A DNA stretch of 64,000 bases from contig JADMKP010000007.1 of the NCBI GenBank assembly GCA_015478775.1, forward strand, positions 62,001-126,000. Reading direction: 5' to 3'. Both the position numbers and the translations under genes were made by a program. Of the stretch, positions 1 to 64,000 are shown piece by piece (position 1 is the first letter of the stretch; each line of letters opens with the position of its first letter). The notes below the pieces were generated by a model, which saw only the letters and a program-made list of their open reading frames with translations, searched no databases and was not told the DNA's origin. This DNA comes from Fermentimonas sp. Lineage in GTDB: Bacteria; Bacteroidota; Bacteroidia; Bacteroidales; Dysgonomonadaceae.

Positions 1-625
1 GATGACCCCCTCCCAGATTAAGCCATTCAATTTGATAGAAAAATTTACCAAACTTCTGCTCAAGCACCTCAAGAGTCTTTTCGAGATCATAAGAGTTGTT
101 TTCGCAAAGATTATGCATATGCAAGCCGGTGACTCCATTTGGCAAAGTATCACCTAGCTGGGCTGCGGTAATTCCGAGACGTGAACCGGGACTGCTAGGA
201 TTGTATAAATCTGTATCTACTACAGAAAACTGGGGGTTTACACGTAAACCGCACTTAATTTTCTTTCCCGAAGCTAATACCTGTGAATAATAGCGTTGAA
301 ATTGAGATAAAGAATTGAATGTAATGTGACTGCTATATTTTAAAAAGAGAGGAAAATCTTCATCTGTATATGCAGGGGCATATGTATGTGCCAGGTTTCC
401 CATTTCTTCAAACGCAAGCTGCGCCTCACTTACTGAGCTTGCAGTTGAGTGTTGAATATACTCTCTTATAATTGGAAAGGACTTCCAGGCAGCAAATGCT
501 TTGAATGCTAATATAATTTCGATGCCAGCCCTATCTTTTACTGACTTTATAAGTTGTAGATTTTTACGCATGAGCTCCTCTTCCATTACAAAACAGGGGG
601 AGGGAATCTTAGCCAAATTTATCAT
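1..625 (-). CDS. nspC: Carboxynorspermidine decarboxylase, N-terminal part (runs off left edge)
   Basis: Only the first 208 residues lie in the window; the C-terminal half is beyond base 1. The reading frame opens at the ATG at 623-625 and reads MINLAKIPSPCFVMEEELM, the usual N-terminus of this PLP-dependent fold-III decarboxylase. It ends at the edge in WLNLGGGH, a glycine-rich strand-loop conserved in the family. NspC decarboxylates carboxynorspermidine or carboxyspermidine in the alternative polyamine pathway common in Bacteroidetes. The PLP lysine is expected in LAFKAF near residue 45. No partner gene (carboxyspermidine dehydrogenase) is visible. A general ornithine/lysine decarboxylase is less likely given the PSPCFV start. 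Confidence 0.85.
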   Translation of the reverse strand, partial: MINLAKIPSPCFVMEEELMRKNLQLIKSVKDRAGIEIILAFKAFAAWKSFPIIREYIQHSTASSVSEAQLAFEEMGNLAHTYAPAYTDEDFPLFLKYSSHITFNSLSQFQRYYSQVLASGKKIKCGLRVNPQFSVVDTDLYNPSSPGSRLGITAAQLGDTLPNGVTGLHMHNLCENNSYDLEKTLEVLEQKFGKFFYQIEWLNLGGGH

Positions 626-704
626 TATTTATATTTGATGTTTATGTTTTAGTTGTAGGTTATATATGCATAAGCACTAGTGTGTTTATGCAATAACCTG
701 ATTA

Positions 705-1268
705 TTACAATTCTGTATCATCACCATTTTCTGGTTCAAATTCGTATTTACCAATATGTACTTTCTCCCATTTTAGATTTTGTATATCAGCGGGAGTTCT
801 TTCTTTCTCCTTCTTTCCAAAAGAGATAACACATACAACCTCAATTGGCATAGGTATGTTGAGCAAATCATTTATATATTCGCCCGAAGTAATATTCTCT
901 GAATAATTGCGACTTCGAACCTGAACCCAACAACTGCTTATACCCAATTCTTCGGCCTGCATTTGCATATTTATTGCTGCAATAGAGGCGTCTTCTATAC
1001 ATGCGTTACTGATAAGCGGATTGCCCGCAATTACCACTGCCATTGCAGCATCTGCAATAAAAGCAGCACTATGAGGCTTGCATAACGATAATGCTTTTAG
1101 TGTTTCTTTATCTTCAACTGCAATGAAGTCCCAAGAATGCCTATTCTTTGATGTGGGCGAAAGAAGTGCAGCCTCTAGAATCAATTTTGTTTCATCTGAC
1201 GTTAGCAATTCAGGTGTATATTTACGTATACTGCGTCTTTTTATAAGTAATTGTTGAAAATTTTCCAT
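705..1268 (-). CDS. Nitroreductase family protein
   Basis: A 187-residue FMN-dependent nitroreductase-fold protein. The N-terminus carries the family signature RRSIRKYTPE (FMN phosphate contact), then AALLSPTSKNRHSWDF. The middle has the GISSCWVQVR segment typical of small nitroreductases. The frame stays open to 1322, but the upstream 18 residues are rich in cysteine and arginine and unlike the family, so I start at the ATG at 1266-1268 (MENFQQLL). It probably reduces nitro compounds or quinones with NAD(P)H in the cytoplasm; the substrate cannot be told. It lies between nspC, which it does not overlap, and a divergent hemerythrin-like gene. Confidence 0.85.
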   Translation of the reverse strand: MENFQQLLIKRRSIRKYTPELLTSDETKLILEAALLSPTSKNRHSWDFIAVEDKETLKALSLCKPHSAAFIADAAMAVVIAGNPLISNACIEDASIAAINMQMQAEELGISSCWVQVRSRNYSENITSGEYINDLLNIPMPIEVVCVISFGKKEKERTPADIQNLKWEKVHIGKYEFEPENGDDTEL

Positions 1269-1461
1269 CTTAAGTAGTCTATTTAATCTGCAAACACGAG
1301 AACAGACTACAATAATAAGCAAAAGAATGGAATATTTAAACTAAAATGACAATCTTAAACGCCGTAAAAGTGAGATGGGATTTGTTCAAAACACTTATGA
1401 TCAGGAAGTATTATTTAGAATAAATCTATATTACCAAGATTTTTTGTAATTTTGCAACAAA

Positions 1462-2187
1462 ATGTTTGACACTATGCATCATTCTTCAATAATAAAAATG
1501 AAACCATCTATTAAGATGGCCGAGCAGATAGATTCTAACCCGAAGCTGTTACTGATGTTGCAGCACTTTAACATCGATTTTAGAGTTAGTGATTTAACGG
1601 TTTCGCAACTTTGTCAAGAATATGACATAAGCGAGAACTTATTTGTGGATATTGCCAACTTATATAACGGTTTTGGTCCGAAGAAGAACCACACTTATAC
1701 AAAGAAAGATCTGCTGCAGGTGATTGATTTTTTGAAAAACACTCACCAATATTATCGCTTAGATATGTATCCGCAAATAAATAACTATATTCACCAACTA
1801 CAAGAGAACCACCCTGAAGTGGAGCTGAGGCTGATTGAGATGTTCTTTAATGAATATTTTAGCGAAGTGAAAGAGCATTTAGATTATGAAGATGACATTG
1901 CATTTCCTTATTTTATAAAGCTATTAAAAGAAAATAACACTAATGAGGCTCGCGAACTTTACTCATCTAAAGAATATAGCGATCATCATACTGATATTGA
2001 GCTAAAGCTGCATGATTTGAAGAATTTACTTCTTAAGTATGTGAAGGTGGACAATGATTTGGATTTACGCAGAAAACTGTTTTTCTCGTTGTATGAACTA
2101 GAGTACGACCTATATATACATTCTCTGATTGAGGAATCGATATTAATTCCGTCTGGCTTGCAAATAGAAGATAAAGAAAATGCATAA
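1462..2187 (+). CDS. Hemerythrin-like (HHE) domain protein
   Basis: 241 residues. The C-terminal two thirds is a helical HHE-type domain with candidate di-iron ligands (NNYIHQL, EVKEHLDYEDDIAFPYF, SDHHTDIELKLHDL, IHSLIEESILIP). The first 80 residues resemble a divergent DUF542/ScdA-type N-domain (LLLMLQHFNIDFRVSDLTV) without the CC pair seen in RIC proteins. It overlaps the LuxR-type gene by 8 bases, so the two are surely one operon. Family members bind oxygen or nitric oxide, or repair iron-sulfur centres; here a sensor or effector for the adjacent regulator is likely. A TAATTTTG box at 1447-1454 lies only 7 bases before this ATG, so translation could instead begin at the ATG at 1498 or 1516. 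Confidence 0.75.
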   Translation: MFDTMHHSSIIKMKPSIKMAEQIDSNPKLLLMLQHFNIDFRVSDLTVSQLCQEYDISENLFVDIANLYNGFGPKKNHTYTKKDLLQVIDFLKNTHQYYRLDMYPQINNYIHQLQENHPEVELRLIEMFFNEYFSEVKEHLDYEDDIAFPYFIKLLKENNTNEARELYSSKEYSDHHTDIELKLHDLKNLLLKYVKVDNDLDLRRKLFFSLYELEYDLYIHSLIEESILIPSGLQIEDKENA

Positions 2188-2782
2188 AAATCCATTACAT
2201 ATTTTAATTCTCGAAAGCTCGAGAATCATTTTTGAGGGTCTTTATACAATACTTTACCAGTCGGAACTCGATTGCAAAATATACCGAATTGAAGCAATGG
2301 ATGAACTCAGTGGTGTTTTAGAAACTGAGAAAATAGACATTTTCGTTGCTAATTTACTGCATTTTGTGAATCGGGAAAAAGAGATTAAGAAGTTTAGAAA
2401 GGACAATCCTAATATATCTGTTGTTGGTATTGACTATGGTATGATGCAAAAACCGGACCCAGAGCCAGATGCATTATTCTCACTTTACGATACACAAGAG
2501 CATATTGTAAATCTGATTTCGAGACTGGATAGTAAAAACAAAAATGTTTCTAAATACAATGAGAAGGACGACAATCTGACCAAAAGAGAGATTGAAGTTC
2601 TTACCGGAATTGTAAATGGAATGCTCAATAAAGAGATAGCGGAATTTCTCAATATAAGCATACATACTGTTGTTAGGCATCGGAAAAACATTACCACTAA
2701 AACTGGTATCCGCAGTCAGTCCGGTTTAACCATTTATGCTATCTCAAAAAAGATTGTAGATATAGAAGATATAGAAATTTAG
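2180..2782 (+). CDS. LuxR-type helix-turn-helix transcription regulator
   Basis: 200 residues. The C-terminus (about 133-195) is a clear GerE/LuxR helix-turn-helix: LTKREIEVLTGIVNGMLNKE, then EIAEFLNISIHTVVRHRKNI. The first 110 residues look like a degenerate receiver domain (HILILESSRIIFEGL start), but the usual acidic pocket and phospho-acceptor aspartate are not convincing, so regulation by phosphorylation is doubtful. It is translationally coupled to the hemerythrin-like gene (8-base overlap), which makes that protein a plausible input. Its stop overlaps the stop of the convergent TonB receptor by 4 bases. Confidence 0.85.
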   Translation: MHKNPLHILILESSRIIFEGLYTILYQSELDCKIYRIEAMDELSGVLETEKIDIFVANLLHFVNREKEIKKFRKDNPNISVVGIDYGMMQKPDPEPDALFSLYDTQEHIVNLISRLDSKNKNVSKYNEKDDNLTKREIEVLTGIVNGMLNKEIAEFLNISIHTVVRHRKNITTKTGIRSQSGLTIYAISKKIVDIEDIEI

Positions 2783-5181
2783 AATTGATAATTTATTGTT
2801 GCAGCAATATTAACTGGATCTGTTTGATTTAAATAACCTCCCCTGTAATATGAGGTGTATCCTTTTGAGTTGAATATATTGTTGTAGAACAACCTCAACT
2901 GAACTTTATTGACTCTATAACCGGCTTGTAGATTGAAAGTGGTGTATGAGTCGGCAATAAAAGGTTTTGTATTTGGTTGCACATTGTGGCCCGGCAATAC
3001 CTGATATGTATACTCCGCAAACGGTCTTTCACCTACGTAATAAACACCTGCCCCGAGTGATACATTTCTTAAAAACCCTTCGAAGAAAGTATAATTAAAC
3101 CATCCATTGGCCATGTGATTAGCAGTGTTCATTGGTTCTGAATCTTCGTGATAATAGGGACTATCGTGATATCCCGCGTCAAGGTACGAGTATCCAAGCA
3201 CAGCATCCATATTTTTAAGAATCTTACCAGTCAACTCTAGCTCCACACCTTGACGTTTAAGATTACCAGCTTTAATATAGTAACCAGTGTTTCTTCCAGC
3301 TTCGTCAAGAGCAGCATATGAGATATTATTATTAAGTATATTAAACCATGTAGCATTAAATCTGAGTCTGTTATTGAACCACTCAGTTTTGAAACCAGCC
3401 TCAATTTGTTTTTCTCGTGTAGCTCCCACTGGAGTAATTTTGTCTTCCAATAAGTTGCCAGCACCACGAAGTGATGTAGTTGTTGTATAGGAAGCAAACA
3501 TATTTAGGTTCTTTACTGGAGTAACAATTATTCCAAATAATGGATCCCAAACACTTCCACCTGACGTGGAGACTGTGTTATCAGATAAACCACTCATTTG
3601 ACTATACCTTAAACCTAGTGACAACTTAAGATATTTGTTGAAAGTCATAACCTCTTGTAATAGTATACCATAAGCATAATCACGAGAGTTTACTGGCTCG
3701 CCATTTACCAGATTTACGGGCGGCAGGACATTGTTAATTGATTGAAGCACATCGATAGTATCTACTACAATTGAGTTGGTATTAGTTGTAGAAACATCTG
3801 TCCATCGATAATCGAGTCCCAAGTTAAAGGTATGCTTTACTGCTCCTGAATATAAGTCTTTTCCAATAAGATCGAGTTGAAACACTCCATTCTTATCTAA
3901 TCGCTCGCTACCACTATAAGCTCTTGAACGCAAATTATAGTTACCTGTTTGTGTGACATTTCTTAGAGGGCTTGCATGAGCAACTATTTTTGTTAGTCCC
4001 ATATCAGAACCAGCATAAGCAACCCTAAGACTTAACCAATCGTTTAAACTCCTGTTTATTTGTGTCATATATGTAAATGTATTCACCACTTGACGGTCTG
4101 TTGTGAAGCCCATAAACTTGTTGTTTGGCATATCATAAACATTATATACACTATCGGCGCTAAGGTTTATGGTTCCTTGATCGGGCGTGCGAGAGTCGTG
4201 CATAAAGTCCATTTCAACTGTGACCTGCGTCTTATTGTCGGGACGCCATGCAAATGAGGGATTCAGATAGATTCTATCTTTTGAGACATGATTACGATAA
4301 CTATCGGCACGCTCAAAAGCACCATTGATACGGAAGGCTGTACGTTGTAATTTATCTGTAACAAACTGTACATCGAAAGTTGGACGAAGTAATCCCCAAC
4401 TGCCAGTTCTTAAACCAACATTACCTGAATTAACAAAACGTGGAGTTTTTGTAGCAACATTAACAACACCTCCTGCAGACCCCAGATCGTTTCCCAGACC
4501 CTGTGCTATTGCAGCCGACCCCCTTAAGATTTGTATAGTTTCTACACCCTGCATATCAGTAAGAAATCCATTTCCTCTGAAATCGGAGTGCACCCTAACT
4601 CCATTTTTTACAACAGGTATTCCCCTGTAGCCTCGAGATGTTAAACTCTCTGTTGTGTTGCCAAAAGTGGCGAATGTGCCCAAGCCGGGAGAATTTCTAA
4701 CAGCATCATTTAGTGTTAATACACCCTGATCTGCAATCATTTTTTGAGAAATAACAGAAACACTCTGTACTTGCTCATCTAATCGTAGAGGAATACGAGT
4801 GAGAGCATCCATCTTTTCGGGTCGCTCTCGCCTTCTACCGAAAACTTCAATTTCCAGCAATACTTGTTCATCTTGTTCTAAAACAAAGTTCTCATTTTTC
4901 TCTTGATTCTGTTGAAACACTATTTCTTTGGATTGTGGTGTATATCCTACATAGCTTACCACAACAGAGTATTTACCAGCAGGAATATTATTTAAATTAA
5001 ACTCACCTGAGATATCAGTATCATCACCAATACCCAGTTCCTCGAAGTAAACCGTAGCTCCAATAAGTTCATTACCTTCATTATCTGTAACTATTCCAGA
5101 AAATAAATTATTATTCTGACTAAATACCATGAAAGGGCTAGTTATTAAACCTATTATGAAAATGATTAAATTTTTACTCAT
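2779..5181 (-). CDS. TonB-dependent siderophore-type outer-membrane receptor
   Basis: 800 residues, full length. Signal peptide about 1-21 ending MVFSQ; a carboxypeptidase-D-like regulatory domain about 25-110 (GIVTDNEGNELIGATVYF); a TonB plug about 125-235 (LNDAVRNSPGLGTFATFG, then GVETIQILRGSAAIAQG); then a beta barrel ending in a terminal phenylalanine (INYQF). This layout matches FecA/FhuA-like receptors for ferric siderophores. It sits in the outer membrane and takes energy from TonB. No FecR/sigma pair or periplasmic binding protein is adjacent. A possible promoter lies far upstream at 5360-5390. Ligand not determinable. Confidence 0.9.
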   Translation of the reverse strand: MSKNLIIFIIGLITSPFMVFSQNNNLFSGIVTDNEGNELIGATVYFEELGIGDDTDISGEFNLNNIPAGKYSVVVSYVGYTPQSKEIVFQQNQEKNENFVLEQDEQVLLEIEVFGRRRERPEKMDALTRIPLRLDEQVQSVSVISQKMIADQGVLTLNDAVRNSPGLGTFATFGNTTESLTSRGYRGIPVVKNGVRVHSDFRGNGFLTDMQGVETIQILRGSAAIAQGLGNDLGSAGGVVNVATKTPRFVNSGNVGLRTGSWGLLRPTFDVQFVTDKLQRTAFRINGAFERADSYRNHVSKDRIYLNPSFAWRPDNKTQVTVEMDFMHDSRTPDQGTINLSADSVYNVYDMPNNKFMGFTTDRQVVNTFTYMTQINRSLNDWLSLRVAYAGSDMGLTKIVAHASPLRNVTQTGNYNLRSRAYSGSERLDKNGVFQLDLIGKDLYSGAVKHTFNLGLDYRWTDVSTTNTNSIVVDTIDVLQSINNVLPPVNLVNGEPVNSRDYAYGILLQEVMTFNKYLKLSLGLRYSQMSGLSDNTVSTSGGSVWDPLFGIIVTPVKNLNMFASYTTTTSLRGAGNLLEDKITPVGATREKQIEAGFKTEWFNNRLRFNATWFNILNNNISYAALDEAGRNTGYYIKAGNLKRQGVELELTGKILKNMDAVLGYSYLDAGYHDSPYYHEDSEPMNTANHMANGWFNYTFFEGFLRNVSLGAGVYYVGERPFAEYTYQVLPGHNVQPNTKPFIADSYTTFNLQAGYRVNKVQLRLFYNNIFNSKGYTSYYRGGYLNQTDPVNIAATINYQF

Positions 5182-5599
5182 TTATTTTTATATATTTATT
5201 TTTATATAGTAGTTATGCTTATTACGTCTTATTACATTGATATCCGAATCTGTTTCTACACCTATTTGTACAAACCTAAAACCTCTCTCAATTTTTATTT
5301 AGACAAACTCCTTAAGTTTATCAACACTTACTTTAATAAAGGGTGCTAATTGAATGGTGCAAAGTAAAATCAAAAACTATAGGGGGACAATACCATTATA
5401 TTACCATTTACATATCTGGCAATACTTACTATTTATCACACTATCGCAACAAATAATATTTATTTTCCCCATTTATTAAACTTTATTCAAAATTAGACGT
5501 TTCATCTTTTTTAAAATCATTATAGCAATCAATCGTAAATTCATTTTCTATTCTAAGATATAAATCATAGATTTACGGTTTCTGAAAATAATTAATCGT
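5182..5599. other. Divergent intergenic region between TonB receptor and sucC
   Basis: 418 bases without a credible gene. On the minus strand TTG (5388-5390), 20 bases, then TTACTTTG (5360-5367) is a plausible receptor promoter, giving a leader of about 170 bases before the ATG at 5181. On the plus side TAGATTTA (5568-5575), 25 bases before sucC, is only a weak -7 match. I did not find a convincing Fur box, although the receptor type would lead one to expect iron control. Confidence 0.4.
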
Positions 5600-6745
5600 A
5601 TGAAAATTCACGAATACCAGGCAAAAGAGATGTTCTCAGCATACGGAATACCTGTGGAGCAAAGTGTAGTATGCCGCTCTGTGGAGGATGCTGTAAAAGC
5701 ATATTCACATTTAGACTCAAAGAAAGTTATAGTTAAAGCTCAAGTTCATACCGGTGGCAGAGGTAAAGCTGGAGGGGTAAAGCTTGCAGGAGATGAGATT
5801 GAATTGCGCAAACATGTAGCAAACATTCTTGGAATGGATATAAAAGGATTTACTGTAGACCGAGTTTTGGTAGGTCAGGCAGTTAACATATCGAAAGAGC
5901 TTTATGTAAGTTATGTAATAGACCGTCGATCAAAATCAGCCATTCTAATGATTAGTAAAGAAGGAGGAATGGATATTGAGGAAGTTGCAAGAGTTGCACC
6001 AGAAAAGATTCATAAGATAGCAATTGACCCTTCTATTGGAGTACCAGACTTTCTTGCCCGCGAAGTTGCTTTTACACTATTTGATGATATAAAACTTGTA
6101 AGACAGACTGCAGTAATATTTCAAAATCTTTATAAACTTTTTGTAGAGTCTGATGCATCTTTGGCAGAAATTAATCCACTTGTATTAACAGCCGAAGGAA
6201 ATATTGTAGCTATAGATGCTAAGATGACTTTTGATGACAATGCCCTATTCAGGCATCCTAAAGTAGCGTCATTGAACGAACCAACTGAAGAAGAGAAGAA
6301 AGAACTCTTTGCAAAAAGTAAAGGATTTAGCTATGTAAATTTGGGAGGCGAAATTGGCTGTATGGTCAACGGTGCAGGTTTAGCAATGGCTACAATGGAT
6401 GTAATAAAGCTTTATGGTGGCAATCCTGCTAACTTTTTAGATATTGGAGGCAGTTCTAACCCAGACAAGGTGATTGAGGCAATGAAGTTGTTACTTAGCG
6501 ATAAAAATGTAAAAGTGGTATTAATTAATATATTTGGAGGTATAACACGATGCGATGATGTTGCAAGAGGTCTTCTTGAAGCTTTTAGACAAATAAAGAC
6601 TCATGTGCCGGTGGTGATACGACTTACCGGTACTAATGAAAAAGAAGGACGTGCTTTATTAGAAGGCACCAATTTGCATGTGGCAAACACAATGGGAGAA
6701 GCTACTCAAAAGGCAGTGGATCTAGCAAAACAGCTTCAAAATTAA
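5600..6745 (+). CDS. sucC: Succinyl-CoA synthetase (ADP-forming), beta subunit
   Basis: 381 residues, the normal length. The N-terminal ATP-grasp domain carries MKIHEYQAKEMFSAYGIPV and the glycine-rich TGGRGKAGG loop at about 51-59. The C-terminal CoA-ligase domain has LGGEIGCMVNGAGLAMATMD, FLDIGG and NIFGGITRCD, where the phosphohistidine-binding and CoA-contact loops lie. With SucD, 34 bases downstream, it interconverts succinyl-CoA plus ADP and phosphate with succinate plus ATP in the cytoplasm. In a fermenter this gives substrate-level ATP. It is followed by a strong hairpin after sucD, so it is a two-gene unit apart from the glutamate operon. Confidence 0.97.
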   Translation: MKIHEYQAKEMFSAYGIPVEQSVVCRSVEDAVKAYSHLDSKKVIVKAQVHTGGRGKAGGVKLAGDEIELRKHVANILGMDIKGFTVDRVLVGQAVNISKELYVSYVIDRRSKSAILMISKEGGMDIEEVARVAPEKIHKIAIDPSIGVPDFLAREVAFTLFDDIKLVRQTAVIFQNLYKLFVESDASLAEINPLVLTAEGNIVAIDAKMTFDDNALFRHPKVASLNEPTEEEKKELFAKSKGFSYVNLGGEIGCMVNGAGLAMATMDVIKLYGGNPANFLDIGGSSNPDKVIEAMKLLLSDKNVKVVLINIFGGITRCDDVARGLLEAFRQIKTHVPVVIRLTGTNEKEGRALLEGTNLHVANTMGEATQKAVDLAKQLQN

Positions 6746-6779
6746 ACCATACTAATAACATCAAACTGAAAAACTAATT

Positions 6780-7643
6780 ATGAGTATTCTTATTGATAAA
6801 AACACACGACTTGTAGTTCAAGGCATAACAGGTAGAGATGGTGCTTTTCATGCTGCAAAAATGAAAGCCTATGGAACAAATGTTGTTGGTGGCACATCAC
6901 CCGGGAAAACAGGTGAACTAGTAGATGGTCTTCCGGTATTTAATACTGTTAAGGATGCCGTTAATGAAACAGGAGCAAACACATCAGTTATTTTTGTGCC
7001 AGCTCCGTTCGCTAAAGATGCTATGATGGAAGCCGCTTATGCAGGTATCGATTTAATCATTTGTATTACAGAAGGTGTGCCCACACTTGATGTAATTGAA
7101 GCATATAATTTTATTACTAAAAAAGGTGCAAAACTTATTGGGCCTAACTGTCCGGGATTAATTTCACCCGAAAAGAGTATGGTTGGAATCATGCCGACAA
7201 TGATATTCAAAGAAGGGGGCACAGGAGTAATTAGCCGAAGTGGCACTCTAACGTATGAAGTAGTATATAATCTTACTGCCGGCGGAATAGGTCAGTCTAC
7301 TGCAGTGGGTGTGGGAGGTGATCCGGTTGTAGGTTTATACTATCAAGAGCTTTTAAATATGTTTGAGAATGATCCCGATACAGATTCCATCGTTCTTATT
7401 GGTGAAATTGGTGGTGATGCAGAAGAACAAGCAGCTGAGTACATAAAAAAACATATAACTAAACCAGTTGTTGCATTTATTGCCGGACAACAAGCACCTC
7501 CGGGAAAACAAATGGGTCACGCCGGTGCTATTATATCAAGTGGATCAGGAACAGCAGCAGAAAAGATTGCAGCATTTGAGGCAGTGGGAGTACCGGTTGC
7601 CAATGAACCAAGTTTGATTCCTGAATTGCTAAAAAGAAGATAA
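6780..7643 (+). CDS. sucD: Succinyl-CoA synthetase, alpha subunit
   Basis: 287 residues, full length. It begins [20 protein letters not shown], has the CoA-binding Rossmann segment (GGTSPGKTG), the GPNCPG loop and the histidine phosphorylated during catalysis at about residue 247 in [11 protein letters not shown]. It forms the alpha-beta complex with SucC immediately upstream. The gene ends 25 bases before a perfect 25-bp inverted repeat. Nothing unusual in the coding sequence. Confidence 0.97.
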
Positions 7644-7668
7644 TAAAGTATACATCCATATCTTTATT

Positions 7669-7730
7669 ATTTATCAAAATTAAAAGAGATTGCTCCCACT
7701 AAGGTGCAATCTCTTTTAATTTTGATAAAT
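7669..7730 (+). terminator. Long perfect hairpin terminator after sucCD
   Basis: The arms 7669-7693 and 7706-7730 are exact reverse complements over 25 bases, with a 12-base loop. The outer half is A/T-only apart from one pair, so the RNA has a U-rich 3' arm. It is far longer than a normal intrinsic terminator and separates sucCD from the glutamate operon. Confidence 0.85.
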
Positions 7731-7792
7731 CACATACTGCTTTTTATCATATGTATGAGATAAATTAGTAATATTTAATTTAATCGATTTGT

Positions 7793-7823
7793 TTTGCTTT
7801 TAACTTTAAAAGGTATAATTTTG
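7793..7823 (+). promoter_or_regulatory. Bacteroidetes-type promoter of the glutamate mutase operon
   Basis: TTTG at 7793-7796, a 19-base spacer and TAATTTTG at 7816-7823 match the TTTG / TAnnTTTG consensus exactly. The predicted start leaves a leader of about 55 bases before glmS (7886). Confidence 0.75.
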
Positions 7824-7885
7824 TGGAAGTATTAATTGATGAAATACTAAATCTAATGGCATTTTAAAATATAGTTTTTAATGTT

Positions 7886-8326
7886 ATGAAAAACAAAAAA
7901 TCTAACAACGATGTAATAACAATTGTAACCGGTGTTATTGGTTCTGATGTTCATGCTGTAGGAAATAAAATACTTACATATAAACTTGAAGAAGCAGGCT
8001 TTAAGGTAATAAACCTAGGAGTTATGGTTGATCAGGAAGAGTATATTGATGCGTCTATTGAAACAGATGCTGATGCAATAATGGTTTCATCTCTTTATGG
8101 ACATGGAGAAATTGATTGCATGGGTCTACGTGAAAAATGCGACGAGGCAGGCTTAACAAATATTCCACTTATTGTGGGCGGAAATTTAGTTGTTGGCAAA
8201 CAGAATTTTGAGGATGTAGAAAAAAGATTTCTCGACATGGGGTTCACAAAAGTCTTTCCACCTGGCTCTGATATTGAGGAGGGTATAGAATATTTAAAAA
8301 ATTTATTAAGGGTTCAAACATATTGA
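7886..8326 (+). CDS. glmS: Glutamate mutase sigma subunit (B12-binding)
   Basis: 146 residues, the usual size of the small methylaspartate mutase subunit. The cobalamin-binding signature D-x-H-x-x-G is at residues 21-26 (DVHAVG); the histidine is the lower axial cobalt ligand. [17 protein letters not shown] and [11 protein letters not shown] form the rest of the flavodoxin-like B12 fold. With GlmE it carries out the adenosylcobalamin-dependent rearrangement of L-glutamate to threo-3-methyl-L-aspartate. First gene of the operon, 4 bases before glmL. No cobalamin riboswitch is evident in the leader. Confidence 0.96.
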
Positions 8327-8330
8327 CAAA

Positions 8331-9725
8331 ATGAATCTACTCACTGCAGATATAGGCAGTACATATACCAAACTAACCGCCATTGATTCTATACAAAGAA
8401 GAATAATTGCAACATCTTCTGCTTTTACAACTGTTGAAACGGATGTTTTGGAAGGGTTCAACAAGGCCTACAGCAAACTTAAAAATATAACTCCTAACTT
8501 CAGTTATGATAAGCTTTATTGCTGTAGTAGTGCGGCGGGTGGCTTGAAAATGATAGCTATTGGACTTGTTCCAGAGCTTACATCTAAAGCGGCTAAACTT
8601 GCAGCATCTAGTGCAGGTGCAAAAGTGGTAAAAAGTTATGCATTTGAACTCTCACCTAATGAGCAAAAAGAGATTCAGAATATAGATGCCGATTTGATTT
8701 TACTATCTGGCGGTACTGATGGAGGTAACAAAGAGGTAATATTACAAAATGCAAAAAAACTTGCCGAGATTGAGGGTAACTTCAGAGTTATAGTGGCTGG
8801 AAATAAAAGTGCAACCTCTGAAATAACAGAAATATTTAGAGCAGCAAATAAACAATTTGTGATTACTGAAAATGTAATGCCCTCTTTTAATAAACTAAAT
8901 ATTGAGCCTGCTCGTGAGAAAATTAAAGAGCTTTTCATAAATCACATTATTGAAGCTAAAGGATTAAACAAGTTACAGGAGATGTCTAATAATGATATAA
9001 TTCCAACTCCTTTATCTGTTTTAATGGCTTGCGAATTACTTAGTGAGGGCACCACTGAAGTTGAAGGCATTGGAGAACTAATTGCAATTGATATTGGTGG
9101 AGCAACTACCGATATATACTCAATTGCCGAGGGTAATCCAACTTTAACAAATACTATTATTAAAGGTTTACATGAACCCAAAAGTAAGCGTAGTGTAGAG
9201 GGTGACCTTGGTATGAGATATAGTTTAAGCTCTCCGAGAGAAGAACTCAATTTACCGTCTTTCTTAAAATCAGCGAGTATCGAAAAGGAAATAATTGATG
9301 GATGGATTAATAAGTGTATTAATAGGCCCGAAAGTTTAGCTGAGAGAGAGTCGGTTGAGCAAGTCATAGAAGAGTATTTAGCATTCTCGGCGGGTAAGAT
9401 TGCACTTGAACGACATGTAGGAAAGTATGAGTTAATTTACACTCCTTTTGGTGAATCATTTGCGCTTACCGGTAAGGATCTTTCAAATATTAAAACTGTA
9501 ATTGGTATAGGCGGAGTAATAGTAAATGCTATAAATCCAATCGAAATTTTAAAAAGTGTGGAGAAATCTCGCGAGGATATAAAATTTGCCAAACCTATAA
9601 TGCCCAATTACTTTATCGATAAAAGTTATATATTTTCTTCGATGGGTTTATTAAGTAAGGAATACCCACATCTAGCTCATAAACTATTGAGAGAGAATAT
9701 TGTGCAGGTTAATACAAATAATTAA
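8331..9725 (+). CDS. glmL: GlmL/MutL, glutamate mutase-associated ASKHA ATPase
   Basis: 464 residues. It is an actin/Hsp70-type ATPase: phosphate-1 loop TADIGSTYTKLTAID near the N-terminus, phosphate-2 loop IAIDIGGATTDIYSI near residue 250, and an adenosine motif GIGGVIVNA near 395. MutL proteins sit between the two mutase subunit genes in this pathway and are thought to act as chaperones or reactivators that exchange damaged cobalamin. It begins 4 bases after glmS, implying coupled translation. The role is inferred from family and position. Confidence 0.93.
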   Translation: MNLLTADIGSTYTKLTAIDSIQRRIIATSSAFTTVETDVLEGFNKAYSKLKNITPNFSYDKLYCCSSAAGGLKMIAIGLVPELTSKAAKLAASSAGAKVVKSYAFELSPNEQKEIQNIDADLILLSGGTDGGNKEVILQNAKKLAEIEGNFRVIVAGNKSATSEITEIFRAANKQFVITENVMPSFNKLNIEPAREKIKELFINHIIEAKGLNKLQEMSNNDIIPTPLSVLMACELLSEGTTEVEGIGELIAIDIGGATTDIYSIAEGNPTLTNTIIKGLHEPKSKRSVEGDLGMRYSLSSPREELNLPSFLKSASIEKEIIDGWINKCINRPESLAERESVEQVIEEYLAFSAGKIALERHVGKYELIYTPFGESFALTGKDLSNIKTVIGIGGVIVNAINPIEILKSVEKSREDIKFAKPIMPNYFIDKSYIFSSMGLLSKEYPHLAHKLLRENIVQVNTNN

Positions 9726-9764
9726 TATCAAGATAACAGCCTAAAAGTATTTTAATCTAAAAGT

Positions 9765-11222
9765 ATGGAAATAACTAATAAAAAATTAACCGATGACTTC
9801 TTTTTTGCAGAACGTGAGAAAGTTCTAAATCAATGGAAAACAGGCAAAGAGGTTGACTTTAAATCTTCTGTAGAGTACCAAAAGTCAATACCTACAGAGA
9901 AACGATTTGGATTGAAGTTGGCTGAAGCTGCGGCAAATAGTCTTACTTTAATCCAACCCAGAGCAGGTGTAGCATTATATGATGAGCATATTAATTTGCT
10001 TAAGTATCTTGAAAATGAGGGTGAAGCCGACCTACTACCTACTACAGTAGACAGTTATACCAGATTGAATAGATATAATGAAGCGGAAGATGGAATAAAT
10101 AAAAGTAAGGACACTGGGAGATCAATGTTAAATGGCTTTCCTATTGTAAATTACGGAGTTGATATCTGTCGTAAAGTTACATCTGCCCTTAAAAAACCTG
10201 TACAAGTACGTCATGGAACTCCTGACGCTAGATTGCTTACTGAAATTTCAATAGCAGGGGGGTTCACATCATATGAAGGTGGTGGCATTTCATATAATAT
10301 ACCGTATTCTAAAAATCATTCAATTGAACAAACAATTTCTCATTGGCAATATACAGACCGATTAATTGGATTGTATGAAGAAGCTGGAGTATCAATAAAT
10401 CGTGAACCATTTGGACCATTAACAGGCACTCTTATTTCGCCTTGCTTATCTGGATCGGTAGCAATAATTGAAGCTTTGCTTGCTGCAGAACAAGGGGTTA
10501 AAGACATTACAGTTGGCTATGGTCAGTGTGGCAACTTAATACAAGATGTAGCAGCCATTAAATCTTTGGAATTGCTAACAAGACAGTATCTGAATAAGTT
10601 TGGATATAATGATGTAAGAGTTACTACAGTTTTTCATCAATGGATGGGAGGATTTCCGCAAGATGAATCAAAAGCTTTTGGGGTTATATCGTGGGGGGCA
10701 GCGGTGGCGGTGCTTGCTAAAGCGACAAAAGTTATTGTTAAAACACCACATGAGGCAATGGGTGTACCAACTAAAGAAGCAAATGCAGCGGGGCTACTTG
10801 CAACTAAACAATTAGTCTCGATGCTTAGAGATCAGGACATCCGATCTATTCCAGCTGTAATTGCGGAAAGTGAAATTATTAGTGAAGAGGTTAAATGTAT
10901 ATTAAACAAAGTTGAAGAATTAGGAAAAGGAGATATTGCGGTGGGCACCGTTGCTGCTTTTGAGGCAGGAGTTATTGATATTCCTTTTGCTCCGAGTAAA
11001 TATAATGCAGGCAAAGTTATGCCAGCCAGAGATAAGATGGGGGCAGTTAGATTAATAGACACCGGCAACTTACCATTCACCCCCGAACTAAAAAACTTCC
11101 ACAGAGGCAAATTAGAAGAACGTGCCGTTCAAGAAAAACGTCCCGTAAGCATACAAATGGTAATAGATGATGTTTATGCAATTGGAAAAGGTTTTTTAGT
11201 TGGACGTCCGGGAAAGAGATAA
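9765..11222 (+). CDS. glmE: Glutamate mutase epsilon subunit
   Basis: 485 residues, the normal size of the TIM-barrel catalytic subunit. Visible family segments are [12 protein letters not shown], the arginine-bearing [41 protein letters not shown] and [20 protein letters not shown]. It holds the substrate glutamate through conserved arginines and generates the radical with the adenosylcobalamin held by GlmS. Third gene of the operon, 39 bases after glmL and 21 before the ammonia-lyase. Full length and apparently intact. Confidence 0.96.
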
Positions 11223-11243
11223 AATTTAGCATAAAAAAAACAG

Positions 11244-12494
11244 ATGAAGATAAAAAAACTTATTTGTTCACCAGGTAAAACAGGATTCTATTTTGACGAC
11301 CAACTGGCAATTAAAAGAGGAGCTGAGAATGATGGTGCATTTTATAAAGGAGTGACTGCAACACCAGGTTTTAAATCAGTAAGACAAGCTGGAGAATCGA
11401 TCTCAATAATCTTTGTTTTAGAAAATGGAGCATTTGCTTTTGGAGATTGTGCAGCGGTACAATATTCGGGTGCAGGAGGACGTGATCCTCTTTTTCTGGC
11501 TGACAACTTTATTCCTATAATAGAAAAGGAGATTGCTCCGCTATTTGAGGGAAAAGATATTAGCACTTTTAAAGAGATGTGCAATATAATTGAAAATGCT
11601 ATTAACCCCAATACGGGTAAACAATATCATACCGCAATAAGATATGGCATAACTCAGGCCTGTCTTGATGCAGTGGCTAAAAGCAAATCGTTGTTAATGG
11701 CTGAGGTCATAGCAGATGAATATGGCACTAACTTATCTGAAACAACCATACCCATTTTCTCACAATCGGGCGATGATCGCTATCTAAATGTAGATAAAAT
11801 GATAATGAAGAGGGCCGATGTACTACCTCATGCATTATTTAATCACCCCGAAAGCAAGGTTGGAGCTAACGGACATAAGGTTAAAGAATATTTGAGTTGG
11901 TTGAGAGATAGAATTATTTCTATGCGACCGGATAGCAATTATAAACCGGTAATTCATATAGATTTGTATGGTACATTAAGCATTATATTTAATAACGATT
12001 TGGATATAATAGCAAATTACATAAGTGAATTAGAACAAATTACAAGTCCTTTTTTACTTAGAGTTGAAGGACCGGTTGATATGGGTGAGAAGAAGGCTCA
12101 GATGGAGGCGTTGCAAACATTACGAGTTAAAATGGAAGAGAGAGGCATATCAGCTGAGATTGTTGCTGATGAGTGGTGCAATACGTTGCAAGATATTATC
12201 GACTTCTGCGAAATGAAAGCAGGCCATATGATGCAAATTAAAACTCCTGATTTAGGGGGGATTAATAATAGTATTGAGGCCGTCCTTTATTGTAAAAAGC
12301 ATGGAATTGGGGCTTACCTGGGTGGAACTTGTAATGAAACATCGCGTTCTGCAGAAATTTGTGCTCATATTGCGATGGCCACCCAACCCGATCAAATTCT
12401 TGCCAAGCCAGGCATGGGAGTAGATGAGGGGTATATGATTGTTTACAATGAGATTAAACGCATATTAGCTATACATTCGGTAACAGCACATTAG
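11244..12494 (+). CDS. mal: Methylaspartate ammonia-lyase
   Basis: 416 residues, an enolase-superfamily enzyme that removes ammonia from 3-methylaspartate to give mesaconate. The catalytic set is complete: His196 (PHALFNH), metal ligands Asp240 (HIDLYG), Glu275 (RVEGPVD) and Asp309 (VADEWCN), and the catalytic base Lys333 (QIKTPDLGG). Each is two positions beyond its counterpart in the well-studied Citrobacter enzyme (H194, D238, E273, D307, K331, from memory). It acts directly after glutamate mutase and is encoded next to it. Confidence 0.96.
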   Translation: MKIKKLICSPGKTGFYFDDQLAIKRGAENDGAFYKGVTATPGFKSVRQAGESISIIFVLENGAFAFGDCAAVQYSGAGGRDPLFLADNFIPIIEKEIAPLFEGKDISTFKEMCNIIENAINPNTGKQYHTAIRYGITQACLDAVAKSKSLLMAEVIADEYGTNLSETTIPIFSQSGDDRYLNVDKMIMKRADVLPHALFNHPESKVGANGHKVKEYLSWLRDRIISMRPDSNYKPVIHIDLYGTLSIIFNNDLDIIANYISELEQITSPFLLRVEGPVDMGEKKAQMEALQTLRVKMEERGISAEIVADEWCNTLQDIIDFCEMKAGHMMQIKTPDLGGINNSIEAVLYCKKHGIGAYLGGTCNETSRSAEICAHIAMATQPDQILAKPGMGVDEGYMIVYNEIKRILAIHSVTAH

Positions 12495-12565
12495 ATTTAT
12501 AAAATTTAATATAGAGTGTTATTCAATTAAGTCAGAATCATAAATATTGAGAACTTTAAAAAGTA

Positions 12566-13924
12566 ATGAAAGAGATTAGAGTATTATCACCCACAGCTAT
12601 TCTTGGTTATGGATTTCCTATTGAATCATTTATTGCAGGAATGGAGCGCAAGCCGCATGTTATAGCGGTTGATGCCGGATCAACAGATCCGGGTCCTTAC
12701 TATCTGGGAGCAGGTAAATCTTTCACAGACAGGAATTCAGTGAAGAGAGATCTTGAAATTATGATTCCTGCAGCACTCGAAGCCGGAATACCACTTATAA
12801 TTGGTACAGCAGGTGGTAGTGGAGGCAAGCCTCACGTTAATTTAACAGTGGATATAATAAAAGAGATTACAAGAGAAAAGAGTTTATCTTATAAGTTGGC
12901 TATTATAGATTCTGAATTCGAAAAAGATTTTATAAAAGAAAATCTTCGTTTGGGTAACATATCTCCCTTATATCCTGCAGAACAAATAAATGAGGAAGAT
13001 ATAGACAATTCAGTGAGAATAGTTGCTCAGATGGGTGAAGAACCATTTATTGAAGCTTTGAATAATGGTGCCGATATGATTATTGCTGGAAGAGCTTACG
13101 ACCCTTCTGTATTTTCTGCATTGGCTATAAAAGAGGGATTTGATAAAGGGTTGGCAATTCATATGGGAAAAATTCTGGAATGTGCTGCTATAACTGCTCT
13201 TCCTGGCAGCGGTAGCGATAGTATGTTTGGATACCTTAGACACGATTGCTTTATCCTTGAACCTCTATCGCCAATACGTCGTTGTACAACACTATCTGTT
13301 GCGGCTCATACATTGTACGAAAAATCTAACCCTTATCTGCTTCCTGGGCCGGGTGGTGCAATTGATTTGCATGAATGCAAATTTGAGCAGATTGATGAGA
13401 GTAGTGTGCGTGTAAGTGGCAGTAAATTTATACCAACCGACGATTACTATGTGAAGCTTGAAGGTGTTAAAAAAGTTGGTTATAGAACTATTTCATGTGC
13501 AGGAGTAAAGGATCCGATAATGATTGCTGATATTGATAATATCACAGCAAGTGTAAGTGAAAGGGTTAGAAATAATTTCGAAAATTATGGTATTATTGAT
13601 TTCTTCCTGGATTTTAAGGTATATGGAAAAAACGCAGTGATGGGCATGTTTGAGAGTATTGATGAAATGATAAGTAATGAATTACTTATAATAATTGAGG
13701 CTGTTGCTCCAACTGAGGAACAGGCAGATACTATATGTGGTTTTGCTAGAAGCACCCTACTCCATTATGGTTATGAAGGAAGAGTCTCTACTGCCGGCAA
13801 TCTTGCTTTTCCATTTTCACCTTCCGATTCAAAAATGGGTGAAGTTTATGAATTTTGCATTTATCATCTAATGAAAGTTGACGATCCGCTAAATATTTTT
13901 CCTATAAGATATATTCAGTTTTGA
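12566..13924 (+). CDS. AtuA-like (DUF1446) protein of the methylaspartate operon
   Basis: 452 residues. Family features are the N-terminal PTAILGYGFPIESFIAGM, AVDAGSTDPGPYYLGAGK, a glycine-rich IIGTAGGSGGKPHV near residue 75, IAGRAYDPSVFSALA near 175 and GPGGAIDLHECKFE near 260. The family is named after acyclic terpene utilisation protein A, but no reaction is established as far as I know. It is the fifth gene of the operon and is followed by a DUF4387 gene, its usual partner, which in some proteins is fused to it. As no iron-sulfur mesaconase or citramalate lyase gene is present here, a role in handling mesaconate is attractive but unproven. Confidence 0.85.
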   Translation: MKEIRVLSPTAILGYGFPIESFIAGMERKPHVIAVDAGSTDPGPYYLGAGKSFTDRNSVKRDLEIMIPAALEAGIPLIIGTAGGSGGKPHVNLTVDIIKEITREKSLSYKLAIIDSEFEKDFIKENLRLGNISPLYPAEQINEEDIDNSVRIVAQMGEEPFIEALNNGADMIIAGRAYDPSVFSALAIKEGFDKGLAIHMGKILECAAITALPGSGSDSMFGYLRHDCFILEPLSPIRRCTTLSVAAHTLYEKSNPYLLPGPGGAIDLHECKFEQIDESSVRVSGSKFIPTDDYYVKLEGVKKVGYRTISCAGVKDPIMIADIDNITASVSERVRNNFENYGIIDFFLDFKVYGKNAVMGMFESIDEMISNELLIIIEAVAPTEEQADTICGFARSTLLHYGYEGRVSTAGNLAFPFSPSDSKMGEVYEFCIYHLMKVDDPLNIFPIRYIQF

Positions 13925-13993
13925 TAGAACTGAATTAATATCACATATAAATAAAACTAAGCCAAGTATCATTTCTATAAAGAAAAAAACAAT

Positions 13994-14311
13994 ATGGAAT
14001 ATAAACTAACAGATGTTGCTTCGGTTATAAGAAGTAAGAATTCAGGACCATACGAGCTTACTTTTGATATTATTTTCAAAGAGTTTGAAATGTATGAAAA
14101 AATAAAAGACGCTAAATTATTCAATTCTAGTATGTTTGCCTCGCTTTATAATATACCTGAATCAAAAATTATGAATATAATATATTTTGATCCTGCAAAA
14201 GCAGTAAAAATTACAATAATTAGACCTATCCCATCTGGTTCTCTGGGTGAAACTGATGTATATGGTGCCCAGCAACATTCGCCCCTTATAAAATATAATT
14301 TTGAACTCTAA
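13994..14311 (+). CDS. DUF4387 family protein
   Basis: 105 residues, small and soluble. MEYKLTDVASVIRSKNSGPY is typical of the family, followed by LTFDIIFKEFEMYEKIKDA and a C-terminal GSLGETDVYGAQQHSPLIKY. DUF4387 is found next to, or fused to, the AtuA-like domain, so the two very probably form one complex. The reaction is unknown. It lies 69 bases after the AtuA-like gene and 16 bases before the P-loop gene. Confidence 0.85.
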   Translation: MEYKLTDVASVIRSKNSGPYELTFDIIFKEFEMYEKIKDAKLFNSSMFASLYNIPESKIMNIIYFDPAKAVKITIIRPIPSGSLGETDVYGAQQHSPLIKYNFEL

Positions 14312-14327
14312 TAACTAAGTACAGAAA

Positions 14328-15287
14328 ATGCATAATTTTATTCAAGATTATATGGTCTCAACTCAATACTTTGCACCTCGTGGCAAAGAGAGACTACTTT
14401 TTCTGGGCGAGCAAATATCTCATAGACACATAAATTTCAACGATTTGTTGATAGGGGTAGTTGGGGATGCAGGAGCTGGGAAATCTTCATTAATTAAAGG
14501 AATGTTCCCTGGTTTGCAGCTATCTAATGATGATGATATTGTAAACCCCCGGAAGATGTTGCAGGTTCGAAACACATTTCAGGGAGTGGATGATGCCACT
14601 ACTTTTCATATTGATGTAAGATTTCAAATGGCATTTACTCAGATGTATGAAATAGTTGAATATGTTCAATTGCTTCTTGAGAAAAAAAGGAGAGTTGTTA
14701 TAGAACATTTTAATTTAATCTATCCTGCTTTAGGTAGAAATGCTGATGTAATTGTTGGTATTGGAGAAGAAATAATCCTTGCACGTCCAAGTCTTTTTGG
14801 ACCACAACCAACAAGCATTTATAAAATTGTGCACGATTCACTACGTTATCGTAAAATGGCTCATTCGGCTGAAGAAGTGGTGGTTTCGATATTAACCAAA
14901 ACCTTCAACATTCCTGAAGATGACTATTATTTCTCTGAAATTCGAAATGGATTTGTAATTAAATTTATGAAAAAGCCCATTATTGATCTTGATAAACTGG
15001 CAGAGTTAATTGATTTACAAATTGCTGAGAATCTTGAAATATCTTATTATGATGAAAATCATATAATGATGGGAGATGAGATTATAGAGTGTGACGGTCC
15101 GCGATTCCATATCAATAATACATCGGAGATTGAACATTTTTCATTAGTTAGAGAATTAATGTACGACCCATACAGTAAAACTTATTGCCTTATAGGGTTA
15201 GTTGACGATGGTGGAGCTGATATATTCAACAGAAACACCGAATATTTCTTGACAAGAAAAGGTATTAACAACGAATCTGGATATTGA
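14328..15287 (+). CDS. P-loop NTPase with tRNA-synthetase SAD-like domain
   Basis: 319 residues. A Walker A motif is at 46-53 (GDAGAGKS), followed by a kinase-like alpha/beta domain with VVIEHFNLIYP near 123. Around 250-270 is IECDGPRFHINNT, which resembles the C-x-x-P-R-x-H core of the second additional domain of alanyl/threonyl-tRNA synthetases. I recall similar proteins beside methylaspartate ammonia-lyase in other genomes, named only for that SAD-like domain. It is the last gene of the operon, 16 bases after DUF4387, and ends at a bidirectional terminator. It could be a small-molecule kinase, a metal or cofactor insertion NTPase, or a regulator; I cannot choose. Confidence 0.75.
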   Translation: MHNFIQDYMVSTQYFAPRGKERLLFLGEQISHRHINFNDLLIGVVGDAGAGKSSLIKGMFPGLQLSNDDDIVNPRKMLQVRNTFQGVDDATTFHIDVRFQMAFTQMYEIVEYVQLLLEKKRRVVIEHFNLIYPALGRNADVIVGIGEEIILARPSLFGPQPTSIYKIVHDSLRYRKMAHSAEEVVVSILTKTFNIPEDDYYFSEIRNGFVIKFMKKPIIDLDKLAELIDLQIAENLEISYYDENHIMMGDEIIECDGPRFHINNTSEIEHFSLVRELMYDPYSKTYCLIGLVDDGGADIFNRNTEYFLTRKGINNESGY

Positions 15288-15304
15288 TTTTAGCATCAAA
15301 ATAA

Positions 15305-15344
15305 AAAAACTACCTGTTAGATTAATTGCTAACAGGTAGTTTTT
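15305..15344. terminator. Bidirectional terminator between the glutamate operon and the CoA-transferase
   Basis: Perfect 16-base arms at 15305-15320 and 15329-15344 around an 8-base loop. The core ACTACCTGTTAG is flanked by five A on one side and five T on the other, so it can stop both converging transcripts. Confidence 0.9.
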
Positions 15345-15366
15345 GTTATTATAAAGTTAAATTGAT

Positions 15367-16860
15367 TTAAAGTTTGTATTTCGCAAAATCTGTATTTATC
15401 ATACTTCCTGTTTCGGCAAGTGAATGATGAAATGCAAAACAACTATACAAATCTTGAGGAATATGCCCTTTAACACCTATATTGAGATATTCATGCAATA
15501 GGGGACGATAGTCTGGATGTGCACACTTTTCTATTATTTCTTCGGCACGCTTTCTTGGTCCTTTACCTCTAAGATCGGCTACACCATATTCTGAAACTAC
15601 AATTTTAACGGAGTGCTCGTTATGGTCTTCGTGCGTAACTTTAGGGACTAAACAACTGATAGCTCCATTTTTAGCAACCGAAGGAGTAAGAAATATAGAT
15701 AGGTATGAATTGCGTGTAAAATCGCCCGAACCTCCTATACCATTCATCATCTTGGTACCATTAACATGTGTAGAATTAACGTTGCCAAAAATGTCAACCT
15801 CTATAGCTGTATTTAAAGAAATGATGCCCAATCTACGTGCAAGACCCGGGTTATTTGATATTTCAGAAGGTCTGAGTACAAGTTTATTTTTAAAGAAATG
15901 GAGATCGTCGTAAAACTTATTGAGAACTTCGTTGCTCACAGTCAGTGAGCACCCGCTTGCAAATGAAATGTTGCCCTGTTGCATCATATCGATTACTGCA
16001 TCTTGTATAACTTCGGTATAAACTTCAAAACGAGGTATTGCCGGATTGTTGCCCATTGAACCTAATACGGCATTAGCAATATTTCCTACACCTGATTGAA
16101 TTGGTAAAAAATGTGCAGGAATTCTACCGGCTTTGAGCTCGGTCACGAAAAAGTCGGCTACATTATTGCCTATTCTTGCAGTAATATCATCAATAGGTGC
16201 AAATCCGCCTCCTTCGGCTTCCTTATCTGTCTCTACAACATAAATTTTTGATGGATTTACCTTAACATACTCCAGACCTATACGGTTTTGAACTTCGTAG
16301 ATAGGTATCTCGCGACGTTTGGGAGGGTCTTGCAACTCATATAGATCGTGTATACCTCGCAGCTTAGTAGGAACTTTTTTATTTAGTTCTACAATTACAA
16401 TATCAGCTAATCTGCAAATTGTTGGAGTTATACCTACGCCCGATGTGGGAACAATTTCACCACTTTCTGTTACATCACAGGCTTCAATTATTGCTACATT
16501 TATTTTTCCAAGAAAGCCGTAACGAATCTCTTGTGCAAGTTGTGAAAGATGAAGATCAAAATAGTCAAACTCTCCATTATTTAGAGCAATGCGCATATCT
16601 TTGTTCGTTTGATATGGTGTACGCATTTTAATTGCTTTTGCGCGTGCTAGTTCTCCATCAATTGAATCTCCAGTTGAAGCACCTGTAAATACGCCAATTT
16701 TAAATGGATTGCCCTTAGCATGCTCTGCTTTAGCTTGAGTAGCAATTGCTACTGGAACAACTTTAGGACAACCTGCATGAGTAAAGCCACTGAATCCTAC
16801 ATTATCATTGTCTTTCACAAGTGATGCTGCTTCTTCAGCGCTAATAAATTTTAATGCCAT
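15367..16860 (-). CDS. Class I acyl-CoA:carboxylate CoA-transferase (acetyl-CoA hydrolase/transferase family)
   Basis: 497 residues, full length for the Cat1/SucC-CoA transferase (AarC/ScpC) family. Visible are the N-terminal GFSGFTHAGCPKVVP, EACDVTESGEIVPTSGVG, and PRFEVYTEVIQDAVIDM, whose central glutamate aligns with the residue that forms the glutamyl-CoA intermediate. The C-terminus has GIGGSGDFTRNSYLS and VVSEYGVADLRGKGPRKRA. It would move CoA between acetate and succinate, propionate or another short acid in the cytoplasm. It converges on the glutamate operon and may connect with sucCD in energy conservation. Exact acyl specificity is not visible. Confidence 0.9.
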   Translation of the reverse strand: MALKFISAEEAASLVKDNDNVGFSGFTHAGCPKVVPVAIATQAKAEHAKGNPFKIGVFTGASTGDSIDGELARAKAIKMRTPYQTNKDMRIALNNGEFDYFDLHLSQLAQEIRYGFLGKINVAIIEACDVTESGEIVPTSGVGITPTICRLADIVIVELNKKVPTKLRGIHDLYELQDPPKRREIPIYEVQNRIGLEYVKVNPSKIYVVETDKEAEGGGFAPIDDITARIGNNVADFFVTELKAGRIPAHFLPIQSGVGNIANAVLGSMGNNPAIPRFEVYTEVIQDAVIDMMQQGNISFASGCSLTVSNEVLNKFYDDLHFFKNKLVLRPSEISNNPGLARRLGIISLNTAIEVDIFGNVNSTHVNGTKMMNGIGGSGDFTRNSYLSIFLTPSVAKNGAISCLVPKVTHEDHNEHSVKIVVSEYGVADLRGKGPRKRAEEIIEKCAHPDYRPLLHEYLNIGVKGHIPQDLYSCFAFHHSLAETGSMINTDFAKYKL

Positions 16861-16944
16861 ATTAATTAACTATATTTTGTTTAGTTGTTACTTATTATTT
16901 GTTTGATTTATCATATGCATGGTATCGGCTTAACGATTACGTGC

Positions 16945-17442
16945 TTAGTACTTTCTTTTTATAATTTCGCTATATATAAGGGCTTTAACTAGTTCGTTTC
17001 TGCTATTATCACCTGTAAGATCGTTTACTATATCATTTCCTAAAGTTGGACTACTAATAGCTTTAATTCTGTTTTGAGAATCGGTGTCTTGCATGTATGT
17101 TTCGCCGGTATCATTTACGTATATAGAATTTTTGAGTGACGATTCTTTATCAAAATCGGTTAAAAATTGCATTGATGATTGGAACGCGGTATGCCCTTCT
17201 TTTACATGACTCTTGGCAATATCGCTTTCCCATGAGCTTTTTCTGTTTACAACTTTTGGATTTGGAGGTGTAATTTTCTTATATAGGGGCGGAATTATCT
17301 CTGGCTCATCATATTCGTATATATCAGGTTTTGGTTGTGATTGTTGCTTTTGCTCATTTTTCTTCTTTCTGGAATCATTAAAAAAACCCAATATCATGAA
17401 AAGTGAAAGAATGATTATATAAAAGAGGTCCCCTATTTCCAT
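16945..17442 (-). CDS. Membrane-anchored hypothetical protein
   Basis: 165 residues from the ATG at 17440-17442. A single hydrophobic segment (about 5-19, LFYIIILSLFMILGF) is followed by a basic lysine/glutamine-rich stretch and a proline-rich linker (EPEIIPPLYKKITPPNP), then a charged, mostly soluble tail ending KALIYSEIIKRKY. I start here because the nine extra upstream residues do not resemble a signal, and CAAAAATA at 17467-17474 gives a -7 box about 25 bases upstream on this strand. I do not recognise the family. It is divergent from the miaB leader and stands alone. Confidence 0.7.
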   Translation of the reverse strand: MEIGDLFYIIILSLFMILGFFNDSRKKKNEQKQQSQPKPDIYEYDEPEIIPPLYKKITPPNPKVVNRKSSWESDIAKSHVKEGHTAFQSSMQFLTDFDKESSLKNSIYVNDTGETYMQDTDSQNRIKAISSPTLGNDIVNDLTGDNSRNELVKALIYSEIIKRKY

Positions 17443-17515
17443 AATTTTATTAATTTTGTAATGGGACAAAAATAGTTATTTTTTACCTGTTTAAGAATGT
17501 TTTGGAGAAAAAAAA

Positions 17516-17620
17516 CGAGAGCAACTTCACAGTCACTCTCGAGCATTTTTAACCAAAACCTTAACTATGAAAAAAATCTTATTTTTTCCTTATTACAAAA
17601 ATAGGAAAATAATCGAATAA
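17516..17620 (+). other. miaB leader: hairpin plus 17-codon open reading frame
   Basis: A hairpin with CGAGAG (17516-17521) and CTCTCG (17536-17541) has an inner ACT/AGT stem. A T run follows, then AACCAAAACCTTAACT and an ATG at 17567. The short frame 17567-17620 would encode MKKILFFPYYKNRKIIE. Its 3' half can fold again (TTTTCCTTATT against AATAGGAAAA, one bulge). This looks like a terminator followed by a leader or attenuator module, not a normal gene. No product is claimed. Confidence 0.35.
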
Positions 17621-17712
17621 ATGCAATTTAAGTCATTTAAAATACTATTTAAATTTTCATTTTCCAGACAATAATTATAATCACAGTTTTAAAAAGCTTC
17701 GAAAGGAAAAAA

Positions 17713-19053
17713 ATGGATTCACTAAATATAAAAGACAGAAAACTATTTATCGAGACGTATGGATGTCAGATGAATGTGGCTGATACTGAAGTAGTCGCTT
17801 CGATAATGGAGATGGATGGATATATATTGACCGATAACGATAAAGATGCAGATGCTATATTCGTGAATACGTGTTCGATTAGAGAAAATGCTGAACAGAA
17901 GGTAATACAGCGACTTGAATATTTTCAATCACTTAAAAGAAAAAGAAATAAGAACCTAATCATTGGCGTTTTGGGTTGCATGGCAGAAAGAGCAAAATCG
18001 GACCTGATAGATACTCACAAAGTGGATATTGTAGTGGGTCCCGATGCATACCTGGATCTTCCTAATCTGGTGGGTGCTGCCGAGCAGGGTGAGAAGGTTA
18101 TGAATGTGGAGCTCTCAAAAACAGAAACCTATAAAGATGTGATACCTCTTAAATTAAGTGGAAGTAATATTTCGGGATATCTTTCTATAATGCGAGGTTG
18201 TGATAAGTTTTGCACATACTGCATTGTGCCCTTCACTCGCGGAAGAGAGCGTAGTAGAGAACCGGAGAGTATATTAAACGAATTGCGTGATATGCAAGAG
18301 AAAGGCTTTAGAGAAGTAATTCTTTTGGGTCAGAATGTAAATTCATATAAATTTAAGGATGAAGACAGAGTAATTGATTTCTCAGATCTTCTTGCTTTGG
18401 TAGCTGAGCAAGCACCAGAGATAAGAATTAGATTTACTACTTCTCATCCTTGGGATATGAATGATAAAACACTAGAAACAATTGCCAAGTATAAGAATCT
18501 TGCTAATTATATTCACCTGCCGGTGCAGTCGGGTAGCTCACGAATGCTAAAGCTAATGAATAGAAGATACGATAGAGAATGGTACATGGAAAGGATAGCC
18601 GCAATTAAACGAATTATACCAAATTGCGGCCTCTCTACAGATATTATGTGTGGTTTCCACTCAGAAACGGAGGAGGATCATAAAGAAACACTATCACTAA
18701 TGCGCGAAGTAGGTTTTGATTCGGCCTTTATGTTTAAATACTCGGAGAGACCGGGAACCTATGCAGCTAAGAAACTAGATGACGATATAAAAGAAGAGGT
18801 TAAGTCGAGAAGATTACAGGAGATAATCGACCTTCAGTTAGAGTTGTCTAGAGAAAGCAATGAAAAGGATTTAGGTAAGGAGTTTGAAGTGCTTATTGAA
18901 GGTTTTTCTAAGCGTTCTAGAGAACAGCTGTTTGGAAGAAACGAACAGAATAAGGTTGTAATATTTGATAAGAAAAATTATCGGATTGGACAGTTCGCAA
19001 AAGTTATAATTACGGGCTATACATCGGCTACTTTATTTGGTGAAGCTATATAA
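17713..19053 (+). CDS. miaB: tRNA-2-methylthio-N6-dimethylallyladenosine synthase
   Basis: 446 residues. The N-terminal methylthiotransferase domain has the three auxiliary-cluster cysteines at 18 (ETYGCQMN), 54 (VNTCSIREN) and 89 (GVLGCMAER). The radical SAM motif CxxxCxxC is at 163, 167 and 170 (GCDKFCTYC), and a C-terminal TRAM domain ends at FGEAI. It adds a methylthio group to i6A37 of tRNAs reading UNN codons. MiaB is preferred over the related RimO and MtaB because of FIETYGCQMNVADTE and overall similarity. It has its own leader with an unusual hairpin and short reading frame. Confidence 0.96.
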   Translation: MDSLNIKDRKLFIETYGCQMNVADTEVVASIMEMDGYILTDNDKDADAIFVNTCSIRENAEQKVIQRLEYFQSLKRKRNKNLIIGVLGCMAERAKSDLIDTHKVDIVVGPDAYLDLPNLVGAAEQGEKVMNVELSKTETYKDVIPLKLSGSNISGYLSIMRGCDKFCTYCIVPFTRGRERSREPESILNELRDMQEKGFREVILLGQNVNSYKFKDEDRVIDFSDLLALVAEQAPEIRIRFTTSHPWDMNDKTLETIAKYKNLANYIHLPVQSGSSRMLKLMNRRYDREWYMERIAAIKRIIPNCGLSTDIMCGFHSETEEDHKETLSLMREVGFDSAFMFKYSERPGTYAAKKLDDDIKEEVKSRRLQEIIDLQLELSRESNEKDLGKEFEVLIEGFSKRSREQLFGRNEQNKVVIFDKKNYRIGQFAKVIITGYTSATLFGEAI

Positions 19054-19215
19054 AGAATTATAATTAGGTTTCGTTTTCATAAACTTTTTTGTATATTAAG
19101 CGTTTTAACTATTGTAAGGCCCAAACAAATGGCATAAATTACGTTTTAGCTAAAAAATAAAATAAACTATCAGTGATTGTAAAATAATAATAACAAACCA
19201 TTAAACGGATAAATT

Positions 19216-19458
19216 ATGAAATCAGAAGCAAAATTATTATTAGGTTTAGGAATTGGAATGGCACTTGGTGCTGCAGTTGGTTATATCATGGGAACTGACA
19301 AAAGAGAAGAGTGGCTAGAATACGCTAATGAATTTGCCGATAAAGTTAAAGCTAATGTAAAAACTGCAGTTCACAAAGGCAAGAGTGAAGTTCACGATCT
19401 TAAAGAAGACATAGATGATTTGGCCGATATAGCAAAAAAAGAGCTATCTAAGCAATAA
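19216..19458 (+). CDS. YtxH-domain small membrane protein
   Basis: 80 residues. A glycine-rich transmembrane helix (about 7-26, LLLGLGIGMALGAAVGYIMG) is followed by an amphipathic, lysine- and aspartate-rich tail (VKANVKTAVHKGKSEVHDL) that should form a long coiled helix. This is the YtxH type, often stress-induced. It is 23 bases upstream of the next gene and forms a three-gene unit with it and the gene after. Confidence 0.85.
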   Translation: MKSEAKLLLGLGIGMALGAAVGYIMGTDKREEWLEYANEFADKVKANVKTAVHKGKSEVHDLKEDIDDLADIAKKELSKQ

Positions 19459-19481
19459 TATCATCAAAATTTAATTGACAA

Positions 19482-19859
19482 ATGGAAGAGAAAAAAGTAA
19501 GTACGTTGTTTGAGGATATGAGGGATGATATTGGAAAATATATCTCCAGCACTCTTGAACTCGGAAAACTAGCAGCTTTCGAAAAGATTAGTGTAGGTTC
19601 ATCAGCTTTTCTGTATGGACTTATGCTAGGAGCGATAGCATTAATAGCCCTGTTGTTTGTTTTTGTATCAGCGGGACTATATTTGGGAGAACTGCTTAAT
19701 AGTTATTGGCAGGGATTTGTCATTGTTTCAGGATTTGCAATATTGGTAATAATAATATTATTGTTTTGCAAAAAGCCGATTCAAACTGTACTCACAAATC
19801 GTATCGTTAGTTTTCTTTTAAAACAGGATGATAAAGATGATAAAATAAGCGACAAATGA
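19482..19859 (+). CDS. Phage-holin-superfamily/DUF1469-like membrane protein
   Basis: 125 residues with a soluble N-terminal helix (EDMRDDIGKYISSTLELGKL) and two strong transmembrane helices at about 43-70 and 76-95, then a charged tail (QDDKDDKISDK). This matches the DUF1469 or holin-III-like proteins usually encoded beside YtxH proteins, which are cell-envelope proteins and not phage holins. The stop overlaps the next start as ATGA (19856-19859). Confidence 0.75.
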   Translation: MEEKKVSTLFEDMRDDIGKYISSTLELGKLAAFEKISVGSSAFLYGLMLGAIALIALLFVFVSAGLYLGELLNSYWQGFVIVSGFAILVIIILLFCKKPIQTVLTNRIVSFLLKQDDKDDKISDK

Positions 19860-20251
19860 GCAGGTATAAATTAAATCCACTAGAAGAATTGCAACTGGAG
19901 AAAAGACGTCATAAAGAAGAACGTGCAATTGCCAGTCAGCGTTTATCGTATGAATTACAGTACCTAAATGATAATTGGGGATCGTTACTGACTAAAGGTA
20001 TTACATCTTCAATAAGATCTAAGCTTACAGAAACAGTTGACAGCCTCACAACTTCATCTTCCACCTCAATAACACCTTTTGTTACTAAGGGGCATAATTC
20101 ATGGTTAAATAATGCTGCGTTGCAGATCATTATGTCAAACTTACCATTTATAGGTTCTGTTTCTTGGAAATTTGCGAAGCCGGCATTATTAGCTTTTGGC
20201 GCTAAGAAAGTAACATCAGCATTATTTGGAAGAAAAAGAAAAAGAGGATAA
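19856..20251 (+). CDS. Hypothetical protein of the YtxH/DUF1469 trio
   Basis: 131 residues. The N-terminus is highly charged and helical (LEELQLEKRRHKEERAIASQ), the centre is serine/threonine-rich, and the C-terminus has a weakly hydrophobic stretch (LLAFGAKKVTSALFG) before a basic end RKRKRG. I do not recognise a named domain. The 4-base ATGA overlap with the gene before it makes translational coupling likely, so it should work with the two membrane proteins. It converges with relA/spoT. Confidence 0.75.
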   Translation: MSRYKLNPLEELQLEKRRHKEERAIASQRLSYELQYLNDNWGSLLTKGITSSIRSKLTETVDSLTTSSSTSITPFVTKGHNSWLNNAALQIIMSNLPFIGSVSWKFAKPALLAFGAKKVTSALFGRKRKRG

Positions 20252-20269
20252 CTCTCAATTCTTCTATTA

Positions 20270-22585
20270 TTATAAATTAGATCTGTGAACGGTGCTTACG
20301 CCGTTCACTTTTGCTATTTTAGCACATAGTTGATTAACCTCTTCGGCACTATGAACATGCACATTGAACACACCTTCGAATATTCCATCATTTGAAGAGA
20401 CATTTACACTTTGTATATTTACAATCACATCTTCAGCTAATTTTGCAAGAATTGAACCAAGTATTCCTACCCTATCGATTCCGGTAAATACTATGGATGA
20501 TAAAAATGAGTATTGACGATAATCTCCCCATGCCACATCAATTATTCTATCTCCATGATTAGACTTTATTCTTAAACCATTCTGACATGAACGTTTATGA
20601 ACTTCTACTTCTTCTTTATCTGTTATAAATCCAAAAACATCATCTCCAGGTAAGGGATTGCAACAGGATAATATATTGAAGTTTTTTATGAAATTTTGCT
20701 CGGCTAGTTTATATATCGATTTTCTATCTATCTTTACTTTTGGTCGTAGTACAGAATTAAGAGATACATCCCCTTTATTTTCTACCAGATCAACTAATTC
20801 CTTTTCCACTTTGTTTGATTTATGATCTGTATTAGGCTTCTTTATTGCACTCATGGCCTGTTTCATATATCTTACAAAAAGATTCTCAAATTTCTCAGGT
20901 TCATCTTTAACCTTGATAAAGACTTGTTTATCTTGTGGAAGTATTATGTCGTTATTACCTATTAGAAAATATAAATCTTCCTTATTCCCTGCATTATAAA
21001 CAAAGAGAATTTTATTAAATGTTGTATTGTCGATAGGCTCGTTATCAAATAACTCATCGAGCATATTTTTTCCCTTTTCAGCAATTCGTCTTCGCTGACG
21101 CCTAATTGAAGCTTCTATTTTAGTTCTGGCTTTTGCTGTGGACACAAAATTGAGCCACTCGGGTTGAGGATGAACAGATTGAGATGTAAGGATTTCTATT
21201 TGATCTCCACTGCTTAACTTCTGACTTAATGGAACTAGTGTATGGTTAATTTTGGCACCAAGACAATGATCTCCAATGCGTGTATGGATAGAATAAGCAA
21301 AATCCAGTGCCGTTGCACCTTGAGGCAGAGTCTTTATCTCTCCCTTTGGGGTAAACACAAATATCTCTGAAGAGAAAAGATTCATTTTTACAGTATCAAG
21401 AAAATCAATTGCATTGGGGTTTGGGTTTGACAATATCTCTTGAATTGTTTTAAGCCATTTCTCTAGTTCATTATCTTCCTCTATTTTACCTTCTTTATAT
21501 TTCCAGTGTGCTGCAAATCCCTTTTCTGCAATATCATCCATTCTTCGGCTTCGAATTTGTATTTCTATCCACTTACCATCCGGTCCCATAACTGTGAGGT
21601 GAAGAGCTTGATAACCGTTTGCTTTTGGATGACTTACCCAGTCCCTTATTCTATCGGGGCGTAATTTATAAATATCTGTGATGGCGGAATATATATCCCA
21701 GCATCGTTTTTTTTCATCAATACCAGAGGTTAATTCAAAAACTATACGAACGGCAAAAAGATCATATACTTCATTAAACTCGATACCCTTTTTCTGCATT
21801 TTGTTCCAAATTGAGTATACAGATTTAACGCGTGCATGCATATCATACTCAATGCCCATTTTATCTAGTGCTTCTATTACAGGCACAGAGAAGTTTTCAT
21901 ATATCTTATTTCTTGCAGGAGCAGTAGTCTCAATTCTTTTAGTTAAATCAGTATATGTTTCGGGATGCTCATATTTAAAACATAATTCTTCAAGTTCAGT
22001 TTTTATTGCAAAAAGACCTAAACGGTGAGCTAATGGAGCATAGATATATAAAGTTTCTCCAGTAATTTTAAACTGTTTTGTAGGTGACATAGATGACAAT
22101 GTGCGCATGTTGTGCAATCTGTCTGCTATCTTAATAAGTATTACACGTATATCATCGGACATGGTTAGTAGCAGTTTTCGGAAATTCTCAGCTTGAGCTG
22201 ACACATTCTCTCCAAACATACCACTAGATATTTTTGTGAGCCCATCAACGATAGATGCTATTTTATCGCCAAAAAGTGCTCTTATGTCTTCAACAGTATA
22301 ATCAGTATCTTCTACAACATCATGTAGTAATGCAGCAGAAATTGAAGTAGACCCCAGTCCTATTTCTTTTGATACAATACGAGCTACCGATAAAGGATGT
22401 AAGATATACGCTTCGCCCGAACGGCGGCGGGCGCCTTTATGTGCCTCTTTAGCCATATTATATGCACGTGTAATTATATCAACCTTTCTACGGTGATTAG
22501 AATTCAAATAATCGTTTAGAAGAGCTTGAAATTCATCTTCTATAAACTGATCTTCATCTATTATTACTTTATTGTTGTCTACCAT
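20270..22585 (-). CDS. Bifunctional (p)ppGpp synthetase/hydrolase (RelA/SpoT)
   Basis: 771 residues, full length. The N-terminal HD hydrolase domain is intact (ILHPLSVARIV, ALLHDVVEDTDYT, IKIADRLHNMRTL). The synthetase domain has ARVKSVYSIWNKM, the R-x-K form seen in bifunctional enzymes and not the acidic form of monofunctional RelA, and SHPKANGYQALHLTV. A TGS domain follows at about 400-460 (FTPKGEIKTLPQGATALDFA), then a CC-rich segment (LSCCNPLPGDDVFGFI) and a C-terminal ACT domain. It makes and degrades the stringent alarmone in the cytoplasm. It is the long Rel-type enzyme most Bacteroidetes carry. Confidence 0.95.
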   Translation of the reverse strand: MVDNNKVIIDEDQFIEDEFQALLNDYLNSNHRRKVDIITRAYNMAKEAHKGARRRSGEAYILHPLSVARIVSKEIGLGSTSISAALLHDVVEDTDYTVEDIRALFGDKIASIVDGLTKISSGMFGENVSAQAENFRKLLLTMSDDIRVILIKIADRLHNMRTLSSMSPTKQFKITGETLYIYAPLAHRLGLFAIKTELEELCFKYEHPETYTDLTKRIETTAPARNKIYENFSVPVIEALDKMGIEYDMHARVKSVYSIWNKMQKKGIEFNEVYDLFAVRIVFELTSGIDEKKRCWDIYSAITDIYKLRPDRIRDWVSHPKANGYQALHLTVMGPDGKWIEIQIRSRRMDDIAEKGFAAHWKYKEGKIEEDNELEKWLKTIQEILSNPNPNAIDFLDTVKMNLFSSEIFVFTPKGEIKTLPQGATALDFAYSIHTRIGDHCLGAKINHTLVPLSQKLSSGDQIEILTSQSVHPQPEWLNFVSTAKARTKIEASIRRQRRRIAEKGKNMLDELFDNEPIDNTTFNKILFVYNAGNKEDLYFLIGNNDIILPQDKQVFIKVKDEPEKFENLFVRYMKQAMSAIKKPNTDHKSNKVEKELVDLVENKGDVSLNSVLRPKVKIDRKSIYKLAEQNFIKNFNILSCCNPLPGDDVFGFITDKEEVEVHKRSCQNGLRIKSNHGDRIIDVAWGDYRQYSFLSSIVFTGIDRVGILGSILAKLAEDVIVNIQSVNVSSNDGIFEGVFNVHVHSAEEVNQLCAKIAKVNGVSTVHRSNL

Positions 22586-22780
22586 ATAACTGTTTCGACT
22601 TATTTTCTAGATATACGTTTAATTCATATATTTATTGACGAAATTACGAATATTTCCAGATATATATCAAATTAACAATAAGTTTTTGCTTCTTTAAATA
22701 AATTGTATAATATTGCTATTAGTTAATATTTACGATGCAAATTATCTTTTTGTTGTGATTGAATCTCTTATATAACGGAA

Positions 22781-22811
22781 TTTGAAATTGAACAAAAAGA
22801 TTATATCTTTG
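22781..22811 (+). promoter_or_regulatory. Promoter upstream of the TPP riboswitch
   Basis: TTTG (22781-22784), 19 bases, TATCTTTG (22804-22811): a full match to the Bacteroidetes housekeeping consensus. Transcription would begin just before the riboswitch. Confidence 0.8.
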
Positions 22812-22823
22812 TTTCTTCATATA

Positions 22824-22900
22824 ACAGGGGTGCCCACTCATACGGGCTGAGATCAAACCCAAATTACCTGATCCGGATAATGCCGGCGGAGGGAGAATAG
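22824..22900 (+). promoter_or_regulatory. TPP riboswitch (THI element)
   Basis: The conserved parts appear in order: GGGGTGCCC, GGGCTGAGATCAAACCC (P3 and pyrimidine-sensing CUGAGA), ACCTGATCCGGATAATGCC and GGCGGAGGGA (pyrophosphate-sensing part). It precedes a TonB receptor and PnuT, the known thiamine uptake set of Bacteroides. Binding of thiamine diphosphate is expected to switch the operon off. Confidence 0.96.
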
Positions 22901-23019
22901 GTCACTTAAATGTGATTTTTTGGTATATATCTTATTACAATCCCCTTTTTTATTTAATAAACCTGATGTGTTTAGCATCTGCAAGACAGTTGTGTTGCAC
23001 ATTGTAAAACTTTACGTAA

Positions 23020-25254
23020 ATGAAAAAGGTTTTCTTATTATTAATTCTGATATTCTTGTCAGCAGAAGGTTATCAATTGTTGGCTGCGTCACCAGACAGC
23101 CTCGATCATGTTCAACTTGAGGAAGTAGTTGTATTGGCTACACGTGCAGGAGTTAACACACCGGTATCGTATTCTAACATTTCTATATCTGATATCAGAA
23201 AAGAGAATGCTGCAAGAAATATTCCGGCTATTCTTCAGACTACACCATCACTTGTATCTTTTACTGAAGATGGATTAGGAGTAGGTAACACTTATTTCAG
23301 AATAAGAGGGACAGATGCAACTCGTATTAATGTTACTCTTAACGGAATGCCTCTAAACAACCCTGAGACTCAAGAGGTGTTTTGGGTAAATCTACCCGAT
23401 CTTTCAAACTCTTTGCAGAATATTCAAATTCAACGTGGTGTTGGAACATCAACAAATGGCTCTGCTGCATTTGGCGCAAGTATATCATTACAGACTAGAG
23501 GAGCAAGTTCTGAAGCTTATGGCGAAGCATCTACTGCAGTAGGAAGCTATGGTACGTTTCTTTCTAACATTGCCGTTGGTACAGGAATATCAAATAACGG
23601 ACTTTCCTTAGATGCTAGGTTTTCTCGTGTTCTTGGTGAGGGTTATATTAGAAATGGAAGTGTGAATCATACCAATTTTTACGCAGCTCTTTCACACTAT
23701 ACCGAGAAACAACTAATTAGATTAAGCTACTTAAAAGGAGTTCAGCACACAGGTATTACATGGGAGGGTGTTTCTGAAGAGCAAATGGAAGATACGGAAT
23801 ATGGAAGAAGATATAATCCTGCGGGAGAGTATTATGATGATGCAGGAAATCGTTTATATTATGATAATGAAACAGATAATTATTATTCTGATATTTTACA
23901 ACTAACATTATCAAGAGAATTGAACAATAATTTTTCTATGAATGCCGGTCTAAGCTATAATCATGGCTATGGATATTATGAAAATTACAGATATAATAGA
24001 AAGTATTCTGATTTTGGGCTCGAACAACAAACAATAGATGGAGTTACATTTGAAAGAAGTGATTTCATTAGACAAAAACTTATGGAAAATGATTACTATG
24101 TATCAAACCTTAGTTTCAATTACTCAAGAAATAAATTGAATCTTATTTTTGGTGGCATGTACAGTTTTTATAATGGTTATCATTTTGGTAAGCTTCCATG
24201 GATAAAGCATAATGAAAATATTATAAAAGATTTTGAATGGTACAGTAATTTAGGAGAAAAAACAGATATTAATATTTTCACAAAAGCAGAATTTCAGATT
24301 AGTGATATAATATCGCTTTTTGGTGATTTGCAGTACAGAAATGTACGGTATGAATTTAGCGGGATTGATGACGATCTAGAAGATCTTACAGGAAATTTTA
24401 TATATAACTTCTTCAACCCCAAAGCAGGTGTATCTATAAGATTTGACAATGAAAACCAAATATACGCTTCCTTTGCTGTTGGACAACGTGAGCCACTAAG
24501 AGCCGACTTGAAAGATGGCATCAAAGGTGGTGCCGTTAGTCCAATTCAGCCAGAAAGAATGATAGATTATGAACTTGGATATCGTTTTAATAAAACAAAC
24601 GGATTACATTTGGGTGCTAATTTATATTTAATGGACTATAACAATCAAATGGTTCAAACAGGCAAATTAACTGATATAGGATACAAATTAATGGAAAACG
24701 TAAAAGACAGTTATCGTGCCGGACTAGAACTTGAAGCCTCTGTTCCTATATGGATGAATAAGATTCAACTTGATGTTAATGCTACCTTCAGCAGTAATAA
24801 AATTAAAAACTATGTAGCCTGGTTTGATCACTATGATAATCAAGAAAATTGGAACTGGCAGGGTCAAATTCCTAAAGAATATGGTACAACCAACATTTCT
24901 TACTCACCTAATTTTATAAGCGCAATTGGTGCAACATGGCAACCAAATTCTGCATTTTATTTAAATTTGATGGGTAAATATGTCAGCAAGCAATACATGG
25001 ATAATACATCTGATGATACAAAATCATTAGATGCATATTTTGTTAGTAATCTTTCAGCAGGTTATACATTTAATAAAACATCTATTGGCACATTAAACTT
25101 GCAAGTATTCGTAAACAATATATTAAATAAAAAATATATTGCAAATGGTTGGGCAGCAACTGACACTTTTGCTGATGGTAGCACTATTAATTATATTGGT
25201 TATTACCCTCAGGCAACACGCAACTTTATCACACGACTAACACTTTTATTTTAA
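23020..25254 (+). CDS. TonB-dependent outer-membrane receptor, probable thiamine transporter
   Basis: 744 residues. Signal peptide about 1-22; a TonB-box-like LEEVVVLATR near 33-42 (no carboxypeptidase-D domain before it, unlike the receptor at 2.8 kb); plug about 45-165 (RNIPAILQTTPSLVSFTEDG, then LQNIQIQRGVGTSTNGSAAF); beta barrel to the C-terminal phenylalanine (RLTLLF). Ligand assignment rests on context: it is directly under a TPP riboswitch and is followed by PnuT, the arrangement of the studied Bacteroides OMP-thi receptor. Substrate is thiamine or its phosphates. Confidence 0.9.
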   Translation: MKKVFLLLILIFLSAEGYQLLAASPDSLDHVQLEEVVVLATRAGVNTPVSYSNISISDIRKENAARNIPAILQTTPSLVSFTEDGLGVGNTYFRIRGTDATRINVTLNGMPLNNPETQEVFWVNLPDLSNSLQNIQIQRGVGTSTNGSAAFGASISLQTRGASSEAYGEASTAVGSYGTFLSNIAVGTGISNNGLSLDARFSRVLGEGYIRNGSVNHTNFYAALSHYTEKQLIRLSYLKGVQHTGITWEGVSEEQMEDTEYGRRYNPAGEYYDDAGNRLYYDNETDNYYSDILQLTLSRELNNNFSMNAGLSYNHGYGYYENYRYNRKYSDFGLEQQTIDGVTFERSDFIRQKLMENDYYVSNLSFNYSRNKLNLIFGGMYSFYNGYHFGKLPWIKHNENIIKDFEWYSNLGEKTDINIFTKAEFQISDIISLFGDLQYRNVRYEFSGIDDDLEDLTGNFIYNFFNPKAGVSIRFDNENQIYASFAVGQREPLRADLKDGIKGGAVSPIQPERMIDYELGYRFNKTNGLHLGANLYLMDYNNQMVQTGKLTDIGYKLMENVKDSYRAGLELEASVPIWMNKIQLDVNATFSSNKIKNYVAWFDHYDNQENWNWQGQIPKEYGTTNISYSPNFISAIGATWQPNSAFYLNLMGKYVSKQYMDNTSDDTKSLDAYFVSNLSAGYTFNKTSIGTLNLQVFVNNILNKKYIANGWAATDTFADGSTINYIGYYPQATRNFITRLTLLF

Positions 25255-25270
25255 AGTCGTTTTAATCTTG

Positions 25271-25298
25271 TAACTCGATTCTTCAAAGAATCGAGTTA
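25271..25298 (+). terminator. Hairpin between the thiamine receptor and pnuT
   Basis: Twelve-base perfect arms 25271-25282 and 25287-25298 (TAACTCGATTCT / AGAATCGAGTTA) with a 4-base loop. Only a short T run follows, so it probably reduces readthrough into pnuT, or protects the receptor mRNA end, and does not end the operon fully. Confidence 0.6.
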
Positions 25299-25327
25299 TG
25301 TTTAAAAGTCTTATTGAATAGATTTAA

Positions 25328-25942
25328 ATGCAAACAATTGAAATCATAGGTGCAATTATTGGGTTAATTTACCTCTATCTGGAGTTTAAAGCAAGTAAAT
25401 GGCTCTGGCCAGTTGGTGTGGTAATGCCTATAGTGTATATTTGGATATTTTTCCAAAGTAAGTTTTATGCAGATATGGGTGTAAATGTATATTATTTATT
25501 TGCAAGTATATATGGCTGGATTTATTGGAACAGGAATAAGAATAGTGAACAAGGAATTCTTCCTATTTCTCATACTCCAAAGAGGTTTATTTTTCCATTA
25601 TTAATAATAAGCTCATTACTTTTTGCTCTAACAGCTTTTATTCTTGTGAGATATACCGACAGCCCTGTACCATATGGAGACAGCCTCACAACTGCTCTTA
25701 GCATTTTAGGTATGTGGATGCTGGCAAAAAAACATGTGGAACAGTGGTGGTTTTGGTTTGTGGTAAATATTATTTCGTGTGCATTGTATGTATGGAAAGG
25801 CTTATATACCACTTCTATACTTTTTGGCATCTATTCAATTATTTCCGTTTTTGGTTATTTGAAGTGGAAAAAAATGATGTTAAACCAATCTTATCCAACT
25901 ATGGCATCAGTTAACTCTTCTACTGTGAATCCGGCAAAATAG
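25328..25942 (+). CDS. pnuT: PnuT, PnuC-family thiamine transporter
   Basis: 204 residues with about seven hydrophobic helices and the tryptophan/tyrosine-rich patterns of PnuC proteins (GLIYLYLEFKASKWLWPVGV, YGWIYWNRNK, QWWFWFVVNIISCALYVWKG). It lets thiamine cross the inner membrane by facilitated diffusion, to be trapped by the pyrophosphokinase. It follows the receptor under the TPP riboswitch. The last 17 codons overlap the end of the convergent lipoate ligase gene by 52 bases, and the tail after LKWKKMM looks unlike a conserved C-terminus. Confidence 0.9.
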   Translation: MQTIEIIGAIIGLIYLYLEFKASKWLWPVGVVMPIVYIWIFFQSKFYADMGVNVYYLFASIYGWIYWNRNKNSEQGILPISHTPKRFIFPLLIISSLLFALTAFILVRYTDSPVPYGDSLTTALSILGMWMLAKKHVEQWWFWFVVNIISCALYVWKGLYTTSILFGIYSIISVFGYLKWKKMMLNQSYPTMASVNSSTVNPAK

Positions 25943-26886
25943 AGAGTTGTATCAGTAGTGGAAAGGGTTTTCTTAACCTCTTCGGGTGTGTATTTTACCC
26001 CTTTAAGTAAATTTTGCACTTGCGTTAGATCACTTTTTACGCCAAAGAATGTACCATAAAATAATACGTCTTTAATTACACCATTTTTAGTATTAATAAA
26101 TAATTGTGTTTTGCCCCCCGGATAACGTCTTTCACGTATAATCTCAGCTATTGGATTAGAGCCAAAGTTCCAGTTCCAATTTCCAAATTTCTCCGCTCTG
26201 TTTTTTTCAATAGTTTGCATCTCTTCATCACTTAATGTGTACTCCTTCATCTCGGGGAATTTTCCTTTCATATGATTTAAAATCCTATCTGAAAATTGGT
26301 TGATTGTTATTTCTTTTTGAAGATATGGTAGAATATTTACTACTCGGCTGCGCACCGATTTAACTCCTTTAGAATCTATCACATCTTTTGAAGTTTCTAG
26401 TGCTTTAGACAATACCGATAAATCTACATCAAAGAGAAGGCAACCATGATGCATGACACGTCCATCTAGGTAGGCTTGTGCATTACCACATATCTTTTTT
26501 CCATCAATGGTTATATCATTTCTACCAGTAAATTCTGCTTCTACACCCAAATCTCTTAGTGCTTGAATAACTGGCTCAGAGAAAGCTTTAAAATCGAAGT
26601 TCCTGCTATCCTTGCTTTCATTAGAAATAATAGTATAATTAAGATTATTCAAATCATGATAAACTGCACCTCCACCCGAAATACGTCTAACTACATGGAT
26701 GCCGTTTTCTGTAATATATTTCTCATTAATCTCTGCCAGCGTATTTTGATTCTTACCCACTATAATTGAGGGCTCATTTATCCAAAGAATAAAGATTTTA
26801 TCAAATTGAGTTAGATTTTTAAAGCAATATTCTTCTAGAGCGATATTGAAATCGGGTTTATTGGATTTATTTATTATGTAAATCAT
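25891..26886 (-). CDS. lplA: Lipoate-protein ligase A
   Basis: 331 residues from the ATG at 26884-26886 (MIYIINKSNKPDFNIALEEY); the 14 residues open upstream are not family-like. The lipoate-AMP binding motif RRISGGGAVYHDLNNLNYTI is near residue 70, then GRNDITIDGKKICGNAQAYL with the adenylate-contact lysine. The C-terminal accessory domain is present (YTPEEVKKTLSTTD). It adenylates free lipoate and attaches it to lipoyl domains. It lies downstream of a 2-oxoacid dehydrogenase operon that encodes its likely substrate, the lipoyl domain on the E3 subunit. Confidence 0.93.
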   Translation of the reverse strand: MIYIINKSNKPDFNIALEEYCFKNLTQFDKIFILWINEPSIIVGKNQNTLAEINEKYITENGIHVVRRISGGGAVYHDLNNLNYTIISNESKDSRNFDFKAFSEPVIQALRDLGVEAEFTGRNDITIDGKKICGNAQAYLDGRVMHHGCLLFDVDLSVLSKALETSKDVIDSKGVKSVRSRVVNILPYLQKEITINQFSDRILNHMKGKFPEMKEYTLSDEEMQTIEKNRAEKFGNWNWNFGSNPIAEIIRERRYPGGKTQLFINTKNGVIKDVLFYGTFFGVKSDLTQVQNLLKGVKYTPEEVKKTLSTTDTTLYFAGFTVEELTDAIVG

Positions 26887-26932
26887 ATATGTATAAAGTT
26901 TACAGATCAGAATATTAAAACAACACAAATAT

Positions 26933-26971
26933 AATAACCCGATCTGATAAATAAAATCTGACCGGGTTATT
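26933..26971 (-). terminator. Hairpin after the E3 gene
   Basis: Arms AATAACCCG (26933-26941) and CGGGTTATT (26963-26971) with a 21-base loop that can pair partly. It sits between the dihydrolipoamide dehydrogenase stop and lplA, so it may lower lplA expression relative to the dehydrogenase genes. Confidence 0.55.
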
Positions 26972-27015
26972 TTAGTAATGAAAATATCATAAGGTATTAT
27001 TACCTTGTGAGAATA

Positions 27016-28731
27016 TTATTTCTTTTTCTTTGGCATGATGTGAACCGCTTCACCGAGTACATCAGCAAATGCTTCGAATATAGCTTCAGAGTATGTTGGG
27101 TGACCGTAAATAGTGTTTACAACCTCTTCAACGGTTATCTCCATCTCCATAATCAGAGAAGCTTGAGTGATAAGTTCAGCTGCTGTTGGCCCTATTATAT
27201 GTACACCTAAAACCTCTCCATAGCGGTGATCAGCAATTACTTTAACAAAGCCTTCTGCTTCACTAGAGGCGAGTGCTCTACCATTGGCTGCGAAGTTAAA
27301 ACGACCAATTCTTATATCATCGCCATATTTATCACGCGCCTGAGCTTCTGTGAGCCCCACCATGGCCACTTCGGGCAATGTGTAAACAACAGAAGGGGTT
27401 GATAGAAGTTTTACTTGACGATGGTTCCCTTTAACCGCGTTCTCGGCTGCCACTTCACCCATACGGAATGCAACGTGAGCAAGCATCTTTATCCCATTAA
27501 TATCCCCCGGTGCATAAATCCCTTTTACACTGGTTTCCATGTACTGGTCGACCTTAATTCTGCCTTTATCGGTTTCAAATTTCACCTCTCCAAAGGATTC
27601 CAGATCGGGAACTCGTCCAATTGCAAGAAGAGCTTTATCAGCTATAATAGAGTCTTTGCCTTCAATTTTAATCTCGAGCTTATCTTCTTTATCAACTACT
27701 TCAGAAACCTTAGCTGATGTAACAACTTCAATTCCTTTTTTCTTGATTAGCTTTGTAAGCTCTTCAGTAACATCATCATCAAACATGGATACAATATGAT
27801 CCTGCATCTCAACAATAATTACTTTAGAACCCAGTCCCGCAAAAGACAGACCCATTTCGGCGCCAATAACTCCACCACCTAAAACAACCATAGTTTCGGG
27901 CACTTCCTTAATATCTAGTAAATCGTCGCTGGTTAGAACTTTATCATTCTTAATGCCAGGGATATTTATCATAAATACCTTAGAACCTCCGGCAAGAATT
28001 ATTTTGTCGGCTTTAATTATCTGACTGCCATCAACTACAACATCTTTATTCTTATTGATCTTGCCAAATCCTTTATAGATATCAACTCCGTTTGCTTTTA
28101 GTAGAGCTTCTACTCCGCTGGTGAGTTTTTTTACAACACCATTCTTAAACTCTACAACTTTATTCATATCAATCCTAATCTGTGGGTTTTCTATAATAAT
28201 ACCCCTTGACGCTGCGTTTTTGATATGCTCAACTATCTCAACATTCTTCAGATAAGCTTTTGATGGAATACAACCAACATTTAAACATGTTCCTCCGAAC
28301 GTGCCTTTTTCGACGATCGCAACCTTAGCACCAAGCTGAGCAGCTCTGATAGCAGCGACATAGCCAGCAGGACCTCCTCCAATTACTGCGAGGTTATAGC
28401 TGTCTTCGAGACGGATCATTTGTTTATCTTCTTCACTCTCTTCGTCACCTGTATCCTTAAACTCTTCTGGCATTAGTGTATCAACCGATTCATTTTCATC
28501 GCCAATGTAACCTATCACAGTAGTTACTGGGACCGTTTCATCGTCATGGTGAACAATTTTTAGCAAGATACCAGTGGCCTCTGCCTCAATCTCCATACTA
28601 GTTTTGTCGGTCATAATTTCAAGAATGATCTCTCCCTCTTGTACAGGATCACCCTCTTTTTTTAACCATTTTACAATTTGCCCTTCGGTCATGTCTATAC
28701 CTGCTTTGGGCATAATTACTTCAAAAGCCAT
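27016..28731 (-). CDS. lpdA: Dihydrolipoamide dehydrogenase (E3) with N-terminal lipoyl domain
   Basis: 571 residues, about 100 longer than a plain E3. Residues 1-78 are a lipoyl domain (MAFEVIMPKAGIDMTEGQIV) with the lipoyl lysine at 43 in MTDKTS. An acidic linker of about 30 residues follows. The flavoprotein begins near 112 (NLAVIGGGPAGYVAA) and has the redox disulfide Cys149/Cys154 (GGTCLNVGC), NAD loop VVLGGGVIGAEMG and the C-terminal GHPTYSEAIFEAF with the catalytic His. It reoxidises dihydrolipoamide with NAD. As the E2 of this operon has no lipoyl domain, this domain must carry the acyl group for the whole complex. Confidence 0.95.
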   Translation of the reverse strand: MAFEVIMPKAGIDMTEGQIVKWLKKEGDPVQEGEIILEIMTDKTSMEIEAEATGILLKIVHHDDETVPVTTVIGYIGDENESVDTLMPEEFKDTGDEESEEDKQMIRLEDSYNLAVIGGGPAGYVAAIRAAQLGAKVAIVEKGTFGGTCLNVGCIPSKAYLKNVEIVEHIKNAASRGIIIENPQIRIDMNKVVEFKNGVVKKLTSGVEALLKANGVDIYKGFGKINKNKDVVVDGSQIIKADKIILAGGSKVFMINIPGIKNDKVLTSDDLLDIKEVPETMVVLGGGVIGAEMGLSFAGLGSKVIIVEMQDHIVSMFDDDVTEELTKLIKKKGIEVVTSAKVSEVVDKEDKLEIKIEGKDSIIADKALLAIGRVPDLESFGEVKFETDKGRIKVDQYMETSVKGIYAPGDINGIKMLAHVAFRMGEVAAENAVKGNHRQVKLLSTPSVVYTLPEVAMVGLTEAQARDKYGDDIRIGRFNFAANGRALASSEAEGFVKVIADHRYGEVLGVHIIGPTAAELITQASLIMEMEITVEEVVNTIYGHPTYSEAIFEAFADVLGEAVHIMPKKKK

Positions 28732-28789
28732 ATTTTATCTTTTATTTACTGTTGTCATTCTCACTATATATTCTAAAAAAATCAACCCG

Positions 28790-29893
28790 TTAAATAAACA
28801 GGGTCAAGGGATCCTCCATTGCAGCTTTAAGATCTGTCATAAACTTTGCTGCTGTTAGCCCATCAATGATTCTATGATCAGATGTAAGGCTAATTTTCAT
28901 AATCGGACGAATAACAATTTCACCATCTTTTGGCACTGCTCTTTGCTGAGTAGATGCTACACTTAAAATCGCAGCGTTTGGCTGATTAATGATTGCTGTA
29001 AACTCATCTACACCATACATACCAAGGTTGCTAATGGTAAATGTACTGCCAGCTTGTTCATCCGGTAACAGCTTTTTTGAAAGAGTGCGATCGGTTAGGT
29101 CCTTCATTGCGACTACAAATTCGGTAAGAGTCATTTTATCTGCCCCTTTTACAACAGGTACCATAAGTCCTTCATCTAAACCCACGGCCATTCCTAGATT
29201 TACATAGTTATGTAATGTAATCTCTGTAGCCTCTTTATTCATACTCGAATTGATATATTTATGTTTTGGCAATGTTTTAATAACAGCCATTGAAATCAGG
29301 TCGGTTACTGTAACCCTCTTACCTGTTTTCTCCATAATTGGGTCAATAAGTCGTTTGCGAAGAGCTAACAACTCCGTCATATCAATTTCCCAAGTCTGTA
29401 TAAAAGTTGGTGCGCCAAAGTAACTCTCTGACATACGTTTTGATATAATCTTACGCATCTGAGTCATTTGAATAGTTTCAGATTCACCTTCCTTAGCAGT
29501 GTCCTGAACTGTCTCTCTCTTTGTAGTTTCGGCCTGTTTAACAGGAGTAGTTTTAGTTGCAACATGGCCAGATGAAACCATCTGATATCCGAAATCATCT
29601 AGCATGAAGCGCGATTTAATTTCTGGATCATCAATAAGCTGAAGAACATCGTCTTTCATAATCTTATTGCGGAATCCTGTTCCGGTTACCCCCTTAAGAT
29701 CAATATTATGTATATCGGCAATTCGCTGTGCAAGAGGAGATACGTGTGTTTTATCTTCATAATTGAAGCCAGCAACGTCATCCCTGTGAATCCTGCCTTT
29801 ATAACCTGTACCGATTACACTAAGCAAATCCACACCCAATCGCTTAGCCAAAGCTCTTGCAGCAGGTGTAGCCCTCATCTTTTTATTTTCCAT
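28790..29893 (-). CDS. 2-oxoacid dehydrogenase E2 acyltransferase lacking a lipoyl domain
   Basis: 367 residues. It starts directly with a peripheral subunit-binding domain (about 6-43, ATPAARALAKRLGVDLLSV) and has a second one at about 50-88 (VSPLAQRIADIHNIDLKGV). A linker and the trimeric acyltransferase core follow (about 140-367), with the catalytic DHRIIDG at about 339-345. No lipoyl domain is encoded: only 11 bases separate this start from the stop of the E1 beta gene. The lipoyl domain is instead on E3. Acyl specificity (acetyl, branched-chain or acetoin-derived) is not decided by the sequence. Confidence 0.92.
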   Translation of the reverse strand: MENKKMRATPAARALAKRLGVDLLSVIGTGYKGRIHRDDVAGFNYEDKTHVSPLAQRIADIHNIDLKGVTGTGFRNKIMKDDVLQLIDDPEIKSRFMLDDFGYQMVSSGHVATKTTPVKQAETTKRETVQDTAKEGESETIQMTQMRKIISKRMSESYFGAPTFIQTWEIDMTELLALRKRLIDPIMEKTGKRVTVTDLISMAVIKTLPKHKYINSSMNKEATEITLHNYVNLGMAVGLDEGLMVPVVKGADKMTLTEFVVAMKDLTDRTLSKKLLPDEQAGSTFTISNLGMYGVDEFTAIINQPNAAILSVASTQQRAVPKDGEIVIRPIMKISLTSDHRIIDGLTAAKFMTDLKAAMEDPLTLFI

Positions 29894-29904
29894 CCACTCA
29901 GTTT

Positions 29905-30906
29905 TTATCGGTTATTGACTAATCTGAGGATATATTTCCTTATTCGTTCTACACTTGGGATCATTGCTTTCTCAAGAGTCTGGTTATATGGAATTGGCAC
30001 ATCTTCACCGGCTAGACGAAGTATACGACTATCTAAATAATCGAATGCTTCACTCTCCGCAATCATAGCAGCTACCTCACCAATGAAACCACTAGTTTTG
30101 TGTGCATCGTTAACAAGTAGAACTTTACCAGTTTTTTTAACTGATTGTATAACAGCATCTTTATCCAAAGGAGCAAGGGTTCTCAGGTCTACTACTTCAA
30201 CTTCAACTCCTTCTGCATCATAAACTTCTTGAGCTGCTTGCATTACTCTTTCAAGCATGCGTCCGTATGTTACTACAGTTATATCTTTCCCTTCTCTTTT
30301 AATATCTGCTTTGCCAATAGGAAGTACAAATTCAGGATCGGTTGGCACTTCACCTTTCATATTGTACTGGGCTTTATATTCAAGGAAAATTACTGGGTTG
30401 TTATCTCTTATAGCTGCTTTTAGTAAACCCTTTACATCTGCTGGTGTACCAGGAGCTATTACTTTTAGTCCGGGTATATGCGTAAACCATGCTTCCAGCG
30501 ACTGCGAGTGTTGTGCTGCTGATCCAACTCCCCCACCGGCAGCTGCACGAAACACAACAGGGATCTGTCCTTTTCCTCCAAACATATACCTTGTTTTGGC
30601 AGCCTGATTAACAATATTATCCATCATATATACAATGAAATCCATAAATGTAACATCCACAATAGGACGTAAACCGGTCATTGCAGCGCCAATTGCAGCA
30701 CCTGATATTGCATTCTCTGAAATTGGAGTATCTCGAACTCTCTCTTTACCAAATTCTTCCAGCATACCAACCGATGTGCCGAAATCACCACCAAAAATAC
30801 CTACGTCTTCACCCATCAGAAATACGTTCTCATCGAGTCGCATCTCTTCAGACATTGCCATGATTATTGCATCACGGACAGACATTAATTTTGTTTCTTT
30901 TTCCAT
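29905..30906 (-). CDS. 2-oxoacid (pyruvate/acetoin/branched-chain type) dehydrogenase E1 beta
   Basis: 333 residues, full length. Typical segments are REALIIMAMSEEMR-like SVRDAIIMAMSEEMRLDENV, MGEDVGIFGG, GAAIGAAMTGLRPIVD and GGVGSAAQHSQSLEAWFTHI, then the C-terminal transketolase domain with LLVNDAHKTSGFIGEVAAMI. It completes the alpha2-beta2 thiamine-diphosphate E1 with the gene upstream and sits in one operon with E2, E3 and lplA. E1 beta sequences of pyruvate, acetoin and branched-chain enzymes are too alike to choose by eye. Confidence 0.92.
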   Translation of the reverse strand: MEKETKLMSVRDAIIMAMSEEMRLDENVFLMGEDVGIFGGDFGTSVGMLEEFGKERVRDTPISENAISGAAIGAAMTGLRPIVDVTFMDFIVYMMDNIVNQAAKTRYMFGGKGQIPVVFRAAAGGGVGSAAQHSQSLEAWFTHIPGLKVIAPGTPADVKGLLKAAIRDNNPVIFLEYKAQYNMKGEVPTDPEFVLPIGKADIKREGKDITVVTYGRMLERVMQAAQEVYDAEGVEVEVVDLRTLAPLDKDAVIQSVKKTGKVLLVNDAHKTSGFIGEVAAMIAESEAFDYLDSRILRLAGEDVPIPYNQTLEKAMIPSVERIRKYILRLVNNR

Positions 30907-30986
30907 CTATATTTTAACTGAGCTGTTTTTATTTCTTCGAGACCTTTTAGGTCAATCTCTTTATTATATTCAATTGATAATTATAA

Positions 30987-31982
30987 TCATGGTGCAAAAA
31001 TATCCTCAAAAGCTGATTCTAAAGTTGGCTCGGGACTACTTAATGCAAACTTAACCGACTCTTCAACTGCATCTTCAGATAATTTCTCAATAGCTTCAAT
31101 ATCTTGTTTAGTTGCAAGTTTGTTATCTAAAAGATATTTTTCGAAGCGAGGAATCGGATCTTTTATTTTCCACTCATCTACCTCTTCTTTTGTACGATAT
31201 TTTCCAGGATCGGAAGTAGAGTGACCTAAATAACGATAAGTTATTGATTCAACCAATACAGGACCGTTGCCTTCACGTACATAATCTATAATCTCTTCAA
31301 ATTTATTATAAACAGCCATCAAGTCGTTTCCATCCTCTATGAAATGTCCGGGTATTCCGTATGAAGCTGCGCGTTTGTAATTATAATCGATATTAATTAC
31401 ACTACTAATTGGTGTACTGATACCATACATATTATTAATAGAATAAAAAATAACAGGTAATTTCCAGATTGAAGCCATATTTAGTGTTTCATGAAATGTA
31501 CCTTCATTACAAGCACCGTCACCAAAAAAACAGACAACAATTTTTCCTGTTTTTTTAATCATTTGGGTAAGTGCTGCACCTATTGCCATACCCATACCAC
31601 CACCTACTATTCCGTTTGCACCTAAATTACCACCATCTAAATCAGCAATGTGCATTGACCCACCCTTACCCTTACAGGTACCGGTAGCTTTACCCATTAT
31701 CTCGGCCATCATTTCATTTAGGTTTATACCTAATGCAATACTTTGACCATGACCACGATGGTTAGATGTGATAAGATCAGAACCTATATTTAAAGCAGCT
31801 ACCGCTCCAACATTCGCTGCTTCCTCTCCGACCGAGAAATGTGTCATACCCGGTACTACACCTCTTTTTACAAGACGGTTAACCTTATTATCAAAATTGC
31901 GTATATCCAACATCATACGATGCATTTCCAACAATTTGTCCTTAGACAATTTCGTCTCCTTCTTAGCATTTTCCTTTGCCAT
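30987..31982 (-). CDS. 2-oxoacid dehydrogenase E1 alpha (thiamine diphosphate-dependent)
   Basis: 331 residues. The thiamine diphosphate motif runs from GDGACNEGTFHE to SINNMYGIST (GDG...NN) at about 165-200, and the phosphorylation-loop region has YRYLGHSTSDPGKYRTKEEV. The length and the GGSMHIADLDGGNLGANGIV segment fit acetoin/pyruvate-type alpha subunits. First gene of the minus-strand operon; a CAAAGTTA at 32102-32109 is a candidate -7 box on this strand. It decarboxylates the 2-oxoacid and reductively acylates the lipoyl group. Confidence 0.93.
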   Translation of the reverse strand: MAKENAKKETKLSKDKLLEMHRMMLDIRNFDNKVNRLVKRGVVPGMTHFSVGEEAANVGAVAALNIGSDLITSNHRGHGQSIALGINLNEMMAEIMGKATGTCKGKGGSMHIADLDGGNLGANGIVGGGMGMAIGAALTQMIKKTGKIVVCFFGDGACNEGTFHETLNMASIWKLPVIFYSINNMYGISTPISSVINIDYNYKRAASYGIPGHFIEDGNDLMAVYNKFEEIIDYVREGNGPVLVESITYRYLGHSTSDPGKYRTKEEVDEWKIKDPIPRFEKYLLDNKLATKQDIEAIEKLSEDAVEESVKFALSSPEPTLESAFEDIFAP

Positions 31983-32293
31983 ATTAGCTCCTTTAATGTA
32001 TTCTTATTGTATGTTTTAATTAACTATAATGAGTCTTTATAAGAACAGTTTCTAGTTCCTATTGTTTGATATTGACCTCTTTTTATGTTTTATTTACCTT
32101 TCAAAGTTAATCTAATCTCTAATATAGTCCTAAAATTATTTTGGACATTTTAGTCTGAGATTAAAATATTAATATATCTTTGCTATTACATTTGTGTTAT
32201 TTTTAAAAGGGTTTAATCATAACAGTTAAACTCCAAAAAGGTTCTCACTTATAATTAATAACAATATATCATAAATGATAGGAGGAGTAATAT
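31983..32293. promoter_or_regulatory. Divergent control region between the dehydrogenase operon and the Rrf2 gene
   Basis: 311 bases. Minus-strand -7 candidate CAAAGTTA at 32102-32109 (reads TAACTTTG). Plus-strand -7 candidate TATCTTTG at 32175-32182 for the Rrf2 gene. Between them CTAAAAT (32130-32136) and ATTTTAG (32147-32153) form a 7-bp inverted repeat with a 10-base spacer that could be an operator, for example for Rrf2 itself. No small gene is apparent. Confidence 0.5.
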
Positions 32294-32728
32294 ATGTTTT
32301 CAAAAACTTGTGAGTATGGAATTAAAGCGGTTTTGTATATAGCTTCACAATCATTAGAAAATAAAAGAGTAAAAATTGGCGATATAGTACAAAACATAGA
32401 TTCCCCGGAAGCATTCACAAGTAAAATACTTGGAGTGTTGTCAAAAAACGATATAATTAGTTCACAAACAGGCCCTAATGGAGGATATGAAATTAAAAAA
32501 GAAAATATTCATACACTAACTATAGCCGAAATAGTAAAAGCAATTGAGGGTAATGATTTCTTTGAAGGTTGTGTTTTAGGATTAAATCACTGTAATCCGA
32601 ATGAGCCCTGCCCAATGCATAAAACTGTAAACCCTATAAGAAGTAAGATGAAGAATGTTTTGGAAGACACTACAATTTTTGAACTTGCAAAAGGTATCGA
32701 GAGTAAAGAATCAATTCTGATTCGTTAG
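32294..32728 (+). CDS. Rrf2 family transcription regulator, NsrR/IscR type
   Basis: 144 residues with the Rrf2 winged helix (MFSKTCEYGIKAVLYIASQS; GPNGGYEI wing). The iron-sulfur cysteines are at 93, 100 and 106 (GCVLGLNHCNPNEPC), close to the spacing of NsrR and IscR. An unusually strong Shine-Dalgarno, GGAGG at 32281-32285, precedes the ATG by 8 bases; most genes here have none. It is directly upstream of NO reductase and RIC genes, so nitric oxide sensing through a labile cluster is the natural hypothesis. IscR-like control of iron-sulfur assembly is the alternative, but no isc/suf genes are near. Confidence 0.88.
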   Translation: MFSKTCEYGIKAVLYIASQSLENKRVKIGDIVQNIDSPEAFTSKILGVLSKNDIISSQTGPNGGYEIKKENIHTLTIAEIVKAIEGNDFFEGCVLGLNHCNPNEPCPMHKTVNPIRSKMKNVLEDTTIFELAKGIESKESILIR

Positions 32729-32731
32729 TTA

Positions 32732-32857
32732 AATGTCTATTACGCCAATTAAAGCCCTGATACACTATTTAAGGACTGAAGTATATATTTTTAATAGGCA
32801 ATGGATAGGAATCTTAATAGACATTAGAGAATAATTTTAATAGTCCGACCAAAAGAA
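32732..32857 (+). repeat. Three 23-bp-spaced direct repeats plus one inverted copy before the NO reductase
   Basis: TTTTAATAGGC (32789-32799), TCTTAATAGAC (32812-32822) and TTTTAATAGTC (32835-32845) start exactly 23 bases apart, consensus TYTTAATAGNC. A reversed copy, AATGTCTATTA at 32732-32742, matches TAATAGACATT of the second repeat over 11 bases. Spacing near two helical turns places all copies on one DNA face, as for an operator array. Confidence 0.6.
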
Positions 32858-33001
32858 CAATATTAAACAGAAGAGAAGTATTATAATATTCTGATTTATG
32901 ATGTTTTTGTCTTAGATAAGATATTTATTCTATATTTCACATATGAAATCAATTAATTATCACAGGTAACTTTATAACTAACTTTTAATAAATGATCAAG
33001 T

Positions 33002-35281
33002 ATGTCACAAAAAAAACTTTGGATTGCTCTGGGAGCAGTGATTATGATATCATTTGCTGTACTACTTTATTATGGTAGTGAAATCTACCAAAAGGCGCCT
33101 CCTGTACCTGAACAAGTAGTAGACCAATCGGGAAATATTCTTTTCACGGGACAGGATATTAAAGATGGACAGAATGTATGGCAGAGTATTGGAGGTCAAG
33201 AAATAGGCAGTATTTGGGGACATGGCGCTTATGTGGCTCCAGACTGGACTGCCGACTATTTACACATGGAGGCTCAGTTTCTATTAAATAAATGGTCAAA
33301 GGAAGATCATGGTGTTCTTTTCGATGATTTAACCAAAGACGAAAAAGCAACATTGGAAAGCAGGCTTCAAACATTTCTCAGAGTTAATACTTACGATGAA
33401 GGTTCCAAAGAACTTGTTATTGACCAAGAAAGGTATGAAGCATTTCTGCATATTCATGATTTTTATAGTAAACTATTTATGAATGATCCAGAGCTCAAAA
33501 AATTGAGATCTGATTATGCAATAGCAGAAAATACAATCAGAGACGAAGGTCGTATGGAAAAAATGTCACAGTTCTTTTTCTGGGCATCTTGGGCATGTGT
33601 TACTGAACGTCCCGGTTCTGATATAACCTATACTCACAACTGGCCACCAGACGAGCAGATTGGCAATACCGCTACTAGCGATCTTATTTTATGGACAGGC
33701 TTCAGTATCGTTATGCTTCTCTTAGGTATTGGTATTATGATTTTTGTACAGGCACGTACAAAAGAGGAAGAGATTCTGAAACCGATAGAAGACCCATTAA
33801 TGAATCAGGTGATTACTCCTTCAATGTGGGGTGTAAAAAAATACTTCTGGATAGTAAATATTATGATTCTTGCTCAAATTCTTTTGGGTGTAATTACTGC
33901 CCATTATGCGGTAGAGGGTGATGGTTTTTATGGAATTGATATCTCCAGATTTATCCCTTACTCCATAACTAGAACGTGGCATCTTCAGCTTGCAATATTT
34001 TGGATTGCAACCTCATGGCTGGCAACTGGTCTGTATATTGCTCCATCACTCAGTGGTAGGGACCCAAAATATCAGAAGGCTGGGGTAAATGTACTTTTTG
34101 TAGCACTTCTTATTGTTGTTGCAGGATCATTAATCGGACAGTGGTTTGGGGTTATGCAAAGACTAAGTCTCACAGACAACTTTTGGTTCGGACATCAAGG
34201 ATATGAATACGTAGACTTAGGTAGATTCTGGCAATTATTACTTGTAATAGGTCTATTTTTGTGGCTAGCTCTTATGGTTCGTCCAATAGTTCCTATAATC
34301 CGAAAAGGCACTTCCGAAAAAGGGTTGCTTATAATGTTTCTCATATCCTGTGCTGCAATTGCACTGTTTTATGCGGCGGGACTTATGTGGGGTCAGACAA
34401 CCAATTTAGCAATTGCAGAGTATTGGCGCTGGTGGGTTGTGCACCTTTGGGTGGAAGGTTTCTTCGAAGTCTTTGCCACAGTAGTTGCTGCTTTCCTCTT
34501 TGTTAGATTAGGATTGTTAGGAATAAAGTCTGCAACAAATAATGTTTTATTTGCAACAATTATATTTTTATCTGGCGGTATACTCGGAACATTCCATCAC
34601 TTATACTTCACAGGTACACCCACTGGAGTAATGGCAGTGGGTGCTACATTTAGTGCACTTGAAGTTGTTCCACTTGTTATTATAGGCTTTGAAGCATTTC
34701 ATAACTACCGTTTGAGTACATCAACCTTATGGATAAAAGATTATAAATGGCCAATTTACTTCTTGTTATCTGTCGCATTCTGGAACTTCTTAGGTGCAGG
34801 AATCTTTGGGTTCATAATAAATCCACCAATCGCATTATACTATATGCAAGGATTAAATACAACACCTGTACATGCTCATGCTGCATTATTTGGTGTTTAC
34901 GGAATGCTTGGTATCGGACTGATATTATTTGTGCTTCGTAGTATGTATAGAAAACAAAAATGGAACAACAAGCTTATATCTTTTACATTCTGGTCACTTA
35001 ATATAGGACTGATGTTAATGTTATTACTCAGCCTATTGCCTGTGGGACTAATGCAGACCGTAGCCAGTGTTAAAGAAGGTATGTGGTATGCACGTTCGGC
35101 AGAGTTTATGCAACAACCATTATTAAGTATATTTAAGTGGCTCCGTACGGTAGGAGACACAATATTTGCAATCGGCAGCCTTACACTTTTCTGGTTTGTA
35201 TTTCAATTGACAATGAAAAAGAAAAGAGAGCCAAATGAGAAAGATAAAGAGACATATAAAGATTTAGAAGAAAAAAAATGA
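33002..35281 (+). CDS. norZ: Quinol-dependent nitric oxide reductase (qNOR, NorZ/NorB)
   Basis: 759 residues, the length of single-subunit quinol NO reductases. An N-terminal membrane helix is followed by a cytochrome-c-like but haem-free extracytoplasmic domain (about 35-215), then about a dozen helices of the haem-copper oxidase fold. Ligand segments are visible: TRTWHLQLAIFW, WVVHLWVEGFFEVFATVV with the conserved glutamates, GTFHHLYFTGTP for the non-haem iron histidines, and HAHAALFGVYGMLGIG for the haems. It reduces NO to nitrous oxide at the inner membrane. The 3' end overlaps the frame of the RIC gene as ATGA, and a repeat array lies upstream. Confidence 0.95.
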   Translation: MSQKKLWIALGAVIMISFAVLLYYGSEIYQKAPPVPEQVVDQSGNILFTGQDIKDGQNVWQSIGGQEIGSIWGHGAYVAPDWTADYLHMEAQFLLNKWSKEDHGVLFDDLTKDEKATLESRLQTFLRVNTYDEGSKELVIDQERYEAFLHIHDFYSKLFMNDPELKKLRSDYAIAENTIRDEGRMEKMSQFFFWASWACVTERPGSDITYTHNWPPDEQIGNTATSDLILWTGFSIVMLLLGIGIMIFVQARTKEEEILKPIEDPLMNQVITPSMWGVKKYFWIVNIMILAQILLGVITAHYAVEGDGFYGIDISRFIPYSITRTWHLQLAIFWIATSWLATGLYIAPSLSGRDPKYQKAGVNVLFVALLIVVAGSLIGQWFGVMQRLSLTDNFWFGHQGYEYVDLGRFWQLLLVIGLFLWLALMVRPIVPIIRKGTSEKGLLIMFLISCAAIALFYAAGLMWGQTTNLAIAEYWRWWVVHLWVEGFFEVFATVVAAFLFVRLGLLGIKSATNNVLFATIIFLSGGILGTFHHLYFTGTPTGVMAVGATFSALEVVPLVIIGFEAFHNYRLSTSTLWIKDYKWPIYFLLSVAFWNFLGAGIFGFIINPPIALYYMQGLNTTPVHAHAALFGVYGMLGIGLILFVLRSMYRKQKWNNKLISFTFWSLNIGLMLMLLLSLLPVGLMQTVASVKEGMWYARSAEFMQQPLLSIFKWLRTVGDTIFAIGSLTLFWFVFQLTMKKKREPNEKDKETYKDLEEKK

Positions 35282-35331
35282 TCTCTCATGTTGAGAATCA
35301 TTTATTAGTAACTATTAAAAATAAATGCAAA

Positions 35332-36057
35332 ATGGAAATTAACAACCAAAGTATAATCGGAGATATTGTTGCAGAAAATTACAAAACTGCCTCAGTATTT
35401 AAAAAGCATAAAATTGATTTCTGCTGTAATGGTAATCGTACAATTGCAGATGCCAGCAGAAAAAGACAACTTAATGAAGAAGAACTTATTAATGAGCTTC
35501 AAGGAGCAGTTGCACAAAACGCTCAGGGAGACATAGATTTCAAAACATTTCCACTTGATCTTTTGGCTGACTATATAGAAAAAACTCATCATCGTTATGT
35601 TGATTCAAAAATAGCAGAGATTACACCATTTGTTCAAAGAATTGCAAGTGTACATGGGGATAATCATCCTGAACTACTTGAAGTAGAACGGCTATTTCAA
35701 GAATCTGCTGGCGATCTATCTGCTCATCTAAGGAAAGAGGAGTTAATGCTTTTCCCATATATTCGACAGCTGGTAAAGGCTCAAATGTCGGGTGGCAATA
35801 GACCTGTAACTAAAATGGGTGATGCCAAAGATTACATTGCACTAATGGAAGACGACCATTCAGTGGAGGGAGATAGATTCAGAACTATAAGTGATTTGAC
35901 TGACAATTACAATCCTCCTGCTGATGCATGCAATACATATCGTGTAACATTAAGCTTACTACAGGAATTTGAAGAGGATTTGCATCGTCATATACATCTT
36001 GAGAATAATATTCTTTTTCCTAAAGCAATTGAACTAACTGAGTCAATAGCAGAGTAA
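35332..36057 (+). CDS. ric: RIC/ScdA/YtfE family iron-sulfur cluster repair di-iron protein
   Basis: 241 residues from the ATG at 35332 (MEINNQSIIGDIVAE). The N-terminal DUF542 domain has the CC pair at 31-32 (KIDFCCNGNRTI). The hemerythrin-type domain carries the di-iron histidines and glutamates (KTHHRYVD, HGDNHPEL, HLRKEELMLFPYI, EDDHSVEGDRF, HRHIHLENNILFP). It repairs clusters damaged by nitric oxide or oxidants. The frame is also open from 35278, whose ATG overlaps the norZ stop; coupling from there would add 18 residues that look unlike the family. Same operon as norZ. Confidence 0.94.
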   Translation: MEINNQSIIGDIVAENYKTASVFKKHKIDFCCNGNRTIADASRKRQLNEEELINELQGAVAQNAQGDIDFKTFPLDLLADYIEKTHHRYVDSKIAEITPFVQRIASVHGDNHPELLEVERLFQESAGDLSAHLRKEELMLFPYIRQLVKAQMSGGNRPVTKMGDAKDYIALMEDDHSVEGDRFRTISDLTDNYNPPADACNTYRVTLSLLQEFEEDLHRHIHLENNILFPKAIELTESIAE

Positions 36058-36084
36058 TAAAATTAATTTAACTAACTATTATTT

Positions 36085-36111
36085 AAGAGAGGCTTTATAA
36101 AGGCCTCTCTT
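36085..36111 (+). terminator. Terminator of the NO-defence operon
   Basis: AAGAGAGGC (36085-36093) pairs with GCCTCTCTT (36103-36111); the remaining 9-base loop can pair further with one bulge. Only a weak T run follows. Confidence 0.6.
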
Positions 36112-36160
36112 ATTCATTTATTAAATAAGGTGATTATCTTTGTGATATAAAGAATAATAT

Positions 36161-36769
36161 ATGACTGTAATAATTGCCAACGGAAGATTTCCCACTCACC
36201 CTACTCCATTATCATATATCGAAAGAGCTAACTTTATTGTTTGCTGCGACGGTGCAGCTAATGAGTTTATAGAAAATGGAGGTATACCCAATGCAATAGT
36301 AGGTGATTGCGACTCCATATCAAAAGAAAATAGTATTCGTTTTGCTGATATACTTTACCTTAATAACGACCAAGAGACAAATGATCTAACCAAATCTGTA
36401 CTGTTCTGTGTAAATAATGGCTATAAAAATATAGCTATTGTAGGGGGAACTGGCAAGCGTGAGGACCATACATTAGGCAATATCTCTTTGCTTGCTGAAT
36501 ATATTAATATTGCCACTGTTGTTATGGCAACTAATTGGGGGATATTTACTCCAATCAAATCAACTACAGAATTCAAAAGTTTCGTTGGAGAACAAGTTTC
36601 AATTTTCTCAATTGATCATACAAAAGTATCTACTCAAAATTTAAAATATCCCCTATCAAACAGAATTCTTTCCAATTGGTGGGAAGGCTCCCTCAACGAA
36701 TCTTTATATGAAAGCTTTACAATTCAAACTACCGGAAGAGTAATAGTTTTTCAAGCCTATAATATTTAA
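36161..36769 (+). CDS. Thiamine diphosphokinase
   Basis: 202 residues. Family motifs: FIVCCDGAANEF, NAIVGDCDSIS, LNNDQETNDLTKSVLF and AIVGGTGKREDHTLGNISLL, which form the ATP and thiamine sites; a C-terminal beta domain ends in TTGRVIVFQAYNI. It converts thiamine to thiamine diphosphate with ATP, trapping the vitamin taken in by PnuT. In studied Bacteroides this gene sits beside pnuT; here it is 10 kb away and I see no riboswitch of its own. A terminator separates it from ric. Confidence 0.93.
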   Translation: MTVIIANGRFPTHPTPLSYIERANFIVCCDGAANEFIENGGIPNAIVGDCDSISKENSIRFADILYLNNDQETNDLTKSVLFCVNNGYKNIAIVGGTGKREDHTLGNISLLAEYINIATVVMATNWGIFTPIKSTTEFKSFVGEQVSIFSIDHTKVSTQNLKYPLSNRILSNWWEGSLNESLYESFTIQTTGRVIVFQAYNI

Positions 36770-36773
36770 TTTA

Positions 36774-37496
36774 TCAATTCATCTCTCTTAAAACTTCAAG
36801 AGACTTCAATTTAGGAAAATCATAAAGGTGTAATCTATAATATTCAAGTAAATAGTTAATTATGATATTTCTATTGTCTCGAGACAGCTTAAACTTATGC
36901 ATATTGTAGTAGTTTATTCTATTTAGATATTTAATATAACCACTTTCATCTTGTTTTAAAAAATGTGTATGTGATGGAATATTATGTTTAAACTCACCAT
37001 TAAGCATATCAAAATATCTATCACTTTCAGTATTTTCCCAGTTTGGATAAATACCCATAAAGCGAGTCAAGCCTATCATAAATGCAATATGAAAGTTGCC
37101 AATACCTTTATTAGCCGCTTCAAGCGTCTCTACAGAATTCTTAATATACTGAAAAGTAATTTCATTGTTATCAGATTCACGAAGCACCCTATAAAGGAAT
37201 TCCGACAAAAAGAAAGTTAGAGACAGTTTTGACATATCTGTACAGATCTCATAAAGTGGAAGTAACCTTTCCACCTCTTTCAATTTTTGAATATCTCTTT
37301 TAGGCAAATGTTCAACTTCCATTCTTAGTAGAGAAAAGGGGAAGAATAAAGAATTTTTTATTTTTGCTTTTTTACTGCTTGTAATTGGCAGTAGATAAGA
37401 AGTAGCACCAAAATCTGCGGTGTATACATGAGTAATGGCATAACGGTCGCTATACCTTAATGTACTTAAAACGATACCTTCTGTTTTGTGTAGCAT
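36774..37496 (-). CDS. recO: DNA repair protein RecO
   Basis: 240 residues. It has the N-terminal OB-fold (MLHKTEGIVLSTLRYSDRYA, VYTADFGATSYLLPI) and the helical C-terminal domain (LYEICTDMSKLSLTFFLSEF, NFHIAFMIGLTRFMGIYPNW). No zinc-ribbon cysteines are present, which is common in Bacteroidetes RecO. It helps load RecA at gaps with RecR. Convergent with the thiamine kinase gene (4 bases between stops) and downstream of rplS, from which a terminator separates it. Confidence 0.92.
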   Translation of the reverse strand: MLHKTEGIVLSTLRYSDRYAITHVYTADFGATSYLLPITSSKKAKIKNSLFFPFSLLRMEVEHLPKRDIQKLKEVERLLPLYEICTDMSKLSLTFFLSEFLYRVLRESDNNEITFQYIKNSVETLEAANKGIGNFHIAFMIGLTRFMGIYPNWENTESDRYFDMLNGEFKHNIPSHTHFLKQDESGYIKYLNRINYYNMHKFKLSRDNRNIIINYLLEYYRLHLYDFPKLKSLEVLREMN

Positions 37497-37607
37497 ACAC
37501 CTTTTTCAATAAATTATTTTTAGACTCTCAAAATTAATCATTCTCAAGATAGTTTCAAAGAGAGATTTAAGTATCATTTCTATTATTTTACAGCTAGTTA
37601 TTAGGCA

Positions 37608-37634
37608 TAAAAAAAGCCCCGAATAATTCGGAGC
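37608..37634 (-). terminator. Terminator of rplS
   Basis: GCCCCGAA (37616-37623) pairs with TTCGGAGC (37627-37634), one mismatch, 3-base loop. On the minus strand it is followed by seven T (37615-37609). A classic intrinsic terminator. Confidence 0.9.
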
Positions 37635-37659
37635 ATTTATTTCTACTAACTGCTTAGTA

Positions 37660-38010
37660 TTAATATAATTTTTTCTTAATACGTGCAGCTTTTCCACGTC
37701 TGCTGCGAAGATAATAAAGTTTAGTTCTTCTAACTTTACCAGCACTGTTAAGTACAATACTATCGATAAATGGAGAGTTAATAGGAAAAATACGCTCAAC
37801 TCCAATGTTATCCGACATTTTTCTTACAGTAAATCTTTTGTTGTCGCCAGCACCTACAATTTTAATAACTACACCACGGTACTGCTGAATTCTTTCTTTG
37901 TTTCCTTCAACAATACGATATGCTACGGTAATTGTATCACCACTCTTAAATTTTGGGAATTCTTTCTTTTGACCTGCAAAAGCTTCTTCCGCTACTTTCA
38001 TTAAGTCCAT
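37660..38010 (-). CDS. rplS: 50S ribosomal protein L19
   Basis: 116 residues, normal length. Typical are [49 protein letters not shown] and the basic C-terminal [21 protein letters not shown]19 lies at the 30S-50S interface. It is monocistronic here, with a structured leader upstream and a strong terminator downstream; rpsP, rimM and trmD, its partners in many bacteria, are not next to it. Confidence 0.97.
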
Positions 38011-38104
38011 CTTTTTAAATGCTTTATGTTAATTATTAACCAGAATAAAGCGCAATATAACGGAAGTTCACCGACAGAGATTACGCAAAGCGGATGCAAA
38101 GGTA
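38011..38104 (-). promoter_or_regulatory. rplS promoter and structured 5' leader
   Basis: CAAAGGTA at 38097-38104 reads TACCTTTG on the minus strand, a good -7 box. The leader of about 85 bases can fold into at least two hairpins: one at 38021-38051 with a GCTTTAT/ATAAAGC base and an inner GTTAAT/ATTAAC stem, and one upstream joining GCGTAA with TTGCGC around a CGG/CCG stem. Autoregulatory L19 leaders are known in other bacteria; whether this is one is inference. Confidence 0.45.
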
Positions 38105-38174
38105 GCAATAATTTTTTTATTTGCTACATAAAACTTTATTTAACAGCTATTTTACTATTATTTTTTTTCACACC

Positions 38175-38205
38175 TTGACACTATAGAGAAAAAGGTGTAT
38201 TTTTG
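38175..38205 (+). promoter_or_regulatory. Promoter of the 5'-nucleotidase/GH3 operon
   Basis: TTG (38175-38177), 20 bases, TATTTTTG (38198-38205): good match to the Bacteroidetes consensus, about 40 bases before the first ATG. Confidence 0.7.
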
Positions 38206-38245
38206 AAAGATAAAATAACAGAACCTCAACAATATTAATAATCAC

Positions 38246-38998
38246 ATGAATATAAGACTAATATGGGTTTTCGCATTAATAATATCTCTGTTTTCATGCA
38301 AGCCACAATACCGTATTGTAGATATGCAGGGAGAAATAATCGAAATAGATTCAACTTTCGATACAAAACCAAACACCGACATTCATAAGTTAGTATTATC
38401 TTACAAAACTCAGTTAGACAGCGAAATGAATATCCCTATCGGTACATCTGCAAGTCTAATGGATTACAGGCGTCCCGAAAGTCTTCTAACAAATCTCACA
38501 TCTGATGTGATGAAAGAATATGGTGATGAACATCTGCGTGATGGTGCAGACATAGGGGTAATGAACGTTCACGGCCATCGTGCTACTATGCCCAAAGGAC
38601 CTGTTACCATAGGCAATCTTTTTGAGATCTATTCTTTCGATAATACTATTACTTTCCTCGATCTCAAAGGAAGTGATTTAAAAAAGATGTTTGATGCTTA
38701 CGCTCGTATAGGTGGGGCTGGTATTTCATCTAATGTAAAATTAGTTATTGAAGATAGGCAAGTAAAAAGTGTAACTGTAGATAATAAGCCCATTGACAAT
38801 GATAAGATTTATAAGATTGTAACACTCGATTATCTTGCCGAAGGAAATGATAACATGAGTGCATTTCTAAATGCCATTTCAATTAATAATACGGGTGTCA
38901 CTCTTCGAGATATTATGATAGAATGGGTGCAAGAGCAAACCCGAATGGGAAATGAAATTGAGTCTGCTATTGATGGCAGAATTATTATAAAAGAATAA
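38246..38998 (+). CDS. 5'-nucleotidase C-terminal-domain lipoprotein
   Basis: 250 residues. Lipoprotein-type signal (IISLFSC, cysteine 18). The body is only the C-terminal substrate-binding domain of 5'-nucleotidases (ADIGVMNVHGHRATMPKGPV, LFEIYSFDNTITFLDLKGSD, YKIVTLDYLAEGNDNM). It lacks the metallophosphatase domain, which is the next gene, 13 bases downstream. The two probably assemble into one periplasmic enzyme that removes phosphate from nucleotides. In the single-chain enzymes the order is reversed, catalytic domain first. Confidence 0.88.
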   Translation: MNIRLIWVFALIISLFSCKPQYRIVDMQGEIIEIDSTFDTKPNTDIHKLVLSYKTQLDSEMNIPIGTSASLMDYRRPESLLTNLTSDVMKEYGDEHLRDGADIGVMNVHGHRATMPKGPVTIGNLFEIYSFDNTITFLDLKGSDLKKMFDAYARIGGAGISSNVKLVIEDRQVKSVTVDNKPIDNDKIYKIVTLDYLAEGNDNMSAFLNAISINNTGVTLRDIMIEWVQEQTRMGNEIESAIDGRIIIKE

Positions 38999-39011
38999 AA
39001 AAACCGATACA

Positions 39012-39842
39012 ATGGAAACAACACTCAGAATATATATAATATCACTTTTTCTTACTCTCAGTTTAGCATCATATTCTCAAAAAGAGATCGTTATATTGCA
39101 TACAAATGATACACACAGCAGGATTGAGCCTCTACCTAAAACCGACAAATACTCCGCCGACAAAGGTGGAGTTGTACGTAGAGCTAATTACATAGATCAA
39201 GTAAGAAAAGAAAATAAAAACGTTCTTCTGTTCGATGCGGGTGATTTTTTACAAGGTACACCTTACTTCAATCTATTTAAAGGTGAGATTGAAGTAAAAT
39301 CAATGAACCATATGGGTTATGATGCCGTTACACTTGGAAATCATGAATTTGATTATGGTCTAGAAGTGCTGGAGAAAGTTGCACGATTGGCAAAATTTCC
39401 TATTGTTTCTTCAAATTACGACTTTTCAGAGACCAAACTCAACGGATTAATCAAGCCATTTATTATCATTAGAAAAGGAGGGGTAAAAATTGGTGTAATT
39501 GGTATAAACATACAACCAAAAGGATTAATAGCAGCCAATAATTACAAGGGAGTTAAATATCTAGATCCTATAAAAACAGCAAACGATATGGCTCAAATGC
39601 TTAGAGTTACTCATAACTGCGATATGGTAATCTGCATCTCTCATTTGGGTCATAATCCCGACCTTAATCTGGCTGAATCAACAACAGGTATCGATTTGAT
39701 TATTGGAGGTCACAGTCATACTTTTATGAAAACCCCTTCAATACGTAAAAACATTGATGAGAATGATGTATTGGTATTCCAAACCAATGGCAGAGGAGTT
39801 TATGTAGGTCGAATTGATGTTAAACTCGAAAAGGCAAAATGA
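39012..39842 (+). CDS. 5'-nucleotidase N-terminal metallophosphatase domain protein
   Basis: 276 residues. Signal peptide (about 1-22, ending SYSQ). The calcineurin-like metal ligands are all present: LHTNDTHSR, FDAGDFLQGTPYF, TLGNHEFDYG, CISHLGH and GGHSHTF. It ends right after the GRGVYVGRIDV linker, where single-chain UshA/YfkN enzymes continue into the C-domain; that domain is the preceding gene. Its stop overlaps the GH3 start as ATGA (39839-39842), so the three genes are one operon. Confidence 0.92.
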   Translation: METTLRIYIISLFLTLSLASYSQKEIVILHTNDTHSRIEPLPKTDKYSADKGGVVRRANYIDQVRKENKNVLLFDAGDFLQGTPYFNLFKGEIEVKSMNHMGYDAVTLGNHEFDYGLEVLEKVARLAKFPIVSSNYDFSETKLNGLIKPFIIIRKGGVKIGVIGINIQPKGLIAANNYKGVKYLDPIKTANDMAQMLRVTHNCDMVICISHLGHNPDLNLAESTTGIDLIIGGHSHTFMKTPSIRKNIDENDVLVFQTNGRGVYVGRIDVKLEKAK

Positions 39843-42790
39843 TGCGAAAAACTCTTTTATTATATTTTATATTAAGCATTTTCATAGTTACTGCATCAGG
39901 GCAGGTAACCACCAACTTATACAAACAGGCTGATAAACAAAAGATGAACCGATGGGTTGACTCTGTATATAATACTATGTCTATTGATGATAAAGTGGGT
40001 CAGCTTTTTATACCTATTGTGGAGTCAAACAGTAGTTGGAAAACAAGAATAGCAGGTTACATACAAAATTATAAAGTTGGTGGCTTACTTTTCTCAAAAG
40101 GAACACTAGCTAATCAGGCCGACATCACAAACTATGCACAGGGAATCTCCAAAATTCCACTCATGATTACACTTGATGGTGAATGGGGATTATCCATGCG
40201 ATTGCAAGATGCCCCGTCCTACCCCAGAAACCTGGTTATTGGTGCAATAAGTGATGATGAAATAGTTCGACTTTATGGAGAAGAGATAGCGAGGCAAAGT
40301 AAAGAAATGGGCATACATGTCAATTTCGCTCCCGTACTCGACGTACATAGCAATCCTCAGAATCCAGTTATCGGATCACGCGCTTTTGGTGAGAATGCAA
40401 GTAATGTCGCAAAAAAAGGTATAGCCTATTCATTAGGTTTAGAGTCTAAAGGCGTTATGGCTGTAGCTAAGCATTTTCCTGGTCATGGCGACACATCTGA
40501 AGATTCTCATCTAACCTTGCCTACAATAAGTCACAACAGAGCCAGACTAGATCAGGTGGAGCTGTTGCCATTTAAAGAGTATATAAATACAGGCCTTTCG
40601 GGTATGATGATGGGACACCTAAATGTACCCGCATTACAGACAAAAGGAATACCCTCTTCACTTTCGCCAGAAGTTACTACAAAATTGCTTAAGGAGTCGA
40701 TGGGCTTCACAGGACTAACCTTCACAGATGGAATGGCAATGAAGGGTGTCTCTTCTCAGGCCGATGCAAGCGTAAAAGCTTTATTAGCTGGCAACGATAT
40801 CGTATTAGGTGTAATAAATCAGAAAAATGAATTTGAATCCGTAAAGAAGGCCGTACAAAATGGCATTATTTCTAATTCCTTACTTGATGAGAAAGTGAGA
40901 AGAATACTTTCTTATAAATATATTCTCAATGTTCAAAATTTTAAGCCAATAGATAAGGCAACAATACACAACAGAGTAAATTCATCTTCTGCAGAATGGA
41001 CAAAAAGAAAGATTTACGACGGTGCTGTTACACTTGTAAAGAATGACGATAATATTATTCCTTTAACAAAATTAGATGAGATCAAAATTGCCTCTGTAGT
41101 TGTTGGAGCTGCAGCTTCTAATCAATTTCAAACATATTTAAAAAAATACGCAGAGGTATCAACCTTTCAGATTAAATCCACATCTGAATTAACTAACCTA
41201 TCACAATTAAAAGATTATGATATAGTTATAATCTCAATTCATACCGATAAAATAACAGACTCATCTGCACTGCAGAAAATTGCTAAGGAAAAAAAAACCA
41301 TATTGGTTAATTTCACTTCTCCATACAGGCTAAGTGCTTTCCAAACATCAGCTCTCATTGCTTCATCGCTTATTGTAGCATACGATAATAGCGAACATGC
41401 ACAAATGAGTGCTGCTCAGGGGATATTTGGAGGTATTGGGTTGAGTGGAAAACTTCCGGTAACCTCTGGTACTTTTAAGGAGGGTACAGGCATTATCACA
41501 ACAAAAACCCGCTTAAGTTATTCATTACCAGAAGAGGTTGGTGTTAATTCTGCAAGATTAGAAAATATTGAACATATAGCTTTAGAAGGAGTACGTCAGA
41601 GAGCCTATCCGGGCTGTCAAATATTAGTAGCGAAGGATGGAGTAATCATCTATGAAAGAGAATTTGGCAACTTAAACTATGGTAATAGTCCCGATGTTAC
41701 ACCCGAAACCATATACGACCTCGCATCTGTTACAAAAGCGACTGCCACACTTCCTGCAATAATGAAACTTTACGACGAGAAAAAGATTGCACTACAAGAC
41801 AACATTGGCAAATATGTAAAAGAAACTAAAGGTAGCGATAAAGAAAATATCCGCATACGCACACTTCTGCTTCATGAATCGGGAATTACAGCCTTTATCC
41901 CCTACTATACAACTGCAATTAATAAAAATAGTTATACAGGCTCACTGTTTGGTAAACGTTCACAGAGATATAACGCTAATTATGCTGGAGCATGGGGAAG
42001 GACAGATTATAAATTTCATTCTGGTATGATTTCATCAAAACCCAGTGAAATCTTTTATCAACCAGTTGCCCGAGATATGTATGCCAGCAATAAAATGAAC
42101 AATGCTTTACTTCAAGATATCATCAATACTCCACTAAGCAACAGAGGCAAATACAGATATAGTTGTTTGAATTTTATGCTATTGAAAGAGGCAATAGAAG
42201 ATATTTCCGGTTTGGATATAGACACTTACGTAAAAATAAATTACTTTAATAAACTAGGCGCTACAACCACTACCTATCTACCACTCAGATATTTTGAAGA
42301 AGAAGATATTGCACCAACAGAGAATGATCCTTTTTTTCGAAAACAGCATCTCACTGGGTATGTACATGACGAAGGGGCAGCACTTTTTGGAGGGATATCT
42401 GGTAATGCAGGACTCTTCTCTAATGCAAACGACCTTGCCAAACTATACCAAATGTGGCTAAATGGAGGTGAGTACGGTGGAGAGCGATATTTAAGCTCGG
42501 AAACTGTTAAATTGTTTACTACAACCAAGAGTAGTATAAGTCGTCGTGGCTTAGGATTTGATAAACCAGATCCACGTAATAGTAAAACAAACCCCACCAG
42601 TCCAGGCACCCCTATCGAAGTATATGGTCATACCGGCTACACTGGCACATGCTTTTGGGTCGACCCAAATAATAATATGATCTATATTTTTCTCTCAAAC
42701 AGAGTGAATCCTTCAAGATCGCCAAACCGACTTTCCTCGCTCGAAATCAGAGAGAGAATCCAAGAAGAGCTGTATAAGGCACTTAATTAA
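39839..42790 (+). CDS. GH3 beta-N-acetylhexosaminidase fused to a beta-lactamase-fold serine hydrolase
   Basis: 983 residues. Signal peptide about 1-21. GH3 catalytic domain about 35-370 with the NagZ-type loop KHFPGHG (211-217) and D-S-H (222-224); a GH3 C-domain to about 560; then a class C/penicillin-binding-fold domain about 575-983. There the serine-lysine pair is S630-V-T-K633 (DLASVTKAT) and the KTG-equivalent is H931-T-G933 (YGHTGYTG). The tyrosine motif reads Y774-S-C776, where YxN is usual. It likely trims peptidoglycan fragments, the second domain acting as an esterase or peptidase. Such fusions recur in Bacteroidetes. Confidence 0.92.
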   Translation: MMRKTLLLYFILSIFIVTASGQVTTNLYKQADKQKMNRWVDSVYNTMSIDDKVGQLFIPIVESNSSWKTRIAGYIQNYKVGGLLFSKGTLANQADITNYAQGISKIPLMITLDGEWGLSMRLQDAPSYPRNLVIGAISDDEIVRLYGEEIARQSKEMGIHVNFAPVLDVHSNPQNPVIGSRAFGENASNVAKKGIAYSLGLESKGVMAVAKHFPGHGDTSEDSHLTLPTISHNRARLDQVELLPFKEYINTGLSGMMMGHLNVPALQTKGIPSSLSPEVTTKLLKESMGFTGLTFTDGMAMKGVSSQADASVKALLAGNDIVLGVINQKNEFESVKKAVQNGIISNSLLDEKVRRILSYKYILNVQNFKPIDKATIHNRVNSSSAEWTKRKIYDGAVTLVKNDDNIIPLTKLDEIKIASVVVGAAASNQFQTYLKKYAEVSTFQIKSTSELTNLSQLKDYDIVIISIHTDKITDSSALQKIAKEKKTILVNFTSPYRLSAFQTSALIASSLIVAYDNSEHAQMSAAQGIFGGIGLSGKLPVTSGTFKEGTGIITTKTRLSYSLPEEVGVNSARLENIEHIALEGVRQRAYPGCQILVAKDGVIIYEREFGNLNYGNSPDVTPETIYDLASVTKATATLPAIMKLYDEKKIALQDNIGKYVKETKGSDKENIRIRTLLLHESGITAFIPYYTTAINKNSYTGSLFGKRSQRYNANYAGAWGRTDYKFHSGMISSKPSEIFYQPVARDMYASNKMNNALLQDIINTPLSNRGKYRYSCLNFMLLKEAIEDISGLDIDTYVKINYFNKLGATTTTYLPLRYFEEEDIAPTENDPFFRKQHLTGYVHDEGAALFGGISGNAGLFSNANDLAKLYQMWLNGGEYGGERYLSSETVKLFTTTKSSISRRGLGFDKPDPRNSKTNPTSPGTPIEVYGHTGYTGTCFWVDPNNNMIYIFLSNRVNPSRSPNRLSSLEIRERIQEELYKALN

Positions 42791-42814
42791 TAAACAACTT
42801 CTAAATAAGATATA

Positions 42815-43870
42815 ATGCAACAGATAATGAAAAGTAGCAACATAAGTGTGGATGTTGAAAAAGCCATAAAGAGTATTCGTCACGACAAAATTTTTATACT
42901 AACAGACAAAAACACACACATACATTGCTATCCATTTATAAAAAACACACCCTCAATTAGCGAAGCAAAACTTATCATCATTCCAGCAGATGATAGTAAT
43001 AAAACAATCGACAATCTCTCTAAGGTATGGGAAGAACTTACACATAATGGTGCCACGCGCCATTCATTGCTCATAAATCTGGGTGGTGGAATGGTTTCCG
43101 ATCTAGGAGGTTTTGCTGCTGCTACATTTAAAAGGGGAATTAAATATATTAATATACCTACAACACTTCTTGGCGCTGTTGATGCAGCTGTTGGAGGTAA
43201 AACGGGGATTAATTTTGCAGGATACAAAAACGAGATAGGTGCATTTTATCCATCTGAACAGGTTATAATTTCTACAGAGTTTTTCTATACACTCTCTCAC
43301 GAAGCAATACTCTCGGGTTATGCAGAAATGATTAAACATGCTTTGATACACTCATCATCCGACCTCGATAAGTTGCTCACATTCCCACTCGATAACATAG
43401 ATTTTAGTCAGCTAAATGAATTATTATTTCGCTCTGTGGGTATTAAAAGAGGAATAGTTGATCAAGATCCTTTTGAAAATAATATTAGAAAAGCATTGAA
43501 CTTAGGTCACACCACCGCTCATGCGTTTGAAAGTTTTGCTATTGCAAAGCAAAGACCAGTTCCACATGGCTATGCAGTTGCATGGGGTATAATTGTAGAG
43601 CTCTATTTGTCACTCCGAATCTGTAACTTCCCCCAAGATAAGCTTCAGAAGACTGTTCGTTTTATTCAACAAAATTACGGTGCGTTTAATATAAGCTGCG
43701 ACGATTATGAAGCTCTATTTGAAATTGCAAAGCATGACAAGAAAAATCAAGGTGATAAAATCAACTTTACACTTCTTTCGGCAATAGGCAATGTTAAGAT
43801 TGACCAAACAGCAGAAAAAGAATTAATATTCGAAGCTTTCGATTTCTATCGGGATTCGGTTGGCTTGTAG
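42815..43870 (+). CDS. aroB: 3-dehydroquinate synthase
   Basis: 351 residues. NAD-binding LINLGGGMVSDLGGFAAATF and IPTTLLGAVDAAVGGKTGIN are typical; zinc ligands are expected in SGYAEMIKHALIH, NLGHTTAHAFES and PVPHGYAVAWG. It closes the second step of the shikimate pathway. Start at 42815 is the longest; the ATG at 42827 (MKSSNISV) is an alternative. The 3' end overlaps the convergent glycosyltransferase gene by 48 bases. Confidence 0.95.
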   Translation: MQQIMKSSNISVDVEKAIKSIRHDKIFILTDKNTHIHCYPFIKNTPSISEAKLIIIPADDSNKTIDNLSKVWEELTHNGATRHSLLINLGGGMVSDLGGFAAATFKRGIKYINIPTTLLGAVDAAVGGKTGINFAGYKNEIGAFYPSEQVIISTEFFYTLSHEAILSGYAEMIKHALIHSSSDLDKLLTFPLDNIDFSQLNELLFRSVGIKRGIVDQDPFENNIRKALNLGHTTAHAFESFAIAKQRPVPHGYAVAWGIIVELYLSLRICNFPQDKLQKTVRFIQQNYGAFNISCDDYEALFEIAKHDKKNQGDKINFTLLSAIGNVKIDQTAEKELIFEAFDFYRDSVGL

Positions 43871-44938
43871 ATCAAGTTCTTTAATAAACATCTCTTCGGC
43901 TTTGTGCACCCAATCGTGAAAACCTTCATCAGGGGAATATTTGGGGATAAATTCTATTAGTTTGCTTAGGTTAAACTTCTTAGCTGTTATCCCTGCCCCC
44001 GAGAGGCCTGCATCATAAGCATTAAATTCCTGTTCAAGATGTACAGGAATCATCAATATTGGCTTACGAAAATATAGTGCTTCACAAATCGATTCAAATC
44101 CTGAGGTTGTAGCGTATGCTTTAGAACCTGCCATACTTTGCAAAAAGAGATTATCATCAAGTGAGTGCAGAGTAAAGTTGTCGGATATTTTAGTTATCTC
44201 TTCAGCATCTTTCTTATCCCAAAAAAACTTTAGAGGCACCTCCGGATACTTTTCATGCCAGCTGGTTACATCATCAAGAAAGCCTGCATTAAGCATATAA
44301 CCATGAATATAGTCACCCTCTTTTGGTTCAATTTCAAAAACTTCTGAACGTAACAAAGGAGGCATTGCAACAATTTTTCCGGAACGAGGAATATCTCTAA
44401 AAGATAAAGCGAGTATTTTAGATGCACGGTTAGAAGTTATTCGCGATATCATGCTCAGCAAATAAAATTTCATATCCTGCTCAGCTGTGGTTTTGTAATT
44501 ATTATTAAGAAGCACATACTGATGAGCAATGCATATCATCGGTATATTTAACTTCTTATCGAATTTATAAATCTCATAGGCCATACCGGTAATCATCTCA
44601 TAAAAGTTAATCACCATATCTGGACGTATCTCTTTAATTTTATCTCTTACTATTTGCAGACTTTTACGGAATATATAAGGACGAGAAATGTTTTTTGCAA
44701 CAGTCATAAAAATACTTGGTCGCCTCTGCTTGTAGAAAGAAGAGAAGCTTGGACTGCTGAACTCATATATAGGTGCACCAATTTTTTCTGTAAAAAAAGA
44801 AGGCACCTGTCGGTTATCACTTGTACCTACCAACACACCGGCCACTTCATGCCCATGTTTGCGAAGTAAGGCAGATAACGCCAGAGCTTGTGTATAATGA
44901 CCTCTACCCTCTCCTTGTATTGTAAATAAATATCTCAC
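43823..44938 (-). CDS. Glycosyltransferase, GT-B fold (MurG/UGT-like)
   Basis: 371 residues. The N-terminal GQGRGH-like turn (FTIQGEGRGHYTQALALSAL) and the C-terminal donor-site segment TTSGFESICEALYFRKPILM, then PVHLEQEFNAYDAG, are hallmarks of GT-B enzymes related to MurG and UDP-glycosyltransferases. The acceptor is unknown; lipid or cell-wall glycosylation is possible. It starts 11 bases after the dihydroorotase stop and so belongs to an operon with pyrC and the dolichol-phosphate-mannose-type synthase. Its last 16 codons overlap aroB on the other strand. Confidence 0.85.
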   Translation of the reverse strand: MRYLFTIQGEGRGHYTQALALSALLRKHGHEVAGVLVGTSDNRQVPSFFTEKIGAPIYEFSSPSFSSFYKQRRPSIFMTVAKNISRPYIFRKSLQIVRDKIKEIRPDMVINFYEMITGMAYEIYKFDKKLNIPMICIAHQYVLLNNNYKTTAEQDMKFYLLSMISRITSNRASKILALSFRDIPRSGKIVAMPPLLRSEVFEIEPKEGDYIHGYMLNAGFLDDVTSWHEKYPEVPLKFFWDKKDAEEITKISDNFTLHSLDDNLFLQSMAGSKAYATTSGFESICEALYFRKPILMIPVHLEQEFNAYDAGLSGAGITAKKFNLSKLIEFIPKYSPDEGFHDWVHKAEEMFIKELDLQANRIPIEIESFEY

Positions 44939-44949
44939 TATTTTAAATA

Positions 44950-46287
44950 TTAATTAAAATCAAGTGCCATTCCGTATTGATTTTCTATGACAATACCTTT
45001 ATCAAAAACTAACTTCCCATTAACAAATGTCATCTTCACTGTTGTGTTAAATGTTTTGCCTTCAAATGGAGACCAGCCGCACTTATAAAGTATATTATCC
45101 TTTGTAACTGTATATTTCTCATTAAAATCCAACAATACTAAATCGGCATAATAGCCCTCCCTGATAAAACCTCTGTCTCTTACTTTAAATAATTTTGAAG
45201 GAGCATGACACATCTTTTCCACTACAAGCTCGGGAGTATAAAAACCCTCATGCACCATTTCAAACATTACTTGTAGTGAATGTTGAACAAGTGGTCCCCC
45301 CGATGCAGCTTTCAAGCTCCCACCCTCCTTCTCACTCATCAAATGAGGAGCATGATCGGTAGCTACAACATCAAGTTTGTTATTAATCAAACCCCTTCTA
45401 AGAGCGTCTCTGTCATTTATTGTCTTAACTGCAGGATTCCATTTTATTTTAGCACCATAATTGTCATAATCATCATCAGTAAACCATAGATGATGAACAC
45501 AAACTTCACCTGTTATTTTCTTATCCTCTATAGTAGAATCGCTTAACAAAGTAAGTTCTCTGGCAGTAGACAAGTGAAGTACATGTAGTCGTGAGCCATA
45601 TTTATCAGCCAGCTCAATTGCCTGCGCAGAAGATTGATAACATGCCTCTTCACTTCTAATAAGAGGGTGATATTTTAATGGTAAATCCTCACCAAACTCC
45701 TTTTTAAACGACTCAATATTATCTCTAATAATATCCTCTTTCTCACAATGTGTGGCAATAATCATATCCACCTCTGCAAATATCTGCTGAAGAGCTCTCT
45801 CGTTGTCCACAAGCATATTACCGGTAGAAGAACCCATAAATATCTTCACACCGCATACATGCTTCTTGTCCACTCTCCTTAGTTCATCAATATTATTATT
45901 GGTAGCTCCTAAATAAAAAGAAAAATTAGCAACAGATTTACCTGTTGCCATTTCAAATTTTTTATCCAACTCTTCAATGGTTACCGTCTGAGGATTAGTA
46001 TTTGGCATCTCCATGTAAGAAGTTACCCCACCTGCAACGGCAGCTCTGCTCTCTGTTAAAATATCACCTTTATACGTCAAACCCGGATCTCTAAAATGCA
46101 CTTGATCATCAATCACTCCAGGAATCAAATATAATCCTCTTGCATCAACAATCTCGCTGCATTCGGCCAGCAATCTTTCAGGTACAGCATTCCTGTAAAT
46201 TCTCGAGATCCTATCTTTCTTTATCAATACGGAACCGATAAAAGAATCTCCCTCATTTATTATTATGGCTTTATGAATGAGAATCAT
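44950..46287 (-). CDS. pyrC: Dihydroorotase
   Basis: 445 residues. Amidohydrolase features: PGVIDDQVHFRDPG, GVTSYMEMPNTNPQT, the lysine for carbamylation in GVKIFMGSSTGNM, ATHCEKEDI, LHVLHLSTARE and VATDHAPHL. The first metal histidine of the usual H-x-H motif is Gln62 (QVH), which I recall as normal for Bacteroidetes enzymes. It forms dihydroorotate from carbamoyl-aspartate in pyrimidine synthesis. The start overlaps the stop of the upstream glycosyltransferase by 4 bases (46284-46287). Confidence 0.92.
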   Translation of the reverse strand: MILIHKAIIINEGDSFIGSVLIKKDRISRIYRNAVPERLLAECSEIVDARGLYLIPGVIDDQVHFRDPGLTYKGDILTESRAAVAGGVTSYMEMPNTNPQTVTIEELDKKFEMATGKSVANFSFYLGATNNNIDELRRVDKKHVCGVKIFMGSSTGNMLVDNERALQQIFAEVDMIIATHCEKEDIIRDNIESFKKEFGEDLPLKYHPLIRSEEACYQSSAQAIELADKYGSRLHVLHLSTARELTLLSDSTIEDKKITGEVCVHHLWFTDDDYDNYGAKIKWNPAVKTINDRDALRRGLINNKLDVVATDHAPHLMSEKEGGSLKAASGGPLVQHSLQVMFEMVHEGFYTPELVVEKMCHAPSKLFKVRDRGFIREGYYADLVLLDFNEKYTVTKDNILYKCGWSPFEGKTFNTTVKMTFVNGKLVFDKGIVIENQYGMALDFN

Positions 46288-47033
46288 ATTCTTACCGATT
46301 TAGGCTTAATTCTACCTGTTATATTTCTCCAACGTAAAATTATAACACCAAAAAAAGCTTCCCCAAAAATTGATGAATCCATCTTAGATGTACCAAGTCG
46401 TCTGTTTATAAAAATAACAGACACTTCCTTACATTTAAAACCCAGAACAATTGAGGTGTATTTCATTTCTATTTGAAAAGCATATCCTTTAAATCTTACA
46501 TCATCAAGGTCTATTTTAGCCAGCACTTTCCTTTTGTAACAAACAAAACCGGCCGTGGTATCCATAATTTTCAACCCAGTTATCAAACGTACATACCATG
46601 ATGCAAAATACGACATCAACACCCGTCCCATCGGCCAGTTGACAACGTTCACACCCGATGAATATCTTGATCCAACAGATAAATCATAACCCTCATCATG
46701 GCATGCGGCATATAATCTGATCAAGTCTTTAGGATTATGAGAAAAATCTGCATCCATCTCAAATATATATTCATAAGAGCGCGCCAGAGCCCATTTAAAT
46801 CCATGAATATAGGCAGTACCTAAACCAAGCTTACCCTTTCTTTCCTCAATAAAAAGTCTGTCGGAGTATTCTTCCTCAATTAGTTTATGAACTATTGATG
46901 CTGTACCGTCGGGTGAGTTATCATCTACAACAAGAATATGAAACTTCTTCTCAAGTCCAAAAACCGTCCTGATAATACTCTCTATATTCTCCTTTTCTTT
47001 ATAGGTAGGGATAATTACTAAACTGTCTGACAT
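46284..47033 (-). CDS. Polyprenol-phosphate mannosyltransferase (DPM1-like, GT2)
   Basis: 249 residues from the ATG at 47031-47033 (MSDSLVIIPTYKEKENI); 25 further upstream codons are open but basic and unlike the family. GT2 motifs: LVVDDNSPDGTA, FEMDADFSHNP (metal-binding D-x-D), VGSRYSSG and TTAGFVCYKRKVL. There is no C-terminal membrane domain, as in the soluble DPM1-type. It probably moves mannose or another sugar to a polyprenol phosphate. A -7 box CAAATATA at 47054-47061 lies 20 bases upstream. First gene of the operon with pyrC and the GT-B enzyme. Confidence 0.9.
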   Translation of the reverse strand: MSDSLVIIPTYKEKENIESIIRTVFGLEKKFHILVVDDNSPDGTASIVHKLIEEEYSDRLFIEERKGKLGLGTAYIHGFKWALARSYEYIFEMDADFSHNPKDLIRLYAACHDEGYDLSVGSRYSSGVNVVNWPMGRVLMSYFASWYVRLITGLKIMDTTAGFVCYKRKVLAKIDLDDVRFKGYAFQIEMKYTSIVLGFKCKEVSVIFINRRLGTSKMDSSIFGEAFFGVIILRWRNITGRIKPKSVRI

Positions 47034-47099
47034 ATTTTTGTTGTATTTTTGTTCAAATATACTGCTTTTAGAGTAGAATGTAAAAATAATTCTCAAAAT

Positions 47100-47130
47100 T
47101 TTGGTCATTCAAAAATAATGTCTATCTTTG
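47100..47130 (+). promoter_or_regulatory. Promoter of the initiator tRNA gene
   Basis: TTTG (47100-47103), 19 bases, TATCTTTG (47123-47130), a full match to the Bacteroidetes consensus, 24 bases before the mature tRNA. Confidence 0.85.
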
Positions 47131-47154
47131 CATTCCCTTTAAGGAAAACAATAT

Positions 47155-47226
47155 CGCGGAGTGGAGCAGTGGCAGCTCGTTGGGCTCATAACCCAAAGGT
47201 CGTAAGTTCGAATCTTGCCTCCGCAA
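47155..47226 (+). tRNA. Initiator tRNA-fMet (CAT anticodon)
   Basis: A 72-base cloverleaf without encoded CCA. Acceptor CGCGGAG pairs with CTCCGCA except at the first position, leaving the C1-A72 mismatch of bacterial initiators. D-stem GAGC/GCTC; anticodon stem TTGGG/CCCAA with three G-C pairs next to the loop CTCATAA; T-arm GTAAG-TTCGAAT-CTTGC. The mismatch and G-C run mark it as initiator and not elongator. It is a single tRNA with its own promoter and terminator. Confidence 0.95.
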
Positions 47227-47236
47227 CTATCAGAAG

Positions 47237-47266
47237 ACCGGTTCTTAATAAGAGTCGGTTTTTTTG
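47237..47266 (+). terminator. Terminator of the initiator tRNA
   Basis: ACCGGTTCTT (47237-47246) pairs with AAGAGTCGGT (47250-47259), 10 pairs including two G-U, loop AAT, followed by seven T. Confidence 0.85.
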
Positions 47267-47320
47267 TGTAAATATCTTTCGTTTTATTTTTCTATAAATC
47301 AATATCTCTTATATAAAGAA

Positions 47321-47363
47321 AAGTGCCGATATATTGGATTAATATCCGCAATATCAGCACTTT
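47321..47363 (-). terminator. Hairpin after the GH92 gene
   Basis: AAGTGCCGATAT and ATATCAGCACTT form a stem with a single internal mismatch; the loop holds the self-complementary GGATTAATATCC. T-rich sequence follows on the minus strand. It likely ends the mannosidase transcript. Confidence 0.7.
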
Positions 47364-47391
47364 CTAACTTTTATAAATCAAACAGATTTCA

Positions 47392-49686
47392 TTAATTTTC
47401 GTTTGTAAATGAATAAGGTGCATCTGATTTATTTACACCTCTCTTTTTATTTGGCTCTTCTGACATTTTAATATCAATATTAGCTCCCTTCACCAGATCT
47501 GAATGTTTAAAGTAGTTCTTAGTATAGTTTTTACCATTCATTTTTATGTTATCGATATATCTGGTATTATAATTATTGTTAGGTGAATTAATCTCAACCT
47601 TATTGCCATTTTCTAAATGTATTGTTGCTTTTTCAAATAGTGGCGATCCAATAACATATTCATCACTTCCAGGACAAACAGGATAGAAACCTAATGAAGA
47701 GAATACATACCAAGCAGATGTCTGCCCATTGTCCTCATCACCACAATAACCATCAGGGTTTGGGTTATAAAGCTTGTCCATTACTTCACGATTCCAATAT
47801 TGTGCCTTCCAAGGCTCTGCGGCATAGTTATAAAGATAAATCATATGTTGTATAGGTTGATTGCCGTGGGCATACTGACCCATATTCATTATCTGCATCT
47901 CGCGAATCTCGTGAATTACACCACCATAATAGCTATCATCAAATATTGGAGGCATAACAAATACCGAATCGAGCATATTTACAAACTCTTTATTGCCTCC
48001 CATAAGATCAATTAGCCCTTGTGTGTCATGAAAAACCGACCATGTATAATGCCAACTGTTTCCTTCAGTAAAAGCATCGCCCCATTTTGTAGGGCTAAAG
48101 GGCGACTGAAATTTACCGTCTTTATTCTTTCCTCTCATTAGCTTATACTCAGATGAATAAAGGTTTCTGTAGTTTTGACTTCTCTTTGCAAACAAATCAA
48201 TCTCCGCTTTAGGCCTCTTCAGCTCTTTAGCGAGCATATAAATTGTCCAGTCTGCATACGCATACTCCAGCGTTCTGGCAGCGTTCTCCTTAATACCAAC
48301 ATTATACGGAACATAACCTAAGGTATTATAATATTCATATCCCAAGCGACCAGTTGATGATACTTTTGGATGAACATTTTCTGTTCCGTGAAGCATGCCT
48401 TCATAAAGAGTCTCAATATCATAGCCTCTTAATCCTTTTAGGTATGCATCTGCAACAACCGAAGCTGAATTGTTACCAATCATAATTCCCCTATGACCTG
48501 GGCTAGCCCACTCAGGTAAAAAACCACTCTCTTTGTAAGTATTTACCAATCCCTCTTGAATCTCCATATTAACAGAAGGATAAACAAGGTTCAGGAGTGG
48601 AAATAATGCTCTAAATGTATCCCAAAATCCGGTATCAGTATACATATACCCAGGAAGTACTTCTCCGTTATATGGACTGTAATGCATAACTTTTCCATTA
48701 GCATCTATTTCATAAAACTTACGTGGAAAGAGTGTAGAGCGATATAATGTTGAGTAGAAGGTGCGCTGTTGATCCAGATTTCCACCTTCAATTTCAATCT
48801 TACTCAAAACCTCATTCCAAATGTCACGACCCTCTTGTTTAACAGCTTCAAACTCTTTGTCGGCAACCTCATTAAGGTTCAACCAAGCCTGCTCGTAGCT
48901 TATAAATGAAGAAGCCACCTTAGCAGTTATTTGCTCACCTCTTACAGTAGAGAAACCCACAAATGCACCTGAGTGTTTTGACTCAGATTTTAAACCACTC
49001 TCTTGTATTTCTTTGTCAGAAACAATACGAGTCAGTTCAAATGGTTTATCAAATACCACAACAAAATAGTTTTTAAAGTTTGCAGGAACACCACCACTGT
49101 TACGTGTTGTATAACCTATAATTGCATTTTTATCTTTCAGTACTTCTACAGCTGAACCTCTATCAAATGCATCTACAAGCACTATTGCGCTATCAGTTTC
49201 AGGAAAAGTAATCCTAAAGATAGCAGCGCGTTCTGTTGGTGTAACCTCTGTTGTAACATCATAATCAGCAAGGTAAGCACTGTAATAATATGGTTTTGCA
49301 ACCTCTGCTTTACGTGAAAACCAACTTGCTCTCTTTTCCTGATCAAATTCTAACTTATCAACCATTGGAAAAATTGAGAACTGACCGTAGTCATTCATCC
49401 ATGGACTTGGCTGGTGTGTTTGTTTAAAACCGTTAATCTTATTGTCAGTATAAGCATATTGCCATCCATCACCAATTTTACGTGTCTGTGGTGTCCAAAA
49501 ATTCATTCCCCACGGAAGAGCAATAGCTGGATATGTATTTCCATTTGATAAAGCAAACTCAGATTGAGTCCCCATCAGAATATTTACATAATCAACTGGA
49601 GTTTCATAATTTTGCGCTTTTATAGCCTCTAAACCAAAAGCTGATAACAGTATCAGTGCAATTATTAATAATTTTCTCATCATCAT
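47392..49686 (-). CDS. GH92 family alpha-mannosidase
   Basis: 764 residues, full length. Signal peptide about 1-25 (LLSAFGLEAIKAQ). The N-terminal beta-sandwich (DYVNILMGTQSEFALSNGNT) leads to the (alpha/alpha)6 domain with WDTFRALFPLLN, GNQPIQHMIYLYNYAAEPWK and GDEDNGQTSAWYVFSSLGFY, the calcium-dependent catalytic region of GH92. These exo-acting enzymes usually remove alpha-1,2-linked mannose by inversion. It sits 7 bases after the GH125 gene, which removes alpha-1,6 mannose, so the pair would trim N-glycan or yeast mannan ends in the periplasm. Confidence 0.95.
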   Translation of the reverse strand: MMMRKLLIIALILLSAFGLEAIKAQNYETPVDYVNILMGTQSEFALSNGNTYPAIALPWGMNFWTPQTRKIGDGWQYAYTDNKINGFKQTHQPSPWMNDYGQFSIFPMVDKLEFDQEKRASWFSRKAEVAKPYYYSAYLADYDVTTEVTPTERAAIFRITFPETDSAIVLVDAFDRGSAVEVLKDKNAIIGYTTRNSGGVPANFKNYFVVVFDKPFELTRIVSDKEIQESGLKSESKHSGAFVGFSTVRGEQITAKVASSFISYEQAWLNLNEVADKEFEAVKQEGRDIWNEVLSKIEIEGGNLDQQRTFYSTLYRSTLFPRKFYEIDANGKVMHYSPYNGEVLPGYMYTDTGFWDTFRALFPLLNLVYPSVNMEIQEGLVNTYKESGFLPEWASPGHRGIMIGNNSASVVADAYLKGLRGYDIETLYEGMLHGTENVHPKVSSTGRLGYEYYNTLGYVPYNVGIKENAARTLEYAYADWTIYMLAKELKRPKAEIDLFAKRSQNYRNLYSSEYKLMRGKNKDGKFQSPFSPTKWGDAFTEGNSWHYTWSVFHDTQGLIDLMGGNKEFVNMLDSVFVMPPIFDDSYYGGVIHEIREMQIMNMGQYAHGNQPIQHMIYLYNYAAEPWKAQYWNREVMDKLYNPNPDGYCGDEDNGQTSAWYVFSSLGFYPVCPGSDEYVIGSPLFEKATIHLENGNKVEINSPNNNYNTRYIDNIKMNGKNYTKNYFKHSDLVKGANIDIKMSEEPNKKRGVNKSDAPYSFTNEN

Positions 49687-49693
49687 AAATCTC

Positions 49694-51157
49694 TTATATA
49701 CTGTTTATTAAATTCATTTTACCTTTTCCCTCGAGATCGAGAATTAGCTCACCAAACAATGTATTCACCCATGCAAACCATGTTCTGGTAAAATAGGTTG
49801 GATCATTTTTATTGAACGACTCGTGCATAAATCCTGTGTCAGCGTCAGTATCACGTAGCATTTGCAAACAATATTTGATTTCTTCATCACTTCTGCTTGT
49901 CTGCGCTCGCATAATAATACTCATTGGCCAAACCATATCATAACCAATATGTGGACCACCAATACCTTCGCCAGCCGTACCTTTAAAGAAGAAAGGATTA
50001 TCTTCACTCAGTACAAATTTCCTTGTGTTCTGATAAATTCGGTCGTTAACATTCAAACCTTCCAGATAAGGCAATGCCAATAAACTAGGGATATTAGCAT
50101 CATCCATTAAAAATGCATTTCCAAAACCATCTACCTCAAAAGCATATATTTTTCCATACTTAGGATGTTCAACAATTGCATGCTTTTTGATTGCATCTTC
50201 AACCTCTTTAGCAAGAGCCAAACTTTTTGAAGCCAATTCAGAGTCCTTTGTTACTTTCTGTGCTATCTCGGCAAGTTGCTTAAGCGATGTTACGGCAAAA
50301 AAGTTAGAAGGAATAAGAAATTGGAATGTGGTAGCATCATCCGATGGACGGAATGAAGACACAATAAGACCAACGGGTTTAACAGGATTACCCCAACCAT
50401 CATTATTTAATGTGTCAAGCTGACGCTCTGTCTTTCTTTGGAATTTATAGGGACCCGTACCATCTTTTCTTTGCTGCTCTTTAAAAGTTTGAATAACAAG
50501 ATTCATTGCTTTTGTCCAGCGAGCATCAAAAACAGACGTATCACCTGTTGTTTTCCAGTAATTATACGCCAAACGAATTGGATAAGCCAGTGAGTCAATT
50601 TCCCATTTACGCTCATGTATTCTAGGATTCATTTGCGTCATATCACTCTGCCAATCCCCATCAGGCCTATCTTCATTATAGAATGCATTTGCATATGGGT
50701 CAACAATTATGCATTCAGTTTGCCTATTAATAAGTCCTGCTATCAACTGTCTAAGCTTATCATCCGAATTAGTTAGGGGCAAATATGGCCAAACCTGTGC
50801 AGATGAATCTCTCAGCCACATTGCATCAATGTCACCAGTTATCACAAAAGTATCTGGTCTACCATTTCTTATACTGAAATTCACAGTTGTATCTAAAGTG
50901 TTTGGGAAACAGTTCTCGAACATCCATGCTAATTTCTGATCCTTAATTAAAGGCTTTACTCTATTGATAGTATTTTCAACTGAATCTGAAGTGAAATTAC
51001 GTTCATTAAGAGGTAATCTCTTAGATACATACTTTTCCCTCTGTTTAACTGCCCTAACACTAGCGATAGAGTTATGAGATGCAATTTTAGACGGGTTTAC
51101 TGCAATTGCAGTTAACCCCAGTGCTGTTTTCTTGATAAAATTTCTACGTGATGTCAC
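49694..51157 (-). CDS. GH125 exo-alpha-1,6-mannosidase
   Basis: 487 residues. The N-terminus (MTSRRNFIKKTALGLTAIAV) looks like a twin-arginine-type signal. GH125/DUF1237 features are NTLDTTVNFSIRNGRPDTFV, GDIDAMWLRDSSAQVWPYLP, ADGF-like FEVDGFGNAFLMDDANIPSL and GGPHIGYDMVWPMSIIMRAQ, including the acid residues of the (alpha/alpha)6 site. It hydrolyses non-reducing alpha-1,6-mannose. First gene of a two-gene operon with GH92. No SusC/SusD pair is adjacent. Confidence 0.95.
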   Translation of the reverse strand: MTSRRNFIKKTALGLTAIAVNPSKIASHNSIASVRAVKQREKYVSKRLPLNERNFTSDSVENTINRVKPLIKDQKLAWMFENCFPNTLDTTVNFSIRNGRPDTFVITGDIDAMWLRDSSAQVWPYLPLTNSDDKLRQLIAGLINRQTECIIVDPYANAFYNEDRPDGDWQSDMTQMNPRIHERKWEIDSLAYPIRLAYNYWKTTGDTSVFDARWTKAMNLVIQTFKEQQRKDGTGPYKFQRKTERQLDTLNNDGWGNPVKPVGLIVSSFRPSDDATTFQFLIPSNFFAVTSLKQLAEIAQKVTKDSELASKSLALAKEVEDAIKKHAIVEHPKYGKIYAFEVDGFGNAFLMDDANIPSLLALPYLEGLNVNDRIYQNTRKFVLSEDNPFFFKGTAGEGIGGPHIGYDMVWPMSIIMRAQTSRSDEEIKYCLQMLRDTDADTGFMHESFNKNDPTYFTRTWFAWVNTLFGELILDLEGKGKMNLINSI

Positions 51158-51216
51158 AATAGTTTATTATTAATAAGTTATTAATATATTCTAAATGATG
51201 TAAGAATACGTTTCTT

Positions 51217-51690
51217 TTATTGTTCTGAAGTAAAGTTTATAGGGAATCTTTTTTTAAAAGCATCCTTAAAACTAATAAGTGTTTCTGTTCTGGCCAAACC
51301 AAGTGGTTGAAGTTCGGAATGAATTATACGTAGCAGGTCTTTATTGTTCTTTGCAACCACCTTTATTAAAATATCGTATTGCCCAGATGTATAGTAACAT
51401 TCTATAACCTCTGGAATTTTCTCCAGCTCCCTAACTACAAAATCAAAAGTAGAAGGAGAAGTAAGAAAGAGTCCTACAAACGCACAGGTCTCATAACCAA
51501 GCTTCTCTGGATCTACAATGTACTCAGATCCTTTAACAACACCAAGGTTGGTAAGTTTCTGCACCCTTTGATGTATGGCAGCACCAGACACATTACAAGC
51601 ACGAGCCACTTCCAAAAATGGAACTCGGGCATTTTCTACAATCATACTGAGAATTTTCTCATCCAGTTCGTCTAAATCATGATGGGCCAT
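51217..51690 (-). CDS. Lrp/AsnC family transcription regulator
   Basis: 157 residues. N-terminal helix-turn-helix (LDELDEKILSMIVENARVPF, then CNVSGAAIHQRVQKLTNLGV) and a C-terminal RAM ligand domain (CAFVGLFLTSPSTFDFVVRE, YYTSGQYDILIKVVAKNNKD). Such proteins sense amino acids. It stands alone between the mannosidases and a DUF1015 gene; its targets are unknown, though amino-acid fermentation genes in the window make good candidates. Confidence 0.93.
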   Translation of the reverse strand: MAHHDLDELDEKILSMIVENARVPFLEVARACNVSGAAIHQRVQKLTNLGVVKGSEYIVDPEKLGYETCAFVGLFLTSPSTFDFVVRELEKIPEVIECYYTSGQYDILIKVVAKNNKDLLRIIHSELQPLGLARTETLISFKDAFKKRFPINFTSEQ

Positions 51691-51780
51691 ACAACTACTT
51701 TTAAATTGTTACAAATAAGGGTTATTTACCGCAAAATTAATACATAGATTTCTTATTTCTATCATAAAAAATGCAAATGA

Positions 51781-53022
51781 TTACTTTAGCTTATGAATTA
51801 CAAGTCCCGATCGTAATTTTGGTTCAAACCATGTAGTCTTGGGTGGCATAATGTTACCAGTATCGGCAATATCCATCAACTGTTTCATTGATACCGGATA
51901 AAGAGCAATTGCAAATGCCATCTCTCCGCTATCTACTCTTTGTTTGAGTTCATCCAAACCTCTGATACCACCCACAAAGTCAATTCGCTTATCGCTGCGT
52001 AAATCTTTAATATCCAATATTTCATCAAGTATCAGGTTAGAGCTGATAGTAACGTCGAGCTGACCAATTGGATCATTATCATCATAAGTGCCAGGTTTTG
52101 CTGTTACACTAAACGAGCGCCCATCAAGGTAAATTGAAAAGTTGTGCAAGTTTTTTGGTCTCAATATCTCAGAACCTGTTGGTTCAACTACAAAATTCTT
52201 TTCAAGTTTTTGAAGAAATTCTTCAGGAGTGAGACCATTTAAATCTGTTACCACACGATTATAATCGATTATGGTTAATTGGCTATCTGGGAAGCACACA
52301 GCCATAAAATAATTATACTCCTCGTCACCCGTGTGATTTGGATTATTTTTAGCTTTTTCTGCTCCAACAAGGGCTGCAGCTGCAGAACGATGATGACCAT
52401 CTGCAATGTACAGTGCCGGAATCTTACTAAATGTTTCAGTTATGGAATTAACATCGCTGTCTTCATCAATCAGCCATAAATGATGCCCTACACCATCAAC
52501 AGAAATAAAATCATACTCAGGTTCACCTTGAATAACTTTTTCTACTAAGGTATTTATAACGTCATTATCGGGATATGAAAAGAATACGGGCTCAACATTA
52601 GCATCGGTTATTCTAACGTGCTTCATTCTATCCTCTTCTTTATCACGACGTGTAAGCTCATGTTTTTTTATCTTACCCGTCATATAGTCATCTACAGATG
52701 CACCAACAACAAGGCCGTACTGAGTTTTACCATTCATGGTCTGAGCATAAACATAATAATAATCCTTATCGTCCTCAACTAACCAACCGTTATCACAAAA
52801 CAGTTTAAAATTTTCTGAAGCCTTTTCGTATACATCCGCATCATGCTCATCTTTGCCTGCAGGAAAGTCTATTTCGGGTTTTATAATTCTATAAAGCGAC
52901 TTCTCATTACCTTCGGCTTCCTTGCGTGCTTCATCAGAGTTTAACACATCATACGGGCGAGACGCTACATCTTTAACTATCTCTCTTGGGGGACGAACAC
53001 CCCTAAAAGGTTTTACCTTCAT
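51781..53022 (-). CDS. DUF1015 family protein
   Basis: 413 residues from the ATG at 53020-53022 (MKVKPFRGVRPPREIVKDVA). DUF1015 segments: ASRPYDVLNSDEARKEAEGN, LYRIIKPEIDF, YVYAQTMNGKTQYGLV, LYIADGHHRSAAAALVG and FVGGIRGLDELKQRVDSGEM. The family is widespread, often labelled as an SpoOJ/ParA/ParB-like or HTH protein on weak grounds; its function is unknown to me. A -7 box CAAATATA at 53068-53075 on this strand supports the start. It is divergent from the DMP19-family gene. Confidence 0.85.
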   Translation of the reverse strand: MKVKPFRGVRPPREIVKDVASRPYDVLNSDEARKEAEGNEKSLYRIIKPEIDFPAGKDEHDADVYEKASENFKLFCDNGWLVEDDKDYYYVYAQTMNGKTQYGLVVGASVDDYMTGKIKKHELTRRDKEEDRMKHVRITDANVEPVFFSYPDNDVINTLVEKVIQGEPEYDFISVDGVGHHLWLIDEDSDVNSITETFSKIPALYIADGHHRSAAAALVGAEKAKNNPNHTGDEEYNYFMAVCFPDSQLTIIDYNRVVTDLNGLTPEEFLQKLEKNFVVEPTGSEILRPKNLHNFSIYLDGRSFSVTAKPGTYDDNDPIGQLDVTISSNLILDEILDIKDLRSDKRIDFVGGIRGLDELKQRVDSGEMAFAIALYPVSMKQLMDIADTGNIMPPKTTWFEPKLRSGLVIHKLK

Positions 53023-53067
53023 ATAAATACTTTTTTTTAAATTAAACTTTCGACAGGTTATTTCAGA

Positions 53068-53106
53068 CAAATATACCATTTTCTCCATAATAAACCGTTA
53101 CTTTTG
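53068..53106. promoter_or_regulatory. Divergent -7 boxes for the DUF1015 and DMP19-family genes
   Basis: CAAATATA (53068-53075) reads TATATTTG on the minus strand, 46 bases before the DUF1015 ATG. TACTTTTG (53099-53106) faces the other way, 24 bases before the DMP19-family ATG. Clear -33 elements are missing for both. Confidence 0.5.
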
Positions 53107-53130
53107 CTATCAAAAAAACAATAAAACAAT

Positions 53131-53631
53131 ATGATACAAATTGAGGAGTCAAAAATAGTTGAAGCAGCCGAAAAGGGGATGGATGAATTTTTAAAAGTAT
53201 TCACCGATGCATACCTCGAAGCGTTAGGTGGTGATATTACTAATGATAACATCAGCATACTCAATGGTTATCAGCACACTTTACTTGCCCTGCGCTTTTT
53301 TATTGAAGAGGTAAACGAAGGTGGGTTTGTACAATTAATTCAAAATGGATATGGAGGTTATGTGTTCGATAACCCAACGGCCAAGTCCCTCAAACAAATT
53401 GGTGCCAAAGGCTTCTCTAAGATTCTATATAAAGCCAAAGACATATACGAAAAACATCGTGTAGAGCTAGAGCGAGAAACCACAGAAGAGGAGTTTATGG
53501 CTATGTATGTGGAGTTTGAGCAATTTGATGAACTTGAAGAGAAGTTTTTCTACATTGAAGAGGAAGAGACTCTAATTGTTGCTCAGTATGTAGATGATAA
53601 TATTGAGGATTTTGCCGAAATTATTAAATAA
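53131..53631 (+). CDS. DMP19/DUF4375 family protein
   Basis: 166 residues, strongly acidic (EETTEEEFMAMYVEFEQFDE-like C-terminal region, YIEEEETLIVAQYVDDNIED). The YQHTLLALRFFIEEVNEGGF and QLIQNGYGGYVFDNPTAKSL segments fit the DUF4375 family, one member of which (Neisseria DMP19) mimics DNA to bind a repressor. Whether this protein is a DNA mimic is not shown by homology alone. It is a single gene with its own -7 box. Confidence 0.75.
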   Translation: MIQIEESKIVEAAEKGMDEFLKVFTDAYLEALGGDITNDNISILNGYQHTLLALRFFIEEVNEGGFVQLIQNGYGGYVFDNPTAKSLKQIGAKGFSKILYKAKDIYEKHRVELERETTEEEFMAMYVEFEQFDELEEKFFYIEEEETLIVAQYVDDNIEDFAEIIK

Positions 53632-53651
53632 TTGTTTAACTAATCATTTTA

Positions 53652-54368
53652 CTATACAAATTTCTCTCGCTTTTGTAAGTTTAGAAAGCCAATCATCAGC
53701 CAAACTATACCGCCTATTGACAGGAAAAGACGACTTTTTAAAAGTGTGTTTTGCCAAATCAGGGGGTGAGTTTCATTAGGCATAGAAAAAGGATTAAGAA
53801 AAACATTCCAATAAGAGTTAGACATCTGGTTATTACTGCCCATAAAAATAAAAAACAACAGACCCAAAACAATCATAATCACTGCTGTTCCATTACCACT
53901 TCGTGTTATAGTAGAAAACATAAAAGCAAAATTTCCAAAAAACAGCATTGGGAAAATGAGCTGGGCAGCCATCTCAAAAGGGTTAACCGGATATAGAAGG
54001 ATGCGGGCAATGTATGCAAAAATAACCAGTATGAAATAATTAGCCACATAAATCATCAGCATACGCACACCCCATACTTTATAACGATAGTTGGGAATCC
54101 CGAATATAATTTCTAAAATACGGTTGTCTTCATCGTTCTGAATACCAAAAACAACTGGGTAGAAAATAAGTAATAAGCATGGGAATAGTAACAGCCCATA
54201 TATCGAACCTTCGTTAATCTCTGCCCGATTCCATGCTTGCTGAAACATAAAAAAGGCGAAAAAAGCAAATGCTGCTAAAAAAAACCAGAAGAATTTACCG
54301 CCAAATATAATCTTTAAATTATACCGTACAATTTTGATGGTTATGTCTATATAATTTTTTAAACCCAT
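53652..54368 (-). CDS. ABC-2 type permease subunit of the hybrid efflux operon
   Basis: 238 residues with six hydrophobic helices (for example FFWFFLAAFAFFAFFMF, YGLLLFPCLLLIFYPVVFGI, YFILVIFAYIARILLYPV, IMIVLGLLFFIFMG) and the ABC-2 element IQNDEDNRILEIIFGIP after helix two, the coupling region that usually contacts the ATPase. It begins 4 bases after the stop of the RND-ABC fusion gene, so it is very probably the membrane partner of that ATPase. It has no ATPase of its own. Substrate unknown. Confidence 0.85.
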   Translation of the reverse strand: MGLKNYIDITIKIVRYNLKIIFGGKFFWFFLAAFAFFAFFMFQQAWNRAEINEGSIYGLLLFPCLLLIFYPVVFGIQNDEDNRILEIIFGIPNYRYKVWGVRMLMIYVANYFILVIFAYIARILLYPVNPFEMAAQLIFPMLFFGNFAFMFSTITRSGNGTAVIMIVLGLLFFIFMGSNNQMSNSYWNVFLNPFSMPNETHPLIWQNTLLKSRLFLSIGGIVWLMIGFLNLQKREKFV

Positions 54369-54372
54369 GGCT

Positions 54373-57300
54373 TCATATATTTTTCAGTAAACATAAATAT
54401 GCATCTTCCAGATTTGGCTCCACTAACACAGCTCCAGGGTAAGGCTCAACCAACGAGATATAACGTACCTGAATACGGTTTCCATCTTGGATATTATGCA
54501 CTACCAAAGATTTATCGAGCGTTTCATCCAACGACTCCTTATCAATTGAGAACTGCCATACTTTACCTACAGCCATATCAAGCATATTCTCCGGTTCCCC
54601 AAAGTACTTCAACTCCCCTTTGTCCACCACCGCCACACGGTTGCACGAGCTGGAGATGTCTTCTATGATATGTGTAGAAAATATTACGATTCTATCCTTA
54701 CTCAATTCTACCAGTAAGTTTCGGAAACGTATACGTTCACGAGGATCTAATCCGGCAGTAGGCTCATCCACCACAAGTATACGAGGTAGGTGAAGGAGTA
54801 TCAATGCAATCCCTATCCGTTGCTTCATTCCACCAGAGAATGAACCAATCTTATCATCTTTGCGCTCATACATACGCACCTCTTTTAATACATACTCTAA
54901 CCGTTCATTACGCAATTCTTTATCCGTTATTCCTTTCAAGATAGCTTGATAATCAAGAAACTCCCATGAGTTCATGTTCTCATACGTTCCAAATTCTTGC
55001 GGGAGAAAACCTATCAAACTCTGCAACTCTTCCCTATAAACACGCGTATCCAAACCGTTAATCCAGATACTACCATAACTTTGCTCTAAAATACCCGTGA
55101 TAATGCGCATCAAAGTCGATTTTCCAGCCCCGTTCGGCCCAAGCAAACCAAACATTCCTGTTTTTATTTCAAACGATACGCTGCGTAATGCTTTAAACGG
55201 TCGACGACGTTTTCCAATAAACGGAATGCTCATAACAAAGCGGAAATATGCTCGTCTTACTCCTTCAAACTTTCCGGTAATTCGTTCTATGTTGATATTC
55301 TTCGCATATAAATAATTAGAAGAAATATAAATAGCAATACCCAAACCCCATAACAGACCAATTACCAACACCATAGGAAGATTATCCAGCATTTTGTACA
55401 AGCCAAACAAGATTAAAGGGGGTAAACTCCAAAAAACAATCCGATTCAAGTATGTTACTGTCTTATTTCCATCGAAACGATAAAACAGATATGACCTAAC
55501 CTTACGCCATAAATACAAAGTGCCCGCATACATAACAAAAGACAAAAGAAAGCCCCACAACTTGCTATCAATATAAATGTAGGTAAAATAAATACCGAAG
55601 ATCCACAGGATAATTTGCCAGATGACATTGGTGAAATCTTTCATAGAACGATACTCACCACTTAGTCCCAATCGTCTACGTATTTCCAAACCACTGTTCC
55701 ACTCTCTAGTAAAACGACCAGATCTATCATATATCTTAACAAGGTTACGTACTTCAATATGTATCTCCTGATTAGGATCAATAACATTAGCTTTGGCACG
55801 ACGCAGACTAGTTTGTGCAAAAAAAGTGACTCCCGGAATAAGTGCTGCAAGTGCTGTAATGTAAAGCACTTGGTAAAGCATTCCTGCCACATACATATAT
55901 ATGCATGCTGTTCCAATTATGAAAAGGACGAGATGTACAATCTTTATTTTTGGCGACAAGCCCCGATACCACTCCAATGTGTTTTCCAATCCCATATTAA
56001 CCGTAGGTATAATAATAAGCGTTAATAGGGTTGAAAATGCTAGTCCCCCTATCACAGTGATAGCAAATGGAGCACCAATAGCCCCGGCGTACTCGTTGTC
56101 GCCCATTGCCAGTGGAAGCATAGCTATAATGGTTGTAATGGCAGTAATCAAGATTGGACGTATACGCGACAAACCTGCGGTAATCAATGCTCGTTCTCTT
56201 CGGAAACCTTGCTTCCTCAATATATTCGAATAATCAATCAAGATTATTCCGTTATTCACCACTACACCAATCAAGATAAGGAATCCCATTAATGTATTTG
56301 CGTTTAAAAGGCTATTTCCAGTAATGATTAATGCAAGCAAAGAACCAATAGCTGCCAATGGTATAGAAAAAAGCATTACCAAAGGTGTAGTAACCGACTC
56401 AAACACCATTGCCAAAATCATGAAAATAAGTAAAAAGGCAGCAATGATAAGGAATTTGAAATCTGCAAACTGATCTTCTTCGTGTACCACTTCGATAGCC
56501 ACTCCTGCCGGAAGGTTGTAATTAGCAATCAGCTGATCAATATCGCCCCGATACCCCTCAAGCAATGTTTTAGAACCCGTAACACTTCGTGAAAATCCGT
56601 ACTGAACATCCAACTGTTTATCTTGATTTATGCGAGTTATTCGAGAACGACCGTAGCCTTTGTTCACCGTTGCAATATCTCTTAGATTGTGCATGCCTCC
56701 GCTACTACTTAAAATCTGAACAGCTTCCAGATCATCAATGGTCTTTTGTCTACTCGTCTGCTCTTCTTCCTCTTCAGGCGTTTTGTCTCTGATAATAATA
56801 TCATAAGACTCTTCACCTACCTTGAAGGTTGTTCCCGACGAGAATTCAGTGTTTAGCTCTGATAATCCAGTAGTTATATTTGAGCGTGTTATACCGTATG
56901 AAGTGAGCAATATCTGATCAAAATCAAGAAGAATTTCAGGCTGTCGACTAGTAAATGATACTCGGGTACTTTGGATGAAATCTTGCTGTTCTAACTGATA
57001 TTGAATATCACCTGCTACCAGTTGCATCATTTCATAATCAGAACCTTTAATGACAATACGTTCCTGATTTTCGCCTATTCCCAGCAAACTCATGAAACCA
57101 ACTATTCCACTCAAACCTCCACTATTGCTTTGTCCTCCTCCCGTTGCATCTGCCACGAAAATCTCGCCACCCCCCATGTTAGGAATTTTGGCTTGCACAT
57201 CCGCCTTAATTTCGGATACAGTTCTCTTTCCTATTTTTCTAAAATTCTCTTGTAAGATGAGTGTTAACACCGCCTCTTCTTCGTTAACACGACTCATAAG

Positions 57301-59067
57301 GTCTTTCTTTTCTGGGATCTTTTCCAAGCGCTCCTCCAACACCCTAACCACGTTATCGGTGCTTTCCAACGTGCTTCCAGTAGGCATTGTTACATATATA
57401 TTAAACCTATCTGCATCAACCTCTCTTCGTTGCTGCGTGGCAGTGGAAAGCGATAAAAGCAGGGTAGCAAACAACAAAAGTATGGCTCCGAATATTGTTA
57501 TACCCGGATTTCGCATACATGCTTTTAGTAAGACAAGGTATACTTGAATAGGACGTTGCAATAATGAGACTTTCTGATAAAAAACACTTTTATTTCTTTT
57601 ACTCTTAAGAATAAAATAAGCAGCCATAGGAACAAACAATAACGCAACACCCAAGGAAACCAAGAGTGTAGAGATAATAGATACCCCTATGTGCATTCCC
57701 ATTAGCTTGAGTAAGAAGTTGTCTGAGAAAAGGAATGGGAGAAATATAATTACCGTTGTTAATGTCGCAGCCACTATCGAGCGCCACACTTCTTTTGTTC
57801 CCCGTTTAACCGAATCATCGGCTCGCATACCTGTTCCAGACAAACGGTAAATATTCTCAAGCACAACAATACTGTTATCCAGCAGCATACCTACAGCCAA
57901 TGCCATCCCTATAAGAGTAAGACTGTTTACTGAGATACCTGCATAGTAGAAAAAGTTGAAAGCCGTAAAAACAGATAACGGCATAGCAAGGGCAATTAAT
58001 AGCACCAAACGCACATTTTTCAAGAAAAACCAAAGAACAAATACTGCCAACAATACGCCAATTAGTGCAAGTTGAATGATTTGGTTAATGTTATTCTCCA
58101 TCGTTTCGGCAGTATTGGAGTCGACTACGATCTCCACGTCCAATACTTTCAATTGCTCATTCAATCGGTTTATTGTTGCTATAGTGCGATGAGATAAGTC
58201 AATAAGATTCGTTTGCGCATCATTAACAAGTGAAACTGAAATTGCGTCTTTCCCGTTAACACGGCTATAAGAAACCTCCTCTTTCAAATCGAAAAATAAT
58301 GTAGCCACGTCTTTCAACAAGATTGGTCCCGGAGCAATCACTAAATTTTCAAGATCCGAAACTTTGGTATACGACGAGTTAACGTGAACAAAATACTGAT
58401 TGTGTGTTTCATTAACAGTGCCCACGAATACTTTTTCGCGAGCATTGCTGCTCAACAAGTTGCTAATTCGAGAAGGAGTGATATTTAATGCATTACTAGC
58501 TTCCCTATCTAACTGAACCTCTATGGCTCGCTCACGCCCCCCGAAGACACTGATGCCAGCTATTCCATCAATATTTTCCAGTTCTGACACCACTTCCTCA
58601 TCAACTATATGACGCACACGATCTACACCTCCCGAACCGCGTATCTGTAACGACATGAACGTGTTGCTCATCATTGAGACGTCCATTTTTTGTACGCTCA
58701 CATTAAAGCCATTAGGAAGAGAAGCCGACATCTCCTTCATCTTTTCTTCCAGTCTCAGAGAAGTGGTCTTGAAGTTCACATTACTATTAAAATCAACGCG
58801 AATAGATGCTTGGCGACTACTTATCTCCGATTGTATTTTATCCACTCCCCCTACTGAGCTGATAGCACCTTCAAGAGGAATAACCACCTCAGATTCCAAG
58901 TAAGAAGGATCCATATCCTGCTGAGAGCTGACAGAAACGTACAGCATAGGCAATTCCGCATTGGGAAGTAATTCTACCGGCAATTGCTTATACGACACGT
59001 ACCCCAACAAGGTAGTGGCTATAAACAACATGCTGATTGTTATTCTTTTATTTAAAAGAAAGTTCAT
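54373..59067 (-). CDS. RND efflux pump fused to an ABC transporter ATPase
   Basis: 1,564 residues from the ATG at 59065-59067, which overlaps the stop of the upstream RND gene as ATGA; an ATG at 59091 is an alternative. Residues 1-1025 are a complete AcrB-type pump: N-terminal helix, PELLPN-like LPVELLPNAELPMLYVSVSS, helix-four Asp397-Asn398 (GMLLDNSIVVLEN), two porter regions and the second six-helix half. Residues 1040-1255 add about six hydrophobic helices. Residues about 1285-1564 are an ABC-2 type ATPase: Walker A 1310-1317 (GPNGAGKS), signature 1411-1413 (SFSGGMKQR), Walker B D1434-E1435, switch His1466. All motifs are intact, so it could use both proton motive force and ATP. Confidence 0.93.
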   Translation of the reverse strand: MNFLLNKRITISMLFIATTLLGYVSYKQLPVELLPNAELPMLYVSVSSQQDMDPSYLESEVVIPLEGAISSVGGVDKIQSEISSRQASIRVDFNSNVNFKTTSLRLEEKMKEMSASLPNGFNVSVQKMDVSMMSNTFMSLQIRGSGGVDRVRHIVDEEVVSELENIDGIAGISVFGGRERAIEVQLDREASNALNITPSRISNLLSSNAREKVFVGTVNETHNQYFVHVNSSYTKVSDLENLVIAPGPILLKDVATLFFDLKEEVSYSRVNGKDAISVSLVNDAQTNLIDLSHRTIATINRLNEQLKVLDVEIVVDSNTAETMENNINQIIQLALIGVLLAVFVLWFFLKNVRLVLLIALAMPLSVFTAFNFFYYAGISVNSLTLIGMALAVGMLLDNSIVVLENIYRLSGTGMRADDSVKRGTKEVWRSIVAATLTTVIIFLPFLFSDNFLLKLMGMHIGVSIISTLLVSLGVALLFVPMAAYFILKSKRNKSVFYQKVSLLQRPIQVYLVLLKACMRNPGITIFGAILLLFATLLLSLSTATQQRREVDADRFNIYVTMPTGSTLESTDNVVRVLEERLEKIPEKKDLMSRVNEEEAVLTLILQENFRKIGKRTVSEIKADVQAKIPNMGGGEIFVADATGGGQSNSGGLSGIVGFMSLLGIGENQERIVIKGSDYEMMQLVAGDIQYQLEQQDFIQSTRVSFTSRQPEILLDFDQILLTSYGITRSNITTGLSELNTEFSSGTTFKVGEESYDIIIRDKTPEEEEEQTSRQKTIDDLEAVQILSSSGGMHNLRDIATVNKGYGRSRITRINQDKQLDVQYGFSRSVTGSKTLLEGYRGDIDQLIANYNLPAGVAIEVVHEEDQFADFKFLIIAAFLLIFMILAMVFESVTTPLVMLFSIPLAAIGSLLALIITGNSLLNANTLMGFLILIGVVVNNGIILIDYSNILRKQGFRRERALITAGLSRIRPILITAITTIIAMLPLAMGDNEYAGAIGAPFAITVIGGLAFSTLLTLIIIPTVNMGLENTLEWYRGLSPKIKIVHLVLFIIGTACIYMYVAGMLYQVLYITALAALIPGVTFFAQTSLRRAKANVIDPNQEIHIEVRNLVKIYDRSGRFTREWNSGLEIRRRLGLSGEYRSMKDFTNVIWQIILWIFGIYFTYIYIDSKLWGFLLSFVMYAGTLYLWRKVRSYLFYRFDGNKTVTYLNRIVFWSLPPLILFGLYKMLDNLPMVLVIGLLWGLGIAIYISSNYLYAKNINIERITGKFEGVRRAYFRFVMSIPFIGKRRRPFKALRSVSFEIKTGMFGLLGPNGAGKSTLMRIITGILEQSYGSIWINGLDTRVYREELQSLIGFLPQEFGTYENMNSWEFLDYQAILKGITDKELRNERLEYVLKEVRMYERKDDKIGSFSGGMKQRIGIALILLHLPRILVVDEPTAGLDPRERIRFRNLLVELSKDRIVIFSTHIIEDISSSCNRVAVVDKGELKYFGEPENMLDMAVGKVWQFSIDKESLDETLDKSLVVHNIQDGNRIQVRYISLVEPYPGAVLVEPNLEDAYLCLLKNI

Positions 59068-62000
59068 CCTTTTCTCTTTGTTACCCTCCATTTCATTTGT
59101 TCAAAGACATAATAGACACACGGAATCACTACCAAACTCATTAATGTAGATGTAACAAGCCCCCCTATTACTGCCACTGCCATAGAGGAACGCATCGCTG
59201 CTCCTTCGCCGAAACTAAATGTCATAGGTAATAACACCAGAATTGTAGTGAGGCTGGTCATAATAATTGGCCGTATACGCTGTTGTCCCGCCTGTACAAT
59301 AGCCTCGGTTAAGTCCATTGTCTCCTTAAGCTGATTTATGCGTCCTACTAAGAGTATTGAGTTGTTAATGGCTATACCTGCAAGCATGATAATTCCCATC
59401 GCACCCATTATATTTAATGGTGTCCCGGTGATTAGGAAAATCAAAACAGCCCCCACCAAACCAAAAGGTATAGTCAATAATATAGTAAACGGATGCAACA
59501 ACGATTCGTATTGAGATGCCAATACCATGTAAACCAAAACCACCGAAAGCAATAAAGCAAACAATAGACTTTGCATAGACTCTTTTCGCTTCTCTTCTTC
59601 TCCGGTCACAGTAATTGAATAATTAGTAGAGAGTTCGATATCACTGACTGCAGCATTAATTTCCTGAGCCACCTTGTCAAGTGACCTGTTTGCATCTATG
59701 TTGGATACAATTTTATTTATTCGATTCTGGTTACGACGAAAAATTTCTTTAGGTGCTTGTGAACGGGTAATAGTGGCAATCTCACTCAATCTAAACTCCT
59801 GATTTCCGCTAGTAATTATCAAATCTTCTAATTCACTTGTGCCAATATCCGGCACTTTAATTACTATATCCCGCATTTCACCGCGATAATCCATTTTCCC
59901 AACCTCACGTCCTTGCAGTTGCTGTCCAATCTGCTGTATTACAGTGGCTACAGATATATTATTGATTCCCGCCATAGTGCGGTCGATATAAACATTAAGT
60001 TCTGGCGCCCCGTCTGCCATAGACGATTTCACATTATATATTCCGTCCACTTTTTCCATACGAGATAAAACATCGTCAGTTATAAAGGCTATTTCTTCCA
60101 GATCTTCTCCTTTTACCTCCACTACAATGGGAGCTTCCTCGTCGCCCAAAAAAGAGCCCAACGAATTATCATCCTGCTTAAAGGAAAGCTCCAATCCTTC
60201 AATATTATCTGTTGTTTCTACTAACCGTGCAATAACTACTTCAGGTGAGACCATACTTTGTTTAGATAACATAACCTTCATCATCGCCGTATGCTCTCCT
60301 TCAAAAATTTCGTTAACCGAAGAACCTTTCCCTATATGAGTGTAGATAGTGGCCAGGCTATCTTCACTAATTGTCTGCAATAGGTACTCCAAATTATTTA
60401 CAACGGCATCTGTTCGTTCAAACTTAGTACCTTCTGGTAATTTTACAGATATAGTAAAGTCTTTCCCTTCCATACGCGGCATAAACTCGGTGCCTATAAA
60501 AGGGATTAGTAATATTGTGGCTAAGAGTATAGCTGTTGAACCAATGATTACCCACCATCTATGATTGAGTAAACCCCGTAGCTGTTTGCTGTATCCTTTA
60601 AATTCCACCGCTTTTGTTTCGGTGCTAGCAATCTTTTGACCTGTTAACTTGTCGTATAACATTGGTATAACCAATAGAGCAACAAAAAGCGAAGACAGCA
60701 ATGAAAAAGTCACAGTCCATGCCAAATCTTTAAATAGTTCACCCGATGCGCCATGCATATAGACTATTGGGATGAACACCACGATGGTTGTCAAGGTGGA
60801 TGCGATAACTGCTCCCGATACTTCTGTTGTACCACTGATGATGGAATCTTTACGCTCAGCACCATGTTCGCGATTTCGGAATATGCTCTCTATTACCACA
60901 ATTGCATTGTCAATAAGCATACCTGCCCCCAATGCAAGGCCGCTCAATGTCATCACGTTAAGTGTGAGCCCATTGAAATACATCATTGTAAATGTGGCAA
61001 TTATGGATATGGGTATAGAAACACTCACTATTAGAGTTGTATCTATTCTTCGAAGGAAGAAAAACAGTACCAATACTGCAAGTATCATTCCAAAGAAAGC
61101 ACTGTTAATTACCTCTCCTATTGCTTGCTTAATAAAGGTACCCTGATTACCAATAACCTTAAAGCTGTAACCTGGTAATGCCTGTTCTATAACCGCAAGT
61201 TGGGCGGTTATTAAATCAACAGCCTTAACCGTATTGAAATTAGTTTCTTTATAAACCGATAAGCCAATGCAACGCTCACCGTTGATTCGTGTAATATTAT
61301 CGGGGCGAGCGTTTTCGAACTTAACAGTGGCTACTTCTCGTAAAAATAAAGGTGCGTTTTCTATATTGCTACTGGAAGCGGCACCAGATGCAGCAGCCTG
61401 TGTGGGCTTGTAGCTTACAATTAGGTTTTCGAAGTCCGATTCGGAGTTGAACAACGACGAGCTTTTTACTAGGTATTGCAATCCCAGTTCACTTACTCTC
61501 CCCCCAGAAATACTTTGGTTGTTAGTTTCGATTCTCGAAGCAATCTCTTCCATTGTTATACCAAAAGCATTTAAGAGGTAAGGGTCGGTTTCTATGGTTA
61601 GCACAGGCACCTCTTCACCCGACAAAGACACTTCGGCAATACCTTCAAGACGAATCAGCTCATTGCGGATATAACTATCTGCCATCTTGCGAAGCTCCGA
61701 CATATCTGTAATAGAATGGTGCGACATCGCAATAAGCATAACCGGCGCTGTATTTGGATCGTGTTGTGTGATATTGATAGATTCGATATCTGGATTCTGC
61801 GAGAACTGAGCAATTGCTTTTTGAAGATCTAAAAAGGCCTCATCCATATCTTTGTTTTGCAAGTACTCTACTGTTAAACGAGCAGACCCTGCTCGTATTA
61901 CTGAAGAAACTTGCACCACATCACTTTGCCTGATAGCCATCGACTCCATGCTTTCAACAAACATTTTTTCGATCTCTTCAGGTGGACGCTCACCAGCTTC

Positions 62001-62150
62001 GAACTCCACGAAGAGCCGCGGCGAATTCATGTCGGGCAGCAAATCCACACTTAGTCGGTCGTACGATATCTTTCCCAGCAGCAAGATAGCAAACACTATC
62101 ATACTGATGGTAACGGGATTTTTTAATGCGAATCGGAGTATATTTTTCAT
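59064..62150 (-). CDS. RND efflux pump permease (AcrB/MdtBC-like)
   Basis: 1,028 residues, standard length. N-terminal helix (NPVTISMIVFAILLLGKISY), PDMNSPRLFVEFEAGERPPE, the helix-four Asp414 (GMLIDNAIVVIES), a TEFMPRMEGKDFTISV porter start in the second half and the closing IPCVYYVFEQMKWR. It lacks extra domains. It lies between the adaptor and the RND-ABC fusion in one operon, 13 bases after the adaptor stop, and overlaps the fusion start by 4 bases. It may form mixed trimers with the fusion, as MdtB and MdtC do. Substrate unknown. Confidence 0.95.
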   Translation of the reverse strand: MKNILRFALKNPVTISMIVFAILLLGKISYDRLSVDLLPDMNSPRLFVEFEAGERPPEEIEKMFVESMESMAIRQSDVVQVSSVIRAGSARLTVEYLQNKDMDEAFLDLQKAIAQFSQNPDIESINITQHDPNTAPVMLIAMSHHSITDMSELRKMADSYIRNELIRLEGIAEVSLSGEEVPVLTIETDPYLLNAFGITMEEIASRIETNNQSISGGRVSELGLQYLVKSSSLFNSESDFENLIVSYKPTQAAASGAASSSNIENAPLFLREVATVKFENARPDNITRINGERCIGLSVYKETNFNTVKAVDLITAQLAVIEQALPGYSFKVIGNQGTFIKQAIGEVINSAFFGMILAVLVLFFFLRRIDTTLIVSVSIPISIIATFTMMYFNGLTLNVMTLSGLALGAGMLIDNAIVVIESIFRNREHGAERKDSIISGTTEVSGAVIASTLTTIVVFIPIVYMHGASGELFKDLAWTVTFSLLSSLFVALLVIPMLYDKLTGQKIASTETKAVEFKGYSKQLRGLLNHRWWVIIGSTAILLATILLIPFIGTEFMPRMEGKDFTISVKLPEGTKFERTDAVVNNLEYLLQTISEDSLATIYTHIGKGSSVNEIFEGEHTAMMKVMLSKQSMVSPEVVIARLVETTDNIEGLELSFKQDDNSLGSFLGDEEAPIVVEVKGEDLEEIAFITDDVLSRMEKVDGIYNVKSSMADGAPELNVYIDRTMAGINNISVATVIQQIGQQLQGREVGKMDYRGEMRDIVIKVPDIGTSELEDLIITSGNQEFRLSEIATITRSQAPKEIFRRNQNRINKIVSNIDANRSLDKVAQEINAAVSDIELSTNYSITVTGEEEKRKESMQSLLFALLLSVVLVYMVLASQYESLLHPFTILLTIPFGLVGAVLIFLITGTPLNIMGAMGIIMLAGIAINNSILLVGRINQLKETMDLTEAIVQAGQQRIRPIIMTSLTTILVLLPMTFSFGEGAAMRSSMAVAVIGGLVTSTLMSLVVIPCVYYVFEQMKWRVTKRKG

Positions 62151-62163
62151 TTATAGTACCCTA

Positions 62164-63216
62164 TTATTTCAATACTTTAACGCGGCTGTTTTCACGAAGC
62201 GTTTCGTATCCACGTATAATCAGGTTATCATTCTCATTTAGTCCTTCGGTAACTTCCATGTTATTTTCATCTTCAAGTCCCGTTTGAATATCACGCAGAA
62301 TAGCCGTATTTCTTTCTACTATATAAACATATTTTCTGTTTCTTCTTGTAAAAACCACTTCTTTCGGAATTATAATTGCACTATCCGCTTGGTTCACCAC
62401 GATATCTGCTTTTACAAACATACCAGGACGCAACTTCAATTGGTTGTTATCAATTAACACCTTTCCTTTAAATGTACGTGTTTCGGTGCTGATAGCGGGC
62501 GAAAGCTCACTTATTTCACCGCGAAGCGTGTCATCCTGCAAGGTATAGTGTGTAATATGCACCGGTTGATTTGCACTCACGTATTCAATTGCACTTTCTG
62601 GTAAATTTATTTCCATATACATTCGTGAATAAGCCATCAAGCCAACCATCTCCTCACCTTGTGTTACCCTGCTTTGTGGAGTATAGTGAGGTAAAGATAC
62701 GATTACTCCGTCGAAGGGTGCTCGCACGTTCATTTTCTCAAGGCTAAAGGTTGCGTTTTCAAGGTCGTACCTAGCATTGGTAACTCTCACTTCGGTATTG
62801 CGCATTTCACTCAATGTAACCCCACCCTTTTCATATAACGCATTTTGTTTGCTTTGCTCTTGTTCTGCAATTTCAAGACTTAATTTTTTAGATTCCAAAG
62901 CAATTCCGTTTTCAAACTCCTTATCTTCGAGGCGGATTATCAGCTGACCTTTTTTCATGGTGTCACCCAACTTAAATGATCTGCCGGTAGAAGGATTGGT
63001 CTGAAGGGTGTAAAGTCCACTCATCTCAGCATTGAGCACTGTACTATACGTGGCCATAGCCGTTCCGGTAGTGTTAATCAACCTACTGATGGAACCTTTT
63101 TTAAGTTCCTGCACAGAGACAGGTGTTTCAATCTCGCTTGGGCTGCTTTGTTGGGGATTACTACATGCAGCAATTAAAGCAAATATCACCGTAGATAATA
63201 AGATTCTGTATTTCAT
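62164..63216 (-). CDS. RND-type periplasmic adaptor lipoprotein (membrane fusion protein)
   Basis: 350 residues from the ATG at 63214-63216 (MKYRILLSTVIFALIAACSN); cysteine 18 in the lipobox LIAAC indicates a lipid anchor. Beta-barrel/lipoyl halves flank a helical hairpin (ESKKLSLEIAEQEQSKQNAL, then ARYDLENATFSLEKMNVRAP with the APFDGVI lipoyl return). The C-terminal part has LRPGMFVKADIVV and the membrane-proximal IVERNTAILRDIQTG. The frame is open to 63294, but that start would bury the signal. It bridges the pumps and the outer-membrane channel; 10 bases from the TolC-like stop. Confidence 0.94.
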   Translation of the reverse strand: MKYRILLSTVIFALIAACSNPQQSSPSEIETPVSVQELKKGSISRLINTTGTAMATYSTVLNAEMSGLYTLQTNPSTGRSFKLGDTMKKGQLIIRLEDKEFENGIALESKKLSLEIAEQEQSKQNALYEKGGVTLSEMRNTEVRVTNARYDLENATFSLEKMNVRAPFDGVIVSLPHYTPQSRVTQGEEMVGLMAYSRMYMEINLPESAIEYVSANQPVHITHYTLQDDTLRGEISELSPAISTETRTFKGKVLIDNNQLKLRPGMFVKADIVVNQADSAIIIPKEVVFTRRNRKYVYIVERNTAILRDIQTGLEDENNMEVTEGLNENDNLIIRGYETLRENSRVKVLK

Positions 63217-63226
63217 ATGATTATAA

Positions 63227-64000
63227 CTATTTATTTTCAAAGGTGCCAGCCCATTCTCTAATTGGTACAATGGGCATCTCATTTTCGAAGTCATACAATG
63301 TTAAAATTTTTAAGTTAAGGAGCTCAATCTTGTAATTTATAAGTGCCTGTGAATATGCCATTCTCCTATTAGACAACTGGGTTTGGAATTGACTTATTTC
63401 CATACCTGTGAGATCTCCTTCCCTATACCTTGTTTGATTTATATCGTAAGTAAGCTGTGCATTTCGAACGCTTTTTTCAGCTATATCAATTTGAGTACGC
63501 AAATTCTCAAGCCTTCTCCATGTTTGCCTAACCTCAAGTTCAATATCAATTCGTAAGTTTTCTTGCTCAAGTTTAGCAAGTGTTTGCGCTACTTGTTGCG
63601 CCCTCACCCTTGCCCTTTTTTCACCCCAGTCAAAAATGGGAACTGTCAAACTTATTGCCACGCGGGGGTTTTGTGTTGGGTTATCATAAATATTTTCAAA
63701 TCTTCGGTGGTCTCCAATGATTCCTACAGATAGGGAAATATCTCCCCTGAACTCATTGAGACTTTTGGTTTGTATCATTTGGAGATCGGCTAGTTTTATA
63801 TCAATTTCACGCTGCCTAAGCTCCATCCTTGAGCTTAGGCCACTCTGCACTGCCTGAAGCAAATCTATAGCTACAGGGCTCACTTCAATCTCTAGGGTCA
63901 CTTCTATATCCTCATCTAATGCCATCCCTAACGTTTGCTTCAGCTGATCCTTTGCATTTTCTAACGAAACCACTCGTTCTTCTACGGCAGATTGTGCATT
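63227..64000 (-). CDS. TolC-family outer-membrane efflux channel, C-terminal part (runs off right edge)
   Basis: 257 residues of the C-terminal half; the frame continues past base 64000, so a GTG at 63973 is not the real start. TolC repeat features are LEIEVSPVAIDLLQAVQSGL, LRQREIDIKLADLQMI, then VAISLTVPIFDWGEKRARV, a conserved outer-membrane-factor turn, and long helices (RAQQVAQTLAKLEQENLRID, DINQTRYREGDLTGMEISQF). It supplies the exit duct for the adaptor and pumps downstream and is the upstream-most visible gene of the five-gene operon. Confidence 0.93.
   Translation of the reverse strand, partial: NAQSAVEERVVSLENAKDQLKQTLGMALDEDIEVTLEIEVSPVAIDLLQAVQSGLSSRMELRQREIDIKLADLQMIQTKSLNEFRGDISLSVGIIGDHRRFENIYDNPTQNPRVAISLTVPIFDWGEKRARVRAQQVAQTLAKLEQENLRIDIELEVRQTWRRLENLRTQIDIAEKSVRNAQLTYDINQTRYREGDLTGMEISQFQTQLSNRRMAYSQALINYKIELLNLKILTLYDFENEMPIVPIREWAGTFENK

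Follow-up and report, generated by a model that had tools for sequence, protein, structure and literature searches.

Conserved fusion of an RND permease to an ABC ATPase within a seven-gene export operon of Bacteroidota: architecture, conservation and a possible coupling of two engines

RND pumps and ABC exporters are usually seen as alternative engines of tripartite export. In MacAB-TolC, for instance, an ATP-driven module feeds an adaptor and an outer-membrane channel, and ABC exporters of type V mostly transport lipids or hydrophobic compounds. In mycobacteria, DrrABC and MmpL7, the latter an RND transporter of the MmpL type, are separate polypeptides and are not known to have an adaptor/outer-membrane channel set. 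PDIM export is reported to require the type V exporter DrrABC (PMC11539658) as well as the RND transporter MmpL7 (PMC8427324), and MdtBC is described as a heterotrimer of B2C composition (PMC4462101; PMC7015380; PMC8277102). The locus described here unites an RND permease and an ABC ATPase covalently in a conserved manner, with partners for each. Searches of published, mostly open-access literature brought up no account of an RND-ABC fusion. Porphyromonas gingivalis PG0282-PG0283 and iron-regulated ABC/MMPL operons were considered as possible published examples and rejected, as no fusion is described in the passages on them (PMC4493947, PMC10434189).

The fusion gene lies on the minus strand, at positions 59067-54373 of the window, i.e., the whole 64,000-nucleotide stretch of Fermentimonas sp. 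DNA that was analysed. It encodes an unbroken protein of 1,564 residues in which an RND permease of the AcrB type is combined with six additional transmembrane helices and a complete ABC ATPase. The plus strand across the same region contains many stops. The mechanically called ORF (54373..59091, minus strand) has 1,572 aa. The ATG at 59067 is taken as the family start, since 30 of the 41 long fusion frames in related loci measure 1,560-1,569 aa and this ATG overlaps the stop codon of the preceding RND gene (RND1) as ATGA. Residues are numbered hereafter along the 1,572-aa ORF; subtraction of 8 gives the numbering of the earlier note on this DNA, which was made from the sequence alone. That note, which named no strand, had read a single polypeptide joining an RND pump to an ABC ATPase, as is borne out by matches well over the cut-offs to Pfam ACR_tran (PF00873; residues 9-1031, 510 bits against 28) and ABC_tran (residues 1302-1446, 92 bits against 25). 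The permease part, RND2 (residues 9-1031, 55999..59067, minus strand), contains the TM4 proton-relay aspartate D405 (Asp397 of the earlier note, equivalent to Asp407 of AcrB), and the ATPase part contains the Walker A lysine K1324 (its Lys1316), the Q-loop glutamine Q1365, the SGGMKQR signature, the Walker B motif VDEPTAGLDP (D1442/E1443) and the switch histidine His1474. Each of these is invariant in 40 of 40 aligned full-length sequences, in agreement with the claim that the catalytic residues are intact. A frameshift or stop between residues 1025 and 1285, which had been named as a possible refutation, was looked for, and none occurs in the fusion frame.

The fusion is the sixth of seven genes, arranged in the order NBDA (an ABC ATPase), large ABC-2-like permease, outer-membrane channel, adaptor, RND1, fusion and small ABC-2 permease. 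A scan with one genome per species yielded 56 loci, from which two with an ATPase match only (L112, L113) were dropped; the remaining 54 overlap in part with the genomes of a same-genus and same-order set (the window genome and 60 relatives). The genes found constitute a contiguous run of the seven in unchanged order in 54/54 loci, edge-cut or split frames being taken as present. All seven are present in 30 loci, and in a 31st (L066) once its small permease is counted; the apparent absence of that gene was rejected because an antisense ORF had been picked, and tblastn finds the gene at 73% identity. The small permease thus follows the fusion in 44 of 44 loci (43 by ORF picking), and RND1 precedes it in 39 of the 39 readable ones, while the genes flanking the seven vary between genera. 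The genes of the unit that fall within the window lie on the minus strand: the small permease, predicted to have an ABC-2 (type V) fold, at 53652..54368 (238 aa, P0002), RND1 at 59064..62150 (1,028 aa, P0003), the periplasmic adaptor (MFP) at 62164..63294 (TIGR01730, 186 bits against a cut-off of 94.9) and the outer-membrane efflux channel (OEP) at 63227..64000, where it is cut by the window edge. The true start of the adaptor is probably Met27, followed by what looks by eye like a lipoprotein signal. The whole channel gene spans L054:1228-2736 (502 aa; PF02321, 153 against 22 bits), and the genes beyond the window end are those of the large permease (L054:2777-6478, minus strand, 1,233 aa) and NBDA (L054:6468-7361, 297 aa). 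With both adaptor and channel present, the tripartite efflux set is complete. Elsewhere in the window, at 47392-51690 (minus strand), GH92 and GH125 glycosidase genes lie beside an AsnC-type regulator and likely make up a mannoside utilisation group.

Full-length ACR_tran domains are found in both RND1 (692 bits) and RND2, and the relay aspartate of RND1, D414, is invariant (44/44). The second TM4 aspartate and the TM10 lysine of AcrB are absent; both positions are occupied by asparagine in RND2 (N406 and N946, 40/40) and in RND1 (N415 and N929, 44/44). The same DN/NN pattern occurs in unfused RND proteins (L035, L147, L148), which excludes the relay of AcrB itself and preserves membership of the RND family; judged from these residues, the relay of both permeases is of a single-Asp type. 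Against the MdtB and MdtC families, with cut-offs of 1584 and 1774 bits, the fusion scores 250 and 248 bits and RND1 359 and 375 bits, respectively. The earlier note had remarked that three ATPases per trimer would be an unusual stoichiometry. Such a number is not needed, since the second, different RND permease ahead of the fusion in 39/39 loci makes it likely, by analogy with MdtBC, that RND1 and RND2 assemble as a heterotrimer, in which case each pump would carry one or two fused ATPases. A further RND gene in the window's genome, at G000:C12:217361-221119 (L006-L008), has a frame of 1,297 aa, longer than that of a usual RND permease.

On the ABC side, the fused ATPase and NBDA are reciprocal best paralogues within the genome, at 243 bits with the runners-up scoring 112 and 132, and the catalytic motifs of NBDA (Walker A lysine, Q-loop glutamine, signature, Walker B Asp-Glu and histidine) are invariant in 19 of 19 sequences. 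Both ATPases score below the family cut-offs of GldA (402.6 bits; fused ATPase 177.7, NBDA 187.8) and DrrA (312.45 bits; 165.9 and 195.2). The model of the small permease has an ABC-2 fold, with a best Foldseek E-value of 0.06. At the sequence level, ABC2_membrane_3 matches 2 of its 27 members (best E 0.001), two unrelated families match more often, at weak scores (4/27 members each), and a search of this sequence against solved structures returned no ABC protein, its one chance match having an E-value of 0.27. The large permease gives weak matches to ABC2_membrane_2, which reach E<=1 in 16 of 18 members (best 2.1e-6), the protein of the window species standing below the cut-off (19.7 against 27.2 bits). 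Profile comparison of the small with the large permease detected no link (hhalign probability 0.3%). The large permease is also extended by a sizeable extra part, which comprises a stretch weakly resembling M1 aminopeptidases, with the zinc motif HExxH in 0 of 18 members, and a C-terminal domain resembling golvesin/xanthan-lyase domains. In the window species it includes a low-complexity stretch rich in arginine, proline and glycine, and is about 110-130 aa longer overall than the homologues of Bacteroides and Parabacteroides. Among the Pfam domains listed for the proteins scanned here, there is neither an FtsX nor a MacB periplasmic domain. The second ATPase and the two ABC-2 or ABC-2-like permeases, a context that goes beyond the earlier note, provide the ABC half of the fusion with a set of partners.

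Between the RND and ATPase parts, the six extra helices that the earlier note had counted, roughly, are seen both by hydropathy and in an AlphaFold2 model, although the linker that they compose also holds the predicted first strand of the ATPase. The model covers residues 868-1572 (705 residues; mean pLDDT 77, pTM 0.49), and given this pTM the packing of the helices on the RND part is unreliable. Following the RND part, the order is a first hairpin of two helices (residues 1047-1100, 55792..55953), a strand with an A-loop-like Tyr1121 (1112-1121, 55729..55758), four transmembrane helices (1150-1263, 55303..55644) and the remaining ATPase with all the motifs listed above (1298-1572, 54376..55200), all on the minus strand. 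The NBDA profile matches the fusion only from its position 14-17 onward (40/40), so that the contiguous part of the fused ATPase lacks the first strand. By sequence alone, a match of the same profile to residues 1112-1121 was non-significant, the one weak instance being in L086 (1106-1126, E 6.5). Within this strand, V1118, K1119 and Y1121 are invariant (40/40). Structural alignment with solved ABC ATPases sets in at model residue 240-245 (ORF 1107-1112) in 49 of the 50 matches listed and, on the side of the solved chain, at residue -1 to 5 in 47 of the 50, leaving about 175 model residues, the four-helix stretch, unaligned. In the case of E. coli MalK (2r6g), chain range 2-224 comprises 223 residues, and 220 of these find a counterpart within model range 243-639. 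Because such alignments report range ends only, the strand position and the skipped stretch are deduced from the counts. Conservation and model thus converge on residues 1112-1121 as the predicted first strand of the fused ATPase fold, which would place four of the six helices within the ATPase domain. The ATPase fold is present but is predicted to be interrupted rather than contiguous. Every one of the 50 Foldseek matches listed for the 705-residue model is to an ABC ATPase or transporter, including 9a6w_B, which we take to be one. The possibility that the linker is a third ABC-2 permease was rejected, profile comparisons with the small and large permeases giving probabilities below 1%.

Natural variants retain the strand and differ in what follows it. 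In the fusion of L137 only two helices follow the strand, and in that of L138 one passes the threshold and another is probable by eye; as long as helices are lost in even numbers, the ATPase would not change sides of the membrane. In L135 (G407:C62) and L136 (G650:C34), an extra soluble stretch, serine/glycine-rich in L136, lies between the strand and the four helices. Architectures in which a transmembrane domain interrupts an ABC ATPase domain are unusual among proteins.

The fused frames, the invariant motifs of both ATPases and both RND permeases, the fixed gene order, the paralogy of the ATPases, the modelled ABC-2 fold of the small permease, the weak ABC-2 matches of the large one, the docking of strand 1112-1121 in the model and the MdtBC and DrrABC/MmpL7 precedents argue for a single trans-envelope machine; against it were counted the null hhalign result for the small and large permeases, the weak matches of the small permease, the pTM of 0.49, the asparagines at the relay sites and the patchy presence. 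We give roughly an even chance to the reading in which the fusion is the coupling subunit of one export machine encoded by the seven genes, its ABC step passing the substrate to its RND step. RND1 and RND2 would form a heterotrimeric, proton-driven pump docked on the adaptor and the outer-membrane channel. The C-terminal ATPase of RND2 would pair with the stand-alone NBDA, and both would drive a heterodimeric type V exporter with the large and small permeases as its membrane halves, pairings that gene order and paralogy suggest. The six extra helices may keep the fused ATPase beside the RND trimer; with four of them built into its domain, the ATPase would be clamped to the membrane, as opposed to hanging on a flexible tether. 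The ABC module would use ATP to carry a hydrophobic, probably lipid-like substrate (a class guessed from the type V fold) across or out of the inner membrane and would hand it over to the RND trimer, whereupon the proton gradient would drive its export via adaptor and channel. This order of events, ATP first and proton gradient second, is the leading mechanism, at a probability of about one half, with gating or force transmission next. That one substrate passes through the ABC and the RND engine in series, the two being covalently linked by a helix-threaded ATPase, with ATP hydrolysis and proton flow mechanically coupled, is an idea to which we assign slightly less than an even chance. The dual-energy exporter proposed in the earlier note is compatible with the invariant relay aspartate, the ATPase motifs and the complete RND and ABC parts in one operon.

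A clearly less probable alternative, the best placed of the competitors, holds that the ABC module does not itself carry a substrate, and that the fused ATPase gates, assembles or mechanically drives the RND pump, adaptor or channel, with the ABC-2 permeases as force transmitters. The four helices in the ATPase domain would pass force directly, and the large extra part of the large permease, with its weakly M1-like stretch devoid of HExxH and its golvesin/xanthan-lyase-like end, could serve as a scaffold or lever. However, a permease with a standard type V fold, as modelled, follows the fusion in 44/44 loci, and exporters of this type, as stated above, are mostly carriers of lipids or hydrophobic compounds.

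It is unlikely that two separate exporters are merely tethered, whether as an RND2 homotrimer with three ATPases or as a homodimer of the fused ATPase with two small permeases, NBDA and the large permease acting independently. Each ATPase gene does adjoin its own permease gene, and a trimer with two RND2 subunits would supply exactly two fused ATPases, but the two ATPases are each other's closest paralogues, the seven-gene order is kept in 54/54 loci and RND1 precedes RND2 in 39/39.

Still less credit, and very little, goes to the idea that the tether only co-localises or co-regulates, one half having lost transport to become an anchor or sensor: the aligned family shows no variation at the catalytic residues of either half, even if the patchy presence of the unit, in 14 of the 37 genomes of the genus (the window's own genome counted), implies that it is dispensable.

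The seven-gene unit with its fusion is carried by many Bacteroidota in a patchy manner, and the refuting case named in the earlier note, a fusion absent from all relatives, was answered within the genus, the order and the phylum sample. Outside the family, a close relative of the fusion occurs in 5 of 24 genomes of the order, among them G050, whose contig ends ahead of the junction. When a profile was built from just the linker, it matched 53 of 393 genomes of the order, 52 after a weak, stop-bearing match (G557) is dropped, and 7 of 395 in an even sample of the phylum, 6 after the same was done for G128; both counts include the window's own genome. Five listed genomes from other genera of the same family gave no match to this profile. 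When the RND part was searched in the 395 phylum genomes (E cut 1e-100, best two candidates scored per genome), at least 50% identity was found in 6 genomes, the own one included, and all 6 are fused; no unfused member of this clade was seen, and the next relatives are at 30% identity, unfused and encoded in frames of 1,009-1,206 aa. Named hosts include the cultured isolates Bacteroides faecis MAJ27, Parabacteroides goldsteinii and Proteiniphilum acetatigenes DSM 18083, which make the unit open to study, as well as Portibacter and Lewinella.

The same survey bears on the integrity of the frame. Among the 54 loci, the RND part, linker and ATPase share one frame in 45, 8 are cut by a contig end and one, L084, is a broken draft. 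Fusion frames in the phylum sample measure 1,561-1,640 aa (6/6), and in the 52 genomes of the order they are open over 1,515-1,640 aa in 44 and shorter in 8, of which 7 are open at a contig edge and the eighth has a match beginning at base 5 of its contig. In G031, which shares its contig with L064 (counted among the 45), the frame is 1,486 aa long and lacks the ATPase end, and in G011 the fusion is spread over two contigs. Stops apparently lying inside the frames of G005 and G007 were dismissed, as they fall upstream of the start and the genes read 1,563-1,564 aa stop-free. G050 was likewise rejected as a split ancestor or intermediate: its contig stops before the junction, cutting the RND gene, and the ATPase found there is the separate NBDA gene. 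An assembly artefact or annotation fusion, to which the in-frame stop of L084 near the RND-linker junction might point, is already refuted and retains a negligible probability, for that single draft shows additional breaks of frame, both within the fusion gene and in the genes of the large permease and the channel, whereas 44 of the 52 order genomes have the long frame and 7 of the 8 short ones are open at contig edges.

With the two covalently united, it becomes directly testable whether a substrate can pass from an inner-membrane step driven by ATP to an outer step driven by protons, and whether two energy sources are mechanically coupled. Comparison with the described systems sets its particulars in relief. 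Like MdtABC and MuxABC, the unit has two unlike RND permeases side by side together with an adaptor, here within a full tripartite set; unlike MdtABC, which to our knowledge includes neither an ATPase nor an ABC permease, it contains both, and its RND scores are far below the MdtB and MdtC family cut-offs. The unit differs from MacAB-TolC, in which we know of no RND permease, by its RND permeases and by having no listed FtsX or MacB periplasmic domains. The NosDFY, ABCG and ABCA exporters are also of type V (ABC-2), but their ATPases are, as far as we know, neither interrupted by helices nor fused to an RND pump. A functional parallel is the mycobacterial couple of DrrABC and MmpL7, a type V ABC exporter and an RND transporter which are both reported to be needed for one substrate; in contrast to that couple, the unit described here joins an RND permease and an ABC ATPase in one polypeptide, and both of its ATPases score below the DrrA cut-off.
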